From Actinomycetospora sp. NBRC 106378 (GTDB lineage Bacteria > Actinomycetota > Actinomycetes > Mycobacteriales > Pseudonocardiaceae), in contig NZ_BSTT01000023.1 in the NCBI RefSeq assembly GCF_030269685.1, positions 1 to 64,000 on the forward strand: 64,000 bases of DNA, read 5' to 3'. How positions within the stretch are numbered: position 1 is the first letter of the stretch; each line of letters starts with the position of its first letter. The position numbers and the translations under genes were made by a program. The notes under the pieces were generated by a model that was not told where the DNA came from, did no database searches, and saw only the letters and a list, made by a program, of their open reading frames with translations. Below, piece by piece: positions 1 to 64,000 of this stretch.

Positions 1-119
1 CCGTGATCCACACCGTCACGGCGAGCCCGCCAGAACTCCCGACGCACCCACCGCGGAACAGCGACACCACCCACACCGACACCCACCCTCAACTCGAGGA
101 TGTTGCGTCCGCTCCTTGA

Positions 120-250
120 ATCCGCCGGCTCTCGGGCGTGCCTGGTGTGCGTCTCGCGGGGGGTGTCCCGCTGGCGCCCCGTCGCGAGGTTCACGTGGGG
201 CAGCTTCGGAGGCGCTGCAGCCTGCCTGGTGTAGCTCTCGCGAGGAGCGG
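120..250. repeat. Degenerate copies of a dispersed hairpin repeat in a gene-free stretch
   Basis: The first 260 bases hold no gene I can support. Around 186-243 the order GCGAGGTTCAC, then GCCTGCCTGGTGTAG, then CTCTCGCGAGG resembles the two clean hairpin copies after uvrA (43917-43962 and 44009-44055). A shorter fragment, GCGTGCCTGGTGTGCGTCTCGCG, lies at about 136-158. The copies are decayed and no longer self-pair well. They sit just beyond the stop of the crotonase gene, where a terminator-like element would be expected. Confidence 0.4.
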
Positions 251-260
251 GGCCCGCCGC

Positions 261-1052
261 TCAGTCCGAGGAGTCGAAGGTCCCGTGTCGTCCGGCGCCC
301 GCCGCGAACCGGGCCGCGCCGGGGACCCCCTCGGCCAGGAGCGCCGCCATCCCGCCGGAGAACTCGGCGGCCAACGCGGACTCCTCGTCGAGGCCCTCCT
401 GCCCGAGCACCGACGCCCGGTCGGCGCGCAGGCACACCTGCGGGAACGCGGCCAGCTCGCGGGCCAGGGACTGCGCGGCCGAGAGCGCCGACCCGGCCGG
501 CACCACCCGGTTGGCCAACCCGATCGACAACGCCTCGGCGGCGTCCACCGGCCGGCCGGTCAGCACCAGGTCCATCGCCCGGCTCGCCCCGATGAGGCGC
601 GGCAGCCGCACCGTCCCGCCGTCGATCAACGGCACGCCCCACCGGCGGCAGAACACGCCGAAGACGGCGGTCTCGTCGGCCACCCGCAGGTCGCACCACA
701 GCGCGAGCTCCAGCCCGCCCGCCACGGCGTGCCCCGACACGGCGGCGATCACCGGCTTCGACAGGCGCAGGCGGGTCGGCCCCATCGGCCCGTCCCCGTC
801 CGGGTCGGTCCGGTTGCCGGAGGACGACCCCACCGCCGTCAGGTCCGCCCCGGCGCAGAACACCCCGTCGGCTCCGTGCAGCACCGCGACCGACGCGGCC
901 GGATCGGCGTCGAAGGTCCGGAACGCCTCGGCCAACGCCAGTGCCGTGGGGCCGTCGACCGCGTTGCGCCGCTCCGGGCGGTGCAGGGTCACGGTGGTGA
1001 CGGGACCGTCGCGCGAGACCCGCACCGACCCGGCGTCGGGAACCAGGCTCAC
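261..1052 (-). CDS. Crotonase / enoyl-CoA hydratase-isomerase family protein
   Basis: Predicted 263-residue crotonase-fold enzyme that would act on an acyl-CoA thioester in the cytoplasm. The oxyanion-hole segment CAGADL lies at residues 66-71, and the second family block HAVAGGLELALWCDLRVA follows. The first catalytic glutamate of enoyl-CoA hydratases (in GGxEL) is present. The position of the second glutamate, in the block FGVFCRRWGVPLIDGGTVRL, appears to be Cys, so classical hydration of an enoyl-CoA is doubtful and isomerase, hydrolase or lyase activity is possible. The GTG start is chosen because it overlaps the stop of the upstream luciferase-like gene by 4 bp (GTGA), which implies translational coupling. 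It is the last gene of a three-gene minus-strand operon. Confidence 0.85.
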   Translation of the reverse strand: MSLVPDAGSVRVSRDGPVTTVTLHRPERRNAVDGPTALALAEAFRTFDADPAASVAVLHGADGVFCAGADLTAVGSSSGNRTDPDGDGPMGPTRLRLSKPVIAAVSGHAVAGGLELALWCDLRVADETAVFGVFCRRWGVPLIDGGTVRLPRLIGASRAMDLVLTGRPVDAAEALSIGLANRVVPAGSALSAAQSLARELAAFPQVCLRADRASVLGQEGLDEESALAAEFSGGMAALLAEGVPGAARFAAGAGRHGTFDSSD

Positions 1053-2086
1053 CGCGGGCTCCAACCCAGCGCCGGGCCGAGCTTCGTGGCCATGTCGGTG
1101 AGGATCTGGACGTAGTCCTCGTGCTCGAAGGTGAAGGGCAGCGCCCAGACCACCTCGCGGACCTCCCGGAACGCCGGGTTCGCGTACAGCGCCTCCGCGA
1201 TCTCCTCGGAGGTGCCGATGAGGTCGCGGGCGTACAGCATCTGCCGGGGGCCGTGGGCGACCGCGGTGCGCGGGGTGCGGTGCTCGACGAAGGCAGCGTA
1301 GCGGGCCCTCTGGTCGGCGGTGGCGGAGTCGGTCGGGATCACGACGAGGCCCTGCGAGACCCGGGCGGCCGCGCCGAGCGGGTGCACGGACCGGAACAGC
1401 TGGATCTGTTCGGCCTGGATGAGGGGGAACACGCGGGAGGCGTCGTCGCCGAGGTCGTGCCCCTCGGTCTGGATGACGTTGCTGGTGAGCATGGCGAGCC
1501 CCTGCTCGCCGGCCCAGCGCACGGAGCGCCGGCTGCCGCCGCCGTACCAGACGCGGTCGGCGAGGCCGGGGGAGCGGGGCTGGACGTAGTCGGAGAACGA
1601 CTCGATGCCGTCGACGCCCGAGAACGTGCTGACCGGCTCGCCGCGCAACATCGCGAGCAGGCGCTCCACGCGGTGGTAGGTCAGGTCCTCGACGTCGGCG
1701 GTGTCGGGGTAGAGCCCGGCCTTGACGTCGTCCCAGTGGATCGGCGGCCCGACGGACAGGCCCGGGTTCATGCGCCCGCCGGAGAGCACGTCGACGGTGC
1801 CGAGGTCCTCGGCGTAGCGCAGCGGGTTCTCCCAGCCCAGCGGGGTCACCGCCGTGCCGAACTCGATCCGCGACGTCCGCTGCGAGGCGGCCGCGAGGAT
1901 CGCGATCGGAGAGGAGATGCCGGACTGGAAGTGGCGGTGGCGCAGCCACACGGAGTCGAAGCCGAGCTCCTCACCGAGCACGATCTCGCGCAGCAGGTAC
2001 TCGTGGCCGGGCGCGGGGTCGGCGCCGTCGTAGGTGCCGAGGGTCAGGAAGCCCTGCCGCTCCAGGGGCACGCCGGGTTCGGGCAT
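1049..2086 (-). CDS. LLM-class flavin-dependent oxidoreductase (luciferase-like), copy 1
   Basis: 345-residue luciferase-like monooxygenase of the bacterial luciferase/F420-FMN TIM-barrel superfamily. Recognisable blocks are EELGFDSVWLRHRHFQ near residue 40, SQRTSRIEFGTAVTPLGWENPLR, and SGGRMNPGLSVG, the usual SGGRxxxGlg phosphate-binding segment. It would oxidise an organic substrate with reduced flavin (FMN or F420; I cannot tell which) and O2. It is a close paralogue of the next upstream gene, which ends 7 bp before this ATG, and it overlaps the downstream crotonase gene by 4 bp. The substrate is unknown. Pairing with a crotonase suggests oxidative breakdown of an acid or CoA-linked compound. 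Confidence 0.85.
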   Translation of the reverse strand: MPEPGVPLERQGFLTLGTYDGADPAPGHEYLLREIVLGEELGFDSVWLRHRHFQSGISSPIAILAAASQRTSRIEFGTAVTPLGWENPLRYAEDLGTVDVLSGGRMNPGLSVGPPIHWDDVKAGLYPDTADVEDLTYHRVERLLAMLRGEPVSTFSGVDGIESFSDYVQPRSPGLADRVWYGGGSRRSVRWAGEQGLAMLTSNVIQTEGHDLGDDASRVFPLIQAEQIQLFRSVHPLGAAARVSQGLVVIPTDSATADQRARYAAFVEHRTPRTAVAHGPRQMLYARDLIGTSEEIAEALYANPAFREVREVVWALPFTFEHEDYVQILTDMATKLGPALGWSPR

Positions 2087-2093
2087 GGGCCGA

Positions 2094-3119
2094 TCATGCC
2101 GCGCGGGACCAGCCCAGGGCAGGGCCGAGATGCGTGGCCATGTCGGTGAGGATCTGCACGTAGTCCTCGTGCGCGAACCCGAACGGCAGGGCGAACACCA
2201 CCTCGTCGACCTCGCGGAACGCGGCGTGCGCGTAGAGCGCCTCCGCGACCTCCTCCGAGGTGCCGAGGACGTCGCGGGCGAACAGCAGCCGCCCCGGGCC
2301 CTGGGGTGAGGTGGTGCGTGGCGTGCGGCCCTCGACGTACTCCGCGTACTTCGCCTTCTGCTCGGGCGTGGCCGTGTCCGTCGGGATGACGACGAGGCCC
2401 TGCGAGACCCGTCCGGGCGCGCCGGCGGGGAGGGCGTCGCGGTAGATCGAGATGGTGCGTGACTGGATGGCGGCGAAGTCGGGCTCCTGGTCCTCGCCCA
2501 CGCGGACCACCGACGAGGTCAGCAGGTTGAGCCCCTGCTCCCCGGCCCAGATCGCGGAGCGGTCGCTCGCCGCGCCGTACCAGACGCGGTCGGCGAGGCC
2601 GGTGGCGTGCGGCTGGACGTGGTCGGAGAACACCTCGATGCCCTCGACCCCGGAGAAGGTGCTGGCGCGCTCGCCGCGCAGCAGCGACAGCAGCCGCGCG
2701 ACGCGGGTGTAGGTGAAGTCCTCGTGCTCGGCGGTGTCGGGGTAGAGCGCGTCCTTCACGTCGTCGAAGTGCCCGGGCGGGCCGACCGAGAGGCCGGGGT
2801 TCATGCGACCGCCGGAGAGGACGTCGAGGGTGGAGAGGTCCTCGGCGTAGCGCAGCGGGTTCTCCCAGCCCAGCGGGGTCACCGCCGTGCCGAACTGGAT
2901 CCGGGAGGTGCGCTGCGAGGCCGCGGCCAGCAGCGTCACGGGGGAGGAGACCCCGTGCTGCAGGTGGCGGTGGCGCAGCCACACCGAGTCGAAACCGAGC
3001 TCCTCGGCGAGCACGATCTCCTCCAGGAGGCTCTCGTGGCCGGGGCGCGGATCGTCCGGGGAGAAGGTGCCGATCGTGAGGAATCCGAGCTTCTCGAGCG
3101 GGGTGCCGGGTGCGGGCAT
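2094..3119 (-). CDS. LLM-class flavin-dependent oxidoreductase (luciferase-like), copy 2
   Basis: 341-residue luciferase-like monooxygenase, paralogous over its whole length to the gene downstream. Both share SVWLRHRH, FGTAVTPLGWENPLRYAEDL, VLSGGRMNPGLSVGPP and the C-terminal EDYVQILTDMAT-LGPALGWS. The start MPAPGTPLEK matches the paralogue's MPEPGVPLER; an ATG four codons upstream (MIGS, 3131) is the alternative. It is first in the minus-strand operon and divergent from the class II aldolase gene, leaving only about 57 bp for both promoters. Two tandem paralogues suggest either a heteromeric enzyme or a recent duplication with altered substrate range. The antisense frame is open for much longer, but only this part is protein-like. 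Confidence 0.85.
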   Translation of the reverse strand: MPAPGTPLEKLGFLTIGTFSPDDPRPGHESLLEEIVLAEELGFDSVWLRHRHLQHGVSSPVTLLAAASQRTSRIQFGTAVTPLGWENPLRYAEDLSTLDVLSGGRMNPGLSVGPPGHFDDVKDALYPDTAEHEDFTYTRVARLLSLLRGERASTFSGVEGIEVFSDHVQPHATGLADRVWYGAASDRSAIWAGEQGLNLLTSSVVRVGEDQEPDFAAIQSRTISIYRDALPAGAPGRVSQGLVVIPTDTATPEQKAKYAEYVEGRTPRTTSPQGPGRLLFARDVLGTSEEVAEALYAHAAFREVDEVVFALPFGFAHEDYVQILTDMATHLGPALGWSRAA

Positions 3120-3176
3120 GGACCCGATCATCCTCCGGTCTTGACCCGTGCGCGCCCCGCGGCGCACCGTCGTGGG

Positions 3177-4001
3177 ATGGCCGCACCGACGCAGGACCGC
3201 CCCAGCTCCGACGAGATGTCCGGCTTCCGCCCCTCGCAGGAGGGCATCGCGATGCCGCAGCCGCCGACGTTCACGAACGTCGAGGAGGAGCGGCTGCACC
3301 GCAAGCAGCAGCTCGCGGGCGCGTTCCGGGTGTTCGGCCGGTTCGGCTTCGGGGAGGGGATCGCCGGGCACATCACGGTGCGCGACCCCGAGGACCCGCA
3401 CATGTTCTGGGTCAACCCGTTCGGCATGAGCTTCCGGCACATCCGGGTCTCCGACCTCATCGCGGTGAACCACGACGGCGACGTCGTGTACGGCAACAAG
3501 CCGGTCAACCAGGCGGGCTTCGTCATCCACTCCGCCGTGCACCACGCCCACCCCGAGATCGTGGCCGCGGCGCACGCGCACTCGGTGTACGGCAAGGCGT
3601 GGTCCTCGCTCGGCCGCCCGCTCGACCCGATCACCCAGGACGCCTGCACCCTCTACGAGCAGCACGGCGTCGTCAGCGAGGGACGCGGCGCGGTGGTGCT
3701 GGATCCGGAGGTCGGGCGCGCGCTCGCCACCGGGCTGACCGGCCGCAAGATGGTGTTCCACCAGAACCACGGCATCTTCAGCGTGGGGAAGACCGTCGCC
3801 GAGGCCGCCTGGTGGTTCATCAACACCGAGCGCAACTGCCAGGCCCAGCTGCTCGCCGAGGCCGCCGGGACGCCGACCCAGATCGACCACGAGAACGCCA
3901 AGTTCTCCGCCGAGCAGACCGGCACCCACTACGCGGGCTGGTTCTCCTTCCAGCCCATCTGGGACGAGATCGTGCGGACGGACCCGGACCTGTTCGACTA
4001 G
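3177..4001 (+). CDS. Class II aldolase/adducin family protein
   Basis: 274-residue class II (metal-dependent) aldolase/adducin-fold protein, expected to be a cytosolic Zn enzyme acting on a phosphorylated or free hydroxy-acid or sugar. The sequence shows GHITVRDPEDPHMFWVNPFG (substrate loop), the H-x-H zinc ligands in AAAHAHSVYGKAW, a third histidine region in VFHQNHGIFSVG, and acid residues in TLYEQHGVVSEGRG. Families with this signature also include decarboxylases and dehydratases, so the exact reaction cannot be named. It diverges from the luciferase-like operon and precedes the amidohydrolase gene. Together these look like a catabolic island for one compound. Confidence 0.85.
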   Translation: MAAPTQDRPSSDEMSGFRPSQEGIAMPQPPTFTNVEEERLHRKQQLAGAFRVFGRFGFGEGIAGHITVRDPEDPHMFWVNPFGMSFRHIRVSDLIAVNHDGDVVYGNKPVNQAGFVIHSAVHHAHPEIVAAAHAHSVYGKAWSSLGRPLDPITQDACTLYEQHGVVSEGRGAVVLDPEVGRALATGLTGRKMVFHQNHGIFSVGKTVAEAAWWFINTERNCQAQLLAEAAGTPTQIDHENAKFSAEQTGTHYAGWFSFQPIWDEIVRTDPDLFD

Positions 4002-4022
4002 GGGTGCGCTCCGCGCTCGTGC

Positions 4023-4054
4023 GCAGAAACGGCTGCTATAACGACCCTTTCTGC
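4023..4054. promoter_or_regulatory. Inverted repeat enclosing a TATAAC -10-like box
   Basis: GCAGAAA (4023-4029) and TTTCTGC (4048-4054) are perfect 7-bp inverted arms 18 bp apart. Between them lies TATAAC (4037-4042), a good actinobacterial -10 element, 32 bp upstream of the amidohydrolase ATG. The arrangement fits an operator that blocks or positions polymerase at this promoter. The regulator is unknown. Confidence 0.4.
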
Positions 4055-4073
4055 TCACGAGCCCGGAGGGCCC

Positions 4074-4913
4074 ATGATCGTCGACGCCCACGTCCACGTC
4101 GCCCACCTCGCCCGGTTGAAGGTGTCGTGGGAGACGTGGATCGGGCCCGCGGGCGACGCGGGAGCGTGGGCGGCGCTGTACGACGACGACGGCGCGCCGA
4201 TCCCGGAGCGGGTCAGCGGCTACTTCGCCGGCGAGGGCGTCGACCGGGTGCTGCTGTTCTGCGAGTACAGCCCCAAGGCCACCGGCTGGCAGACCGTCGA
4301 GGACATGCTCCCGATCGTCGAGCACGACCCGGAGCGCTTCCGGATCGTCGCCAACGTCAACCCGCACGTGCACCACCCGGTGGCGAGGGAGCTCGACCGG
4401 CAGCTCGACCACGGCGCCGTCGCACTCAAGATCCATCCCGTGCACGCCGGGATCGCGCCGAACGACCGCGAGCTCTACCCCGCCTACGCCCGGTGCGCGG
4501 AGCGGGGCATCCCGGTGATCGTGCACACCGGCCCCTCGTTCTTCCCCGGCGCGACGTCCCGGCACGGCGACCCGGTGCTCATGGACGACGTCATGCGCGA
4601 CTTCCCCGAGCTCGTGGTCGTCCTCGCCCACGGCGGGCGCGGCTGGAGCTACGACGTCGCGGCCTCCCTGGCCCTCACCCGGGAGAACCTCTGGCTCGAC
4701 CTCGCCGGCCTCCCGCCCAAGCGCCTCCCCACCTACTATGCCGCGTTCGGCGTCGAGCGCATCGCGGCCAAGGCCATCTTCGGCACCGACTCGCCCGCCG
4801 CGAGCCCGTCGCGCAACGTCGCAGCGATCCGCGACCTCGGCCTCCCCGAGCACCTCACCGACGCCGTCCTCGGGGGTAACGCGGCGCGCGTCTTCCCGGG
4901 GCTGCGCGGGTAG
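4074..4913 (+). CDS. Amidohydrolase-2 family metal-dependent hydrolase/decarboxylase
   Basis: 279-residue TIM-barrel amidohydrolase (amidohydro-rel-2/ACMSD-like group). Metal-ligand signatures appear in order: DAHVHV at residues 4-9, KIHPVHAG mid-protein, VIVHTGPS, LAHGG, and the C-terminal GTDSP that supplies the catalytic aspartate. Members hydrolyse C-N or C-O bonds or decarboxylate aromatic acids. The substrate is not evident. The ATG has a GGAGGG ribosome site just upstream. The VOC-fold gene begins 11 bp after the stop, so the two are probably co-transcribed. Nearness to the aldolase and monooxygenases suggests ring or side-chain degradation, but this is inference. Confidence 0.85.
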   Translation: MIVDAHVHVAHLARLKVSWETWIGPAGDAGAWAALYDDDGAPIPERVSGYFAGEGVDRVLLFCEYSPKATGWQTVEDMLPIVEHDPERFRIVANVNPHVHHPVARELDRQLDHGAVALKIHPVHAGIAPNDRELYPAYARCAERGIPVIVHTGPSFFPGATSRHGDPVLMDDVMRDFPELVVVLAHGGRGWSYDVAASLALTRENLWLDLAGLPPKRLPTYYAAFGVERIAAKAIFGTDSPAASPSRNVAAIRDLGLPEHLTDAVLGGNAARVFPGLRG

Positions 4914-4923
4914 TCCGGGCGCC

Positions 4924-5331
4924 ATGACGACGTTCAGCGCGATCGCCCACGTGGCGCTCGTGGTGCGGGACATGGCGGCGAGCGCCGAGTTCTACGGCCG
5001 GGTCCTCGGCTTCGAGGCGGTCACCGAACGGCTCGAGGGCCCGCCCGCGGCCCGGCACCCGCGGCAGCTGCTGCGCCACCCCGACTCCGGGATCACGCTC
5101 GGGATCCACGAGCCCCTCGACGGCTCGGGGGAGCGGTTCAGCCCGCAGCGCACCGGGCTGGACCACGTCGCGCTGACCGTCGCCGACCGCGCCGCCCTCG
5201 ACGCGTGGGGCGAGCAGCTCACCGCGCACGGCGTCGAGCACAGCCCGGTCCGCGACATCGGCTACGCGCAGTTCATCTCCTTCGCCGACCCGGACGGGAT
5301 CGCCTGGGAGATCTGGCTCCCGACGCCCTGA
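4924..5331 (+). CDS. VOC family (glyoxalase/dioxygenase-fold) protein
   Basis: 135-residue single-pair vicinal-oxygen-chelate protein with two beta-alpha-beta3 modules: AHVALVVRDMAASAEFYGRVLGF at the N-terminus and LDHVALTVADRAALDAW in the second half. Candidate metal ligands are His9, the His of LDHVAL and the Glu of IAWEIWL near the C-terminus, so the metal site looks intact. The family includes glyoxalase I, extradiol dioxygenases and epimerases, and the size fits a homodimeric small member. It is probably in the same transcript as the preceding amidohydrolase and ends 6 bp before the convergent globin gene. Confidence 0.85.
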   Translation: MTTFSAIAHVALVVRDMAASAEFYGRVLGFEAVTERLEGPPAARHPRQLLRHPDSGITLGIHEPLDGSGERFSPQRTGLDHVALTVADRAALDAWGEQLTAHGVEHSPVRDIGYAQFISFADPDGIAWEIWLPTP

Positions 5332-5337
5332 CTCCGC

Positions 5338-5754
5338 TCACGCGGCGGGCTCCAGGGTGCCGGCCTGCTCGACCTTCTGCTGTGCGACGACCTCGGGGCG
5401 GTAGTGCTCGATGATGTCCATGAACTCCGCGGTCTCGGGCTCGGGGACGCCGAGGAAGCGCAGGGTGGCCTGGATCTCGTAGTACACGGCGTCGAACTGC
5501 TCGTCGGTGATGTGCAGCGAGGTGTGGGCGGCGATCATGTCGAGGCCGGGGTAGCACTTGGGTCCGCCGGCGGCCTCGATGGACCAGGCGGTGACGAGGA
5601 ACTTGTAGCCGGGGCCGTTGGCGGCGACGTGGTGCTCGGCGACGCCGGGGTTGGCGATGACGCCGGCGTTCTCGAAGAGCCGGTCGACCAGGACGTCGAC
5701 CGCGCCGGCGATCGCGTAGGTCCCGCCGAGTCGGGTGTAGAGGCTGTCGGTCAT
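5338..5754 (-). CDS. Truncated hemoglobin, group I-like
   Basis: 138-residue 2-over-2 globin. It opens with LYTRLGGTYAIAGAVDVLVDRL (helices A/B), has the glycine-rich GGPKCYPGLDM segment between helices E and F, and carries the proximal haem histidine in MIAAHTSLHI (His77). The end of helix H is recognisable in HYRPEVV. The usual B10 Tyr position is occupied by Phe in the VDRLFENAG segment, so distal ligand chemistry may differ from mycobacterial HbN. Typical roles are O2, NO or cyanide-type ligand binding. It diverges from the first small-family gene across a short promoter region with a palindrome, so it probably belongs to the amidase/tubulin cluster. Confidence 0.88.
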   Translation of the reverse strand: MTDSLYTRLGGTYAIAGAVDVLVDRLFENAGVIANPGVAEHHVAANGPGYKFLVTAWSIEAAGGPKCYPGLDMIAAHTSLHITDEQFDAVYYEIQATLRFLGVPEPETAEFMDIIEHYRPEVVAQQKVEQAGTLEPAA

Positions 5755-5829
5755 GTCGTCCCCCAGGGCGCGATCGAGTGGTGGTCGATCGGAGCGTGCC
5801 GAGCGGGCGGACCCCGACGCCAGAGCGGT

Positions 5830-5846
5830 AGTTCCATTTCGGAACT
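5830..5846. promoter_or_regulatory. Palindrome between globin and small-protein genes
   Basis: AGTTCC-ATTTC-GGAACT is a perfect 6-bp inverted repeat with a 5-bp centre in the divergent region between the globin and the 5879 gene. It is more AT-rich than its surroundings, as expected of an operator. The cluster's MarR or the nearby PaaX-type protein are candidate ligands; no experiment is implied. Confidence 0.45.
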
Positions 5847-5878
5847 GTTTTACGCGATCGTCACGATGGTCGCGAAGT

Positions 5879-6241
5879 ATGGTCGGCGTGACGACGCAGG
5901 ACGGGAACGACCGGCTCGACTGGGAGCAGGTCCGCGCGCGCTACGCCGGACGGCCCTCGCTGGCGTCCCTGCAGGGGACCTCCCGGGTGCAGGTGGAGGA
6001 GGTCGACGACGATCGCATCTGCCTGAGTCAGCGGCTCTGGCGCGACTGCGTCTCCCGGGACGACCTCGACACGGCGCTCGCCCTCCTCCGTGACGGCCGG
6101 CTCGATCCGAGGCCGATGGCGTTCGCCGAGGGACTGCGCCGCCACTACGCGTCGGGGCCCCGGGTGGAGACCGGGTGCACGCGGGGCCCGAACCTGACGG
6201 CGGTGATCTTCGCCGACCTCGGCTACCTCAGTTCTCCCTGA
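5879..6241 (+). CDS. Small cluster-specific protein, family member A
   Basis: 120 residues, no family recognised. It aligns along its length with two other small proteins here (10865-11164 and 14591-14890). All share W-x5-R-(Y/F)-x-G near the start, a D(D/E)-x-(Y/I) strand, RLW-x-D-x(6)-L-x-(K/T)A in the middle, an R(M/L) turn, and a C-terminal A-x-(V/I)-(L/F)-x-(D/H)-LGY/I. This copy is the most divergent: it carries an insert (RVETGCTRGPN) and extra cysteines. The start may be ATG 5879 or GTG 5888; neither has a strong ribosome site. The last 14 bp overlap the end of the convergent ligand-binding protein gene. It is probably a subunit or adaptor of the tubulin-like proteins. Confidence 0.7.
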   Translation: MVGVTTQDGNDRLDWEQVRARYAGRPSLASLQGTSRVQVEEVDDDRICLSQRLWRDCVSRDDLDTALALLRDGRLDPRPMAFAEGLRRHYASGPRVETGCTRGPNLTAVIFADLGYLSSP

Positions 6242-7352
6242 CCCCGGAGGAGAGGCGGTCGAGCACGTCGAAGTGCACCCCCCGTGCCTCGGCGAGGTAG
6301 ACGTCCTGCACGGCGTGGGCGCTCCGCACGACGACGTCCCCGCGCGGCCCGCCGTACCGGACCTCCTCGCTCACCGCCAGCAGGTCCTCGCGGCGCAGCG
6401 AGCCCGCCCGGCGCACGAGCGCGGCGTAGAGGTTCATCCCCTCGTAGCAGGACTCGCCCAGGCTCGAGGGCACCGGGGCGCGGACGCCGAACCGCCGGCC
6501 GAACCGCGCGGTGAAGTCGAGGGCGTCGCTGGTCGCGAGGTCCTCGAAGTACCCGGCCGCGGAGTAGAGCCACTGCGTGGCACGGGCACCGGAGGCGAGC
6601 AGCATCGTCTCGTCCATGAGGGTGGACAGGCGGGTGCGCCGGTGGTGGTGGCCGCCTGCGGCGAAGGCGCGGTTGAAGTGCACCGCGTCCTCCCCGACGA
6701 GCAGCATCAGCACACCGTCGGCGCCGCTGCGCTCCACGCGGCGCAGCACCGGCTCGAAGTCCCGGGTACCGAGGGGCACGAAGATCTGGTCGGCGAGCGG
6801 GCGGTCGTGGCTGCGGGCCCAGCGCGCCGCGACGGCGGCCGAGGCCCGCGGCCAGACGTAGTCGTTCCCGACGACGGCCCACCGGCGCACCCCGAGCTCG
6901 GAGCGCATCCAGTCCAGGGCCGGGGCCAGCTGGTTCGCCGGGGTCTCGCCGGTGACGAGCACGCCCGGCGTGCGCTCACCGCCCTCGTAGAGCGCGGTGT
7001 AGACGTACGGGACCTGGCCGGCGACGCGCGGGGCGATGCGGTGCCGGACCGCCGAGATGTGCCAGCCCACCACCGCGTCGACCCGGCCCGCGCGGACCAG
7101 CGTGGCGACCTCGTCGGCCACGGCACCGGGCTCCGCGCCGCCGTCGACGTGGTGCAGCGTCACCGGTCGGCCCAGGAGCCCGCCCGCCGCGTTCACCTCG
7201 ACCGTGGCGAGCTCCGCGCACATCCGGCAGGACAGGCCGAACATGCCCGCGGAACCCTGCGCAGGGGTCACGAGCGCGACGCGGACCTCGTCGTCGGCGC
7301 GCCGCGGAGCCGGGATCGGCGGAAGGGAGGAGAGATCGGCCACGATGGGCAC
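6228..7352 (-). CDS. AmiC/NhlC-like periplasmic-binding-fold ligand sensor
   Basis: About 374 residues in the type I periplasmic binding protein fold used by branched-chain amino acid/amide/urea receptors. Family features are VALVTPAQGSAGMFGLSCRMCAELAT with AVNEINAAGG-type wording (VEVNAAGGLLG), a hinge near WHISAVRHRIAP, WAVVGNDYVWPR, and the C-terminal SCYEGMNLYAALVRRAG. No signal peptide or lipobox is visible, so it is more like cytosolic amide sensors (AmiC of Pseudomonas, NhlC/NhhC of Rhodococcus) than a transport receptor. The ORF stays open upstream; GTG 7352 or GTG 7343 are the sensible starts because the protein fold begins just after. Divergent from the MarR gene; likely senses an amide or nitrile. 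Confidence 0.75.
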   Translation of the reverse strand: MPIVADLSSLPPIPAPRRADDEVRVALVTPAQGSAGMFGLSCRMCAELATVEVNAAGGLLGRPVTLHHVDGGAEPGAVADEVATLVRAGRVDAVVGWHISAVRHRIAPRVAGQVPYVYTALYEGGERTPGVLVTGETPANQLAPALDWMRSELGVRRWAVVGNDYVWPRASAAVAARWARSHDRPLADQIFVPLGTRDFEPVLRRVERSGADGVLMLLVGEDAVHFNRAFAAGGHHHRRTRLSTLMDETMLLASGARATQWLYSAAGYFEDLATSDALDFTARFGRRFGVRAPVPSSLGESCYEGMNLYAALVRRAGSLRREDLLAVSEEVRYGGPRGDVVVRSAHAVQDVYLAEARGVHFDVLDRLSSGVREN

Positions 7353-7450
7353 CCCCGGGCGGGTCGAGGTCGGACGCAGTATGGCGCCGCCGGGTCTCTT
7401 TCCGGGAACCTTGTATCGTTTCGAGCAGGTCAACACCCCGGGAGGTCACG

Positions 7451-7933
7451 ATGGGCGGTCGGCCGCGTGCGACCGGTCACCGGGTGGTGGACCTCCTCGA
7501 TCTCGCCGACCGCACCGTGAACGCCTGCCTCGCCCGGGTCACCGCCGCCTCGAACCTGAGCCGGGAGCAGTGGCGCACGCTGATGTTGCTCGACGAGGGC
7601 GTCGGCGAGGACGGGCTGGACGCCCCGGGCCACAGCATGGGTGAGATCGCCGTGCGGGCCGCCGTCCCCGCCCCGACCGCCACCCGCGTGGTCGACAGGC
7701 TGATCGCGGAGGGCTTCGCCTTCCGTCGGAGCGACGACTGGGACCGACGCCGCGTCCTGGTCCACATCTCGGCGGCGGGCCACCGGGTGGTCGCGAGCGC
7801 CGCCGCCGACCTCGACGAGGCGTTCGGCACCGTCCTGGCCGACCTGGGTACGGCCGACCGGATCGACCTCATCGGGCTGTTGACGCGCCTCGAGAGCGCG
7901 ATCGGCGGCGAGGAGCGGGTCCGCACGCCCTGA
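7451..7933 (+). CDS. MarR-family transcriptional regulator
   Basis: 160 residues, winged-helix MarR fold. The first helices LDLADRTVNACLARVTAASNLSREQWRTLMLLD, the recognition region MGEIAVRAAVPAPTATRVVDRLIAEGFAFR, and the wing DDWDRRRVLVHISAAGHRVV (the DxRxxxV motif of MarR proteins) are clear. It would act as a dimeric repressor whose ligand is a small aromatic or amide-like compound. Placement between the AmiC-like sensor and the amidase mirrors NhlC/NhlD or NhhC/NhhD in Rhodococcus nitrile hydratase clusters. The ATG follows GGGAGGTC. Its stop codon lies inside the first unit of a 17-bp tandem repeat. Confidence 0.88.
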   Translation: MGGRPRATGHRVVDLLDLADRTVNACLARVTAASNLSREQWRTLMLLDEGVGEDGLDAPGHSMGEIAVRAAVPAPTATRVVDRLIAEGFAFRRSDDWDRRRVLVHISAAGHRVVASAAADLDEAFGTVLADLGTADRIDLIGLLTRLESAIGGEERVRTP

Positions 7934-8002
7934 GCTCCCGCACGCCCTGAGCTCCCGCACGCCCTGAGCTCCCGCACGCCCTGAGCTGCCGCACCCTCTG
8001 AG
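7921..8002. repeat. 17-bp tandem repeat spanning the MarR stop codon
   Basis: Four head-to-tail copies of CCGCACGCCCTGAGCTC occupy 7921-7988 (the last base of the fourth copy differs), followed by a decayed fifth copy to about 8002. The first copy encodes the last residues and the TGA stop of the MarR gene. A 17-bp period is not codon-phased, so the expansion is non-coding. It lies in the leader between the MarR and amidase genes, where it may alter spacing or read-through. Confidence 0.85.
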
Positions 8003-8133
8003 ACGAAGCTCTCCCCTGTCATCAGGTTGCGCTCGGGTTACTTCTACTCTGGAAATATTGTCATTGCCGCCGCGGCTCGTACGGTCGGTTCCACCAGCGG
8101 GTGGATTCCTCACGGACGACAGGTGGAACGGGC

Positions 8134-9159
8134 ATGCGTCACGGAGACATCTCGAGCAGCCACGACGGCGTCGGCGTCGCGGTCGTCAACTACACGATGC
8201 CGCGCCTGCACGACCGGGAGGGCATTCGCGCGAACTGCGAGAAGATCGCGGAGATGGTCGTCGGGATCAAGCAGGGATTCCCCGGCATGGACCTGATCAT
8301 CTTCCCCGAGTACTCGACGCACGGGATCATGTACGACCGGCAGGAGATGTTCGACAACGCCGCGTCGTGCCCCGGGTTCGAGACCGAGATCTTCGCCGAG
8401 GCCTGCCGGACGGCCGGGGTCTGGGGCGTCTTCTCCCTCACCGGGGAACGCCACGAGGACCACCCGAACAAGAACCCGTACAACTCCCTGGTCCTCATCA
8501 ACGCCGAGGGCGAGATCGTCAACAAGTACCGCAAGATCCTGCCGTGGGTGCCGATCGAGGGCTGGTACCCGGGCGAGCACACCACGGTGGTGGAGGGGCC
8601 CAAGGGCCTGAAGCTGGCCCTCATCATCTGCGACGACGGCAACTACCCCGAGATCTGGCGCGACTGCTCCATGAAGGGCGCCGAGCTCGTCGTCCGGCCG
8701 CAGGGTTACATGTACCCGGCCAAGGAACAGCAGATCATGATGGCGAAGTCGATGGCCTGGGCGAACAACGTCTACGTCGCCGTCGCGAACGCCACCGGAT
8801 TCGACGGCGTCTACTCCTACTTCGGGCACTCCTCGGTGGTCGGCTTCGACGGCCGCACCCTCGGCGAGTGCGGCACCGAGGAGATGGGCGTGCAGTACGC
8901 GGAACTGTCGATCTCGCTCATCCGTGACGCGCGGAAGAACTGGCAGTCGCAGAACCACCTGTTCAAGCTCCTGCACCGCGGCTACACGGGCGTGATCCAG
9001 TCCGGCGACGGCGACAAGGGCGTCGCGGAGTGCCCGTTCGACTTCTACAAGACCTGGGTCACCGACCCGGCGCTCGCCCAGAAGCAGGTCGAGGAGATGA
9101 CCCGCGAGTACATCGGGACCCCGGAGGCCCCGATGGAAGGCATCCCGAACGGGGCCTGA
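8134..9159 (+). CDS. amiE: Aliphatic amidase (acylamide amidohydrolase), AmiE type
   Basis: 341 residues, nitrilase superfamily, near the usual length of about 346 for AmiE. It hydrolyses short aliphatic amides to acid and ammonia in the cytosol. The protein starts MRHGDISSS and keeps the full catalytic set at the AmiE numbering: Glu59 in FPEYS, Lys134 in KYRKI, Glu142 in PIEGWYPG and nucleophile Cys166 in [12 protein letters not shown]. The ATG has AGGTGG 8 nt upstream. It sits behind the MarR/AmiC-like regulator pair and ahead of the tubulin-like genes, with a hairpin between. It is very conserved compared with its neighbours. Formamide, acetamide and propionamide are the family's typical substrates; the real one here is unknown. 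Confidence 0.95.
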
Positions 9160-9180
9160 CCCCCTGAAGCAGGCACACCG

Positions 9181-9217
9181 GCGGACCCGGGCGGCGACGA
9201 CGCCGTGGCCGGTCCGC
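9181..9217 (+). terminator. Intercistronic hairpin between amidase and first tubulin-like gene
   Basis: GCGGACC (9181-9187) pairs with GGTCCGC (9211-9217), and inner GGCG/CGCC segments can extend the stem. No T-tract follows, so it may be an mRNA-stability or partial-termination element rather than a full terminator. It is the first of three hairpins that divide the cluster. Confidence 0.4.
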
Positions 9218-9281
9218 GGACGGCGCGCGCCCTCGTGGCCCCGCCCTTCCCGTCCCGTAGCGCATCCAGGAGGACCCGGCC

Positions 9282-10859
9282 ATGGCCGCCGAGCACGACC
9301 ACGATCACGACCACGACCACGACCACGGTGACACCGCGATGGCGCGCATCGAGGCGCTGCGCTCCGAGGGGGTGCACCGCGCCGGCGACCACGAGGGACC
9401 GTTCTCCCTCCACGTGCTGGGGCTGGGCGCCACCGGGGCGGACCTGATCACCTCGATCATGCGCAACCAGCCCGACGGCTTCCTCTCCGAGCCGGGCACG
9501 CGCTTCTCCGCGCTGGCGGTGGACATCGGCGACGAGGACCTCGCCCAGGTGCGCGACGCGGCGAGCGCGCTCCCGGCGGAGCAGTCGCACGTGGCGACGG
9601 TGTCCCTGCCGGTCCCGACGAACGCCGACCTCTCCTACGCGCTCAACCGCTACCGCGAGTTCCTCAAGATGGAGTACCCGCGGTACTACTGGAACCCGAA
9701 CTACGAGCCGTGGTTGCCGGCCGACGTCGAGATCGCCCCCTCCGACGGCCACTACTCCCGCGCCGTCGCGAAGGCGATCTACGGCGCGGAGTACTACCAG
9801 GGCCGCGAGATCGCGGGCGCACTGGACGACTTCGCCGCGAGCGTCATGTCCAGCGAGGCCACCCCGCTCGTCGTCGTCGCCTTCTCGATGGCCGGGGGCG
9901 TCGGCAGCGGCATCGTCGTGGAGATCGCGCGGCACCTGTCGTCGATCAAGCTGGGGCGCCGGCCCTGGGTGGTGGGCCTCGGCATCCTGCCCAACGGCGC
10001 CGACCCGGCCGAGTACGCCGACGGCTCGCTGTTCCCGGTGATCAACGAGCTCGACTGCATGATCGACACCGAGAAGAACAAGGGGGTCATGGCGGTCTGG
10101 GGCGACCTCTACAAGAACCCGTTCACCGGTGGCTTCTTCATGGTCGACCAGAACGACGTGCAGGAGATGACCGGCGACCTCGCCGCCACCCACGCCTACG
10201 TCGACGCCGGGATCGGCTCCTTCCTCACCCGCGACGCGAGCGTGCACCTCTACGAGACGCTCAAGGCGCTGAACTGGCTCGCGGTCCCCGCCGACGCCTG
10301 GCACCCCGCGATCCGCGGCGAGCAGGGCGACCGCTGGATCAACATGCTCGCGGTGCGGAAGCTCGCCGACATCGACTCGCTGGGCACCTCCGGCCTGGTG
10401 AAGGGCTTCTCGACGGAGTACCTGGAGGCCCGGGTGTTCACCGGCGACCTCGATCCGGCGGACGCGGAGTCGGTGTCGGCGGCGGTGTCGGGGGCGGCGA
10501 CGGGACGGGTCGACCCGGTCGTCCTCGGGCTCCCCGGGGGCGACGACCTCGTCAGCGTCGTCATCCCGCGCGCGAGCAAGCTCGACCTCGCGGCCTTCGT
10601 CCCGGCGCGGGACTACTACGACACCCTCGAGTGGGACGACAAGCTGCTCATCCACTCGTGGCTGCTCGACCTCGGCGTCATGCTCTGCGAGCCCTCGATC
10701 CGGTTCGACGGGATGGGCGGCGAGTGCATCTGGGGCTGCGCCTGCTGGGTGGTCGTGCCGCACGCCGCGATCCGGGGGGAGGCGGCGGAGCCGGGCGCCG
10801 AGGCCGTCACGGAGTCGCTCGCCGACCCCGAGCCCATCGCCCCCTTCGTCGGCGGCTGA
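9282..10859 (+). CDS. Tubulin/FtsZ-like protein 1 with N-terminal His-Asp tract
   Basis: 525 residues. Residues 5-15 alternate His-Asp (six His), a plausible Ni/Co/Zn-binding tail. From residue 43 the protein reads like the tubulin/FtsZ nucleotide fold: LHVLGLGATGADLITSIMR (first glycine-rich loop) and the tubulin-signature-like FSMAGGVGSG at 201-210 (family GGGTGSG). It shares with the 11288 protein the blocks YPRYYWNPNYEPWLPAD (about 132-148), VMAVWGDLYKNPFTGGF, and the C-terminal GECIWGCACWVVVPHAAIRG, where Cys482, 486 and 488 form C-x3-C-x-C. It is longer than FtsZ and differs from CetZ/TubZ. AGGAGGA precedes the ATG. Fold assignment is good; the function (filament, metal-bound enzyme or chaperone) is unknown. 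Member B of the small family follows 5 bp later. Confidence 0.75.
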   Translation: MAAEHDHDHDHDHDHGDTAMARIEALRSEGVHRAGDHEGPFSLHVLGLGATGADLITSIMRNQPDGFLSEPGTRFSALAVDIGDEDLAQVRDAASALPAEQSHVATVSLPVPTNADLSYALNRYREFLKMEYPRYYWNPNYEPWLPADVEIAPSDGHYSRAVAKAIYGAEYYQGREIAGALDDFAASVMSSEATPLVVVAFSMAGGVGSGIVVEIARHLSSIKLGRRPWVVGLGILPNGADPAEYADGSLFPVINELDCMIDTEKNKGVMAVWGDLYKNPFTGGFFMVDQNDVQEMTGDLAATHAYVDAGIGSFLTRDASVHLYETLKALNWLAVPADAWHPAIRGEQGDRWINMLAVRKLADIDSLGTSGLVKGFSTEYLEARVFTGDLDPADAESVSAAVSGAATGRVDPVVLGLPGGDDLVSVVIPRASKLDLAAFVPARDYYDTLEWDDKLLIHSWLLDLGVMLCEPSIRFDGMGGECIWGCACWVVVPHAAIRGEAAEPGAEAVTESLADPEPIAPFVGG

Positions 10860-10864
10860 GTCCG

Positions 10865-11164
10865 GTGGCCGTCCCCTGGTCGGAGATCGTCGCCCGCTAC
10901 AGCGGCGGGGCGCAGCTGCCGTCGATGCCCGGGGCCCGCACCCTGCAGGTCACCGGGGCCGACGACGAGTACATCTACGTGTCCCACCGTCTCTGGTCGG
11001 ACAAGCTCACCCGGGCCTACCTCGAGAAGGCGATGACGCTGCTCGACGAGGGCCGGATGACCCGCGACTACGCGTCGGTCATCGATCACTACCGCACGTT
11101 CATCGCCGACGAGCGGCCGACGACGGCCGCGACGGTCCTCAAGGACCTCGGCTACGTCGACTGA
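10865..11164 (+). CDS. Small cluster-specific protein, family member B
   Basis: 99 residues, GTG start 5 bp after the stop of tubulin-like protein 1, so almost certainly co-translated with it. No known domain. Conserved with the other two members: PWSEIVARYSGG, the strand DDEYIYVSHRLWSDKL, helix RAYLEKAMTLLDEGRM, then a second helix and TAATVLKDLGYVD. Predicted mixed alpha/beta, soluble, no signal peptide. The tight linkage to a tubulin-like gene suggests a binding partner, capping factor or small enzyme subunit. It is closest to member C. Confidence 0.75.
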   Translation: MAVPWSEIVARYSGGAQLPSMPGARTLQVTGADDEYIYVSHRLWSDKLTRAYLEKAMTLLDEGRMTRDYASVIDHYRTFIADERPTTAATVLKDLGYVD

Positions 11165-11186
11165 CCTCCGGCGTCGGTCGACCGAC

Positions 11187-11225
11187 GGCGTGGCGGGGCC
11201 CGGTCCGAGCGGGCCCCGTCACGCC
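11187..11225 (+). terminator. Strong intercistronic hairpin before second tubulin-like gene
   Basis: GGCGTG + CGGGGCCCG (11187-11202) pairs with CGGGCCCCG + CACGCC (11210-11225) around a 7-nt loop, with one mismatch pair (11193/11219). No T-run follows. It could terminate partially or protect the 3' end of the upstream message and so set the ratio of the two tubulin-like proteins. Confidence 0.5.
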
Positions 11226-11287
11226 CTCCACCCAGCCCCAGCGGCACCGGGCGCGTTCCCGCGCGCCCGCGACAGAAAGGTTCCACC

Positions 11288-12943
11288 ATGGGAATGTCGC
11301 TCTACCACTCCGCGACGGGCAGCCAGTCCCCGCACTGCATCCACGCCCTGGGCATCGGCAAGACCGGCGCCTACATGGTCGAGGCCCTGCTGCGCACCGG
11401 CGAGATCGAGGACATGCTCGACGACCCGCGCGCCCGGTTCACCGGCCTCGCCGTCGACATCGGTGAGCAGGACATGCACGAGCTCAAGGAGTACGCGGGC
11501 GGCTTCACCCAGCGCCTGCAGGAGCGGGAGATCCCGACCGACCGCCACCAGGTGCGGACGGTGGCGCTGGAGACCCCCAGCTCCGAGGAGCTCCGGACCA
11601 GCCTCAACCGCTGGCGCGAGTACCTGAAGATGGAGTACCCGCGGTACTACTGGAACCCGAACTACGAGCCGTGGCTGCCGGCGGACGTGGAGATGCCGAA
11701 GCCGGGCGAGACCTGCCCGCGGGCGATCGCGAAGGCCATCTACGGCCACTACTACTACGGCGGCGACAAGACCCTGGAGAAGGAGCTCGACCTCTTCGTC
11801 GACTCCATCAACAAGACCAAGCTCCCCTCGATGGTGCTGGTCTTCTTCTCCCTCGCCGGCGGCACCGGGTCCGGGATGGTCGTCGACATGGTGCGCCACC
11901 TGTCGAACGTGAAGCTCGGCCGGCGCATCCCGGTGATCGGCGTCGGCGTCCTGCCGTTCTCCGGTGACGAGGAGCACGCGGGCGGCAAGGCCGCGCTCTA
12001 CCCCGTCATCAACGAGATCGACTGCATGCTCGACGACGAGAAGAACCAGGGCGTCATGGCGGTCTGGGGCGACCTCTACAAGAACCCCTTCACCGGTGGC
12101 TTCCTCGCCCTGCCCCAGGAGCACGCGTGGCAGCGCCTCGGCTCCTACACGAAGACCGGTACCCCGGCGATCCGCGACGGCCTGCGCAAGGGCGTCACCC
12201 GCAAGTTCGTCGACGACTCGTTCACCCGGTTCGTCGTGCAGGACTACGGCCGCCTGCTGTTCAAGATGCTGCGGCCCGCGGGCTTCACGGGCGCCCCGCA
12301 CGAGCGCAACATCTCCGGCGACCGCACCTGGACGGTCTACGACGTCGCGAAGTACACCCACCCCGGCGTCGAGGTGCTGCCCGGCCAGCCCCGGAGCCGG
12401 TGGCGTGAGGTCGTCACCAAGTGGATCGACTACATCCCGAAGTTCTCCGGGCTGAAGGAGGGCTTCAAGACCGACTACATCGAGTGCAACACGGTCGGCC
12501 CGCGCGAGATGTGGAACGACACGCTGCAGAAGAAGCTCGAGTCGGTGCTGGGGGAGTACCTGCTCGACGGGGACGACGGCACCCTCGTCACCAGCAACGG
12601 CGAGTTCTTCGACGAGCTCACCGTGTACTCGAACATCATCATCCCCGGTGTGGCCAAGACCGACCTCACGGCCTTCTTCGAGGCCCGGGACGCCTACGAC
12701 CAGATCGAGGACTGGGACACGAAGCTGATGATGCACTCGTGGCTGCTCGACCTCGGGGTGATCCTCTCCGAGCAGTCGATCCGCTTCGACGGCATGGCCG
12801 GCGAGTGCATCTGGGGCTGCGCGTGCTGGGTGGTGGTGCCGCACGCGGCGATCCGCGGCGACGCGACCCCCTCGGCGGACATCACCCAGGTCCAGCAGGC
12901 GCACATCGCGCCGATGGTCCAGACGCTCGTCGAGACGCCCTGA
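11288..12943 (+). CDS. Tubulin/FtsZ-like protein 2
   Basis: 551 residues. HALGIGKTGAYMVEALL (residues 19-35) is the first nucleotide loop, and FSLAGGTGSG (187-196) is nearly the classical tubulin signature, better preserved than in protein 1. Blocks shared with protein 1 include YPRYYWNPNYEPWLPAD (about 117-133), NEIDCM-D-EKN-GVMAVWGDLYKNPFTGGF, LMMHSWLLDLGV, and GECIWGCACWVVVPHAAIRG with Cys507, 511 and 513. It has a longer, aromatic-rich middle domain (about residues 290-450) and no His tract. The two proteins probably form a heteromer, as with alpha/beta tubulin or BtubA/B, though polymerisation is not shown. The ATG follows GAAAGG. A perfect hairpin lies after its stop. Confidence 0.78.
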   Translation: MGMSLYHSATGSQSPHCIHALGIGKTGAYMVEALLRTGEIEDMLDDPRARFTGLAVDIGEQDMHELKEYAGGFTQRLQEREIPTDRHQVRTVALETPSSEELRTSLNRWREYLKMEYPRYYWNPNYEPWLPADVEMPKPGETCPRAIAKAIYGHYYYGGDKTLEKELDLFVDSINKTKLPSMVLVFFSLAGGTGSGMVVDMVRHLSNVKLGRRIPVIGVGVLPFSGDEEHAGGKAALYPVINEIDCMLDDEKNQGVMAVWGDLYKNPFTGGFLALPQEHAWQRLGSYTKTGTPAIRDGLRKGVTRKFVDDSFTRFVVQDYGRLLFKMLRPAGFTGAPHERNISGDRTWTVYDVAKYTHPGVEVLPGQPRSRWREVVTKWIDYIPKFSGLKEGFKTDYIECNTVGPREMWNDTLQKKLESVLGEYLLDGDDGTLVTSNGEFFDELTVYSNIIIPGVAKTDLTAFFEARDAYDQIEDWDTKLMMHSWLLDLGVILSEQSIRFDGMAGECIWGCACWVVVPHAAIRGDATPSADITQVQQAHIAPMVQTLVETP

Positions 12944-12956
12944 CCCGCTGACCGCC

Positions 12957-12989
12957 CCGGGGCGCCCCGCCGTCGGCGGGGCGCCCCGG
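12957..12989 (+). terminator. Perfect 15-bp hairpin between tubulin-like 2 and NiCoT permease
   Basis: CCGGGGCGCCCCGCC (12957-12971), loop GTC, then GGCGGGGCGCCCCGG (12975-12989) is an uninterrupted 15-bp GC stem. It lacks a U-tract, as is common in actinobacteria. It probably reduces transcription into the permease and downstream genes. Confidence 0.6.
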
Positions 12990-13021
12990 CGCACCTGCAC
13001 GCCCCCGGAGAGGAACGCCGC

Positions 13022-14107
13022 GTGACCACGATCGCCCCGTCCCCGCTGAGCTGGTCACGCCGCGACCGCGTGCAGCTCTCGACCATCGTCGCGGTGATCG
13101 CCGCGCTGCACGTCCTCGGCTGGACGCTCTACCTCTCGCTGACGGCCGGTCCGCTCGGGGCCGGGGCGTTCGCCGGGGCCGGGGTCCTGGCCTACGTGCT
13201 CGGCGTCCGGCACGCGTTCGACGCCGACCACATCGCCGCGATCGACGACACCACCCGGCTCATGGTCGCGCAGGGGCGGCGCCCGGTCGGGGTCGGGTTC
13301 TTCTTCGCGATGGGCCACTCGTCGGTGGTCGTGATCCTCGGGCTGGTGGTCGCGCTCGCCGCCGGCCTCGCGAGCTCGAGCGGGGTCGACACCTTCCGCG
13401 AGATCGGCGGCACCGTCTCGACGGTCGTGGCCATGGTGTTCCTCGCCCTGGTCGCGGTGCTCAACGCCCTGGTCCTCGTCGGCATCGTCGGGGCCTGGCG
13501 GAAGATGCGGCGCGGGCAGCTCGACGAGGCCGAGCTCGAGCGGCAGCTGCTGAACCGCGGCCTGGTCAACCGCATCCTGGGCGGCCGGGCCCGCACCCTG
13601 ATCCGGCACTCGTGGCACATGTACCCGCTCGGCCTGCTCTTCGGGCTCGGCCTGGAGACGGCCTCCGAGGTCACCCTGCTCACCCTCTCGGCCTCGACGG
13701 CGTCGTCCGCGTCGACCGCGGGCGGCGCGCCGCTGCTCGCCGCGCTGACCCTGCCGGTGCTGTTCGCCGCCGGGATGAGCGCCTTCGACACGGCCGACGG
13801 CCTGCTCATGGGGATCGCCTACTCCTGGTCGAACCGAAGCCCGGCGCGGCGGCTCTTCTACAACATCGCGACGACGGCGGCGACCGTCACGGTCGCGGGG
13901 CTCATCGCGGCGGTCTACCTCGCCGGCGTGCTGGCCGACGACCTCGGGGTCACCGCGCTCGCGGGGTTCGCCTCGATCGCCGACGACTTCGAGCTGCTCG
14001 GCTACCTCATCGTGGGCTTCTTCGTCCTGGTGTGGGGCGGCGCCGCCCTGCTCTGGCGCGTGGGCGGCTTCGAGCGCCGGTCGGCCCCGGCCACCCCGGC
14101 GGGCTAG
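13022..14107 (+). CDS. NiCoT family nickel/cobalt permease
   Basis: 361 residues, about eight hydrophobic segments, inner-membrane secondary transporter of Ni2+ or Co2+. The NiCoT signature in TM2, RHAFDADHIAAIDDTTR, and the second family motif LGLETASEV are present, and a hydrophilic loop (residues about 160-190) separates the halves. The close homologue NhlF imports cobalt for nitrile hydratase in Rhodococcus, while HoxN, HupN and NixA import nickel for hydrogenase or urease. Sequence alone does not fix the metal. GTG start with a GGAGAGGA ribosome site. No nickel or cobalt enzyme is seen in this window, so the transported metal may serve the tubulin-like proteins or an unlinked enzyme. The next gene starts 5 bp later. 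Confidence 0.92.
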   Translation: MTTIAPSPLSWSRRDRVQLSTIVAVIAALHVLGWTLYLSLTAGPLGAGAFAGAGVLAYVLGVRHAFDADHIAAIDDTTRLMVAQGRRPVGVGFFFAMGHSSVVVILGLVVALAAGLASSSGVDTFREIGGTVSTVVAMVFLALVAVLNALVLVGIVGAWRKMRRGQLDEAELERQLLNRGLVNRILGGRARTLIRHSWHMYPLGLLFGLGLETASEVTLLTLSASTASSASTAGGAPLLAALTLPVLFAAGMSAFDTADGLLMGIAYSWSNRSPARRLFYNIATTAATVTVAGLIAAVYLAGVLADDLGVTALAGFASIADDFELLGYLIVGFFVLVWGGAALLWRVGGFERRSAPATPAG

Positions 14108-14112
14108 GCACC

Positions 14113-14586
14113 GTGGTGGACCGCGACGACCTCGTCCCCGCGTACGCGGAGTGGATCGACCGCGTCACGGCCACGTACGAGGCCGTCTCCTACACCTGCC
14201 GCGTCCGGCTCGGCGACCCCGCGGTCGCCGAGGGGGTCGCGGTGCACGTCGCGGGCGGCCTGGTGGCGCGGCCCGGGGTGTTCCGCTACTGGGGCCTGCC
14301 CTACTCCGGCCGCATCGCGAAGCTCGCCGAGGCGGGCATCGAGGACGCGCTCGCCGGGCGCGCCCGCCGCGGGTCCTTCGGGGCCCTGCGCGACGACCTC
14401 ACCGACCTGCCGCCCGCCCTGCAGACGGTCTTCGTCCTGTGCTGCGTCGAGGGGGTCGACGACGACGAGCTCGCCGCCGCCTGCGCGTGCGACGTCCCGG
14501 ACGCGGCGCAGCGCCGGGCGACGGTCCTGCGGCACATGTCCGAACTCGCCGTCCGTCACGTCGGCGACCCGACGGAGGGGGAGTGA
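14113..14586 (+). CDS. Sigma-factor-like protein (degenerate sigma-70 regions), tentative
   Basis: 157 residues, GTG start. The C-terminal half, LPPALQTVFVLCCVEGVDDDELAAACACDVPDA, follows the layout of sigma-70 region 4 (LPxxxRxVFvLrxxEGlsxxEIAxxlgxs), and the N-terminal stretch VSYTCRVRLGDPAVAEGVAVHV loosely resembles region 2. Both are degenerate, and the DNA-recognition helix is unusually Cys/Ala rich, so it may not bind DNA. It could instead be a cluster-specific adaptor. It lies between the permease and small-family member C, with gaps of 5 and 4 bp, so it is in the same operon. Confidence 0.45.
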   Translation: MVDRDDLVPAYAEWIDRVTATYEAVSYTCRVRLGDPAVAEGVAVHVAGGLVARPGVFRYWGLPYSGRIAKLAEAGIEDALAGRARRGSFGALRDDLTDLPPALQTVFVLCCVEGVDDDELAAACACDVPDAAQRRATVLRHMSELAVRHVGDPTEGE

Positions 14587-14590
14587 CGCC

Positions 14591-14890
14591 GTGCCGCTGG
14601 ACTGGGCGGGCCTGCAACGCGACTTCGGCGACGGCGGGGAGATCCCGACGGTGGCCGGCGGCAAGACCCTGCGCATCACCGCGGTGGACGAGGAGTACGT
14701 CCACATCCGGCACTCCCTCTGGCGGGACAGGCTGGCGCGGGCCCACCTCGAGAAGGCCGTCGAGCTCGTCGAGGCGGACCGCATGACCCGGCACGCCGGT
14801 CTGTTCGCCGAGGAGTACCGGACGATGGTCGCCGACGTCCGGGCGACCTCGGCGGCGCACGTCCTCAAGCACCTCGGAATCCTGGAGTGA
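14591..14890 (+). CDS. Small cluster-specific protein, family member C
   Basis: 99 residues, GTG start. Same length as member B and clearly homologous: LDWAGLQRDFGDGG, then KTLRITAVDEEYVHIRHSLWRDRLARAHLEKAVELVEADRM, ending in AAHVLKHLGILE. No family recognised, no cysteines, no signal peptide. It overlaps the next gene by 4 bp (GTGA). Three diverged copies spread across one locus, each next to a different partner (globin/sensor, tubulin-like 1, sigma-like), suggest non-redundant subunits rather than recent duplication. Confidence 0.72.
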   Translation: MPLDWAGLQRDFGDGGEIPTVAGGKTLRITAVDEEYVHIRHSLWRDRLARAHLEKAVELVEADRMTRHAGLFAEEYRTMVADVRATSAAHVLKHLGILE

Positions 14891-15414
14891 CGGTCGTCGA
14901 CACCACCTACGAGCTGCACGGCATCATCGCCGAGCCGGAGACCCTCGCGCCGGTCGTGGAGACCGTCGGCCACGCGCGGCCCTCGCTGCTGCAGGGCGGG
15001 GAGCTGGCGCTGCTCCCGCTGTGCGACGAGCTGTACGCCGCGATCGACCTGCCGGGGTTCCCGGTCGATCCCGACGGCGACTTCGAGCGGCTCTCCTCCG
15101 GGGTGGCGGCCCTGCTCACCGCCGCGTCCCGGCGGGGGGCGGTGGTCTACCTCGAGGCCGCCTACACCGGGGGGCTGGGGCACCAGGCCGCGGCCGCGTG
15201 GCTGGACTGCCAGGTGGTGTTCGGACCGGAGCTGCTGCTGCCCGACGAGCCGTTCCCCGTCTCGACCGCCGACCCCACCAGCGGCAGCCCGATCGTCCGG
15301 GCGCTGCGCTACCTCGGGGTGCAGGCGGTCGGGCGGGCCGACGAGTTCGTCGTCCTCGGCCTCGGCCGCCACCGCTCCACCCAGGACTGGTGCGCGGCCG
15401 GTTCGCCGCTGTGA
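14887..15414 (+). CDS. Uncharacterised protein of the tubulin/amidase cluster
   Basis: 175 residues, GTG start overlapping the previous stop by 4 bp; its own stop overlaps the next GTG by 4 bp, so it is translated between two coupled partners. I do not recognise a family. Visible features are an N-terminal strand YELHGIIAEPETLAPVV, the segment LALLPLCDELYAAIDLPGF, a small-residue-rich helix GVAALLTAASRRGAVVYLEAAYTGGLGHQAAAAW, and DPTSGSPIVRALRYLGVQAVGRADEFVVLGL near the end. No transmembrane segment or signal peptide. Its conserved coupling to the cluster implies a dedicated role. Nothing more can be said safely. Confidence 0.65.
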   Translation: MTVVDTTYELHGIIAEPETLAPVVETVGHARPSLLQGGELALLPLCDELYAAIDLPGFPVDPDGDFERLSSGVAALLTAASRRGAVVYLEAAYTGGLGHQAAAAWLDCQVVFGPELLLPDEPFPVSTADPTSGSPIVRALRYLGVQAVGRADEFVVLGLGRHRSTQDWCAAGSPL

Positions 15415-16124
15415 CCGTGCGGGACGCCCGGACGGTGCTGGCCGAGCTCGCCGCGCTGGGCCCGGCCTTCACCCTCGCGACCGGACCGGGCGACCCGTCC
15501 GCGGTCCCACTCGCACGACTGCTGACGGAGCCGGCGGTCCTGCGCGCCCAGGTCGCCCACGGCCGGGACCTGCTCGGCACCACCGAGGACCGGGTCGCGG
15601 CGTCGTGGCTGCACGGGGCGATGACGGCGCGCCTGGTCGCCCCCGTCCTGGGCGCGGCGGCGCTCGACGGGGTGGTGCTCCGGCTCGCGCGGAGCGATCT
15701 CCGCTGGCTCGCCCCCGACGGGACCGGGACCGGCGGCTGGTGGACCGACGGACCTCGCGCGGTCGCGTGCCACGGCGTCGAGGACGTGGCCGGGGAGCTC
15801 CTCGGCCCGCTCGCGGCCCTCGTCGACGCCCTCGGCGGGGTGGCGGCGGTCTCCGGGCGCCTGCTGTGGGGCGAGGTCGCGGCGGCGGTGGTCAAGGTGG
15901 CGCGGGTCGTGGAGCGCGTGCGGCCCGACCGGGGCGGTGTCGCGCGCGAGCTCGCCGGCGGTCTCCTCGCCGCGGAGCCGCTGGCGGGGGTGCAGACCGG
16001 ACCGCCCGAGCACCGCCGGCGGACCTGCTGCCTGGCCTACCGCCGCACCGGCGGGCACACCTGCGCCGACTGTCCGCTCGGCGCGTACCGCGACGGCGCC
16101 GACGTCCGGAGCGGGCGGCGCTGA
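15411..16124 (+). CDS. FhuF-like (2Fe-2S) protein, possible ferric/metal reductase
   Basis: 237 residues with GTG start coupled to the upstream gene (GTGA overlap). The C-terminus carries the FhuF 2Fe-2S signature C-C-x10-C-x2-C in CCLAYRRTGGHTCADC (near residue 215). FhuF proteins reduce ferric siderophores on the cytoplasmic side. The N-terminal part (LLGTTEDRVAASWLHGAMTARLVAPVLGAAAL) fits the helical FhuF domain. Here, far from siderophore genes, it may supply electrons to or from the cluster's globin or a metal centre. Last gene of the plus-strand run; it ends 4 bp before the convergent PaaX-like gene. Confidence 0.72.
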   Translation: MTVRDARTVLAELAALGPAFTLATGPGDPSAVPLARLLTEPAVLRAQVAHGRDLLGTTEDRVAASWLHGAMTARLVAPVLGAAALDGVVLRLARSDLRWLAPDGTGTGGWWTDGPRAVACHGVEDVAGELLGPLAALVDALGGVAAVSGRLLWGEVAAAVVKVARVVERVRPDRGGVARELAGGLLAAEPLAGVQTGPPEHRRRTCCLAYRRTGGHTCADCPLGAYRDGADVRSGRR

Positions 16125-16128
16125 CGTC

Positions 16129-16968
16129 TCAGCGACCCAGCTCCGCGAAGGCGGCCTGGGCCCCCGGGGTCCACGCCTCGTGCCGGGCGTGGAACACCTC
16201 GGCCGCGCGGGCGCCCACCCAGTCGGTGGGCAGCAGCTCGGCGGGCAGCTGCGGGTCCAGGAACGGGAACCGGCGCCAGGCGTCGACGAGCCGGACCTGC
16301 GCGCCGAGCACCGACTCGTCCGCCCCGGGCTCGAGATCCGCGAACTGCTCGACGAACTCCGCGTAGCGCGCCTCGACCTCGCGCAGATCCCAGGCCTGGG
16401 CGACCAGCTCGGCGGCGGAGAGCCCGCCGTGGGTGCCGCCGACCACCACCAGCGCCGAGGAGTCGAGCCCGACGTCGACCAGGGCCCGGTGCGCCTCGTC
16501 GACCCGCGCGGCGTCCGGGCACACCCACACCCCGGGCGCGGGCGACCCCAGGCCGGCCCACGCGAGCTGGGTCCGCAGCTGGTGCCGCAGCGCCCGCTGG
16601 GCCTCGGGGACGCTCACGACCAGCACCAGCCACCGGCCGTCCCACGCCTCGCGGAGCGTGCCGTGCGCGTAGATGCGGGCGGCGCCCTCGGAGAGCAGCC
16701 GGCGCCCGGCGGGGGTCAGCGACCACCGCACCCGGCGTCCGGAACGCTCGGAGACGACCACGTCGTCGGCGGCCGTGCGCGCCAGCGCCTGCCGCGCCGA
16801 CTTCTCCTCGACCCCGACGTGGCCCAGCGCGTCGAGCAGGGTCTGGGTCCAGACCGGCTCGCCCGCCGGGAGCACGAACTCGCCCAGCACGGTGAGCAGG
16901 AGGGACCGGGCGCTCGTGGCCGCGACCTCACGGCGCCGCGAGAACGCCTCGCCCGCCCCCGCCGCCAT
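16129..16968 (-). CDS. PaaX-family transcriptional regulator
   Basis: 279 residues. The N-terminal winged helix ARSLLLTVLGEFVLPAGEPVWTQTLLDALGHVGVEEKSARQALARTA, wing LTPAGRRLLSEGAARIY, and C-terminal PaaX domain with DGRWLVLVVSVPE and LRHQLRTQLAWAGLGSPAPGVWVCP match PaaX repressors of phenylacetate-type catabolism, which respond to acyl-CoA ligands. Here it neighbours no phenylacetate genes. It may control the convergent amidase/tubulin operon or the divergent bioA gene, which starts 36 bp away. Start ATG 16968; an AGGGTCG leader is weak. Confidence 0.85.
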   Translation of the reverse strand: MAAGAGEAFSRRREVAATSARSLLLTVLGEFVLPAGEPVWTQTLLDALGHVGVEEKSARQALARTAADDVVVSERSGRRVRWSLTPAGRRLLSEGAARIYAHGTLREAWDGRWLVLVVSVPEAQRALRHQLRTQLAWAGLGSPAPGVWVCPDAARVDEAHRALVDVGLDSSALVVVGGTHGGLSAAELVAQAWDLREVEARYAEFVEQFADLEPGADESVLGAQVRLVDAWRRFPFLDPQLPAELLPTDWVGARAAEVFHARHEAWTPGAQAAFAELGR

Positions 16969-16991
16969 GAGGGTCGATCTTAGGTGAGAGC

Positions 16992-16997
16992 TACCGT
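16992..16997 (+). promoter_or_regulatory. bioA -10 element, probably leaderless transcript
   Basis: TACCGT matches TANNNT and ends 6 nt before the bioA GTG at 17004. There is no Shine-Dalgarno sequence between them. That spacing puts the transcription start at or next to the GTG, giving a leaderless mRNA. Confidence 0.45.
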
Positions 16998-17003
16998 GCG
17001 CCG

Positions 17004-18278
17004 GTGTCGGACTCTCTGCGTGACCTGGACCGTCAGCACGTCTGGCACCCCTACGGTCCGATGCCGGGGCGCAGCGAGCCGCTGGTGGTCACCGACGCGC
17101 GGGGGGTGCGGCTGACCCTCGACGACGGGCGCGAGCTGGTCGACGGGATGAGCTCGTGGTGGGCGGCGGTCCACGGCTACCGGCACCCCGCGCTCGACGC
17201 CGCCCTGCGCGCCGACCACGTCAGCCACGTCATGTTCGGCGGCCTCACCCACCACCCGGCGGTCGAGCTGGCGACGCGGCTCGTCGAGATCACACCGGCG
17301 CCCCTGGAGCACGTCTTCCTCGCCGACTCCGGGTCGATCTCCATCGAGGTCGCGGTGAAGATGTGCCTGCAGTACCAGCGCGCCCGCGGACGACCCGGGC
17401 GCACGCGCATGATGACCTGGCGCGGCGGCTACCACGGCGACACCTTCGCCGCGATGAGCGTCTGCGATCCCGACGGCGGGATGCACGCCCTCTGGCAGGG
17501 TTTCCTGCCCGAGCAGGTGTTCGCCGACGCCCCACCCGCTGATCACGGCGACCGCTACGACCCGGCCTACGACGAGCACCTCGCCGCGGTGGCCGAGCGG
17601 CACGCCGACGAGCTCGCGGGCATCGTCGTCGAGCCGGTCGTCCAGGGCGCGGGCGGCATGCGCTTCCACTCCCCGCGCCACCTCGCCGCGCTGCGCGCGA
17701 TCGCCGACCGCCACGACCTCGTGCTCGTGTTCGACGAGATCGCCACCGGGTTCGGCCGCACCGGCGAGCTGTTCGCGGCCGACCACGCCGGGGTCGCGCC
17801 GGACGTCCTGTGCCTGGGGAAGGCCCTCACCGGCGGTTACCTGACGATGGCCGCGGCGCTGTGCACCCCGGCCGTCGCCTCGGCGGTCAGCTCCGAACCG
17901 GGAGGGGGCGGACTGATGCACGGCCCCACCTTCATGGGCAACCCGCTCGCGGCCCGCGTCGCGCTCGCGAGCGTCAGCGAACTGCTGCGCCGCGACTGGC
18001 GGGGCGAGGTCAGGGGGATCGGCGAGGTCCTGACGACGGGTCTCGCGCCGGCCCGCGCGCTCCCCGGGGTGCGCGACGTGCGGGTGCTGGGTGCGATCGG
18101 GGTGGTGCAGCTCGACCACCCCGTGGACGTCCCGGCCGCCCAGGCCGCCGCCGAGGGTCACGGAGTGTGGCTGCGGCCCTTCCGGGATCTGATCTACACG
18201 ATGCCGCCGTTCATCGCCGGGGCCGACGACGTGGCCCGCATCGCGGAGGCCGTCGTGAGCGCCGCCACCGCCGCATGA
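17004..18278 (+). CDS. bioA: Adenosylmethionine-8-amino-7-oxononanoate aminotransferase
   Basis: 424-residue class III PLP aminotransferase that makes 7,8-diaminopelargonate from KAPA using S-adenosylmethionine as amino donor (biotin pathway). BioA hallmarks: HVWHPYGPM at the N-terminus, [42 protein letters not shown], the PLP-binding [11 protein letters not shown] and lysine in [12 protein letters not shown], and [12 protein letters not shown]. Length is normal. GTG start with a TACCGT box close upstream. bioF, bioD and bioB follow further on, separated by unrelated genes, so biotin synthesis here is not one operon. Confidence 0.97.
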
Positions 18279-18754
18279 CCCCGTGTGTCCCCGACGTGAG
18301 GTCCGGACCACTCCGGTGGGCAAAGTCCGGCAACACGACGCTTCAAGAGACGGTAAAGCCATTGTTCACCTGATCGGCGCACCACTGCGAGCGCAGTCAC
18401 GCGGCCGAACGGCTCAGCGACGCGGTCCGTGATCAGTCGCCGGCCTCCAGTCCCTCCCCGCGGCGCGTCGCGGGGGTGTCGGCCGATTGCCGGTACCGGG
18501 AGTCACGTGAACGGCAGGTGAACCGGCGGCCAGGTGCCCGCGGCAGGGCAGACTCCTCGGCGGAACGAGATCCGGTTCGCGCCGGAGCCCGAGCCACTCG
18601 TACACACGCAGTGACCGAGCAGCCGAGACGACTGCCGCACTCGCCGTCGACGACGACGGCGGGCGACGCAGACCGCTCGGACCGCCCCGGGCCGCGCCGC
18701 CGGCGACCACGCCGCACGCGGCCGAGACGATCCGTCCGGAGGACGTACCCGCCC
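18279..18754. other. 476-bp non-coding stretch before the SulP-carbonic anhydrase gene
   Basis: No convincing gene. The antisense and sense frames stay open by composition only; a continuous upstream extension of the SulP frame reads as Arg/Pro-rich non-protein sequence. GTGAACGGCA and GTGAACCGGC form a near direct repeat at about 18508-18530. The final 20 bp hold GGAGGA as the ribosome site for ATG 18755. Promoter and possibly regulatory leader for the SulP gene are expected here, but I cannot place them. Confidence 0.5.
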
Positions 18755-21226
18755 ATGAGCGCTCCCCAGTCCCCGCCGCCCCACGCGTCGGACGCCACGA
18801 CCCCGGACCCGGCGACGCCGGCCCCGCCGCCCCCCGTATCCCGCGGTGCGTCCGGCGGCGGCCCCGCCGCCGCTCTCGCGAGCCTGCGCGGGAACATCCG
18901 CTACGACCTGCCCGCCTCGCTGGTGGTCTTCCTCGTCGCCGTGCCGCTGTCGCTGGGCATCGCCGTCGCCTCCGAGGCCCCGTTGACCGCGGGTCTCATC
19001 GCCGCCGCGGTCGGCGGCATCGTCGCCGGCGCGCTCGGCGGCTCCGCACTCCAGGTCAGTGGTCCCGCCGCCGGCCTCACCGTGATCGTCGCCGACCTGG
19101 TCAACCGCTTCGGCTGGGGCGTCACCTGCGCCATCACCGTCGCGGCCGGCCTGCTGCAGATCGTCTTCGGCTGCACGCGGGTGGGCCGGGCCGCGCTGGC
19201 CATCTCGCCCGCCGTCGTCCACGGCATGCTCGCGGGCATCGGCGTGACGATCGTGCTCGGCCAGCTCCACGTCGTCCTCGGCGGCGAGCAGCAGGGCGGT
19301 GCCTTCGAGAACGTCATCGCGCTGCCCGGTCAGCTGATCTCCGCGCACGGCCCGGCCACCCTGCTGGGGCTCGCCGTCATCGCGATCCTGCTGGCCTGGC
19401 CGAAGCTGCCGAAGGCCGTCCCGTCGTGGGTCCGGGGCATCCCCGCGCCCCTGCTCGCGGTCGTCGCGCTGACCGTCGTCGCCTCGGTGTTCGCGCTCCC
19501 CGTCGTCCGGGTGGAGATCGGCGGCGACGTGCTGGACGCGATCGCCCTGCCGGTCCTGCCGACCTCCGACCTCGGCGGCGTGCTCGTCGGCGTCCTCACC
19601 GTCGCGATCATCGCCTCGATCGAGAGCCTGCTCTCCGCGGTGGCGGTCGACCGGATGCGCCCGGGCTCGCAGACGAACCTCGACCGCGAGCTCGTCGGCC
19701 AGGGCGCCGGCAACACCCTCTCCGGCCTGCTCGGCGGTCTGCCCATCACCGGCGTCATCGTCCGCAGCACCACGAACGTCGCCGCCGGCGGGCGCACCCG
19801 CGTCTCGGCGATCCTGCACGGTGTCTGGGTCGTGGTCTTCTCGGTCGCGCTGCTCGGCCTGGTCCAGCAGATCCCGATGGCCGTGCTCGCCGGGCTGCTG
19901 GTCCACATCGGCACGAAGCTCGTGAACGTCGGCCACATGCGGGAGCTGCACCGTCACGGCGAGCTGCCGGTCTACGTCGTGACGATCCTCGGCGTGGTCT
20001 TCGTCGACCTGCTCACCGGCGTGCTCGTCGGGCTCGGGCTCGCGCTGCTCATGGTGCTGCGCCGCGTGGTGTGGGCCTCGATCGAGGTGCAGGCGCCCCG
20101 GGCCCAGGACCCCGGGCCGTCGCGGTCCTGGCGCAAGGCGGGCGGCACCTGGCACGTCGTCGTCGAGGGCGCCCTGTGCTTCCTGTCGGTCCCGCGCCTC
20201 TCGCGCCGCCTCGCCCAGATTCCCGAGGGCGCCGACGTCGTCGTGGACCTGGTCACCGACTACCTCGACCACGCCGCGTACGACCACCTCTCGGAGTGGG
20301 AGGAGCGCCACCGGCTCGCGGGCGGCACCGTCCGCATCGACGAGGTCGGCACGATGGGGCTGGTGGCCCGGCGCGAGTCGACCGCCGGCGGCCCCGGCGA
20401 CCGGCGCCCGGGCCCCGTGCCGCGGTTCCTCTCCCCGTGGTCGGTGTGGCAGGCCCGGCACGACGCGACCTACGGCGAGGGCTGGGGGCACGGCCACCAC
20501 GAGCACGACGGCCACACCCACTCCGACGACGTCGACCCGATCCTGACCGGCCTGCGCGAGTACCACCGCCGGGCGGCCGGCCTGGTCGCGCCGTACCTGT
20601 CCGACCTCGCCGACGGGCAGGCCCCGCACGCGTGGTTCCTCACCTGCAGCGACTCGCGGGTGGTGCCCAACGTGCTCACCTCGTCGGGCCCCGGTGACCT
20701 GTTCACGGTGCGCAACGTCGGGAACCTCGCGCCGCTCGGCACCGAGGCCGACGACTCGGTGGGCGCGACCGTCGAGTACGCCCTCGACGTCCTGCACGTG
20801 CCCACCCTCGTGGTCTGCGGCCACTCCGGCTGCGGCGCCATGCAGGCGGTCAACCGCGACGTCGTTCCCGACTCCGCCCTGGGCCGCTGGCTCGCCGGCG
20901 CGACGGAGTCGAGGTCGCGCTGGGCGGCGAAGCACCCGGTGGGGGAGCACGCCCGCAGTGGCGGCTGGGGCGACGTCGACCAGCTCGCGATGGTCAACGT
21001 CGCCGTCCAGCTGGACCGCCTCGCCCGGCACCCGGGCGTCGCGACGGCGGTCGCCGAGGGCCGGGTCCGCCTGGTCGGGCTGTTCTTCGACATCCCCACC
21101 GCCCGGATGTTCGTCCTCGACGGCGAGCGCTTCGTCCCGGCCTCGACCGACCGCCTCGGCGCGGGCGCGTCGGCGACCCGGTCGGAGCCGTCGACGACCG
21201 CGTTCCCGGCGGCTCCCGCTCTGTGA
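18755..21226 (+). CDS. SulP-family anion transporter fused to beta-carbonic anhydrase
   Basis: 823 residues in three parts. After a Pro-rich cytosolic head (1-45), residues about 50-430 form the SulP membrane domain (NIRYDLPASLVVFLVAVPLSLGIAVASEAPL, GSALQVSGPAAGLT, TNLDRELVGQGAGNTLSGLLGGLPITG). A degenerate STAS domain follows (HVVVEGALCFLSVPRLSRRL). A His-rich linker (GWGHGHHEHDGHTHSDD) leads to a complete beta-carbonic anhydrase with zinc ligands in CSDSR and HSGCG. It probably moves bicarbonate, with the fused enzyme interconverting CO2 and HCO3- at the inner face. Biotin-dependent carboxylases need bicarbonate, which may explain its place beside bio genes. ATG 18755 is chosen because GGAGGA lies 11 nt upstream and upstream residues look non-native. 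Confidence 0.93.
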   Translation: MSAPQSPPPHASDATTPDPATPAPPPPVSRGASGGGPAAALASLRGNIRYDLPASLVVFLVAVPLSLGIAVASEAPLTAGLIAAAVGGIVAGALGGSALQVSGPAAGLTVIVADLVNRFGWGVTCAITVAAGLLQIVFGCTRVGRAALAISPAVVHGMLAGIGVTIVLGQLHVVLGGEQQGGAFENVIALPGQLISAHGPATLLGLAVIAILLAWPKLPKAVPSWVRGIPAPLLAVVALTVVASVFALPVVRVEIGGDVLDAIALPVLPTSDLGGVLVGVLTVAIIASIESLLSAVAVDRMRPGSQTNLDRELVGQGAGNTLSGLLGGLPITGVIVRSTTNVAAGGRTRVSAILHGVWVVVFSVALLGLVQQIPMAVLAGLLVHIGTKLVNVGHMRELHRHGELPVYVVTILGVVFVDLLTGVLVGLGLALLMVLRRVVWASIEVQAPRAQDPGPSRSWRKAGGTWHVVVEGALCFLSVPRLSRRLAQIPEGADVVVDLVTDYLDHAAYDHLSEWEERHRLAGGTVRIDEVGTMGLVARRESTAGGPGDRRPGPVPRFLSPWSVWQARHDATYGEGWGHGHHEHDGHTHSDDVDPILTGLREYHRRAAGLVAPYLSDLADGQAPHAWFLTCSDSRVVPNVLTSSGPGDLFTVRNVGNLAPLGTEADDSVGATVEYALDVLHVPTLVVCGHSGCGAMQAVNRDVVPDSALGRWLAGATESRSRWAAKHPVGEHARSGGWGDVDQLAMVNVAVQLDRLARHPGVATAVAEGRVRLVGLFFDIPTARMFVLDGERFVPASTDRLGAGASATRSEPSTTAFPAAPAL

Positions 21227-21236
21227 CCCGTCTCCT

Positions 21237-21293
21237 GTGGCAGGAAAGCGTCGTTGCTGTCGCCCGGTGACGGCAACGACGCTTTCCTGCCAC
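21237..21293. repeat. Long perfect hairpin, dispersed repeat family 2 (intact copy)
   Basis: Arms at 21237-21257 and 21273-21293 are exact 21-bp reverse complements (core GGCAGGAAAGCGTCGTTGC), and the stem extends inward to 25 bp with one G-T wobble, leaving a 7-nt loop. It follows the SulP-carbonic anhydrase stop and precedes bioF, so it can act as a terminator. A second, half copy lies at 54530. It resembles a mobile palindromic unit of the REP/MITE kind. Confidence 0.85.
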
Positions 21294-21335
21294 CGCGGGA
21301 GGTTCCCGACGCCGGGTCGGTGCCGGTGGGGTCCC

Positions 21336-21341
21336 TAGGCT
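21336..21341 (+). promoter_or_regulatory. bioF -10 element, probably leaderless transcript
   Basis: TAGGCT (TANNNT) ends 8 nt before the bioF GTG at 21350, with no ribosome site between, as at bioA and bioD. Confidence 0.42.
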
Positions 21342-21349
21342 GTCCGTCC

Positions 21350-22558
21350 GTGGACGATCCCCTCGCCTGGCTGGCCGACACCGCGCGCGACCGACGGGCC
21401 GCCGGCCTGCGCCGTGTGCTGTCGCCGCGTGACGTGGTCGAGCCGCTGGTGGACCTCGCGTCCAACGACTACCTCGGCCTCGCCCGCGACCCGCGGGTGG
21501 TCGAGGGCGCCGTGAGCGCCGCCCGCACCTGGGGTGCGGGGTCGACGGGGTCGCGGCTGGTCACGGGGTCCACCCGCCTGCACGCCGAGCTGGAGGAGGG
21601 CCTCGCCGACCTCGTCGGCGCCCCCGACGCCCTGGTCTTCTCCAGCGGCTACACGGCCAACCTCGGCGCGGTGACCGCCCTGTCGGGCCGCGGGGCGCTG
21701 GTGGTCAGTGACGTCGCCGCGCACGCCTCGCTGGTGGACGCGGCGCGGCTCTCGCGGGCCCGCGTCGTGGTCGCCCGCTGCGCCGTCCCGGCCGACGTCG
21801 ACGCCGTGCTCGCCGCGGCCGACGAGTCCCGCCGGCTCGTGGTCACCGACGGGGTCGACTCCGTCGACGGCGGCCTCGCCCCGCTCGCCGAGCTGCACGC
21901 CGTGTGCCGGGCACGGGGTGCGGTGCTGCTGGTCGACGACGCCCACGGTCTGGGCGTCCGGGGCCCGGGCGGGGCCGGCCTCGTGGCCGAGGCCGGTCTG
22001 GCGGGGGAGCCCGACGTCGTGACGACGGCGACGCTGTCGAAGTCGCTCGGGTCGCAGGGCGGGGTGGTGCTCGGGTCGGCCGCGGTGGTCGCGCATCTCG
22101 TCGACGCGGCGCGGGCGTTCATCTTCGACACCGGCCTCGCGCCGACGAGCGTGGGCGCCGCCCTCGCCGCGCTTTACGTGCTGCGGGCCGAGCCGGACCG
22201 GGTGACGGCCCTGCACCGGGTGGCGGCCGCGGTCGCGGCCTCCGCGCGCTCGGCGGCGCCGTCGCTCGGGGTGGCCGACCCGACGGCGGCGATGGTCCCC
22301 GTCGTCCTCGGCGACCCCGAGCTCGCCGTCGCCGCGCGGGACGCCTGCGCCGCCGCCGGGGTGCGGGCCGGGTGCTTCCGCCCGCCGTCGGTCCCGGAGG
22401 GCACCTCGCGGCTGCGGCTGACCGCCCGCGCGGACCTGTCGGACGACGACCTGGCGCTGGTCGACCGGGTGCTGCACGAGGTGTTGGGCCCGATCGTGGG
22501 CGCAGGCCCGGTCCGGACGGGGCGACCCGGGATGGCATCCTGGTCCGAACAGCTCTGA
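21350..22558 (+). CDS. bioF: 8-amino-7-oxononanoate synthase
   Basis: 402-residue PLP-dependent alpha-oxoamine synthase that condenses pimeloyl thioester with L-alanine to KAPA. Motifs: [68 protein letters not shown] and the PLP lysine in [16 protein letters not shown] 21350 is preferred over upstream in-frame starts, which would translate the hairpin repeat. The small CxxC protein gene follows after 22 bp and is probably in the same transcript. Confidence 0.95.
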
Positions 22559-22580
22559 ATCGATTGTGGAGGAGATCGCG

Positions 22581-22784
22581 GTGATCGTCACGGACAGCCG
22601 TCAGGCGTTCCGGCTCTGGCACTGTGGCCGGTGTCGTCGCCCGCTGGCCGAGGCCTCCGACTACCTGCGCTGCCACTGCTGCGGCGCCGTGCACGACGTC
22701 GACGGCACGCCGCGCCCGGACGTCGAGGCCGCCGAGCGGCCGGTCACGGTTCCGAACGCGGTCCGCGTGCGCGACTGGCTGTAG
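22581..22784 (+). CDS. Small zinc-ribbon-like protein downstream of bioF
   Basis: 67 residues, GTG start with GGAGGAG 6 nt upstream. Two CxxC knuckles, WHCGRCRRPLAEA and LRCHCCGAVHDV, are about 15 residues apart and would bind one Zn or an Fe-S cluster. The C-terminal half (ERPVTVPNAVRVRDWL) is not Cys containing. No family recognised. It probably shares a transcript with bioF. Note that a second small Cys-rich protein, BsaP, follows bioB. Confidence 0.65.
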   Translation: MIVTDSRQAFRLWHCGRCRRPLAEASDYLRCHCCGAVHDVDGTPRPDVEAAERPVTVPNAVRVRDWL

Positions 22785-22872
22785 ATCCGACCCGTCAAAG
22801 CCCGACCCGCCGTCGTGAACGCCGTGTGCACGACGGCCGCGGGGCGCGGGAGGTGACCGCAGGCTCGTCGTC

Positions 22873-24276
22873 GTGACCCTGGAGACGGTGATCCCGAGCC
22901 TGCGCAGCACGCTCTACCAGCACGTCGACCCGGCGGCCTGGCCGCTGACCACCACGCCCGCGCCGGGCGGTGACCTCGCGGTCGGGAGAGTGGGCCTCGC
23001 GTCCCTGGCCGCCCGCTTCGGCACCCCGGGCACCGTGCTGGACCTCGACGACGTGGCCGCCCGGCTGCGGGGCTACCGCACCGCCCTGCCCGACGCCGAC
23101 GTCGCCTACGCGGGGAAGGCGCTGCTCTGCGCCGGCCTCGTCCCGCTGCTGGTCGAGGCGGGCGTCCGGCTGGACGTGTGCAGCGGCGGCGAGCTCGCCC
23201 TCGCGCTGCGGGCGGGGATGCCCGCCGACCGGATCGTCGTGCACGGCAACGCCCCCACCGAGGCCGAGCTGGACGCGGCGGTGCGCGCCCGGGTGGGGCG
23301 CGTCGTCGTCGACTCCCTCGACGTCGCCGACCGGCTCGCCGCGGTGGCGTCGCGGCACCGGGTCGTGGTCGACGTGCTGCTGCGGATCGCGCCCGGCGTC
23401 GACGCGGGCGGACATCCCGCGATCCGGACCGGGGGCGACGACCAGAAGTTCGGCGTCCCGCTCGCGGGCGGCCGTGCGGCCGCGGTGGCCGGGGCGATCG
23501 CGGGGCGTCGCGCGTTGCGGCTGGTCGGGCTGCACTGCCACCTCGGGTCGCAGATCGCCGACACCGCGGTGTGGGAGCGGGCGGTCGACCCGCTGCTCGA
23601 CCTCGCCGCCGAGCTGCCCGCGGGACTCTCCGAGCTGAATCTCGGCGGCGGGCACGCGGTGACCGGCGGGACCCCGTTCGACCTGGCCGGCTTCGCCCGT
23701 CGTGTCACCGGCGCCGTCGCCCGGGGCTGCGCCGCCCGGGGCCTGCCGCCGCTGCGCCTCGGGGTGGAGCCGGGCCGGGCGATCGTCGCGCGGGCGGGGG
23801 TGACGCTGTACCGGGTCCAGGCCACCAAGTGCGCCGGCAGCGGCCGCTGGTTCGTCGCGGTCGACGGCGGGATGGGGGACAACCCGCGCGTGGCGCTCTA
23901 CGGCGCCGCCTACGACGCGCACCTCGTGGGCCGCACCACGTGCGCCGCCTGGAAGCCCGCCACCGTGGTGGGGCGCTATTGCGAGGCGGGCGACGTCCTG
24001 GCCCGCGACGTCGCCCTGCCCGAGGACGTGACCGTCGGCGACCTGGTCGCCGTGCCCGGGACCGGGGCCTACCACCACGCGATGGCGTCGTCGTACAACC
24101 TGGTCGGCCGCCCGCCGCTGGTCGGTGTCCGCGACGGGGTCGCCCGGGTGCTCGTGCGCCGGGAGACGGCGGCCGACCTGCTGGCCCGCGACTGCTGCCT
24201 GCCCCGGTCGGTTCCCGACGCCGGGTCCTGGGACGACGAGGCCTGGTGCGGCGGGGTGGTGCTGGGCCGGGACTGA
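22873..24276 (+). CDS. Diaminopimelate decarboxylase-like fold-type III PLP enzyme
   Basis: 467 residues, alanine-racemase-fold barrel plus beta domain, as in LysA. PLP lysine in VAYAGKALLC (near residue 80), DVCSGGELALALRAGMP, VHGNAPTEAE, GLHCHLGSQI, phosphate-binding LGGGHAVTGG, EPGRAIVARAG, active-site CEAGDVLA and GAYHHAMASSYN. It removes a carboxyl group from an amino acid; meso-diaminopimelate is the usual substrate. LysA proper is normally elsewhere in actinobacteria (near thrA/hom), so this copy may act on another amino acid. The usual CESGD is CEAGD here. GTG start; no close operon partner. Confidence 0.82.
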   Translation: MTLETVIPSLRSTLYQHVDPAAWPLTTTPAPGGDLAVGRVGLASLAARFGTPGTVLDLDDVAARLRGYRTALPDADVAYAGKALLCAGLVPLLVEAGVRLDVCSGGELALALRAGMPADRIVVHGNAPTEAELDAAVRARVGRVVVDSLDVADRLAAVASRHRVVVDVLLRIAPGVDAGGHPAIRTGGDDQKFGVPLAGGRAAAVAGAIAGRRALRLVGLHCHLGSQIADTAVWERAVDPLLDLAAELPAGLSELNLGGGHAVTGGTPFDLAGFARRVTGAVARGCAARGLPPLRLGVEPGRAIVARAGVTLYRVQATKCAGSGRWFVAVDGGMGDNPRVALYGAAYDAHLVGRTTCAAWKPATVVGRYCEAGDVLARDVALPEDVTVGDLVAVPGTGAYHHAMASSYNLVGRPPLVGVRDGVARVLVRRETAADLLARDCCLPRSVPDAGSWDDEAWCGGVVLGRD

Positions 24277-24314
24277 GCTCCCCGTTCCGAGCGATCGGCG
24301 CCGTCGTCGCCGGC

Positions 24315-24518
24315 TCACGACTCCTCGTCCGCGGGCGGACGGCCCGGCCGACGCATCGGTCGGGCGTCCCGGGGTGATCGGCCGGCGTCGTCGAGGGCCC
24401 GGCGGAGGAGGAACTCGATCTGGGCGTTGACGCTGCGCAGGTCGTCGCCGGCCCAGCGGGCGATCGCGTCGTGCACCGCCGGGTCGAGGCGGAGGAGCAG
24501 CTTCTTGCGCTCGGCCAT
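24315..24518 (-). CDS. Small ribbon-helix-helix (Arc/CopG-type) protein
   Basis: 67 residues. RKKLLLRLDPAVHDAIARWAGDDLRSVNAQIEFLLRRALDDAG is a typical ribbon-helix-helix DNA-binding unit: a beta strand, then two helices with the SVNAQIEFLL pattern. The tail is Arg/Pro rich. Its ATG comes directly after the TAG stop of the SPFH gene, so translation is coupled. It may autoregulate the pair through the palindrome at 25462. Confidence 0.75.
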   Translation of the reverse strand: MAERKKLLLRLDPAVHDAIARWAGDDLRSVNAQIEFLLRRALDDAGRSPRDARPMRRPGRPPADEES

Positions 24519-25424
24519 CTACTGGTACAGCGAGCCGGCGTTGACCACGGGCTGGACGGAGCGGTCCCCGGCGAGCACGACGAGCAGGTTCGACACCATC
24601 GTCGCCTTCCGCTCCTCGTCGAGGTCGACCGTGCCGCGTTCCTCCAGCCGGGCCAGCGCCGCCTCGACCATGCCGACCGCGCCCTCCACGAGTCGACTCC
24701 GCGCCGCCACGACGGCCCCGGCCTGCTGACGCATGAGCATGACCTGCGCGATCTCCGGGGCGTAGGAGAGCTGGGTGATCCGGGACTCGATGACGTGCAC
24801 GCCGGCCGAGTCCACCCGGGCCGCGATCTCGGCGGACAGCATCGCCGTGATCTCGTCGGCGTTCTCCCGAAGCGAGCGGCGGTCGGTGTCCACCGTGTCG
24901 TAGGGGTAGGAGCCCGCGATGTGGCGCACGGCCGACTCGGTCTGGATGTCGACGAACCGGACGAAGTCGTCGACCTCGAACACCGCCCGCGCCGTGTCCT
25001 CGACCCGCCACACCACGACGGCGGCCATCTCGATCGGGTTGCCGTCGAGGTCGTTGACCTTCGTGGTGTCGGACTCGTGGTTGCGGATGCGGGTGGACAG
25101 CGAGCGGCGGGTGGTGAACGGGTTGACCCACCGCAGACCCTCGGTGCGCACCGTGCCCCGGTAGCGCCCGAGCAGCTGCACCACCCGCGCCTCGCCGGGG
25201 GACACCGCCACCAGACCCCGCAGGAGCACGACCGCGACCAGCACGAGGAGTACCGCGAGCAGCGGACCGGGCCCTGCCCCGAGCCCGATCCCGACCGCCA
25301 CGGCGGCCACCACGAGCACCACCGCGAGCCCGAGCACCCCCCAGCCGGAGACGTCCCGTGCCGGGAACTCCCGCGTGCGGGCCTCCGGCATGTCGATCGG
25401 GACCGACGGCACCGTCGTGGACAT
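24519..25424 (-). CDS. SPFH/band-7 (stomatin-like) membrane protein
   Basis: 301 residues. Two N-terminal hydrophobic segments (about residues 27-50 and 53-72) anchor it, followed by an SPFH domain: VSPGEARVVQLLGRYRGTVRTEGLRWVNPF, NHESDTTKVNDLDGNPIEMAAVVVWRVEDTARAVFEVDDF, then a coiled-coil rich C-terminus. Such proteins form membrane microdomain scaffolds. ATG 25424 is chosen over an upstream ATG because AGGAGGTC precedes it. Co-transcribed with the ribbon-helix-helix gene. Confidence 0.88.
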   Translation of the reverse strand: MSTTVPSVPIDMPEARTREFPARDVSGWGVLGLAVVLVVAAVAVGIGLGAGPGPLLAVLLVLVAVVLLRGLVAVSPGEARVVQLLGRYRGTVRTEGLRWVNPFTTRRSLSTRIRNHESDTTKVNDLDGNPIEMAAVVVWRVEDTARAVFEVDDFVRFVDIQTESAVRHIAGSYPYDTVDTDRRSLRENADEITAMLSAEIAARVDSAGVHVIESRITQLSYAPEIAQVMLMRQQAGAVVAARSRLVEGAVGMVEAALARLEERGTVDLDEERKATMVSNLLVVLAGDRSVQPVVNAGSLYQ

Positions 25425-25461
25425 GGCGACCTCCTGGGTCAGCTGTCGTGAAGACATCAAA

Positions 25462-25471
25462 GTGATATCAC
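25462..25471. promoter_or_regulatory. GTGATATCAC palindrome in the SPFH/bioD divergent region
   Basis: A perfect 10-bp palindrome, AT-rich against the background, 38 bp upstream of the SPFH start and 26 bp upstream of the bioD -10 box. It could be an operator for the ribbon-helix-helix protein or for a biotin regulator. Confidence 0.35.
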
Positions 25472-25496
25472 ATTCGGCGGGGACGGCGCCATCGCC

Positions 25497-25502
25497 TACG
25501 CT
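25497..25502 (+). promoter_or_regulatory. bioD -10 element, probably leaderless transcript
   Basis: TACGCT (TANNNT) ends 8 nt before the bioD GTG at 25511; no ribosome site lies between. Confidence 0.42.
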
Positions 25503-25510
25503 CGCCGCCC

Positions 25511-26230
25511 GTGCGGACGATGATCGTGACCGGGACGGGGACCGGCGTCGGGAAGACCGTCGTCACGGCGGCGGTGGCCGCGCTGGCCGCGACGGCGGGG
25601 GAACGGGTCGTCGTCGTGAAGCCCGCTCAGACCGGGATCGCGCCGGGGGAGCCGGGCGACCTCGCGGACGTCGAGCGGCTCACGGCGGGCCGGGTCACCA
25701 CGCTCGAGCTCGCCCGCTACCCCGAGCCGCTCGCCCCCGCCACGGCCGCGCGCCGATCCGGCCTCCCGCCGCTGCGGATCGTCGACGTCGAGCGGGCGCT
25801 GGCCGGGGTCACCGCCGACCTCGTCCTCGTGGAGGGCGCCGGGGGACTGCTGGTCAGGCTCAACGACGACGGGGAGACCCTCGCCGACCTCGACCTGCCG
25901 GTCCTGCTCGTCGCGACGGCCGGGCTCGGGGTCCTCAACTCCGCCGCGCTGACCGCGGAGGCCCTCGCGACCCGCCGTCGGGAACTCCTCGGCACCGTGG
26001 TGGGGGCCTACCCGGCCGGGCCGGACCTCGCCGAGCGCACCAACCTCGACGACCTGCCCCGGGTCACCGGCGCGCCCCTGCTCGGCGTGCTGCCGGCCGA
26101 CCTCGGCGGGACCGATCCGGGGGCCTTCGAAACCGCGGCGCGGTGTGGTCTGCATCCCGTCCTGGGTGGGCGGTGGGACGCGACCGCCACGGTGAGGCAG
26201 ACTCCGGACCGTCCGACCCCCCGAGGATGA
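25511..26230 (+). CDS. bioD: Dethiobiotin synthetase
   Basis: 239-residue P-loop ATPase that closes the ureido ring of dethiobiotin from 7,8-diaminopelargonate, CO2 and ATP. Walker A in [16 protein letters not shown] (residues 6-21), KPAQTG (substrate loop), [10 protein letters not shown] and the nucleotide-specificity region toward the C-terminus. It ends 10 bp before bioB, whose ribosome site GAGGAG overlaps its stop region, so bioD-bioB-bsaP-DUF2567 is one transcript. Confidence 0.96.
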
Positions 26231-26240
26231 GGAGCGACGC

Positions 26241-27281
26241 GTGACGACGGCGAGCACCGACACCGCCACCGGCACCACGGGAGAGGGCGGCGACATCCTC
26301 GCCGTCGCCCGGGAGCAGGTCCTCGAGCGCGGTGAGGGGCTGTCCGAGGCGCAGGTCCTCGAGGTGCTGCGGCTGCCGGCGGAGCGGCTGACCGAGGCGC
26401 TGGCGCTCGCCCACGAGGTCCGGATGCGCTGGTGCGGCCCGGACGTCGAGGTCGAGGGCATCGTCAGCCTCAAGACCGGCGGCTGCCCCGAGGACTGCCA
26501 CTTCTGCTCCCAGTCGGGGCTGTTCGACTCCCCGGTGCGCGCGGCGTGGCTGGACAAGGACCGGCTCGTCGAGGCGGCCAAGCAGACCGCCAAGACCGGG
26601 GCCACCGAGTTCTGCATCGTCGCCGCGGTGCGCGGGCCGGACGAGAAGCTCATGGAGCAGATCCGGGTCGGGGTCGCGGCGATCCGCGCCGAGGTCGACA
26701 TCAACGTCGCCTGCTCGCTGGGCATGCTCACCCAGGACCAGGTCGACCGGCTCGCCGCCATGGGCGTGCACCGCTACAACCACAACCTCGAGACCGCCCG
26801 CAGCCACTTCCCGGAGGTCGTCACGACCCACACGTGGGAGGAGCGCTGGGAGACGCTGCAGATGGTCCGCGCGGCGGGCATGGAGGTCTGCTGCGGCGGC
26901 ATCGTCGGGATGGGGGAGTCGCTCGAGCAGCGCGCGGAGTTCGCGGTGCAGCTCGCCTCGCTCGACCCCGACGAGGTCCCGATGAACTTCCTCATCCCCA
27001 ACCCCGGCACCCCGTTCGCGCACCTCGACGTGCCGCAGGGCCCGGACGCGCTGATGACGATCGCGGCGTTCCGCCTGGCGATGCCGAAGACGGTGCTGCG
27101 CTTCGCGGGCGGCCGGGAGCTCACGCTCGGCGACCTCGGCGCGGAGCAGGGGATGCTCGGCGGGATCAACGCAATCATCGTCGGGAACTACCTCACCAAC
27201 CTGGGCCGGCCGGCGGAGCAGGACCTCGAGATGCTCGAGACCCTGAAGATGCCGATCAAGGCGCTGAACGACACCCTGTAA
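26241..27281 (+). CDS. bioB: Biotin synthase
   Basis: 346-residue radical SAM enzyme that inserts sulfur into dethiobiotin. The radical SAM cluster motif is C-x3-C-x2-C in [15 protein letters not shown], followed by [28 protein letters not shown] and GGIVGMGES; the conserved [11 protein letters not shown] and FAGGRE blocks are also present. GTG start with GAGGAG upstream. The next gene, the auxiliary protein BsaP, begins 6 bp after the stop. Confidence 0.98.
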
Positions 27282-27287
27282 CCCGAC

Positions 27288-27485
27288 ATGTTCTGCTCCT
27301 TCTGCGGCGGCGAGACCGCGACCGGCGACCACGAGCGGTGCCGGGCGCGGCTGTCGCTGATCGACCCGCCCCGGTACTGCGCCGAGTGCGCCCGGCGGAT
27401 GGTCGTTCAGGTCGACCCGATGGGCTGGACCGCGCGCTGCAGTCGCCACGGCGAGCGGACGAGCGCGGAGGCCGCGCAGCGGTGA
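27288..27485 (+). CDS. bsaP: Biotin synthase auxiliary protein BsaP-like
   Basis: 65 residues with paired cysteines: [18 protein letters not shown] at the N-terminus, then YCAECARRM and RCSRHG. Position directly after bioB and before the DUF2567 membrane protein matches Rv1589-Rv1590-Rv1591 of M. tuberculosis, where the Rv1590-type protein (BsaP) is reported as an Fe-S protein needed for BioB activity. Length and Cys pattern fit; I infer orthology mainly from context. Stop overlaps the next GTG by 4 bp. Confidence 0.8.
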
Positions 27486-28120
27486 CGCTCCCAGCGGAGG
27501 AGTTCGTCGCCGAGGAGCCGCGCGGCGTGCTGGCACGCAGCGAGCTCGTGGGCGACCTGCGCCCGACGGCCCTGACGATGGTCGTGGTCGCGCTGTCCGG
27601 GGTGCTGCTCGGTCTGCTGTGGGCGCTGGTCGCGCCCGGACAGGCCACGGTGACGACGGCGTCGGGCGCGAGCTCGGCGCTCGCCTCCGAGTCCGACCAC
27701 GTCTTCGACGCGACCGCGATCTTCTTCCTGCTGGCCACCGCCTACGGGGTGGTCGTGGGGGTGCTGGCCTGGCGGCGGGCGGACCGCCGCGGGCCGGTGA
27801 TGCTGCTCGGGTCGGCGGTGGCGACGACGGCGGGCGCCTGGATCGCCGCCACGGTCGGGACGGCGCTCGCCGGGCCGCTGACCGACCGGAGCCCGATCGG
27901 GGTCCTCCTCGACCGTGCCGAGGCGACCGGCAGCGCCATCGCCGGCGCGCCGATCCCCGCGACCCTGGTGACCGTGCCCGCGACGATCGGCTCGTTCTGG
28001 ACGGTGCTCGGAGCGGGCCTCGGGGCGGTGCTCGCCTACCTCCTGTGCGCGATCGCGCTCGGCGAGGACGACATGGGGCGTACGCCAGGTGATCAGCCGA
28101 GGTCGCCGTGGGGACCGTGA
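27482..28120 (+). CDS. DUF2567-like membrane protein
   Basis: 212 residues, four hydrophobic segments: [66 protein letters not shown] and [22 protein letters not shown]. The layout and the place after bioB-bsaP match Rv1591 (DUF2567). GTG start overlapping the bsaP stop (GTGA). Function unknown; co-translation with bsaP suggests a link to biotin or Fe-S handling, though this may be only historical. Confidence 0.8.
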
Positions 28121-28139
28121 GTGCTCACCTGCGGGGCAC

Positions 28140-28919
28140 CTAGTTGTCGCTCGACGGCACCATGAACTTCGCGGTCGGCGCCCACACGGCGCCGAGGCGT
28201 CCGAGCAGCGTGGCCTCCCGGCTCATCGCGTGCGAGACGAGCTCCAGCCGCGCCTTCGGGCAGGTCTGCTCGAGTAGCTCCTGGCGGTCGGTCAGCGGGA
28301 GCAGGCAGTCCGCGGCGAGGACGTGCGGCAGTACGGTGACGTCGACCTCGGTGGCACCGGTCGAGATCGGGGGCGCCTGGACGTCGTCCAGGTCGTCGTC
28401 GAGGTCGTCCTCGGCGTCGGTGGGATCGGTGGCGTCGTCGACCCCGTCGACGTCCCGTTCCGCCTGACGCCGATAGGTCCAGGCCGCGGTGCAGTAGCGG
28501 CGGTGGGCGGCGCGGGCGGCGCGTTCCAGGGGCTCGAGGGCCACCGGGTCGTCGCCCTCGAGATCGGGCAGCCACTCGACCTCGGCGGTCAGGTAGGGCG
28601 CCGAGGTGGCGTCGACGGAGAGCAGCCGGAACCGCCGGTCGCCGATCGTGAGGATGTCGAACCGGCCGTCGGGAAGCCGGCGGACCTCGCGGAGCGCGGC
28701 GGTGCAGCCGACCTCGTGGAGCCCCTCGACGCCGTCGTCGGGACCCCATCCCTCACGCACCGCGACGACCCCGAACTGCTTGCCCGGGAACGCTCCGGTG
28801 ACCAGGTCGATCGTCAGCTGGCGGTACCGGGGCTCGAAGATGTGCAGCGGGAGCGGCGCCCCGGGCAGCAGCACCGTGCCCAGCGGGAAGAGGGGCAGCG
28901 TCTGGGGCACGGCGCTCAC
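28140..28919 (-). CDS. LON N-terminal substrate-binding domain protein
   Basis: 259 residues of stand-alone Lon N-domain (no ATPase or protease). LPLFPLGTVLLPGAPLPLHIFEPRYRQL is the canonical opening, followed by GVVAVREGWGPDDGV, VGCTAALREVRRLPDGRFDILTIGDRRFRLL. An acidic low-complexity insert (DDATDPTDAEDDLDDDLDD, about residues 158-177) interrupts the helical part. Possibly a protein-quality-control adaptor or YcbW/PUA-like RNA-binding protein. GTG start at 28919. Confidence 0.85.
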   Translation of the reverse strand: MSAVPQTLPLFPLGTVLLPGAPLPLHIFEPRYRQLTIDLVTGAFPGKQFGVVAVREGWGPDDGVEGLHEVGCTAALREVRRLPDGRFDILTIGDRRFRLLSVDATSAPYLTAEVEWLPDLEGDDPVALEPLERAARAAHRRYCTAAWTYRRQAERDVDGVDDATDPTDAEDDLDDDLDDVQAPPISTGATEVDVTVLPHVLAADCLLPLTDRQELLEQTCPKARLELVSHAMSREATLLGRLGAVWAPTAKFMVPSSDN

Positions 28920-28990
28920 GCTACGGCCCGGAGGCGCCCGTCGCCGGGTGAGCGTGCGCCGGAGGTACGGGCGGCGCGCGTGGGGTACCG

Positions 28991-29683
28991 CTAGCAGTCC
29001 GGCGGGCGCAGCGTCGCGAACGGGTCGGTGACCCGCAGCCGGCGTTCGGAGAACCGGAAGAGCGCCGCCGGGCGGCCGCCGGACGGACCGGGGGCCGCCG
29101 TGGTGCCCGTCGGCACGAGCACGCCACGGCGCGTGAGCACCCGTTGCAGGTTCGTCGCCGACACCCGGTGGCCCAGCGCCGCCGCGTAGAGCCGACGCAG
29201 CTCGGAGATCGAGAAGACCTCGGGTGCCAGCGCGAAGCCGATGTTGGTGTAGGAGAGCTTCGCCCGGAGCCGCTCGAGCCCGTCCGCGGTGATCTCGCCG
29301 TGGTCGAACGCGGTCTCCGGGAGGGCGTCGACCGGGTGCCAGGCGGTGTCGTCGGGGACGGCCGGGTCGGCGTCGCTCGGCACCAGCCCGAGGAACGCGG
29401 TCGCGACGCGGCGGGGCGCGGGGCCGCGGTGCGGGTCGGAGAACACCGAGAGCTGCTCGACGTGCGCGACCTCGCCCAGGTCGACCTTCTCCGCGAGGTG
29501 GCGGCGCACCGACGCCTCGACGTCCTCGGTCGCCCCGAGCCGGCCGCCGGGCAGGGCCCAGCGCCCGGAGTGCGGCTCGCGGGCCCGCTGCCAGAGCAGC
29601 ACCTCGGGCGAGCTGGGTGCCATCCGCAGCACGACGGCCAGCACGTCGTGGGCGATCAGGCCCTCGGCCTCCACACGCGCCAC
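28991..29683 (-). CDS. nrtR: NrtR-type Nudix transcriptional regulator of NAD synthesis
   Basis: About 230 residues: N-terminal Nudix fold plus C-terminal winged helix. The Nudix box [27 protein letters not shown] is degenerate (RH where catalytic enzymes have RE), as in NrtR, where the domain binds ADP-ribose instead of cleaving it. [11 protein letters not shown] precedes it. The C-terminus [39 protein letters not shown] is the NrtR helix-turn-helix region. It diverges from nadA with the palindrome at 29773 between them, so it probably represses nadABC when NAD metabolites are high. The start is GTG 29683 or GTG 29674; a TACCGT box overlaps the first. Confidence 0.85.
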
Positions 29684-29759
29684 GGTAGCGGTCCGTGACC
29701 AGGTGTGTGCTCCGTCATCCCCACCGGTCGAAGAGGTGGCGCGCCTCGGGCACGCCGCG

Positions 29760-29765
29760 TACCGT
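29760..29765 (+). promoter_or_regulatory. nadA -10 element
   Basis: TACCGT fits TANNNT; the expected transcription start (about 29772) falls at the edge of the GTTTTCG palindrome, an arrangement suited to repression. Confidence 0.4.
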
Positions 29766-29772
29766 CGCCCAT

Positions 29773-29795
29773 GTTTTCGACCAACAGGCGAAAAC
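29773..29795. promoter_or_regulatory. Probable NrtR operator
   Basis: GTTTTCG (29773-29779) and CGAAAAC (29789-29795) are perfect inverted arms with a 9-bp spacer, AT-rich in a 70%-plus GC context, between nrtR and nadA. Size (23 bp) and placement fit a dimeric winged-helix repressor site. Confidence 0.6.
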
Positions 29796-29855
29796 CTCGG
29801 ACAGAACCGGCTGATCTTCCCGACGAGGGGTGGGTCGGGTCGGGGGAGGACCGTC

Positions 29856-30893
29856 ATGACCGTCATCGATGACGCCGTGCACCAGCCGCCGACCGATCTC
29901 GTCGAACCGCGCTCCCTCTCCGAGTCGCACGAGATCGAGGCCTGGGCCACGCAGGTGCGCGAGCTCGCTCGTGCCCGGGACGCGGTGGTGCTCGCGCACA
30001 ACTACCAGCGCCCGGAGATCCAGGACGTCGCCGACCACACCGGCGACTCGCTGGCCCTCTCCCGCCTCGCGGCCGCCTCCGACGCCTCGACGATCGTCTT
30101 CTGCGGCGTCCACTTCATGGCCGAGACCGCGAAGATCCTCGCGCCGGAGAAGACGGTGCTGATCCCGGACGCGCGGGCCGGCTGCTCGCTCGCCGACTCG
30201 ATCAGCGCCGGCGAGCTGCGTGCCTGGAAGGCCGAGCACCCCGGCGCGGTGGTGGTCTCCTACGTCAACACGACGGCGGCGGTGAAGGCCGAGACCGACG
30301 TCTGCTGCACCTCGTCGAACGCCGTCGAGGTCGTCGCGTCGATCGACCCGGACCGCGAGGTCCTGTTCCTGCCCGACCAGTTCCTCGGCGCGCACGTCCG
30401 CCGCGAGACCGGACGGACGAACCTGCACGTGTGGGCCGGCGAGTGCCACGTGCACGCGGGGATCAACGGCGCCGAGCTCACCGCGCAGGCCCAGGCCGAC
30501 CCGGACGCCGACCTGTTCGTCCACCCCGAGTGCGGCTGCGCCACCTCGGCGCTCTACCTCGCGGGCGAGGGCGCGGTCCCGGCGGAGCAGGTCCACATCC
30601 TGTCGACCGGCGGGATGCTCGACGCCGCCAAGAACACGACGAAGTCGTCGGTGCTCGTCGCGACCGAGGTCGGGATGCTCCACCAGCTGCGCCGCGCCAA
30701 CCCGGCCGTCGACTTCCGGCCCGTGAACGCCCGCGCGGCCTGCGGCTACATGAAGACGATCACCCCGGGGGCCCTGCTGCGGTCGCTGCAGGAGGGCCGC
30801 GACGAGGTGCACGTGGATCCGGCGACGGCCGCGAGGGCCCGCGCGTCGGTGCAGCGGATGATCGAGATCGGGCAGCCCGGGGGTGCGGAGTGA
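29856..30893 (+). CDS. nadA: Quinolinate synthase
   Basis: 345 residues. NadA condenses iminoaspartate with dihydroxyacetone phosphate to quinolinate on a 4Fe-4S cluster. The three cluster cysteines are placed in [20 protein letters not shown] and ACGYMKTIT; other family blocks are [48 protein letters not shown] and [12 protein letters not shown] 29856 with GGGGGAGGA upstream. Overlaps nadB by 4 bp. Confidence 0.97.
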
Positions 30894-32521
30894 GCACGCC
30901 CGGCACGAGCGAACGGCACGCTCGCGCGGGATCGCCCGGCGCTCCCTGGAGCGCGGCCGCCGATCTGGTCGTCGTCGGCTCCGGGGTCGCGGGCCTGTCG
31001 GCCGCGACCGAGGCGTCGCGTGCCGGGCTCCGGGTGCTCGTCGTGACGAAGGACGAGCCCGACGAGGGCTCGACGCGCTGGGCCCAGGGCGGGATCGCCG
31101 TGGTGCTCGGGGACATCGCGGGCGACTCGGTCGACGCGCACGTCGCCGACACGCTGACCGCCGGCGGCGGGCTCGTCGACGAGGCCGCCACCCGCGACCT
31201 GCTCGGGGGAGGCCGCGCGGCCGTGGAGGACCTGCGCTCGCGCGGGGCCCTGTTCGACGTGCAGGGCCCGCGCCTCGCGCGCACCCGCGAGGGCGGCCAC
31301 GGCACCACCCGCGTCATCCACGCGGGCGGCGACGCGACGGGCGCCGAGGTGGAGCGGGCGCTGCTCGCGGCGCTCCCCGGCGCGGTCACGGTGCTCGCGC
31401 ACCACACGGCCGTCGCCGTCCGCCGCGACCGTGGACGGGTCACGGGCCTCGAGGTGGTCGACGACGCGGGCCGGCTCGGCGTGCTCGCCGCGCCCGCCGT
31501 GCTGCTGGCCACCGGCGGCATCGGCGGGCTCTACGAGACCTCCACCAACCCTGCCGTGGCCACGGCCGACGGGTGGTCGCTCGCGCTCGGCGCCGGCGCT
31601 GCCCTCGCCGACGTCGAGTTCGTGCAGTTCCACCCGACGGCGCTCTTCGTCCCCGGGCTCGTCGGTCGGGCGCCGCTGGTCACCGAGGCGCTGCGCGGGG
31701 AGGGTGCGCACCTGGTCGACCTGTCGGGCCGGGGCGTGATGGACGACGTCGACCCGCGGGGCGACCTCGCCCCGCGCGACGTGGTCGCCGGCGCGATCAC
31801 GGCGGTCCTCGTCCGGACCGGCGCCGAGCACGTGCTGCTCGACGCCACCGCCGTCCCGGACGTGCGTCGCCGCTTCCCGACGGTGGCCGCGTCCTGCGAC
31901 GCGATCGGCGTCGACCTCGCTCGCGACCCGATCCCGGTGCGGCCGGCCCAGCACTACGCCTGCGGCGGGGTCGTCACCGACACCACGGGGCGCACCGGTG
32001 TGCCCGGGCTGTGGGCGGCCGGGGAGGTCGCCCGGACCGGCCTGCACGGCGCCAACCGGCTCGCCTCGAACAGCCTGCTCGAGGGGCTCGTCGTCGGCCG
32101 GCGGGCGGGCGCCGACGTCGCGGCCGCGCTCACGGGCCCGCGGTCGGTGGCCGAGCCGACCGCACCCGTCGTCGGGAAGGCCCCCGCGGCCGACCGGGCG
32201 ACGCTGCAGCGCGCGATGAGCCGTGGGGCGGCGATCGGCCGTGACGCGGCCGGGCTGGCGGCGACCTCCGACGTCCTGGAGGGGGCGGCGACGTTCCGCG
32301 CGCTCGACGGCCGCGCGGCCGTCGAGGACGCCGCGCTCACCCTCGCCGCGGGCGCGGTGCTCGCGGCGGCGGGGTGGCGCACCGAGTCCCGCGGCTGCCA
32401 CCTGCGCCGCGACTTCCCACGCCGCGACGACCGGTGGCAGGGCACGTCGGCGGCGGTCACGCTCGTCGACGGCACGCTGCGGGTGGCTCCGCTGGACACC
32501 GCACTGGGAGGTGCCGCATGA
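30890..32521 (+). CDS. nadB: L-aspartate oxidase
   Basis: 543 residues, FAD flavoprotein of the succinate dehydrogenase/fumarate reductase family, oxidising L-aspartate to iminoaspartate for NadA. Dinucleotide motif [22 protein letters not shown] (about 25-46), [75 protein letters not shown], and [23 protein letters not shown] start within the nadA stop (GTGA), and the ATGA overlap with nadC follows, so the three proteins are translated in step. Confidence 0.97.
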
Positions 32522-33390
32522 CCGCTGTTCTCCTGCCCGAGGGACTCGACGTCGCCGAGATCGACGCGGTCGTGGACCGCGCGCTCGACGAGGACCTCCG
32601 CGACGGTCCCGACCGGACCACGGCGGCCTGCGTCCCGGCGGGGTCGGTCGCGGTCGGTGAGTTCCGGACGCGGCCCGCGGGCACGCTGGCGGGCGTCGGC
32701 GTCGCGGTGCGGGTGCTCGAGCGGGTCTGCGGCCCGGACCTCGAGATCCTCGACGCCCGCGACGACGGCTCGCGGCTCGCGGCGGGGGAGGTGGCGCTCG
32801 CCGTGCGGGCCCCGCTGACGACCCTGCTCACCGCCGAGCGGACGGCGCTCAACCTGCTGTGCCAGCTCTCCGGCGTCGCCACGGCCACGAGCGCGTGGGT
32901 CGACGCCGTCGCCGGGACCCCCGCCCGGATCCGCGACACCCGCAAGACCGTGCCCGGCCTCCGGGCGTTGCAGAAGTACGCGGTGCGCTGCGGCGGCGGG
33001 GTCAACCACCGGATGTCGCTCGGCGACGCCCTGTTGATCAAGGACAACCACGTGGCGGCGGCCGGATCGGTCACCGCGGCGGTCCGCGCCGCGCGCGCCG
33101 CCGCCCCCGAGCTGCCCTGCGAGCTGGAGGTCGACTCGTTCGACCAGCTCGACGAGGCGCTCGGGCTGGGCCTGGAGCTGATCCTGCTGGACAACTTCGG
33201 CGCCGCCGACTGCGCCGAGGCCGTCCGACGGCGGGACGCGGCGGCTCCCGACTGCGGGCTCGAGGCCTCGGGCGGTCTGACGATCGACACCGCCGCGGAC
33301 TACGGGCGGGCCGGGGTCGACTTCCTGGCCGTCGGCGGGCTCACCCACTCGTCCCCGGCGCTCGATCTGGGGCTGGACCTGCGGACGTGA
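32518..33390 (+). CDS. nadC: Nicotinate-nucleotide pyrophosphorylase (carboxylating)
   Basis: 290-residue quinolinate phosphoribosyltransferase; converts quinolinate and PRPP to nicotinate mononucleotide and CO2. Motifs: RALDEDLRDGPDRTT, LLTAERTALNLLCQLSGVAT, the signature RDTRKTVPGLRALQKYAVRCGGGVNHR (read in overlapping pieces), LLIKDNHVAAAG, CELEVDS, LLDNF and LEASGGLTIDTAADY. ATG overlaps the nadB stop by 4 bp, and its own stop overlaps the next GTG. Confidence 0.97.
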   Translation: MTAVLLPEGLDVAEIDAVVDRALDEDLRDGPDRTTAACVPAGSVAVGEFRTRPAGTLAGVGVAVRVLERVCGPDLEILDARDDGSRLAAGEVALAVRAPLTTLLTAERTALNLLCQLSGVATATSAWVDAVAGTPARIRDTRKTVPGLRALQKYAVRCGGGVNHRMSLGDALLIKDNHVAAAGSVTAAVRAARAAAPELPCELEVDSFDQLDEALGLGLELILLDNFGAADCAEAVRRRDAAAPDCGLEASGGLTIDTAADYGRAGVDFLAVGGLTHSSPALDLGLDLRT

Positions 33391-34490
33391 GCACCGCCGG
33401 GGTGGTCGTCGTCGGCGGCGGGATCGCCGGGATGTCGGTGGCGGCCGAACTGGCCGCCGCCGGCGTCGAGCGGCCGGTCCTGCTCGAGGCCGAGCCGGAG
33501 CTCGCGCGCCACACCACCGGCCGCTCGGCGGCGAGCTACATCCCCGGCCACGGCTCCGGACCGATGCGCGCCCTCGTCGCGGCCTCCCGCGACCGGTTCG
33601 ACGCGCTCGCGGAGGAGGCCGGCCACGCGTTCCTCCGTCCCCGTCCCGTGCTGCACGTCGCGAGCACGCCCGACGAGGAGCGGACCCTCCGCGCGGAGAT
33701 CCTCCCGCTCGACCCCGTCGAGGAGCTGACCCCGGGCGACGCCGTCCGCCGGTGGCCGGCGCTGCGCCCGGACGCGGTGCGGGCCGCCGGGTGGGTGGCC
33801 GACGCGCACGACGCCGACCCGATCGGCCTGCACCAGCACTACCGCCGGTGCTTCCGGGCCGCGGGAGGGGAGATCCGCACGGCGGCACCCGTCGTCGGGA
33901 TGGCGCCGACGGGGACGGGATGGCACCTGGACCTTCCCGACGACGGGCTCGACACCGACCTCGTCGTCCTCGCCGCGGGCGCCTGGACCGACCGGTTGCT
34001 CGCGCTCGCCGGTGCGCCGCTGCTGGGCCTGCAGGCCTACCGGCGCACGATCGCGATCGTCCGCGCGGACGTGCGGGCCGACGACCCGTTCGCGGTGAGC
34101 GCCTCGGATTCCTGGTACGCCAAGCCCGAAGGGCAGTACCTGCTGGTCAGCCCCTCCGAGGAGACCCCGCAGGACCCGGGCGACGCCCGGCCCGACGAGC
34201 TCGACGTGGCCCTCGCGCTGGAGCGGGTGGCCGCGGTGACCACCCTCGCACCACGCTCGGTGGTGACGGCCTGGGCGGGCCAGCGGACCTTCGCACCGGA
34301 CCGCACGCTCGTGGTGGGCGAGCGGGCGCCCGGACTCGCGGTCGTGGCGGGGCAGGGCGGGTCCGGGATCGAGACGGCGCCCGCGGCCGCCGCACTCGCC
34401 GCCACGGTGCTGCTCGGCCGCGCCCTGCCCGACGACCTGCGACGACACGGCGTCGAACCCGGCTCCTACCACCCCGACCGCCTGCTCTAG
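33387..34490 (+). CDS. DAO-family FAD-dependent oxidoreductase, fourth gene of the nad operon
   Basis: 367 residues. Rossmann motif VVVVGGGIAGMSVAAELAAAG at the N-terminus, then LLEAEPELARHTTGRSAASYIPGHG, substrate-barrel segments WVADAHDADPIGLHQHY, VVLAAGAWTD, and a C-terminal WAGQRTFAPDRTLVVGERAPGLAVVAGQGGSGIETAP. It resembles glycine/D-amino-acid oxidases and dehydrogenases. GTG start overlaps the nadC stop by 4 bp, so it belongs to the nadABC transcript. An amine or imino-acid oxidation that repairs or feeds NAD precursors is plausible but unproven. Confidence 0.85.
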   Translation: MSTAGVVVVGGGIAGMSVAAELAAAGVERPVLLEAEPELARHTTGRSAASYIPGHGSGPMRALVAASRDRFDALAEEAGHAFLRPRPVLHVASTPDEERTLRAEILPLDPVEELTPGDAVRRWPALRPDAVRAAGWVADAHDADPIGLHQHYRRCFRAAGGEIRTAAPVVGMAPTGTGWHLDLPDDGLDTDLVVLAAGAWTDRLLALAGAPLLGLQAYRRTIAIVRADVRADDPFAVSASDSWYAKPEGQYLLVSPSEETPQDPGDARPDELDVALALERVAAVTTLAPRSVVTAWAGQRTFAPDRTLVVGERAPGLAVVAGQGGSGIETAPAAAALAATVLLGRALPDDLRRHGVEPGSYHPDRLL

Positions 34491-34493
34491 CCT
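34488..34493 (+). promoter_or_regulatory. -10 element of the first GH12 gene, overlapping the upstream stop
   Basis: TAGCCT (TANNNT) begins with the TAG stop of the FAD oxidoreductase and ends 7 nt before ATG 34501, with no ribosome site between. Likely leaderless transcription. Confidence 0.4.
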
Positions 34494-34500
34494 CCCCCGT

Positions 34501-35418
34501 ATGGGTCAACCCCGCGGGGCCCGGCGCCTACTGCTGGTCGTCGCCGTCGCGCTGCTCACCCTGCTCGCGGCATGCGGCGGGGCGCCGGAGACGGTGCCGC
34601 CGATCACGGTCGACCGCACCGCCGACGCCGGGTCGCAGCCCCTCGCAGGCGCCGCGCCGCTCCCGGCGCCGCTGCCCGCGCTGCCGAACGCTGCCGCCGC
34701 GGTGCCGAGGCTCCTCGCGCCGCTCTCGGCGATCGGGAGCCGGACCGGGCCGCGGGTGTGCGAGAAGTTCGGCTCGGTGCCCGTCGCGGGCGGCCGCTTC
34801 GAGGTGCAGAACGACGCGTGGGGCGCCGAGACGCCGCAGTGCACCACCGCGTTCGACACCGGCTTCGCCGTGCAGGCGAACCACGACAAGGACTCGGGCC
34901 CGGCCGCCTACCCGAGCATCGTGTGGGGCTGCAACCACGGCACCTGCACCCGGAACACGCCGTTCCCGCGCCCCCTCTCCGACCTCGGGGACGTCCGCTC
35001 CAGCTGGGCCGTGACCGTGCCGGACTCCGGGCGCTACAACGCCTCCTACGACATCTGGCTCGACCCGACCCCGCGCCGCGACGGCGACAACACCGGCGCC
35101 GAGCTCATGATCTGGACGGTCCGTGCCGGGGGCATCGACCCGATCGGCTCGAAGCGCGGGTCGGTGGACCTCGGCGGCGCCGCCTGGGACGTCTTCACCG
35201 GCGACAACAACGGCGTGCCGGTCATCTCCTACGTCCGACAGCAGTCGGTCCGCCAGGTGCTCGACCTGCCCATCACCGACTTCGTCCGGGACGCCCAGCG
35301 GCAGGGCGTCGTGCAGCCCTCGTGGTACCTGACGAACCTCCAGGCGGGCTTCGAGCCCTGGGTCGGCGGTACCGGGCTGTCCACCGACGCCTTCAACGCC
35401 ACGCGGAACGGCGTCTGA
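34501..35418 (+). CDS. GH12-family glycoside hydrolase, lipoprotein form
   Basis: 305 residues. Signal segment RRLLLVVAVALLTLLAAC with a lipobox (LAAC), so the mature protein should be lipid-anchored outside the membrane. After a Pro/Ala-rich spacer the GH12 beta-jelly-roll begins at VCEKFGSVPVAGGRFEVQNDAWG. Family blocks: YPSIVWGCNHGTCT, YNASYDIWLDPTP, nucleophile Glu in AELMIW, acid/base Glu in QAGFEPWVGG. GH12 enzymes cut beta-1,4-glucans or xyloglucan. Tandem with a secreted paralogue; probably for plant polymer use. Confidence 0.9.
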   Translation: MGQPRGARRLLLVVAVALLTLLAACGGAPETVPPITVDRTADAGSQPLAGAAPLPAPLPALPNAAAAVPRLLAPLSAIGSRTGPRVCEKFGSVPVAGGRFEVQNDAWGAETPQCTTAFDTGFAVQANHDKDSGPAAYPSIVWGCNHGTCTRNTPFPRPLSDLGDVRSSWAVTVPDSGRYNASYDIWLDPTPRRDGDNTGAELMIWTVRAGGIDPIGSKRGSVDLGGAAWDVFTGDNNGVPVISYVRQQSVRQVLDLPITDFVRDAQRQGVVQPSWYLTNLQAGFEPWVGGTGLSTDAFNATRNGV

Positions 35419-35543
35419 GCGTCACCCGAGTGGGTGTGAAGGCTCCACGCGTCCGCCCGAACGGCTGACGCCGCCTGGCGCACTGGACTGCGCCGAACGT
35501 ACGTTTCTGCGCGCTGAACGGTCCAACGGGGAGGACGGCGCGG

Positions 35544-36743
35544 ATGAACGGTCGGTCATCGACGGCGAGCGAGACGCCGGAGGATTCCCGACGGCAGGTC
35601 GGGCGGCACCGTCGCTCGGGCGCGGCCCGGCGGGCCGGGGCGTGGACGGTCGTGACTCCACGCCACGAGCGGCGGGCGAGCCGTCGGGCGGACGCGGTGC
35701 GCACGCTGGGCGGGGGACTGGCGCTCGTCGCGCTGGCCGTCCTCACCGGCCTGCCGCACGGGGCCTCCGCCGCGTCGGCCCAGCCCGTGCCCGCCGCGGT
35801 GACCACCGATGCACCGGGGTCGGAGTCGCCCACGAGCACCCTCACGCCGGTCAGCCCGACCGGGACGCCGACCCAGACGGAGACGCCGTCGGCGGAGGAG
35901 CCGTCGAGCAGCACGCCGACGAGCTCCGCCCCGGCCACCTCCGCCTCGGCCACCTCCACCCCGGCCACCTCCGGTCCGACCACGACCGCTGCCACGACCG
36001 CTGCCACGAACGCTGCCACCACCGCGGGCGCACCCGCGCGCGCCGAGAAGAAGGTCTGCGAGAAGTTCGGGTCGACGCCGGTGGCGGGCGGACGGTACGA
36101 GGTCCAGAACTCGCTGTGGGGCGCGAGCACCGCGCAGTGCATCGTCGCCTACGACGGCCCGAGCGCCGGTCCGACCGGGGCGAGCGCGGCCTTCCGCGTC
36201 GAGGCCAAGCACCGCAACAACAGCGGCCCGGCGTCGTACCCGTCGATCGTCTTCGGGTGCAACTACGGCAACTGCACGAAGGGCACGCCGTTCCCGCGGC
36301 CGATCAGTGACCTCGGGGACCTGCGCTCGTCCTGGTCGGTGAAGACGCCGGCGTCCGGGGACTACAACGTCGCCTACGACATCTGGCTCGACCCGACCGC
36401 CCGCAAGGACGGCCGCCCGACCGGCCTCGAACTCATGATCTGGCTCAAGCACACCGACCGGGTCCAGCCGATCGGCAACAAGGTCGGCACCGCGACCGTC
36501 GACGGCGTCGGCTACGACGTCTGGCTCGGCAAGGCCGACCTGCCGACGATCTCCTACGTGCGCCAGCAGCAGACGACGTCGGTGAAGGACCTGAACATCA
36601 CGTCGTTCGTCACCGACGCGCAGAAGCGCGGCCAGGCGAAGCAGGGCTGGTACCTCACGAGCGTCCAGGCCGGGTTCGAGCCGTGGATCGGCGGCGACGG
36701 CCTGGAGACGACGTCCTACTCGGTGACCCGCAACGGTCAGTAG
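35544..36743 (+). CDS. GH12-family glycoside hydrolase, secreted form with Ser/Thr-rich linker
   Basis: 399 residues. A long basic N-region (about 55 residues), a hydrophobic signal core GGGLALVALAVLTGL and an Ala-rich cleavage region (ASAASA) indicate export. A Ser/Thr/Pro/Ala-rich linker (about 85-165) contains imperfect repeats (ATSASATSTPATS and TTAATTAATNAATTA). The catalytic GH12 domain follows (VCEKFGSTPVAGGRYEVQN, YPSIVFGCNYGNCT, nucleophile in LELMIW, acid/base in AGFEPWIGG). Paralogue of the preceding lipoprotein. The linker suggests reach through the cell wall or O-glycosylation. Confidence 0.9.
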   Translation: MNGRSSTASETPEDSRRQVGRHRRSGAARRAGAWTVVTPRHERRASRRADAVRTLGGGLALVALAVLTGLPHGASAASAQPVPAAVTTDAPGSESPTSTLTPVSPTGTPTQTETPSAEEPSSSTPTSSAPATSASATSTPATSGPTTTAATTAATNAATTAGAPARAEKKVCEKFGSTPVAGGRYEVQNSLWGASTAQCIVAYDGPSAGPTGASAAFRVEAKHRNNSGPASYPSIVFGCNYGNCTKGTPFPRPISDLGDLRSSWSVKTPASGDYNVAYDIWLDPTARKDGRPTGLELMIWLKHTDRVQPIGNKVGTATVDGVGYDVWLGKADLPTISYVRQQQTTSVKDLNITSFVTDAQKRGQAKQGWYLTSVQAGFEPWIGGDGLETTSYSVTRNGQ

Positions 36744-36749
36744 GAGCCG

Positions 36750-37163
36750 TCAGTCCTCGGACCCGGGCTCGAGTTCGTGGTCCACGGTGTGCAGGAGCGA
36801 GGCCTGCTCGAAGGCCTCCATCCGGCGTCGGTCGCGCTTGGTCGGGCGGCCGGCGCCGCGTTCGCGCTGCGCCACGGCGACCACGGTCTCCTTCGGCGGC
36901 GGTGGCGGGGTGTGGTCGACGTAGCAGGTGACGGCCACCGGAGCGCCCACCCGCTTCTCGATCACGGTGCCGACCTCGACGATGCGGGGGATGTCGTAGA
37001 GCCGGGTGCGCACCGTGTCGCCCGCGCGCACCGGGGTCGACGGCTTCGCAGGCTTGTCGTTGACCCGCACGTGCCCACCGCGGCACGCGGTCGCCGCGTC
37101 CGCCCGGGTCTTGCTCAGCCGCACCGCCCAGAGCCAGCGGTCCACGCGCGTCGTCCCGTCCAT
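36750..37163 (-). CDS. S4-domain RNA-binding protein (Hsp15-like)
   Basis: 137 residues. The S4 motif RVDRWLWAVRLSKTRADAATACRGGHVRVNDKPAKPSTPVRAGDTV lies at the N-terminus, and a basic tail (GAGRPTKRDRRRMEAFEQ) follows. This is the HslR/Hsp15 layout; such proteins bind 50S subunits with stalled nascent chains. ATG 37163 is supported by GGAGGG just upstream. It ends 6 bp from the stop of the convergent GH12 gene. Confidence 0.88.
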   Translation of the reverse strand: MDGTTRVDRWLWAVRLSKTRADAATACRGGHVRVNDKPAKPSTPVRAGDTVRTRLYDIPRIVEVGTVIEKRVGAPVAVTCYVDHTPPPPPKETVVAVAQRERGAGRPTKRDRRRMEAFEQASLLHTVDHELEPGSED

Positions 37164-37314
37164 ACGCCCTCCATTCTGGCGCATCGGCCCGTCGCCGGGG
37201 AGGGCCGTGCTCGGCGCGTGACCACCATCGGGGGCCGTGGACCCGTTGCGTCGCCCTTCCGGACCAAGGGGCGTACGGTCGGTGTCGCTCGTGTCACCGG
37301 GGGAGGGAGCGCGA

Positions 37315-38652
37315 GTGTCCGACGACCCTGGCGCGCCCTCGATCGAGGAGGCGGCGCTCCACCGTCTGCTCGCCGAGCGTGCGGTCGTCCCGGTCTTCCA
37401 GCCGATCGCCGACATCGCGACCGGCTCCGTGGTCGGCGTCGAGGCGCTGGCGCGCGGTCCGGTGGGCGGGCCGCTCGCCCGGCCGGACCGCATGTTCGCC
37501 GCCGCCCGCAGCTGCGGGCGCCTCGGTGAGCTCGACGACCTGTGCCGTCGACGCGCCGTCGAGGTCGCCGCCGAGGCGGGGCTCACCGGGCCCCTGGGGC
37601 TGTTCGTCAACGTCGAGCCGCTCGCCGCACCGATCACCTTCACCCCCGGCCCGGCCACCACGGCGCTGGTCGAGCGCGGGGTGCGCATCGTCGTCGAGCT
37701 CACCGAGCGCGACCTGACCGCCGACCCCGCCCGCCTGCTGGCCTTCGCCGAGGAGGCGCGCGCGCACGGCTTCCGGATCGCGCTCGACGACGTCGGCGCC
37801 GCGCCCGCCTCGCTCGCGCTCATGCCGTTCCTGCGGCCCGAGGTGGTGAAGCTGGACCTCAGCCTGGTGCAGGGCCGCGACCGGCGGGAGGTCGCGGAGA
37901 TCATGTCGGCCGTCGCGGCCTACGCCGAGCAGAGCGACGCGGTGGTCCTCGCGGAGGGCGTCGAGACCCCGGAGCAGCTCGTGACGGCCCGGGGGCTCGG
38001 CGCCACCCTCGCGCAGGGCTGGCACCTCGGGTTCCCGGCCGGCTCCGAGCACCTCGCCGGCCTGGCCGCGCCCTGGCGGCCGCCCGTGCTGCGGACCCCG
38101 GTCGCGGAGGCGGTTCTCCCCAGCCCCTTCGCCACCGTCGCCCGCGTCCGCACGCCCCGCCGCGCGTCGAAGGCGCTGCTGATCGCGGTCAGCCGGCACC
38201 TCGAGCGGCAGGCCGCCGAGCAGGGCGAGCTGGTCGTGGTGCTGGCGGCGTACGAGGACGTCGTGAACCTGACCCCCGCGGTCCGGCGACGCTACCGCGC
38301 GCTCGCCGGCTCGACGGCCTTCGTCGGCGTCCTCGGCCGCGGGATCGACCCCGAGCCCGAACCCGGGCTGCGCGGGGCCGACCTCGACGCCGACGACCCG
38401 GTCCTCGGCGAGTGGGACGTCGTCGTGGTCGGCCCCCACTTCGCCGCCGCCCTCGTCGCCCGCGATCTCGACCGGGACGCCGACCTGGCGGACACCACGC
38501 GCGAGTTCGACTACGTCCTGACCCACGACCGGCCGCTGGTCCTCGAGATCGCCCGCTCGCTCATGGCCCGCGTCGTCCCTCAGTCCACACGGAGCGCGAC
38601 CGAAGCGTCGTTCGCATCGTCCGTCCGGGTCCCGTCGGGGGTCCGGCGCTAG
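37315..38652 (+). CDS. EAL-DICT domain protein 1 (putative c-di-GMP phosphodiesterase)
   Basis: 445 residues, cytosolic. Residues about 20-260 are an EAL domain: [75 protein letters not shown], and QGWHLGFP. The metal and catalytic residues (E of EAL, N, E, DD, K, E, Q) appear intact, although DDFG is DDVG. The C-terminal half matches a DICT sensory domain (PFATVARVRTPRRASK to EWDVVVVGPHFAAALVARDL and THDRPLVLEIARSLM). GTG 37315 is chosen for its GGGAGGGAG site. No GGDEF partner in the window. Confidence 0.88.
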   Translation: MSDDPGAPSIEEAALHRLLAERAVVPVFQPIADIATGSVVGVEALARGPVGGPLARPDRMFAAARSCGRLGELDDLCRRRAVEVAAEAGLTGPLGLFVNVEPLAAPITFTPGPATTALVERGVRIVVELTERDLTADPARLLAFAEEARAHGFRIALDDVGAAPASLALMPFLRPEVVKLDLSLVQGRDRREVAEIMSAVAAYAEQSDAVVLAEGVETPEQLVTARGLGATLAQGWHLGFPAGSEHLAGLAAPWRPPVLRTPVAEAVLPSPFATVARVRTPRRASKALLIAVSRHLERQAAEQGELVVVLAAYEDVVNLTPAVRRRYRALAGSTAFVGVLGRGIDPEPEPGLRGADLDADDPVLGEWDVVVVGPHFAAALVARDLDRDADLADTTREFDYVLTHDRPLVLEIARSLMARVVPQSTRSATEASFASSVRVPSGVRR

Positions 38653-38721
38653 CTCGAAGGGCTCATCCAGGTAACGTCCAGGCCACGGAGAGCGGGTGAG
38701 CGACGGCGAGTGGGGTGAGTC

Positions 38722-39987
38722 GTGACCGACATCTGGCGCGTGAGCGGCGAGCGGGCCCGCGCCGAGGCGGGCGACGAACTCAGCACCGCGATGGAGGCGC
38801 TGACCACCGCGTTCCAGCCGATCGTCGACCTCGCCACCGGCGGCGTCATCGCCCACGAGGCCCTCACCCGCGGGCCGGCGGGCGTCCTCGCCCGCCCCGA
38901 ACAGCTCTTCGAGCGCGCCCGCACCGACGGCCGCCTCGACGAACTCGACGAGCTCTGCCGCATCCGGGCCCTCGAGGCCACCCTGGCCGCAGGTGACGAC
39001 GGACCGAGCACGCTCTTCCTCAACGTCGAGCCCGACGGCATCCCGATCGGCCCGCCGCCCCCGGTGGCGCAGGAGTTCGCGCGGCGCGGCGGCCGGCTCG
39101 TCATGGAGTTCACCGAGCGGGCCCTCACCGCCGACCCGGCGCGCGTGCTGTGGTTCGCCACCCGGCTGCGCCACGTCGGCATCGCCGTGGCCCTCGACGA
39201 CGTCGGGAGCCATCCGAGCTCCCTGGCGCTCATGCCGTTCCTGCGGCCCGAGGTCGTCAAGCTCGACCAGCGGCTCATCCAGGACCCGCACGACGACGAC
39301 GCGGCGCGGATCGCGACCGCGGTGTTCGCCTACGCGGAGCAGAACGACGCGATCGTGCTCGCCGAGGGCATCGAGACCGCCGAGCACGAGCGCACCGCCC
39401 GTGCCCTCGGCGCGTCCCTCGGACAGGGGTGGTACTACGGCCGCCCCGGGCTGCTCGGCCCCGACCCGCGCCGCATCCCGCCGGTGAGTGCGCCCCTCGC
39501 GCGGGCGCCGGAGGGACCGACGCGGCGCAGCCCGTTCGCCACGGTCTCGCGCAGCCGCCCCATGCGCCACGGCGGGCTCGACCAGGTCTCCCTGGCCGCC
39601 GAGCTGCTCGAACGGCGGGCGCTCACGGCGGAGGGCCCGACCGTCACGCTCGCCACCGTCGGCCCCGGCGGCGTGCCGTCCGGGGCACGGGCCGAGCGCT
39701 TCGCGCGCGCGGCCCGCGAGACGAGCCTCGTCGTCCTGCTCGGCGCCGGCCCCGAACCGCTGCCGGGGGTCCGCGGCGCCGACCTCGGCGAGGGCGACCC
39801 GCTGCACGCCGAGTGGGACGTCATCGTGGTCGGCCCGCACGTGTCGGCCGCCCTGGTCGCGCGGGAGACCTTCGGCGGGGAGTACCAGTACGCCGTCGTC
39901 TACGAGCGCGACCTCGTGCTCGAGCTCGCCCGGTCCCTCATGAGCCGGAGCGTGCCCGCACCGGGCGCCGCGATGCCGGGGGCCTGA
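38722..39987 (+). CDS. EAL-DICT domain protein 2 (putative c-di-GMP phosphodiesterase)
   Basis: 421 residues, paralogous end to end with the preceding gene, 69 bp downstream. EAL set: [95 protein letters not shown]; again complete. The DICT part runs [11 protein letters not shown] to [22 protein letters not shown] start. Paired paralogues with the same sensor type probably respond to related signals. Confidence 0.88.
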
Positions 39988-40021
39988 GCCTCCGGCACCG
40001 ACCCGGCGTCGGGAACGGGAT

Positions 40022-40699
40022 CTACCAGCCGCGCTCGCGCCACTCCGGGAGCTGCGGGCGCTCGGCGCCGAGCGTCGTGTCGTCGCCGTGGCCGGGGTAG
40101 ACCCAGGTCTCGTCGTCGAGGCGGTCGAACACCTTGCGCTCGAGGTCGTTCATCAGGGCGTTGTGGTGGTCGACCGTGGCGGTCTTGCCATGGCCGCCGG
40201 GGAAGAGCGAGTCGCCGGTGAACAGGTGCGACGTGCCGTTCGGGTCGCGGTAGAGCAGGGCGATCGAGCCGGGGGTGTGCCCGTCGAGGTGGATCACCTC
40301 GACGAAGGACTCCCCGAAGCGGACCTCGTCGTCGTCGCCGACGGTGTGGTCGGGCGCCACCGGGAGCTCCGGGGCGTCCAGCTCGTGGGCGTAGGTCTCC
40401 GGCGAGAGCTCCTTCGTCATCGCCTCCAGCGCCTGCACGTGGTCCCAGTGCTGGTGGGTGGTGATGATCGTCTTCGTGTTCCCGCGCTCGGCGACCGTGT
40501 CGACGGTGTCGAGCAGCCGCTCCGCCTCGTTCGCGGCGTCGATGAGCAGCGTCGACCCGGTGGCCTTGTCGACCAGCAGGTAGGCGTTGTTGTCCATCGG
40601 GCCGACCGAGACCTTGGTGATCGCCACGGCGTCGAGGTCGCGCCGGGCGGCCGGGCCCTCCGGGTCGACGTGGCCGGTGTACTCGTCGAGAAGCTCCAC
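40022..40699 (-). CDS. MBL-fold metallo-hydrolase (glyoxalase II-like)
   Basis: 225 residues. Zn motif [11 protein letters not shown] (THxHxDH form, residues about 82-92), further ligands in DGHTPGS and FTGDSLF, and C-terminal YPGHGDDTT. It fits the small glyoxalase II-like group that hydrolyses thioesters. GTG start. Position directly upstream and divergent from uvrA repeats the mycobacterial order (Rv1637c-uvrA). Confidence 0.88.
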
Positions 40700-41004
40700 G
40701 TCGGACAGTCTGCCCGGGTCGGGCGGGTTCGATGCGTCGAGACCGGTGGCGCCCGCCGGTCACCCGGGAGGCGTACCCGCTCGTCCGTTCACCGCACATC
40801 ACCCCTCCCGACGACGGGGCGTGTCCGCGCCCGCCGTCGTGGAGCGGCCGTTGACCGCCCGGATCCGGGCCCGGCGGGCGACCTGGACAACGGCTCCTAC
40901 AGTGGAGGAGAACCCCCGCCGAGTCGCGGCCGCACGATGTTGTCGGTGCCCGGGGGTATGACAGGCGAGCACCAGCCTGTCCGAACCGCCTGGGGAGCTG
41001 ATCC
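40700..41004. other. 305-bp MBL hydrolase/uvrA intergenic region
   Basis: No gene. Holds the promoters of both neighbours. A TACAGT -10-like box at 40898-40903 would start uvrA about 95 nt before its GTG. I looked for the actinobacterial SOS box TCGAAC-N4-GTTCGA and found only a half-like GTTCGA near 40727. Confidence 0.45.
40898..40903 (+). promoter_or_regulatory. Candidate uvrA -10 element
   Basis: TACAGT fits TANNNT; no good -35 hexamer at 17 bp. Leader of roughly 95 nt. Confidence 0.3.
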
Positions 41005-43902
<2,898 letters not shown>

Positions 43903-43916
43903 CCCCCGCCGTGAAG

Positions 43917-43962
43917 GTGACACCAGGCATCCCGGGAGGCCGCGGAGCCTGTCTGGTGTCAC
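43917..43962. repeat. Dispersed hairpin repeat family 1, copy a
   Basis: GTGACACCAGGC (43917-43928) pairs with GTCTGGTGTCAC (43951-43962), one G-T wobble, around an ATCCCGGGAGGCCGCGGAGCCT loop. It follows the uvrA stop and can act as a terminator in either direction. Confidence 0.8.
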
Positions 43963-44008
43963 TCTCGCGTCGGCCGGTCGAGCTGCGGGGCTGACCCCGC
44001 GCGCCGAG

Positions 44009-44055
44009 GTTGACATCAGGCATCCCGGGAGGCCGCGGAGCCTGCCTGGCGTCAC
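44009..44055. repeat. Dispersed hairpin repeat family 1, copy b
   Basis: GTTGACATCAGGC pairs with GCCTGGCGTCAC, same loop sequence as copy a, about 90 bp downstream. Two copies in tandem between uvrA and infC; decayed copies lie near the window start (120-250). Confidence 0.8.
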
Positions 44056-44065
44056 CCTCGGGACG

Positions 44066-44404
44066 GGGCGCGGACACGCCGGGGGAGTCCGACACGCGGC
44101 GGGTGGTACGCTCGGTGTGAGCGACCAGCTCGTCGCGCGCAACCGTGTGCGTCGAGCGGCAAGTGGAGCCCGTCTCCCACCCGAGCCGCCCCCGGTGGCC
44201 GGGTCCGGTCATCAGTCGTCCCGCGAGGGACGACCGAAAGACCCGTCGTCGGGAAGTCGACCGACGACGAGTCCGATCGGTACGAGTCAGGGCCCCCGTC
44301 ACGAGCACAGCGTGCTCACCGGCGCGGGGCCCGACGTCGTGAGGGAACAAGGACACCTCTCGCCGGGTTGCGGCCGGAAACACTGTCGAACCCGAGGAGA
44401 ACTC
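44066..44404 (+). promoter_or_regulatory. Long infC leader with TACGCT -10 box
   Basis: TACGCT at 44107-44112 would start a leader of nearly 290 nt before infC. The frame stays open but reads as non-native Arg/Pro/Ser-rich sequence, so I treat it as untranslated. Long infC leaders in other bacteria carry control elements (for example translational autocontrol of infC-rpmI-rplT). GAGGAG at 44394-44399 is the infC ribosome site. I do not see a named RNA motif. Confidence 0.45.
44107..44112 (+). promoter_or_regulatory. infC operon -10 element
   Basis: TACGCT fits TANNNT just downstream of the two family 1 hairpins; start of transcription expected near 44119. Confidence 0.4.
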
Positions 44405-44989
44405 ATCAGCGCAGAGACGCGCATCAACGAGCGCATCCGCGTGCCCGAGGTCCGTCTGGTCGGTCCGAACGGCGAGCAGGTGGGGATCGTCCGCATCGAG
44501 GACGCCCTGCGGCTGGCCCGGGAGGCCGACCTCGACCTCGTCGAGGTCGCGGCCCAGGCGCGCCCGCCGGTCTGCAAGCTCATGGACTTCGGCAAGTTCA
44601 AGTACGAGAGCGCGCAGAAGGCCCGCGAGTCGCGTCGCAACCAGCAGCAGACCGTGATCAAAGAGCAGAAGCTCCGGCCGAAGATCGACCCGCACGACTA
44701 CGAGACGAAGAAGGGTCACGTCACCCGCTTCCTCGGTCAGGGTCACAAGGTCAAGGTCACGATCATGTTCCGTGGTCGCGAGCAGTCCCGCCCCGAGCTG
44801 GGCTTCCGGCTGCTCCAGCGGCTCGCCGAGGACGTCGGCGATCTCGCGTTCGTCGAGGCTTCACCGAAGCAGGACGGCCGCAACATGACCATGGTGCTCG
44901 CGCCCAACAAGAAGGTCGCGAAGACGCCGAAGCAGCAGGCCCAGGCCGCGGCGGAGACCGAAGCCGCCGAGCCCACGCCTACCTCCTGA
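44405..44989 (+). CDS. infC: Translation initiation factor IF-3, AUC start
   Basis: 194 residues. IF-3 binds the 30S subunit and checks start codons. N-domain [44 protein letters not shown]; linker [29 protein letters not shown]-domain [19 protein letters not shown] and [13 protein letters not shown]. The start is ATC 44405, reading [19 protein letters not shown] lies 5 nt upstream and no ATG or GTG fits the family's N-terminus. Rare AUU/AUC starts are the known device by which IF-3 limits its own synthesis. Confidence 0.95.
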
Positions 44990-44998
44990 CGTCGCGGA

Positions 44999-45028
44999 GG
45001 CGGGCCGTACCGTCAGGTACGGCCCGCC
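44999..45028 (+). terminator. Perfect 13-bp hairpin between infC and rpmI
   Basis: GGCGGGCCGTACC (44999-45011), loop GTCA, GGTACGGCCCGCC (45016-45028), 10 nt after the infC stop. No T-tract. It could attenuate transcription or stabilise the infC message relative to rpmI-rplT. Confidence 0.6.
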
Positions 45029-45105
45029 CCGCGGTGGCGGGAGCCGCCCCCGCCCGGGTCGCGACGCATGACCCCGGGACGGCAGGACGACCAGGACGAG
45101 GACGG

Positions 45106-45297
45106 ATGAAGAACAAGACCCACTCCGGGACCAAGAAGCGCATCAAGGTGTCGGGCACCGGCAAGCTGCTGCGCGAGAAGGCCGGCAAGCGGCACCTGCT
45201 GGAGAAGAAGTCCAGCGAGCACACCCGCCGTCTCGCGGGTCAGACGGAGGTCGCCAAGTCCGACGACCGCCGCATCCGCAAGATGCTCGGTATCTGA
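45106..45297 (+). CDS. rpmI: 50S ribosomal protein L35
   Basis: 63 residues, [41 protein letters not shown]..., the normal L35 sequence and length: basic, with the GKRHLLEKK block. ATG with GACGAGGAC upstream. Lies between infC and rplT as in nearly all bacteria. Confidence 0.98.
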
Positions 45298-45368
45298 GCA
45301 GCCCTCTGACCATCCGGTCGCCGTGACGCCCCGGTGACCGCCCCCGACACGATCGAAGGCAGGACGAC

Positions 45369-45764
45369 GTGGCACGCGTCAAGCGCGCAGTCAACGCCCA
45401 GAAGAAGCGCCGTACGGTTCTCGAGGCCGCCAGCGGCTACCGCGGACAGCGCTCCCGGCTCTACCGCAAGGCCAAGGAGCAGCAGCTCCACTCGCTGACC
45501 TACGCCTTCCGCGACCGCAAGCAGCGCAAGGGCGACTTCCGGCAGCTCTGGATCACCCGCATCAACGCGGCGGCCCGGGCCAACGACATGACCTACAACC
45601 GGTTCATGCAGGGCCTCAAGCTCGCCGGCATCGAGGCGGACCGCAAGGTCCTCGCCGAGATCGCCGTCTCCGACCCGACCGCCTTCACGGCGCTGGTCGA
45701 GGCCGCCAAGGCCGCGGTGGCCGACGTGCCCAAGGGCGCGGAGAAGACCGAGGACGCCGCCTGA
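45369..45764 (+). CDS. rplT: 50S ribosomal protein L20
   Basis: 131 residues, GTG start. [38 protein letters not shown] and [40 protein letters not shown] are canonical L20 blocks. It binds 23S rRNA early in 50S assembly. The C-terminus has a short acidic tail. Its stop overlaps the CTG start of the next gene by 4 bp (CTGA). Confidence 0.98.
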
Positions 45765-46618
45765 GCGAGCTCCTCACCGAGCGCACCCCGCGCGTCGCGG
45801 CAGCCCGCAAGCTGCTGCGGCGCGCGGCGCGTGAGGACACCGGGCGGTTCCTCCTCGAAGGGGTCCGCCCGGCGTACGACGCGGTGGCCCGGGCCGAGTC
45901 CGACCCGGGAGCCGTCACCGACCTCTTCGTCACCGAGTCCGTCGCCGACCGCGAGCGCGACCTGCTGATCCGGTCCCGGGCCGCCGGGATCCGCACCGCC
46001 CTCGTCACCGAGAAGGCGATCGCGAGCCTCACCGACACGGTGCACCCGCAGGGTCTCGTCCTGGTCTGTCGTCAGCCCCCGGCCGAGCTGCCGCCACACC
46101 CGCGCCTCGTCGCGGTGCTCGTGGACGTCGCCGACCCCGGCAACGCCGGGACCGTGATCCGCACGGCCGACGCGGCCGGCGCCGACGCTGTCCTGCTCGT
46201 CGGCGCCTCCGTCGACCCGTTCAACCCGAAGTCCGTGCGCGCCAGCATGGGGAGCCTCTTCCACCTCCCCGTCCTGCGGGAGCGGGCTCCCGGCATCGAC
46301 GGAGCCGGGTTCGACCTCCTGCGCCGAGCCGGGCTCGCCCTCGTCGTCGCCGACGGGGGCGGGGAGACCGAGCTCGGACCCGCCACCGACGACCTCCTGG
46401 CCGGGCCGACCGCCTGGGTGTTCGGCAGCGAGGCGCACGGGGTCCCGACGGAGGTCGCCGCGGCCGCCGACCACCGGGTGCGGGTTCCGATCCGGGGCCG
46501 TGCCGAGAGCCTCAACCTCGCGACGGCCGCGGCGGTCTGCCTCTACGCATCGGTGCGGGCGCAGGAGATGACGGCCGGCGGGACGCAGGCTGTGAACGCT
46601 GTCGGACCCCCTCGATAG
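45761..46618 (+). CDS. SpoU/TrmH-family RNA 2'-O-methyltransferase, CTG start
   Basis: 285 residues if started at CTG 45761. The N-terminal substrate-binding domain ([39 protein letters not shown]) is intact in this frame, but no ATG, GTG or TTG precedes it after the rplT stop. GTG 45884 would remove half of that domain. The catalytic SPOUT domain has the three motifs [33 protein letters not shown] and [21 protein letters not shown], the deep trefoil knot that binds S-adenosylmethionine. Same place as TsnR-like Rv1644. Target probably 23S rRNA. Confidence 0.88.
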
Positions 46619-47731
<1,113 letters not shown>

Positions 47732-47763
47732 TCCTTCCCGTCATCCGAAAGGCCTGAGAACCC

Positions 47764-50274
47764 GTGCGCGTCCCCGTCTCCTGGCTCACCGAGCACGTCG
47801 GTCTCGCGGAGCACCCCTCCGCCGACGACCTCGCGGAGGCGCTCATCCGGGTCGGCTTCGAGGTCGAGGACGTCGTCGCGCTCGAGGCCGTGCCCGGCCC
47901 GCTCGTCGTCGGGAAGGTCCTCGAGATCGAGGAACTGACCGAGTTCAAGAAGCCGATCCGGTTCTGCCGGGTCGACGTCGGCACGCGGGGCAGCGACCCG
48001 GGGCAGCCTCAGGGCATCGTCTGCGGCGCCACGAACTTCGCGGTCGGCGACCTCGTCGTCGCGGCCCTCCCCGGGACGACGCTGCCCGGCGACTTCGGGA
48101 TCGCCGCACGGAAGACCTACGGCCGCGTCTCCGACGGCATGCTCTGCGCCCTCGACGAGCTCGGCCTCGGCGACGACCACGCCGGCATCCTCGTGCTGCC
48201 GCCGGACACCGCGGAGCCCGGCACCGACGCGGCGCCCCTGCTCGGGCTCGCCGAGGGCGACGCGGAGGCGGTCCTCGACGTCGCCGTCAACCCCGACCGC
48301 GGCTACGCGCTGTCGATCCGCGGCATGGGCCGCGAGCTCGCGGGGGCCTACGACGCGCCGTTCGGGGACCCGGCCGCCATCGACCACGGGGTCCCGGCAA
48401 CGAGCGAGCCGGGTGCGTCCGTCGTCGTCGACCCGGCGTCGGGGTGCCGTCGCTTCGTCGCCCGCCGGGTCACCGACCTCGACCCGACGGCGCCGACGCC
48501 GTGGTGGATGACCCGTCGGCTGCTGCTCGCGGGCATCCGCCCGATCTCGCTCGCGGTCGACGTCACGAACTTCGTGATGCTCGAGCTCGGGCAGCCGATG
48601 CACGCCTACGACGCCGCGCGCATCACCGGTGACGTCGTGGTGCGCCGGGCGCGCGTCGACGAGAAGATCACGACGCTCGACGACGTCAGCCGGGCCCTCG
48701 ACCCGGACGACGTCGTGGTGTCCGACGACTCCGGTCCGATCGGTCTCGCGGGCGTCATGGGTGGGGCGTCGACGGAGGTCACTCCCACGACCTCCGGCGT
48801 CCTGCTCGAGGCCGCCACCTGGGACCCGGCGTCGGTGGCGCGCACCGCCCGCCGGCACAAGCTGCCCAGCGAGGCCGCCCGCCGTTTCGAGCGCGCGGTC
48901 GACCCGGCGGTGGCCCGCGCGGCGACCGATCGCGCGGCGGCCCTGCTCGCGCACTACGGGAGCGCCACGGTCGACGGCGGGGTCACCGACGTGGGGTCGT
49001 TCACCGAGGGCACCGAGGCGCCGATCCCGACGATCACCGTGCCGCTCGACCTGCCCGACCGCGTGGCCGGCGTGACGTACCCCCGGGGTGCGAGCGTGCG
49101 GCGCCTGGTCCAGGTCGGCTGCGCGGTCGAGGTGGGGGGCGACGGCGTCGCGGTCGTTGCCCCGACGTGGCGTCCCGACCTCACCCGCCCGGCCGACCTC
49201 GTCGAGGAGGTCCTGCGCCTCGAGGGCTACCACGTGATCCCGTCGGAGCTCCCGGTGTTCGCGGGCGGCACCGGCCTGACCATGGCCCAGCGCCGCCGCC
49301 GGCAGGTCTCGCACGCGCTCGCCGACGCCGGCTACCAGGAGGTCCTGCCCTCGCCGTTCATGTCGCCCGCCGTGCTCGACGCCTTCGGCCTGGACGACGA
49401 CGACCCCCGCCGCACCGCGGTCCGGCTCGCGAACCCGCTCGACGCCGACCGGTCGCTCATGGCGACGACCCTGCTCCCGGGCCTCCTCGACGCCGTCGTC
49501 CGGAACGTCTCCCGCGGCCTGCGCGACCTCGCCCTCTTCCACGTCGGGCAGGTCGCCCGCCCGGACGGCCCGCCGCTGGAGGCACCCGTCGTCGGGACCG
49601 AGCACCGCCCGTCGGACACGGAGATCGCCGCCCTGCTCGACGCGCTCCCGCGGCAGCCGCTGCGGGTCGGCGCCGTGCTCACCGGCGCGTGGGAGCCCAA
49701 GGGCTGGTGGGGCGATGGCCGCCCCGCGACGTGGTCGGACGCCGTCGAGGCCGCCCGGACCGTCGCGGCGGTGTACGGCGCGACGCCGACGGTGTCGAAC
49801 GACCGGCACGCCCCGTGGCACCCCGGTCGGTGCGCGGCCCTGCACGTCGAGGGCGTCCTCGTGGGACACGCGGGTGAGCTGCACCCGAAGGTCCTGGAGG
49901 CCCTCGGGCTGCCGCCGCGGACGTGCGCGATGGAGCTGGAGCTCGACCGGCTGCCGGTGCGCGAGGTGCTCGCCCGCCCCGAGGTCTCGGCGTTCCCGCC
50001 GGTGCTGCTCGACGTGGCGCTGGTCGTGCCGGAGGACGTGCCGGTGGCGGCGATCGAGGCCGACCTCGTCGAGGGCGGCGGCGAGCTGATCGAGGACGTG
50101 CGGCTCTTCGACGTCTACTCCGGGGCCCAGGTGGGGGAGGGCCGGCGGTCGCTGGCGTTCGCCCTGCGCCTGCGCGCACCCGACCGGACGCTGACCCTCG
50201 AGGAGGCCGGGGCCGCCCGCGACGCGGCGGTCGCCCTCGCGGGGGAGCGGCACGGGGCGGCACTGCGCGCCTGA
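47764..50274 (+). CDS. pheT: Phenylalanyl-tRNA synthetase beta subunit
   Basis: 836 residues, standard length for a bacterial beta subunit. MRVPVSWLTEHVGL, the EMAP/tRNA-binding domain (VGKVLEIEELTEFKKPIRFCRVDVG, GIVCGATNFAVGDLVVAALPG), B3/B4 editing domain, B5 (VTYPRGASVRRLVQVGC), the catalytic-like core and a C-terminal ferredoxin-fold anticodon-binding domain (FPPVLLDVALVVPEDVPVAAIEADL) are all seen. GTG start. It ends just before a hairpin repeat. Confidence 0.98.
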   Translation: MRVPVSWLTEHVGLAEHPSADDLAEALIRVGFEVEDVVALEAVPGPLVVGKVLEIEELTEFKKPIRFCRVDVGTRGSDPGQPQGIVCGATNFAVGDLVVAALPGTTLPGDFGIAARKTYGRVSDGMLCALDELGLGDDHAGILVLPPDTAEPGTDAAPLLGLAEGDAEAVLDVAVNPDRGYALSIRGMGRELAGAYDAPFGDPAAIDHGVPATSEPGASVVVDPASGCRRFVARRVTDLDPTAPTPWWMTRRLLLAGIRPISLAVDVTNFVMLELGQPMHAYDAARITGDVVVRRARVDEKITTLDDVSRALDPDDVVVSDDSGPIGLAGVMGGASTEVTPTTSGVLLEAATWDPASVARTARRHKLPSEAARRFERAVDPAVARAATDRAAALLAHYGSATVDGGVTDVGSFTEGTEAPIPTITVPLDLPDRVAGVTYPRGASVRRLVQVGCAVEVGGDGVAVVAPTWRPDLTRPADLVEEVLRLEGYHVIPSELPVFAGGTGLTMAQRRRRQVSHALADAGYQEVLPSPFMSPAVLDAFGLDDDDPRRTAVRLANPLDADRSLMATTLLPGLLDAVVRNVSRGLRDLALFHVGQVARPDGPPLEAPVVGTEHRPSDTEIAALLDALPRQPLRVGAVLTGAWEPKGWWGDGRPATWSDAVEAARTVAAVYGATPTVSNDRHAPWHPGRCAALHVEGVLVGHAGELHPKVLEALGLPPRTCAMELELDRLPVREVLARPEVSAFPPVLLDVALVVPEDVPVAAIEADLVEGGGELIEDVRLFDVYSGAQVGEGRRSLAFALRLRAPDRTLTLEEAGAARDAAVALAGERHGAALRA

Positions 50275-50287
50275 GTCGGCCGGCTCC

Positions 50288-50410
50288 TGTTGAGCGAAGG
50301 GCACCTTCCGTCGGACAGATCGACCGACGGGCCCCTTCGCTCACAGCGGGCCGTGGTGGCGAAGGGCGCCCACGTCCCGTCTACCCGACTGAAGGGGCCC
50401 TTCGCTCAGG
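50288..50410. repeat. Paired hairpin repeat, dispersed family 3, bidirectional terminator
   Basis: TGAGCGAAGG (50291-50300) pairs with CCTTCGCTCA (50334-50343); inner CCGTCGG/CCGACGG extend the stem. A second unit has GCGAAGGG (50359-50366) against CCCTTCGC (50398-50405). It lies between the convergent ends of pheT and the TetR gene, and the second unit encodes the last residues and stop of the TetR protein. Confidence 0.8.
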
Positions 50411-50965
50411 AGCAGCGGCCGACCCCAGCGCCCCGTCCACGAGCCACGCCAACCCTGCCGCGTAGGTCGTGCGCAGCACCTCGGGCGGCAGCGGCGCCCC
50501 GTCCGCGGCCGCCCCGAGCGCGGCGTTTCCGATCGCGTGCACGACGAGCACCCGGACCGCCGTGTCCTGGGCCGCCCGGTCTCGCACCCCGGCGGCCGCG
50601 AGGCACGTCCGCATCGTCTCGCCGAGCCGCTGCGCGTTCGGGCCCCGGGAGCCCTGTCGGGCCACGAAGTGCGGCACGAGCCGCGGGTGGGCCAGGAGCA
50701 GCTCGTGGGTCGCGGTCATCAGCTCCACGAGTCCAGCGCGCGGGTCGCCGTCGTCGGGCGTGGGCAGGGCCCCGAGCAGGTCGTCGAGGACGGCGTCGAG
50801 CAGCCCGTCCCGTCCGTCGACGTGGCTGTACAGCGCGTTCGGGGCGACCCCCAGGCGTCCGGCCACCGCGCGCATGGAGAACGATGCGCCGTCGTCGAGC
50901 ACCGCGCGCGCCGCGGTCACGACGACGGGGCGGCTCAGGCCGGCGCGCTGTCCGGGGGACCTCAT
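50381..50965 (-). CDS. TetR-family regulator with repeat-encoded tail
   Basis: 194 residues. Helix-turn-helix VVTAARAVLDDGASFSMRAVAGRLGVAPNALYSHVDGRDGLLDAVLDDLL, then a helical ligand domain. The final residues ERRAPSVG and the TAG stop are encoded within hairpin repeat family 3, so the original C-terminus was probably altered by repeat insertion. It diverges from the alpha/beta hydrolase gene with an operator-like palindrome between and likely represses it and itself. Confidence 0.85.
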   Translation of the reverse strand: MRSPGQRAGLSRPVVVTAARAVLDDGASFSMRAVAGRLGVAPNALYSHVDGRDGLLDAVLDDLLGALPTPDDGDPRAGLVELMTATHELLLAHPRLVPHFVARQGSRGPNAQRLGETMRTCLAAAGVRDRAAQDTAVRVLVVHAIGNAALGAAADGAPLPPEVLRTTYAAGLAWLVDGALGSAAAPERRAPSVG

Positions 50966-50981
50966 TGCCCAACTGTACAGC

Positions 50982-51001
50982 GTCCAGCTACCATATTGGA
51001 C
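50982..51001. promoter_or_regulatory. Operator-like palindrome in the TetR/hydrolase region
   Basis: GTCCA (50982-50986) and TGGAC (50997-51001) are inverted around GCTACCATAT. TGTACAG also occurs on both sides (about 50974 and 51004). The site lies 16 bp from the TetR ATG and next to the hydrolase ATG, as expected for autoregulation. Confidence 0.45.
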
Positions 51002-51002
51002 C

Positions 51003-51812
51003 ATGTACAGCACCTCCGCCGCCGGAGTTCCGTACGTGCTCGAGCCGCCGTCGTCGGGACGTGCCGACGCGCCGCTGGTCGTCGCCTGGCACCTCATGGA
51101 CGCGCCCCGCACCGAGCGGGCCTTCGCGGCCGCGCTGCCGCTCGCGGGGCTCGACGCGTGGAAGCTCTACCCGGGGCTGCCGCTGTGCGGGGACCGCTTC
51201 CCGGGCGAGGACGCGTTGATGGCGCAGATGTTCGCCGAGCCGGTGCGCAACGGGCACGGGCTGATCAACGAGCAGGCGGTCGCGGAGCTCCCCGTCCTGC
51301 TCGACGAGCTCCGCGCCTCGCACGGTCTCGGCGACGGCCCGGTCGCCGTGGTCGGCGGCTCCGCAGGCGCCGGGGTGGCGGGAGGAGCGGTCGTCGGGAA
51401 GGCGGTCGAGGCGCGGGCGGCGGTGCTGATCAGTCCGCTGGTGCAGCTGCGGCCGGTCGTCGACCTCCTGGCCCGGCAGTACGGGATCGACTACACCTGG
51501 ACGCCGGAGTCCACGGCGGTGGCCGACCGGATGGACCTGGTCTGGCGCTCCCACGAGTTCGGCGCCACGGCGGTGCGCTGCATCGTCGGCGCGGACGACG
51601 ACACGGAGGCGTTCCTCTACCCGGCCGGCCGGCTGCGCGACATGCGCCGCGAGCAGGGCGTGCGCGCCGACCTGCGGGTCGTCAACGACATGGGGCACGC
51701 GCTGGCCGACGAGCCGGGCGTGGAGCCCGCCCCGCAGACCGACGCCGCGCGCCAGGTCGACGCGATGACCGTGGAGTTCCTCGCTCAGGAACTCGAGCGC
51801 GAACCGGCCTGA
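51003..51812 (+). CDS. Alpha/beta hydrolase family protein
   Basis: 269 residues. APLVVAWHLMDAPRTERAFAAAL at the start, nucleophile elbow VVGGSAGAGVAGG (G-x-S-x-G, near residue 120), acid in GADDD, and catalytic His candidate in NDMGHALAD. No signal peptide. Substrate unknown. Divergent from and probably controlled by the TetR protein; the last 28 bp overlap the convergent decarboxylase gene. Confidence 0.8.
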   Translation: MYSTSAAGVPYVLEPPSSGRADAPLVVAWHLMDAPRTERAFAAALPLAGLDAWKLYPGLPLCGDRFPGEDALMAQMFAEPVRNGHGLINEQAVAELPVLLDELRASHGLGDGPVAVVGGSAGAGVAGGAVVGKAVEARAAVLISPLVQLRPVVDLLARQYGIDYTWTPESTAVADRMDLVWRSHEFGATAVRCIVGADDDTEAFLYPAGRLRDMRREQGVRADLRVVNDMGHALADEPGVEPAPQTDAARQVDAMTVEFLAQELEREPA

Positions 51813-53470
51813 CCGAGCGCCTTCGTCAGGTCGGCGAGCAGCTGCGGCACGTCGTCCCGCGGCACCACGGCCTGCACGATCGCAGTCGTCGTCGGGTCCT
51901 CCCGCGCGGCCCGCAGCGCCTCCCGCAGCTCGCCCACGGTGGTCGCCCGGCAGGCGGTCGCGCCGCCGCCCGGGGCGAACATCGCGGGGGCGGCGGTCCA
52001 GTCCCAGCGGACGATGTCGTTGTAGGGCTCGGTCGGCCCGTGGATCGCGCGCTCCACGGTGTACCCGTCGTTGTCGACGACCACGATCACCGGAGCCAGC
52101 CCCTCCCGGACGATGGTCCCGAGCTCGGCCACCGTCAGCTGCGCCGCGCCGTCACCGATCAGCAGGACCCCGCGGGAGTCGGGCTGCGCCAGGCAGGCGC
52201 CGAGCGTCGCGGGGAGCGTGTAGCCGATCGACGCCCACAACGGCTGCCCGAGGAAGTCGACGCCCCGGGGCAGCCGGTGGGTGGAGGCCCCGTAGAACGA
52301 GGTGCCCTGGTCGGCGAGCACGACGTCGCCCTCGCGCAGAAATCTGGCCACCTCGGCCCACAGCGCGTCCTGGGTCAGCGGCTCGGCCGCGTCCGAGGCC
52401 GCGAGTGCCGGGGCGGAGGCGGGCCGCGGCGCGGTGACCCCGTCCTGCGCGGCGAGCTCGCGCACCAGCGGCACGAGCGCGGCGAGGGCGGTCGGCAGCT
52501 CGACGGGCGAGAAGGTCGCCGCGCCGACGCTCGCCGTTCGCGCCCCGAGCTCGATCGTCCGTGACCGCGTGATCCGCTGGGTGAAGAACCCGCTGGTCAG
52601 GTCGGTGAAGTAGACGCCCGCCACGACGAGGGCGGCGGCGTCCTCCACGGCGGCCCGCACCTCCTCGGTGCTCGCGGCACCCGCGTAGGTGCCGACGAAG
52701 TGCGCGACGCTCTCGTCGACGAGGCTCTTCGACCACACGTCGGTGGCGTGGCGGACCGGCCCGGCGTCCAGCAGCTCCCGCAGCACCTCGCGGCCGCCCA
52801 CGCGGTGAGTGAGCAGGCCCGCGAGCACCCCGACCCGGTCCACCGAACCCGCCTTCGCCAGGAGCGCCCGGGCGCTCTCGACGAAGCCCTCCAGGGCCTC
52901 CGGGTCGGTGTGGTCCACCGGCGCGGGAAGGGTTCCCGACGGCGGGTCGACCGCGGCGGCGGAGACGTCGGTCGGGATGAGGAGGTACCCGGGGAGGTGC
53001 CGGTCGCGGACCTCGACGAGCACCCGGTCGATCTCGGCGCACGCCGACTCCGCGGTGAGCGCCGCCCGCGCGCAGGTGATGCCCTCGTGCATCGTCATGA
53101 AGTGGGTGAAGACGCCGTCGCCGAGCGAGTGGTGGACCATGCGGTGCGCGGACTGGTGGTCGGTCGACGGCGCCCCGACGACGTGCACCACCGGCACGTG
53201 CTCGGCGAAGCTCCCGGCGACCGCGTTGATGGCCGACAGCTCGCCGACGCCGAACGCGGTGGCCAACGCCGCCATGCCGCGCAGCCGCCCGTACCCGTCC
53301 GCGGCGTACCCGGCGTCGAGCTCGTTCGCGCAGCCGATCCACCGCAGCCGGTCGTGGCCGACGACGTGGTCGAGCATCGCGAGGTTGTAGTCCCCGGGCA
53401 CCCCGAAGACGTGCTCGACCCCGACCTCGGCGAGGCGGTCGGCCAGGTAGTCGGCGACGCAGTAGGTCAT
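51785..53470 (-). CDS. ThDP-dependent 2-keto acid decarboxylase (pyruvate/indolepyruvate decarboxylase-like)
   Basis: 561 residues. VADYLADRLAEVGVEHVFGVPGDYNLAMLDHVV, catalytic Glu in CANELDAGYAADGYGRLRG, the decarboxylase HH pair in RMVHHSLGDG, and the ThDP/Mg motif GDGAAQLTVAELGTIVREGLAPVIVVVDNDGYTVE (GDG to N, read in parts). This is the PDC/IPDC/phenylpyruvate decarboxylase group, giving an aldehyde and CO2; the exact keto acid is not certain. ATG 53470 gives the family N-terminus. It begins 8 bp from the divergent winged-helix gene. Confidence 0.9.
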   Translation of the reverse strand: MTYCVADYLADRLAEVGVEHVFGVPGDYNLAMLDHVVGHDRLRWIGCANELDAGYAADGYGRLRGMAALATAFGVGELSAINAVAGSFAEHVPVVHVVGAPSTDHQSAHRMVHHSLGDGVFTHFMTMHEGITCARAALTAESACAEIDRVLVEVRDRHLPGYLLIPTDVSAAAVDPPSGTLPAPVDHTDPEALEGFVESARALLAKAGSVDRVGVLAGLLTHRVGGREVLRELLDAGPVRHATDVWSKSLVDESVAHFVGTYAGAASTEEVRAAVEDAAALVVAGVYFTDLTSGFFTQRITRSRTIELGARTASVGAATFSPVELPTALAALVPLVRELAAQDGVTAPRPASAPALAASDAAEPLTQDALWAEVARFLREGDVVLADQGTSFYGASTHRLPRGVDFLGQPLWASIGYTLPATLGACLAQPDSRGVLLIGDGAAQLTVAELGTIVREGLAPVIVVVDNDGYTVERAIHGPTEPYNDIVRWDWTAAPAMFAPGGGATACRATTVGELREALRAAREDPTTTAIVQAVVPRDDVPQLLADLTKALGQAGSRSSS

Positions 53471-53478
53471 GCGACGAG

Positions 53479-54519
53479 ATGCTGCCAGGATCAGGTTTCG
53501 TGAAGAACACACTCGGGCTCCTCCGGCTGGCCGCGCAGCGGCTGGTGGGGGAGCGGTGCGCCGGTCCCGCGGAGGCGGCGGCGTGGCTGGGGTGCGCCCA
53601 GGGGCAGGACCTGCCCGGGGTGCTGGAGTCGCTCGCGCTGCGGACGACGACCGGCGACGTCGACGCGGTCCGCCGCGCCTTCGACGAGGGCGCGATCGTC
53701 CGGTCCTGGCCGATGCGCGGCACCCTGCACGTGGTGGCGGCCGAGGACCTCGCCTGGATGCTGCCGCTGGGGACGCCCCGGCCGCTGGCCGCGGCCGCGC
53801 AACGGCGCGCCGGCCTCGGGCTCGCCGAGGAGACCCTCGACCGCGCCGGGGAGGTGGCGGCCGAGGCGCTGCGTGGCGGCGGTCGGCGGACCCGCGCCGA
53901 GATGGTCGAGTGCTGGACGGACGCGGGGCTCGATCTCACGTCGTCGCGCGCCTACCACGCCCTGAGCGTGCTCTGCCAGCGCGGCCTGCTCGTCCAGGGA
54001 CCGTTCGCCACCCCGTCGGAGACGGAGCGCAGCGGAGCTCGACCATCGGCGAAGGAGCAGGCCTTCGTCCTGCTCGACGAGTGGGTGCCCGCACCCCGGC
54101 GACTCGACCGCGACGAGGCCCTCGCCGAGTGGGCCCGCCGCTTCTTCCGCTCGCACGGCCCGGCGGACCGGAAGGACCTCGCCCGCTGGACCGGCATCCC
54201 CGCTGCCGACGTCACCATCGCGATCGAGGGCGCCCGCCCCGACCTCGCCGAGACCGACGGCCTGCTCCACGACCCGGAGACCCCCGACCGGCTCGCGGCC
54301 GCCGCCGTCCCGGACGAACTGCTCCTCCCCGGGTTCGACGAGTTCGTCCTCGGCTACGCCGACCGCACCCAGGTCCTCGACGTGGCGTTCGCCGACCGCA
54401 TCTGCCCGGGCAACAACGGCATCTTCCGCCCGACGGTGGTGCGCGCGGGCCAGGTCGTCGGGACGTGGGCGTGGAAGGGGAGCGGCCGCAACCGGCGGGT
54501 GGAGCGGGACCTGTTCTGA
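53479..54519 (+). CDS. Winged-helix DNA-binding domain protein (HTH_42/YcaQ-like)
   Basis: 346 residues. LRLAAQRLVGERCAGPAEAAAWLGCAQGQDLPGVLESLALRT, then RAFDEGAIVRSWPMRGTLHVVAAEDLAWML, are signatures of the winged-helix family often annotated from YcaQ/AlkX-type DNA repair or antibiotic-associated glycosylases. The C-terminal LLPGFDEFVLGYADRTQVLD and GNNGIFRPTVVRAGQVVGTWAW are also family blocks. Possible DNA glycosylase acting on crosslinked or alkylated bases, but many members are uncharacterised. ATG 53479; GTG 53500 is an alternative. Confidence 0.8.
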   Translation: MLPGSGFVKNTLGLLRLAAQRLVGERCAGPAEAAAWLGCAQGQDLPGVLESLALRTTTGDVDAVRRAFDEGAIVRSWPMRGTLHVVAAEDLAWMLPLGTPRPLAAAAQRRAGLGLAEETLDRAGEVAAEALRGGGRRTRAEMVECWTDAGLDLTSSRAYHALSVLCQRGLLVQGPFATPSETERSGARPSAKEQAFVLLDEWVPAPRRLDRDEALAEWARRFFRSHGPADRKDLARWTGIPAADVTIAIEGARPDLAETDGLLHDPETPDRLAAAAVPDELLLPGFDEFVLGYADRTQVLDVAFADRICPGNNGIFRPTVVRAGQVVGTWAWKGSGRNRRVERDLF

Positions 54520-54529
54520 GCCGCCGTCG

Positions 54530-54575
54530 TGCCAGGAAAGCGTCGTTGCCGGCGTCCAGCGACAGGAAATCCACA
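54530..54575. repeat. Dispersed repeat family 2, truncated copy
   Basis: GCCAGGAAAGCGTCGTTGC at 54531-54549 matches the left arm at 21239-21257 except at one base (C for G). The right arm is missing; GCGACAGGAAAT follows instead. Shows the element is dispersed and decays. Confidence 0.7.
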
Positions 54576-54600
54576 TCGCGGAGGAGCAGACTCCCCGGTC

Positions 54601-56244
54601 ATGACGACGGGCTCGACGCTGCGCTCCCCGATCTCCATCGACCTCCCGCTGGTCCCCGTCGGGGCCCTGCTCGACGGCGCCGCGCGGCGGTTCGGCGACC
54701 GCGCCGCGCTGGTGCACCACGACGAGGCGCTGAGCTTCCACGACCTGTGGTCCGAGGCGTGCGGGGTCGCCCACGCCCTCGTCGCCCGCGGCGTCCGCCC
54801 CGGGGACGCGGTGGGCCTGCACCTGCCGAACTCGCTCGTCTGGCCCGTCGCCTACCACGGGATCCTGCTCGCGGGGGCCACCGTGGCACTGACGAGCCCG
54901 GTGCTCCCGCCCGAGCTGCTGCGCGCCCAGCTCCAGGACGCCGGGGTGGTCGCGGTGATCAGCCGGGACACCACGCTGTCCGACGTGATCGGCACCGACG
55001 GGCGCCGGCTCGACCTGCCCGCCGACCCGACCGACACCCCGCCCGACGTCGAGCTCGACCCGACCGTCGCGCTCGCCCACCTCGCCTACACCGGCGGCAC
55101 CACCGGCCGCTCCAAGGGTGTGGAGCTCACGCACGCCAACGTGGTCGCCAACGTCCTGCAGTACGTGGCTTCCGGTTCCGGCGCCGTGCCCGCGCCCGAC
55201 GTCCGGGGCGGGATCACCGTCGAGCAGACGTCCCCGCCCGAGGAGCACCCCGTGCGCGTGGGGGAGGGCGTGTCGATCGCCGTCGCGCCGTGGTTCCACG
55301 CCATGGGCACCAACGGCCTGACGATCGGGCTCGTCACCGGGACCACCGCCGTCGTCCAGGACCGCTTCGACCCCGCGGCCTACCTCGCCGACGTCGAGCG
55401 GCACCGCGCGACCACCCTCTCCGGGGCGCCCGCGATGTACCACGCGCTGCTCGCGCACCCCGACGCCCGCACCCGCGACCTGTCCAGCGTCCGGTCGGTG
55501 ACCTCCGGGGCGAGCCCGATGGCGGTCGCGCAGGCCGAGCGGATCGCGGCGCTCATGCCGGGCGCGATCGTCCTCGAGGGCTACGGCCTCACCGAGGCGA
55601 CGATGGCGCTGTGCACCTCGCCGTCCGCGCGCTCGGCGCACCGTCGGATCGGCACGGTCGGCGTCCCGATCGCCGACACCGAGCTCGCGCTGCTCGAGGT
55701 CAGCTCCGGGCGACCCGGCGACGACCCCGTCGCGGTGGGGCGACGCGGTGAGATCTGGGCGCGGGGCCCGCAGGTGATGCGCTGCTACCACGACCGCCCC
55801 GACGAGACCGCGGACACGCTCGTCGACGGCTGGTTGCGGACGGGCGACATCGGCGTCGTCGACGACGACGGGCTGGTGTCGGTGGTGGACCGGGTCAAGG
55901 ACATGCTGCTGTTCAAGGGCTTCAACGTGTACCCCCGCGAGCTCGAGGAGCGTCTCGTCGCGCGTCCGGAGGTCCTGACGGCGGCGGTGGTCGGCCTGCC
56001 CGACGAGGCGGTGGGGGAGGTCCCGACGGCGGCGGTGGTGCTGTCGGCAGGGTCGGGACCGGAGGTGGTGGCCGATCTGGCGGTGGCGATCAACGGCGCC
56101 GTCCGGCACTACGAGCGGCTGCGCCGCGTCTTCGTCGTCGACGCGCTGCCGGTGTCGGCGGCGGGCAAGGTCCTCAAGCGGGATCTCCGCGACGCGCTGC
56201 TCGGCGCGGCGGACGGTCCGGTGTGGACCGACGGCGGTTCCTGA
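54601..56244 (+). CDS. AMP-dependent synthetase/ligase (acyl-CoA synthetase family)
   Basis: 547 residues. ATP/AMP motifs: YTGGTTGRSKGVELTHANV (P-loop, about residue 163), GYGLTEATMALC, GWLRTGDIGVVDDDGLVSVVDRVKDMLLFKGFNVYPRELE, and C-terminal catalytic lysine in SAAGKVLKRDLRDALL. It would activate a carboxylic acid to acyl-AMP and then acyl-CoA. ATG with GGAGGAG upstream. No carrier-protein domain. Substrate unknown; fatty or aromatic acid. Confidence 0.9.
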   Translation: MTTGSTLRSPISIDLPLVPVGALLDGAARRFGDRAALVHHDEALSFHDLWSEACGVAHALVARGVRPGDAVGLHLPNSLVWPVAYHGILLAGATVALTSPVLPPELLRAQLQDAGVVAVISRDTTLSDVIGTDGRRLDLPADPTDTPPDVELDPTVALAHLAYTGGTTGRSKGVELTHANVVANVLQYVASGSGAVPAPDVRGGITVEQTSPPEEHPVRVGEGVSIAVAPWFHAMGTNGLTIGLVTGTTAVVQDRFDPAAYLADVERHRATTLSGAPAMYHALLAHPDARTRDLSSVRSVTSGASPMAVAQAERIAALMPGAIVLEGYGLTEATMALCTSPSARSAHRRIGTVGVPIADTELALLEVSSGRPGDDPVAVGRRGEIWARGPQVMRCYHDRPDETADTLVDGWLRTGDIGVVDDDGLVSVVDRVKDMLLFKGFNVYPRELEERLVARPEVLTAAVVGLPDEAVGEVPTAAVVLSAGSGPEVVADLAVAINGAVRHYERLRRVFVVDALPVSAAGKVLKRDLRDALLGAADGPVWTDGGS

Positions 56245-56470
56245 GAGCGGTGGGTCGCGTTCGCTGCAGGGAGCTGCTCCGCGCGGCCCAATCCGGCGCA
56301 GCTGAGCGCGGGGCGGGCGGCGTCGGGCGGTGCCGCCGGGAGCCGCTCTCAGCTCCGCACTCCGCGAGCATCCGTGTGCCTAGCGTGAGCACCCGTCCAC
56401 CGGCTCCCCCCGGGCCCGCCCGGTCGGTGGACGACCAGCCACCGTCCTGCCCCCGACAGGAGCCGACGCG

Positions 56471-58351
56471 ATGTCGCAGTACCCGGCGCCGTACCCGGGC
56501 CCGCCCGATCCGCCCACCCAGTGGTCCCCGACGGGTCGTCGTCCCCGCCGGGTCACCCGGATGCTCACGGTCCTCGCCGTGCTCGCCGGACCGGCCGCGA
56601 TCCTCGGGATGTGGGCGGGCGGCCTGCTCGGCTGGTGGCTCGCGGCCGCGCTCGCCGTCGTCGCCCTCGCGGGCGGCGCGGCGTTCGCGGGTGGCACCGT
56701 GTTCCGCGGGCCCGGCGCCCTGTACGGCGCCCCCGACACCGGGGACTTCGTGTCCGGCGCCCGGGTCCTGGTGGTCGGCGGCGGCTACGTCGGACTCGTC
56801 GCGGCCCGCGCCCTGCAGGCGCGTCTCGGCCGCTCCGGCGACGGGCGCCACCGGGGTCGGCGCAGCGGGGCCCGGGACCGTGCCTCGACGCCCGTCGGCT
56901 CGATCACGGTGGTCGACCCGCAGCCGCACATGACCTATCAGCCGTTCCTGCCCGAGGCGGCCGGCGGCTCCATCGCGCCGCGCCACCTCACGGTGTCCCT
57001 GCGCCGCGTCCTGGACCGCTGCGACGTCGTCACCGGTTCCGTCGTCGCGATCGACGACGCCCGTCGCCGGGCCGTGGTGTCGCTGCCGGACGGGCTGTCG
57101 AAGGAGATCCCCTACGACGTCCTCGTCGTCGCGCCGGGCGCGGTGGCGCGGGAACTGCCCGTGCCCGGACTGGCCGAGTGCGCACTGACCTTCCGGTCGG
57201 TCGGCGACGCGTCCGCGCTGCGCGACCACGTGCTGTCCCGCCTCGACGCCGCCGCCTCGGTCGTGCCCACCACGCCGGCGGACGCGGCCCGACGGGCGCG
57301 GCTGCTCACCTTCGTCGTCATCGGCGGCGGGTTCGCGGGCGTGGAGGCGCTCGGCGAGCTCGAGGACCTGGCCCGGCGGGCCGGACGCCAGGTCGGGGTC
57401 GACCGCGAGGAGATGCGCTGGGTGCTCGTGGAGGCCTCGAAGCGGATCATGCCCGAGGTCACCGAGCCGACCGCGGCGCGCGTGCACGGCCGGCTCGCCC
57501 GCCGTGGCATCGAGGTGCGCGTCGGGGCGGGCCTGGTGTCCGCCGAGGACGGCGTCGTCCGGCTCGCCGACGGCACCGCGGTGCCCACCGACACCGTCGT
57601 GGTCGCCGCGGGGACCCGTCCGCACCCGCTGCTCGAGCGCACCGACCTCCCGCTGGAACGCACCGGCAAGGTGCGGTGCACGGCGATGCTGCAGGTCGTC
57701 GGGCGCCATCACGTGTTCGCCGCCGGCGACGGGGCCGCCGTGCCCGACCTCGCCCGCGGCGCCCTGCTCGCGGACGAGAACCCGCAGCTGCTCACCGCGC
57801 CGACCGCCCAGCACGCCGTGCGACAGGCGCGGGTGCTGGCGGGCAACGTCGTCGCGCACCTCGGTGGGCGACCGCTGCAGCCCTACCAGCACGCCTCGGC
57901 GGGGGTCGTGGCCGGACTGGGACGACGACGCGGGGTCGCCGAGATCCGCGGGGTGCGGCTCATGGGCTGGCCCGCCTACGCGCTGCACCGCGCCTACCAC
58001 CTCTGGGCCATGCCGACCGGCGAGCGCAAGGCCCGGATCGTCCTCGACTGGATCGCCGCCGCCGTACTCGGCCGCGACCCGGTCGCCGCGGGTGCCGTGG
58101 CGCCCTCGCCGCGCCGCGGGGACGCGGACCCGGCCGTGGCGGCGCCCGAGCCGGCCCGTCCCGCCGCCGCGACCGGGACGCCACGGACCGTGGTGGACCC
58201 GGCCGTCATCGACGGTCCGACGCTGCGCGAGCCGCACCCCTCCGCCCCGACCCCGGTCCGGGAGGATGTGCCGGGCGGGGGCCGGGCACCCGTGACCGGG
58301 GACCAGCCGGCGCTCACGTGGCTCACGCCCGGACGGCACGACTTCCGCTGA
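56471..58351 (+). CDS. Type II NADH dehydrogenase-like oxidoreductase with N-terminal membrane anchor
   Basis: 626 residues. Two hydrophobic segments at about 31-50 and 52-75 (MLTVLAVLAGPAAILGMWAG and WWLAAALAVVALAGGAAFAG) precede the FAD Rossmann motif VLVVGGGYVGLVAARALQARL. A basic insert (GRSGDGRHRGRRSGARDRAS) interrupts the first beta-alpha-beta unit. The NADH motif FVVIGGGFAGVEALGEL, AAGTRPHPLLERTDL, and FAAGDGAAVPD follow; a Pro/Ala-rich tail of about 80 residues ends it. NDH-2 enzymes pass electrons from NADH to quinone; here anchoring is N-terminal rather than by a C-terminal amphipathic helix. TAGCGT at 56381 may be its -10 box. Confidence 0.88.
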   Translation: MSQYPAPYPGPPDPPTQWSPTGRRPRRVTRMLTVLAVLAGPAAILGMWAGGLLGWWLAAALAVVALAGGAAFAGGTVFRGPGALYGAPDTGDFVSGARVLVVGGGYVGLVAARALQARLGRSGDGRHRGRRSGARDRASTPVGSITVVDPQPHMTYQPFLPEAAGGSIAPRHLTVSLRRVLDRCDVVTGSVVAIDDARRRAVVSLPDGLSKEIPYDVLVVAPGAVARELPVPGLAECALTFRSVGDASALRDHVLSRLDAAASVVPTTPADAARRARLLTFVVIGGGFAGVEALGELEDLARRAGRQVGVDREEMRWVLVEASKRIMPEVTEPTAARVHGRLARRGIEVRVGAGLVSAEDGVVRLADGTAVPTDTVVVAAGTRPHPLLERTDLPLERTGKVRCTAMLQVVGRHHVFAAGDGAAVPDLARGALLADENPQLLTAPTAQHAVRQARVLAGNVVAHLGGRPLQPYQHASAGVVAGLGRRRGVAEIRGVRLMGWPAYALHRAYHLWAMPTGERKARIVLDWIAAAVLGRDPVAAGAVAPSPRRGDADPAVAAPEPARPAAATGTPRTVVDPAVIDGPTLREPHPSAPTPVREDVPGGGRAPVTGDQPALTWLTPGRHDFR

Positions 58352-58374
58352 CCGCGTTGCATGGAATTCCGTGA

Positions 58375-59418
<1,044 letters not shown>

Positions 59419-59449
59419 ACCCGCCCGTCCCGAGTCCGAGGAGCACGCC

Positions 59450-60610
59450 GTGAGCGTCACCGCCGCCGCCGGTTTCCGCGCCGCCGGGGTCCGTGCCGGC
59501 CTGCGTGCCCACGGCGACCGCCCCGACGTCGCCCTCGTGGTCAACGACGGGCCGTCCACCACGGCCGCGGGCGTGTTCACCCGCAACCAGGTCAAGGCGG
59601 CGCCGGTGCTCTGGTCCCAGCAGGTGCTGCGGGAGCGCTCCCTGCGCGCGGTGGTGCTCAACGCCGGCGGCGCCAACGCGTGCACCGGTCCCGACGGGTT
59701 CGGCGACACCCACCGCACCGCCGAGAAGGTCGCCGCGGTGCTCGGGTGCGGCGCGATCGAGGTCGCGGTCTGCTCCACCGGTCTCATCGGAGAGCGCCTC
59801 CCGATCGACTCCCTGCTCGCCGGGGTGGACGCGGCCGCCGGGTCGTTGGGCCCGGACGCCGACGCCGGGACCAGGGCGGCCACGGCCGTGCTCACCACCG
59901 ACACCGTCGACAAGCAGGCCGCCCGCACCCGCGACGGGTGGACGGTCGGCGGCTTCGCCAAGGGCGCCGGGATGATGGCGCCGAGCCTCGCGACGATGCT
60001 CGTCGTCGTCACCACCGATGCGGCCGTCGACGCCGACGTCGCCGATCGCGCCCTGCGCGCGGCCACGGCCACGACGTTCGACCGACTCGACGTCGACGGT
60101 TCCACGAGCACGAACGACACCGTCCTGCTGCTCGCCTCCGGCGCCTCGGGTGTCACGCCCGACGAGGCGACGTTCGCCAGCGAGCTCCGCGAGGTGTGCG
60201 CCGAGCTCGCGCGCGGTCTGCAGGCCGACGCCGAGGGCGTCACCAAGCGGATCGCCGTCACCGTCACCGGGGCCGGCTCGGACGCCGACGCCCTGGTCGG
60301 GGCCCGCGCGGTCGCCCGCGACAGCCTGGTGAAGACGGCGCTGTTCGGGTCCGACCCGAACTGGGGCCGGATCGCCGCGGCGATCGGTGCGAGCGACGCC
60401 CGCGTGGAGCCGGAGACGCTGTCGGTCACGGTGAACGGCGTGCTGCTGTGCGCCGCGGCGGCGGCGGTGGGCGACCGCTCCAAGGCGGATCTGTCGGGGC
60501 GGGACATCACCGTCGAGGTCGACCTCGGGCTCGGCGCGGGCACCGCGACCGTCCTCACCACCGACCTCTCCCACGCCTACGTCGAAGAGAACAGCGCCTA
60601 CTCGTCATGA
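59450..60610 (+). CDS. argJ: Glutamate N-acetyltransferase / amino-acid acetyltransferase
   Basis: 386 residues. ArgJ recycles the acetyl group from N-acetylornithine to glutamate. [33 protein letters not shown], the autoprocessing Thr in [17 protein letters not shown] (splits into alpha and beta chains), and STSTNDTV are canonical. GTG start with GAGGAG upstream. Its stop overlaps argB by 4 bp. Confidence 0.98.
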
Positions 60611-61517
60611 CCGCTCTCGCGCACTCCGACGCCCAGGCCAAGGCCGCGGTCCTCGCCGAGGCCCTCCCGTGGTTGCGGGAGTTCCAGGACGCCGTCGTCG
60701 TCGTGAAGTACGGCGGCAACGCCATGGTCGACGACGAGCTGCGTCGCGCCTTCGCCGAGGACATGGTCTTCCTGCGTCTGGCCGGGATCCGGCCCGTCGT
60801 GGTGCACGGCGGGGGCCCCCAGATCACCGCGATGCTCGACCGCCTCGGCATGGCCGGCGAGTTCCGCGGCGGCCTGCGGATCACCACTCCGGAGACCATG
60901 GACGTGGTCCGGATGGTGCTGGTCGGCCAGGTCGGGCGCGAGCTCGTCGGCCTCGTCAACGCCCACGGGCCGCTGGCGGTCGGCATGTCCGGTGAGGACG
61001 CCCGTCTGTTCACCGCCGCGCGCCGCACCGCCTCGGTCGACGGTGAGCAGGTCGACGTCGGGCTCGTCGGCGACGTCGTGGAGGTCAACCCGGCAGCGGT
61101 GCTCGACCTGGTGGCCGGGGGTCGCATCCCGGTCATCTCCACCGTCGCCCCCGACGCCGACGGCGTGGTGCACAACGTCAACGCCGACACCGCGGCCGGC
61201 GCGCTGGCGGTGGCCCTCGGGGCCCGCAAGCTCGTCGTGCTCACCGACGTCGAGGGCCTCTACACCGACTGGCCCGACCGCACGAGCCTGCGCTCGGAGA
61301 TCGACGCGACCGAGCTCGCGGCGCTCCTGCCCGGACTGTCGAGCGGCATGATCCCGAAGATGGAGGCCTGCCTGCGGGCGGTCGAGGGCGGCGTCCCGCG
61401 CGCCCACGTCATCGACGGGCGGGTGGCGCACTCGGTGCTGCTCGAGGTCTTCACCAGCACGGGCGTCGGGACGATGGTCGTCCCCGCTCCCGCACCCCCA
61501 GGAGGAGGTCCCCCCGC

Positions 61518-61521
<4 letters not shown>
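60607..61521 (+). CDS. argB: Acetylglutamate kinase
   Basis: 304 residues, amino-acid kinase fold. [11 protein letters not shown] (phosphate loop), [64 protein letters not shown], and [18 protein letters not shown]. Catalyses N-acetylglutamate phosphorylation, commonly arginine-inhibited. ATG overlaps the argJ stop (ATGA), and argD overlaps in turn. Confidence 0.98.

Positions 61522-64000
<2,479 letters not shown>

Follow-up and report, generated by a model that had tools for sequence, protein, structure and literature searches.

An acetonitrile hydratase-like gene cluster with tubulin-superfamily subunits in Actinomycetospora sp. NBRC 106378

The core of a gene cluster from the soil bacterium Actinomycetospora sp. 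NBRC 106378 very probably corresponds, as judged from its sequence, to AnhA-AnhE-AnhB, the cobalt acetonitrile hydratase (ANHase) known from Rhodococcus jostii RHA1. The cluster occupies positions 5338..16124 of the analyzed stretch of 64,000 nt (contig NZ_BSTT01000023.1, assembly GCF_030269685.1), here called the window. With good confidence we regard it as an ANHase-type catabolic operon for the hydration of small aliphatic nitriles, in which subunits A and B, with cobalt, would most likely convert the nitrile to the amide and the amidase the amide to the acid; the cluster probably serves the use of small nitriles such as acetonitrile. We infer the fold, that A pairs with B, which substrates are used in this organism, and how the operon is regulated. 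The gene order and the cobalt ANHase of RHA1 were already known; less known is the tubulin/FtsZ-superfamily make-up of the subunits.

Gene content and conservation of the cluster

A preliminary description of this DNA had named the genes of the cluster, and all of them are present at about the places it assigned. Two lie on the reverse strand, a peripheral truncated globin (5338..5754; PF01152, 23.7 bits vs a cut-off of 21) and a binding protein of the amide/urea type (6228..7436, start uncertain; PF13458, E 5.7e-80; TIGR03407, 152 bits, far under the cut-off), which is perhaps a cytosolic sensor. The others are encoded on the forward strand, among them a MarR-family regulator (7451..7933; PF12802, E 3.9e-9) and the aliphatic amidase AmiE (open reading frame 8101..9159; NF009802 equivalog, 665 bits vs a cut-off of 427), whose likely start at 8134 was taken from the match G000:C23:8134-9153. 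The core consists of the AnhA-like subunit A (9282..10859; 525 aa, with a His/Asp-rich N terminus), an AnhE-like small protein (small gene 2, 10865..11164; 99 aa, 11.16 kDa), putatively the cobalt metallochaperone, and the AnhB-like subunit B (11288..12943; 551 aa), the two subunits having masses of about 56 and 62 kDa. Downstream follow a NiCoT-type nickel/cobalt permease (13022..14107; PF03824, 238.5 bits, E 1.2e-70), a degenerate sigma-70-region-4-like protein (14113..14586; a weak PF08281 match, E 0.058, under the cut-off), AnhE paralogue 3 (small gene 3, 14591..14890), a 175-aa protein with no family above cut-off (14887..15414) and a peripheral FhuF-like protein with a C-terminal 2Fe-2S motif (15411..16124; PF11575 FhuF_C, 26.6 bits vs a cut-off of 20.5). 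The tight spacing reported for this run was confirmed, with gaps of 5 and 4 bp from the permease onward and then overlapping genes.

The three small genes are paralogues, with 41% (paralogue 3) and 34% identity to the middle copy. AnhE paralogue 1 (small gene 1, 5879..6241, forward strand) carries a C-x8-C pair common to its five orthologues seen, and extra copies resembling paralogue 3 occur in other Actinomycetospora/Pseudonocardia loci.

The order A, small gene, B was kept in 37/37 related loci, which come from three or more phyla, partial genes included (A of L027, cut; A of L029, split; B of L057, cut), and the small gene is an AnhE homologue in each; the search for loci used two peptide patterns, so that 37 is a lower bound. 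An amidase homologue was found in 23/37 loci (two of these matches, L026 and L058, being weak at about 240 bits) and in 15 of the 21 loci of at least 20 kb; it was absent from 14/37, including 6 of these 21, some contigs being short. NicO, CbtA or CbiM homologues occurred in 21/37 loci (four NicO matches, in L038, L040, L043 and L059, were weak at 28–40 bits), and in 30/37 with CobW-like GTPases added. The remaining 7, three of them at least 20 kb long, had no cobalt-handling homologue, again with some short contigs. No NiCoT gene was found within the cluster of L023 (B 99% identical). Among 13 same-genus genomes, an amidase above cut-off was present in all four with the tubulin-like pair and in none of the nine without it (Fisher p 0.0014). 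Because of this coincidence and the invariant order of the core, the cluster is not a chance adjacency, and the co-occurrence check proposed in the preliminary description came out mostly in its favor.

The core A-small-B forms one conserved unit. The globin (2/37 loci), the FhuF-like gene (2/37) and the 175-aa gene (4/37, Actinomycetospora clusters) were rejected as core parts and are lineage-specific additions. Homologues of the sigma-like protein occur in 10/37 loci and on a plasmid of R. rhodochrous, in actinobacterial clusters.

Correspondence with the acetonitrile hydratase of R. jostii RHA1

As quoted in later papers, the ANHase of RHA1 is a cobalt nitrile hydratase and AnhE its metallochaperone. 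The published gene order is given as alpha, AnhE, beta in such papers, among them PMC7193024, a review that also names Cu and Zn besides Co for ANHase; RHA1 is described as using acetonitrile, acrylonitrile, propionitrile and butyronitrile. PMC7329996 and PMC7193024 treat ANHase as one more nitrile hydratase gene arrangement, a listing that hides its tubulin-like make-up. Judged by titles and the opening lines of abstracts, none of the matches listed from the open-licence PMC literature dealt with a nitrile hydratase of tubulin-like type.

Plasmid pRHL2 of RHA1 carries genes for a MarR regulator, a binding protein, an aliphatic amidase, a tubulin-like A, a 99-aa protein, a second large protein, a small HTH protein and a nickel transporter. 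This locus is like the window in the order A-AnhE-B, the amidase upstream, the MarR regulator with a binding protein, and the nickel/cobalt transporter. The 99-aa protein between A and B has a computed mass of 11.09 kDa, and AnhE reportedly has 11.1 kDa. Position and alignment make window A the counterpart of RHA1_RS41530, window B is 56–58% identical to the RHA1 protein, and the small proteins share 59% identity. From gene order, mass and context we infer that the pRHL2 pair is the RHA1 ANHase, the enzyme of Okamoto and Eltis. The preliminary description had known of no described pathway with this gene set; an undescribed pathway is rejected by the plasmid match together with the ANHase literature as quoted. 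The two loci also differ: the stretch of RHA1 examined holds one AnhE copy and the window three, and in that stretch no homologues of the window's sigma-like, 175-aa and FhuF-like genes were detected. The substrate in the window may differ from that of RHA1, because B is only 56–58% identical.

No homology to classical nitrile hydratases was found, as 0/73 A/B proteins matched any nitrile hydratase family (PF02979 and PF02211 included) at E 0.01. Of the RHA1 replicons, plasmid pRHL2 was searched for PF02979 and gave no match; applied to the window genome, this search yielded three classical alpha subunits, all with CTLCSC. The C-(T/S)-L-C-S-C claw was not found in A/B, which have CxxxCxC in its place. 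Apart from this spacing, the subunit masses of the window (about 56 and 62 kDa) and the lack of a detected sequence relation, the classical Co-type enzymes resemble the window cluster in their cobalt-type context, their amidase and NiCoT neighbors and a Cys-rich claw-like motif. One classical cluster of the window genome shares its types of accessory genes with the tubulin-like cluster, and a NiCoT copy with 82% DNA identity adjoins a classical nitrile hydratase in this genome.

A structure search revealed nothing convincing as a solved relative of AnhE. The best match of alignment A3, which held two non-AnhE rows, was tau (E 1e-4, 28 columns); with the RHA1 small protein alone as query, tau did not appear and the sole match at E ≤1 was the uncharacterized 3kg4 (E 0.008).

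Tubulin-superfamily signature and Cys motif

Relatives of tubulin and FtsZ are generally known as cytoskeletal GTPases, and tubulin itself as a builder of cell scaffolds. A and B are like FtsZ, tubulin and Tubulin_2 proteins in their profile matches: 63/73 A/B proteins matched the Pfam family Tubulin_2 and 62/73 Tubulin (E 0.01). Window A (30.0 bits) and B (29.3 bits) score above the Tubulin_2 (PF13809) cut-off of 27, and both stay under the PF00091 cut-off of 33 (B, E 1.2e-5). In a profile search of the PDB, 36 of the 38 matches at E ≤1 were FtsZ or tubulin (best E 3e-4), with only three matches at E ≤0.01. Local profile-profile alignment with FtsZ was weak, with probabilities of 12% for B, 5.6% for A and 5.4% for both together; two amidase controls gave 0.1 and 0.2%. 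In the B-FtsZ alignment the G-boxes were aligned. One fully supported branch separated the A and B groups in a tree built without RHA1.

The T1 feature GxGxxG is invariant in the A/B family. The strict G-box [SAG]GGTG[SA]G was found in 30/37 B, including window B, and in 18/36 A, and deviates in 7/37 B and 18/36 A; window A has GGVGSG. A pattern scan for the T7 motif NxDxx[DE] gave only 4 matches in 37 B (near residue 460) and 4 in 36 A (near residues 230 and 370), vs 25/25 FtsZ. A and B differ from FtsZ and tubulin in lacking a recognizable T7 motif, in deviating G-boxes, in a C-terminal Cys site and in their metabolic neighbors; no such Cys motif is known from FtsZ.

This Cys motif is among the best-conserved features common to A and B. 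In the window it reads GECIWGCACW in both subunits, at residues 480–489 of A (10719..10748, forward strand) and 505–514 of B (12800..12829, forward strand), and sequence, alignment and conservation make it a putative cobalt and active-site motif. Among 35 clusters (34 loci plus the window, of 38; alignment A4 leaves out the partial A of L027, A of L029 and B of L057), the CxxxCxC site was complete in both subunits in 19, as in the window, in B only in 12, in A only in 4 and in neither in 0. RHA1 has it in A only. A site was counted as lost when one or more of its three Cys were missing; in four of these rows (three A, one B) a single Cys remains.

Loss of the Cys site maps to one event in each subunit group of the tree. 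Eleven positions were lost in both losing groups, where 3.7 were expected (P 1e-5), and five of them lie outside the Cys motif (1.6 expected, P 0.008), figures that rest on two losses only and on positions that are not independent within one protein. These positions probably mark the active site. They include the equivalents of Y121 and N125 in YYWNPN, which disappeared along with the Cys motif in two lineages, and this segment (9684..9701 in A; 11645..11662, residues 120–125, in B; both forward strand) is predicted to form a second portion of the active site. The rows of RHA1, R. rhodochrous and Agrobacterium, which were outside the count, mostly agree; B of R. rhodochrous, which has lost its Cys site, nevertheless retains E111 and N125. 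Next to segment 110–127, the B proteins of RHA1 and R. rhodochrous carry an insertion, which makes the alignment there less sure. The pattern of conserved residues speaks for a metal site built on Cys, presumably occupied by cobalt.

Predicted pathway and alternative readings

In the proposed pathway, cobalt would be imported by the NiCoT permease and handed to A and B by the middle small protein, AnhE, possibly assisted by the other two paralogues. The C-terminal GEC(I/L)xGCACW would hold the metal as a Cys3 (CxxxCxC) claw, which would resemble the CTLCSC claw of classical nitrile hydratases by analogy and not by homology, and the conserved E111, Y121, N125, V259 and W476 (B numbering) would adjoin it. 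At this site small aliphatic nitriles would be turned into amides, from which the adjacent amidase would release acid and ammonia; the binding protein and the MarR regulator may induce the operon on amide or nitrile. The preliminary description had suggested an inducible, metal-linked module for amide or nitrile metabolism organized by, or catalyzed on, tubulin-fold proteins: catalysis on them comes close to the evidence, organization by them is not supported.

A and B might instead be a metal-dependent hydratase that supplies the amidase from another substrate (e.g., cyanamide, an isonitrile or an aromatic nitrile), so that ANHase-like machinery would serve something other than acetonitrile use. 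The modest identity of B to the RHA1 protein and the two complete Cys sites of the window pair, where RHA1 has one, are in line with this, and the three classical alpha subunits in the genome make a division of substrates plausible. However, the neighboring amidase passes the aliphatic amidase equivalog cut-off and the RHA1 pair adjoins the same kind of enzyme, and we consider this reading unlikely.

Considerably less probable is that the two tubulin-like proteins assemble into GTP-driven filaments or into a scaffold organizing the amidase pathway. The invariant T1 feature, the G-box GGTGSG in many members and the tubulin-superfamily profile scores would fit such a role, but a cytoskeletal scaffold is disfavored by the missing T7 motif, the frequent departures from the strict G-box and the pattern of the Cys site. 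Least credible of all is a cobalt storage or insertion complex, without enzyme activity, that serves the classical nitrile hydratases encoded at other sites of the genome: the cobalt-type context, AnhE and the three classical alpha subunits agree with it, but the RHA1 ANHase is itself reported, in later papers quoting it, as a nitrile hydratase, no classical alpha subunit was found on pRHL2, and an amidase homologue accompanies most of the loci.

For ANHase itself, we tend toward the view, based on motifs and alignments, that it is a metalloenzyme with a tubulin/FtsZ fold, whose paired subunits would have given up the GTPase (T7) motif and acquired their own Cys3 cobalt claw, converging on that of the unrelated classical nitrile hydratases; its ancestor would have had the site in both subunits, as is still the case here, and two lineages would each have silenced a different one. 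If ANHase is such a cobalt enzyme with a tubulin fold, a metabolic metalloenzyme belongs to the superfamily, and the use of Cys-bound metal for nitrile hydration evolved two times in unrelated folds. The predicted residues make this idea directly testable, and the genus of the window offers a form of ANHase with two sites per pair. Besides the two Cys sites, the window stands out by its three AnhE paralogues and its genus-level accessory genes.

Gene content of the cluster and its counterpart in Rhodococcus jostii RHA1

The genes that the preliminary description had listed for the 5.3–16.1 kb stretch were found to be present there. Profile searches identified a truncated globin, a binding protein, a MarR regulator and a NicO permease, as well as an FhuF C-terminal iron-sulphur motif in one of the cluster proteins. 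The aliphatic amidase matched its equivalog profile with 665 bits (cut-off 427), the sigma-like protein had a weak match (E = 0.058), and no above-cut-off family match was found in these searches for the three small proteins. The two large subunits, A and B, exceeded the Tubulin_2 cut-off (30.0 and 29.3 vs 27 bits) and both fell below that of Tubulin (PF00091). The genome measures 6.3 Mb; of named relatives, Actinomycetospora chiangmaiensis is the closest at this locus (subunit B 99%).

A protein search of plasmids matched pRHL2 of R. jostii RHA1 at 56% identity. There, genes for a MarR regulator, a binding protein, an aliphatic amidase and a tubulin-like protein are followed by those for a 99-aa protein, a second large protein, a small HTH protein and a nickel transporter. 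The acetonitrile hydratase (ANHase) of RHA1 is presented in two papers as a cobalt enzyme encoded by the genes alpha, AnhE and beta, in that order, with AnhE as the metallochaperone (PMC3511329; PMC3680314); a review gives the same order, and the metals it names are Co, Cu and Zn (PMC7193024). Masses computed from the RHA1 locus are 11.09 kDa for the 99-aa protein and 55.8 and 63.0 kDa for the large proteins. In the primary RHA1 work, AnhE is reportedly 11.1 kDa and the subunits about 56 and 63 kDa. The alpha subunit of classical nitrile hydratases (NHases) was not found on pRHL2; a missing match alone does not mean that the gene is absent, yet the same search returned three in the window genome. 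From the pRHL2 match, the published gene order, the masses and this lack of a classical alpha match, we regard the window core as AnhA-AnhE-AnhB. The cluster type is already known, through RHA1; new within the scope searched are its occurrence in three or more phyla, the form that combines two sites with three AnhE paralogues, and, as proposed below, the tubulin-superfamily reading of ANHase and a predicted active site with alternating loss.

The three classical alpha subunits, all with the CTLCSC claw, lie at G000:C1:706000-722000 (L093), G000:C14:145854 and G000:C7:67525. The C1 cluster has helpers of the same kinds as the window (binding protein, nickel/cobalt permease NiCoT and amidase), its NiCoT sharing 82% DNA identity with that of the window. 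Its amidase is of the amidase-signature type, and its enzyme consists of NHase beta and alpha with CTLCSC; the motif of window A and B has the spacing CxxxCxC.

Most likely, the window encodes an ANHase-type pathway, in which NiCoT would admit cobalt, AnhE would hand it on, and A and B would hold it in their CxxxCxC claw. Nitriles would be hydrated at this claw site, and the amidase would then yield acid and ammonia. The amide or nitrile is probably sensed by the pair of binding protein and MarR regulator.

Several further features were observed in this stretch. The globin gene (window 5338-5754) has a second genomic copy at G000:C25:47166-47556 (89% DNA identity), and a 17-base unit is tandemly repeated 4.8 times at 7921-8002, between the end of marR and amiE. 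In AnhE paralogue 1 (5879-6241), as in the five orthologues seen, a Cys pair (C-x8-C) surrounds a conserved LW stretch; the middle AnhE has no Cys at these places.

Conservation of the cluster

Searching the genome collection yielded 37 loci from Actinomycetota, Cyanobacteriota and Pseudomonadota, plus two contigs labelled Myxococcota. A, AnhE and B occur in this order on one strand in 37/37, a count that includes three loci (L027, L029, L057) in which one subunit is truncated or split. An amidase homologue was found at 23 of the 37 (two of them weak) and at 15/21 among loci of at least 20 kb. NicO, CbtA or CbiM homologues occur at 21 (four resting on weak NicO matches only), and these or a CobW-like GTPase at 30. 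Among 13 genomes of the same genus, an above-cut-off amidase was present in exactly the four with the A/B pair (p = 0.0014), all of which have NicO just downstream of B. Against such co-occurrence, one genome of the same order (G028) has the amidase without the A/B pair, NicO occurs in three of the nine same-genus genomes lacking the pair, and locus L023, with a 99% identical subunit B, has no NiCoT between B and the sigma-like gene.

Locus L027, a 3.4 kb contig from a MAG labelled deltaproteobacterial, has a gene cluster close to those of Pseudonocardia (82% to window B) and may be misbinned. In L029, a cyanobacterial MAG contig, subunit A is divided between two reading frames. Many proteobacterial loci, such as L034-L048, carry genes for a CobW-like GTPase, a 2Fe-2S ferredoxin-like protein or CbbQ/VWA proteins, possibly a cobalt-insertion set helping AnhE.

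Relationship to tubulin

When 73 A and B proteins were compared with Pfam at E 0.01, Tubulin_2 was matched by 63 and Tubulin by 62, and no other family was matched. Run against the PDB with E values up to 1, the A/B family profile recovered 38 sequences, 36 of them FtsZ or tubulin (best E 3e-4; three at or below 0.01). When profiles were compared locally with 25 FtsZ sequences, the similarity was weak. A strict G-box was found in 30/37 B and 18/36 A sequences. The T7 pattern NxDxx[DE], present in all 25 FtsZ sequences, occurred four times in B, always near residue 460, and four times in A. We read these matches and motif counts as pointing to a tubulin-superfamily origin of A and B, with loss of polymer-coupled GTP hydrolysis; judged from sequence, both would adopt a tubulin fold. 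Among the matches listed in open-licence PMC, no paper linked nitrile hydratase to tubulin in its title or the start of its abstract. The tubulin likeness itself has already been caught by annotation, since NCBI names the RHA1 A protein 'tubulin-like doman-containing protein'.

The Cys site and a predicted active site

In the window, A and B each have the sequence GECIWGCACW close to the C-terminus. Of the 35 clusters with both subunits aligned, 19 retained all three Cys in both subunits, 12 only in B, four only in A and none in neither subunit; this zero alone is not strong, because independent losses at the observed rates would leave only ~1.4 clusters without any site. In a quick tree from which the motif columns had been left out, A and B formed separate groups, and the fewest changes were obtained when the site was lost once among the A sequences, in a proteobacterial group of 12 rows, and once among the B sequences, in Gordonia, Williamsia and Tetrasphaera. 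The B-loss pattern also occurs in RHA1 and R. rhodochrous, and the A-loss pattern in Agrobacterium.

The two site-bearing groups had 88 positions that were conserved at ≥93% in each; of these, 14 were lost (kept in ≤25%) in A sequences without the Cys site and 23 in the corresponding B sequences. Eleven were lost in both vs 3.7 expected (P = 1e-5) and, leaving out residues 505-517, five of 78 (E111, Y121, N125, V259 and W476, B numbering) vs 1.6 (P = 0.008), P values that serve as guides only because positions within one protein are non-independent and each group is a single clade; moreover, the 110-127 segment adjoins an insertion that RHA1 and R. rhodochrous have in B. We infer a composite active site that would comprise the YYWNPN segment, V259, W476 and the Cys motif.

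Proteobacterial clusters also encode, near CbbQ/VWA genes, a third tubulin-like paralogue, which is shorter and lacks the Cys site at the C-terminus (L020:14619-15764, L022:9983-11128, L037:7048-8397, L042:14619-15764 and L059:4079-5332).
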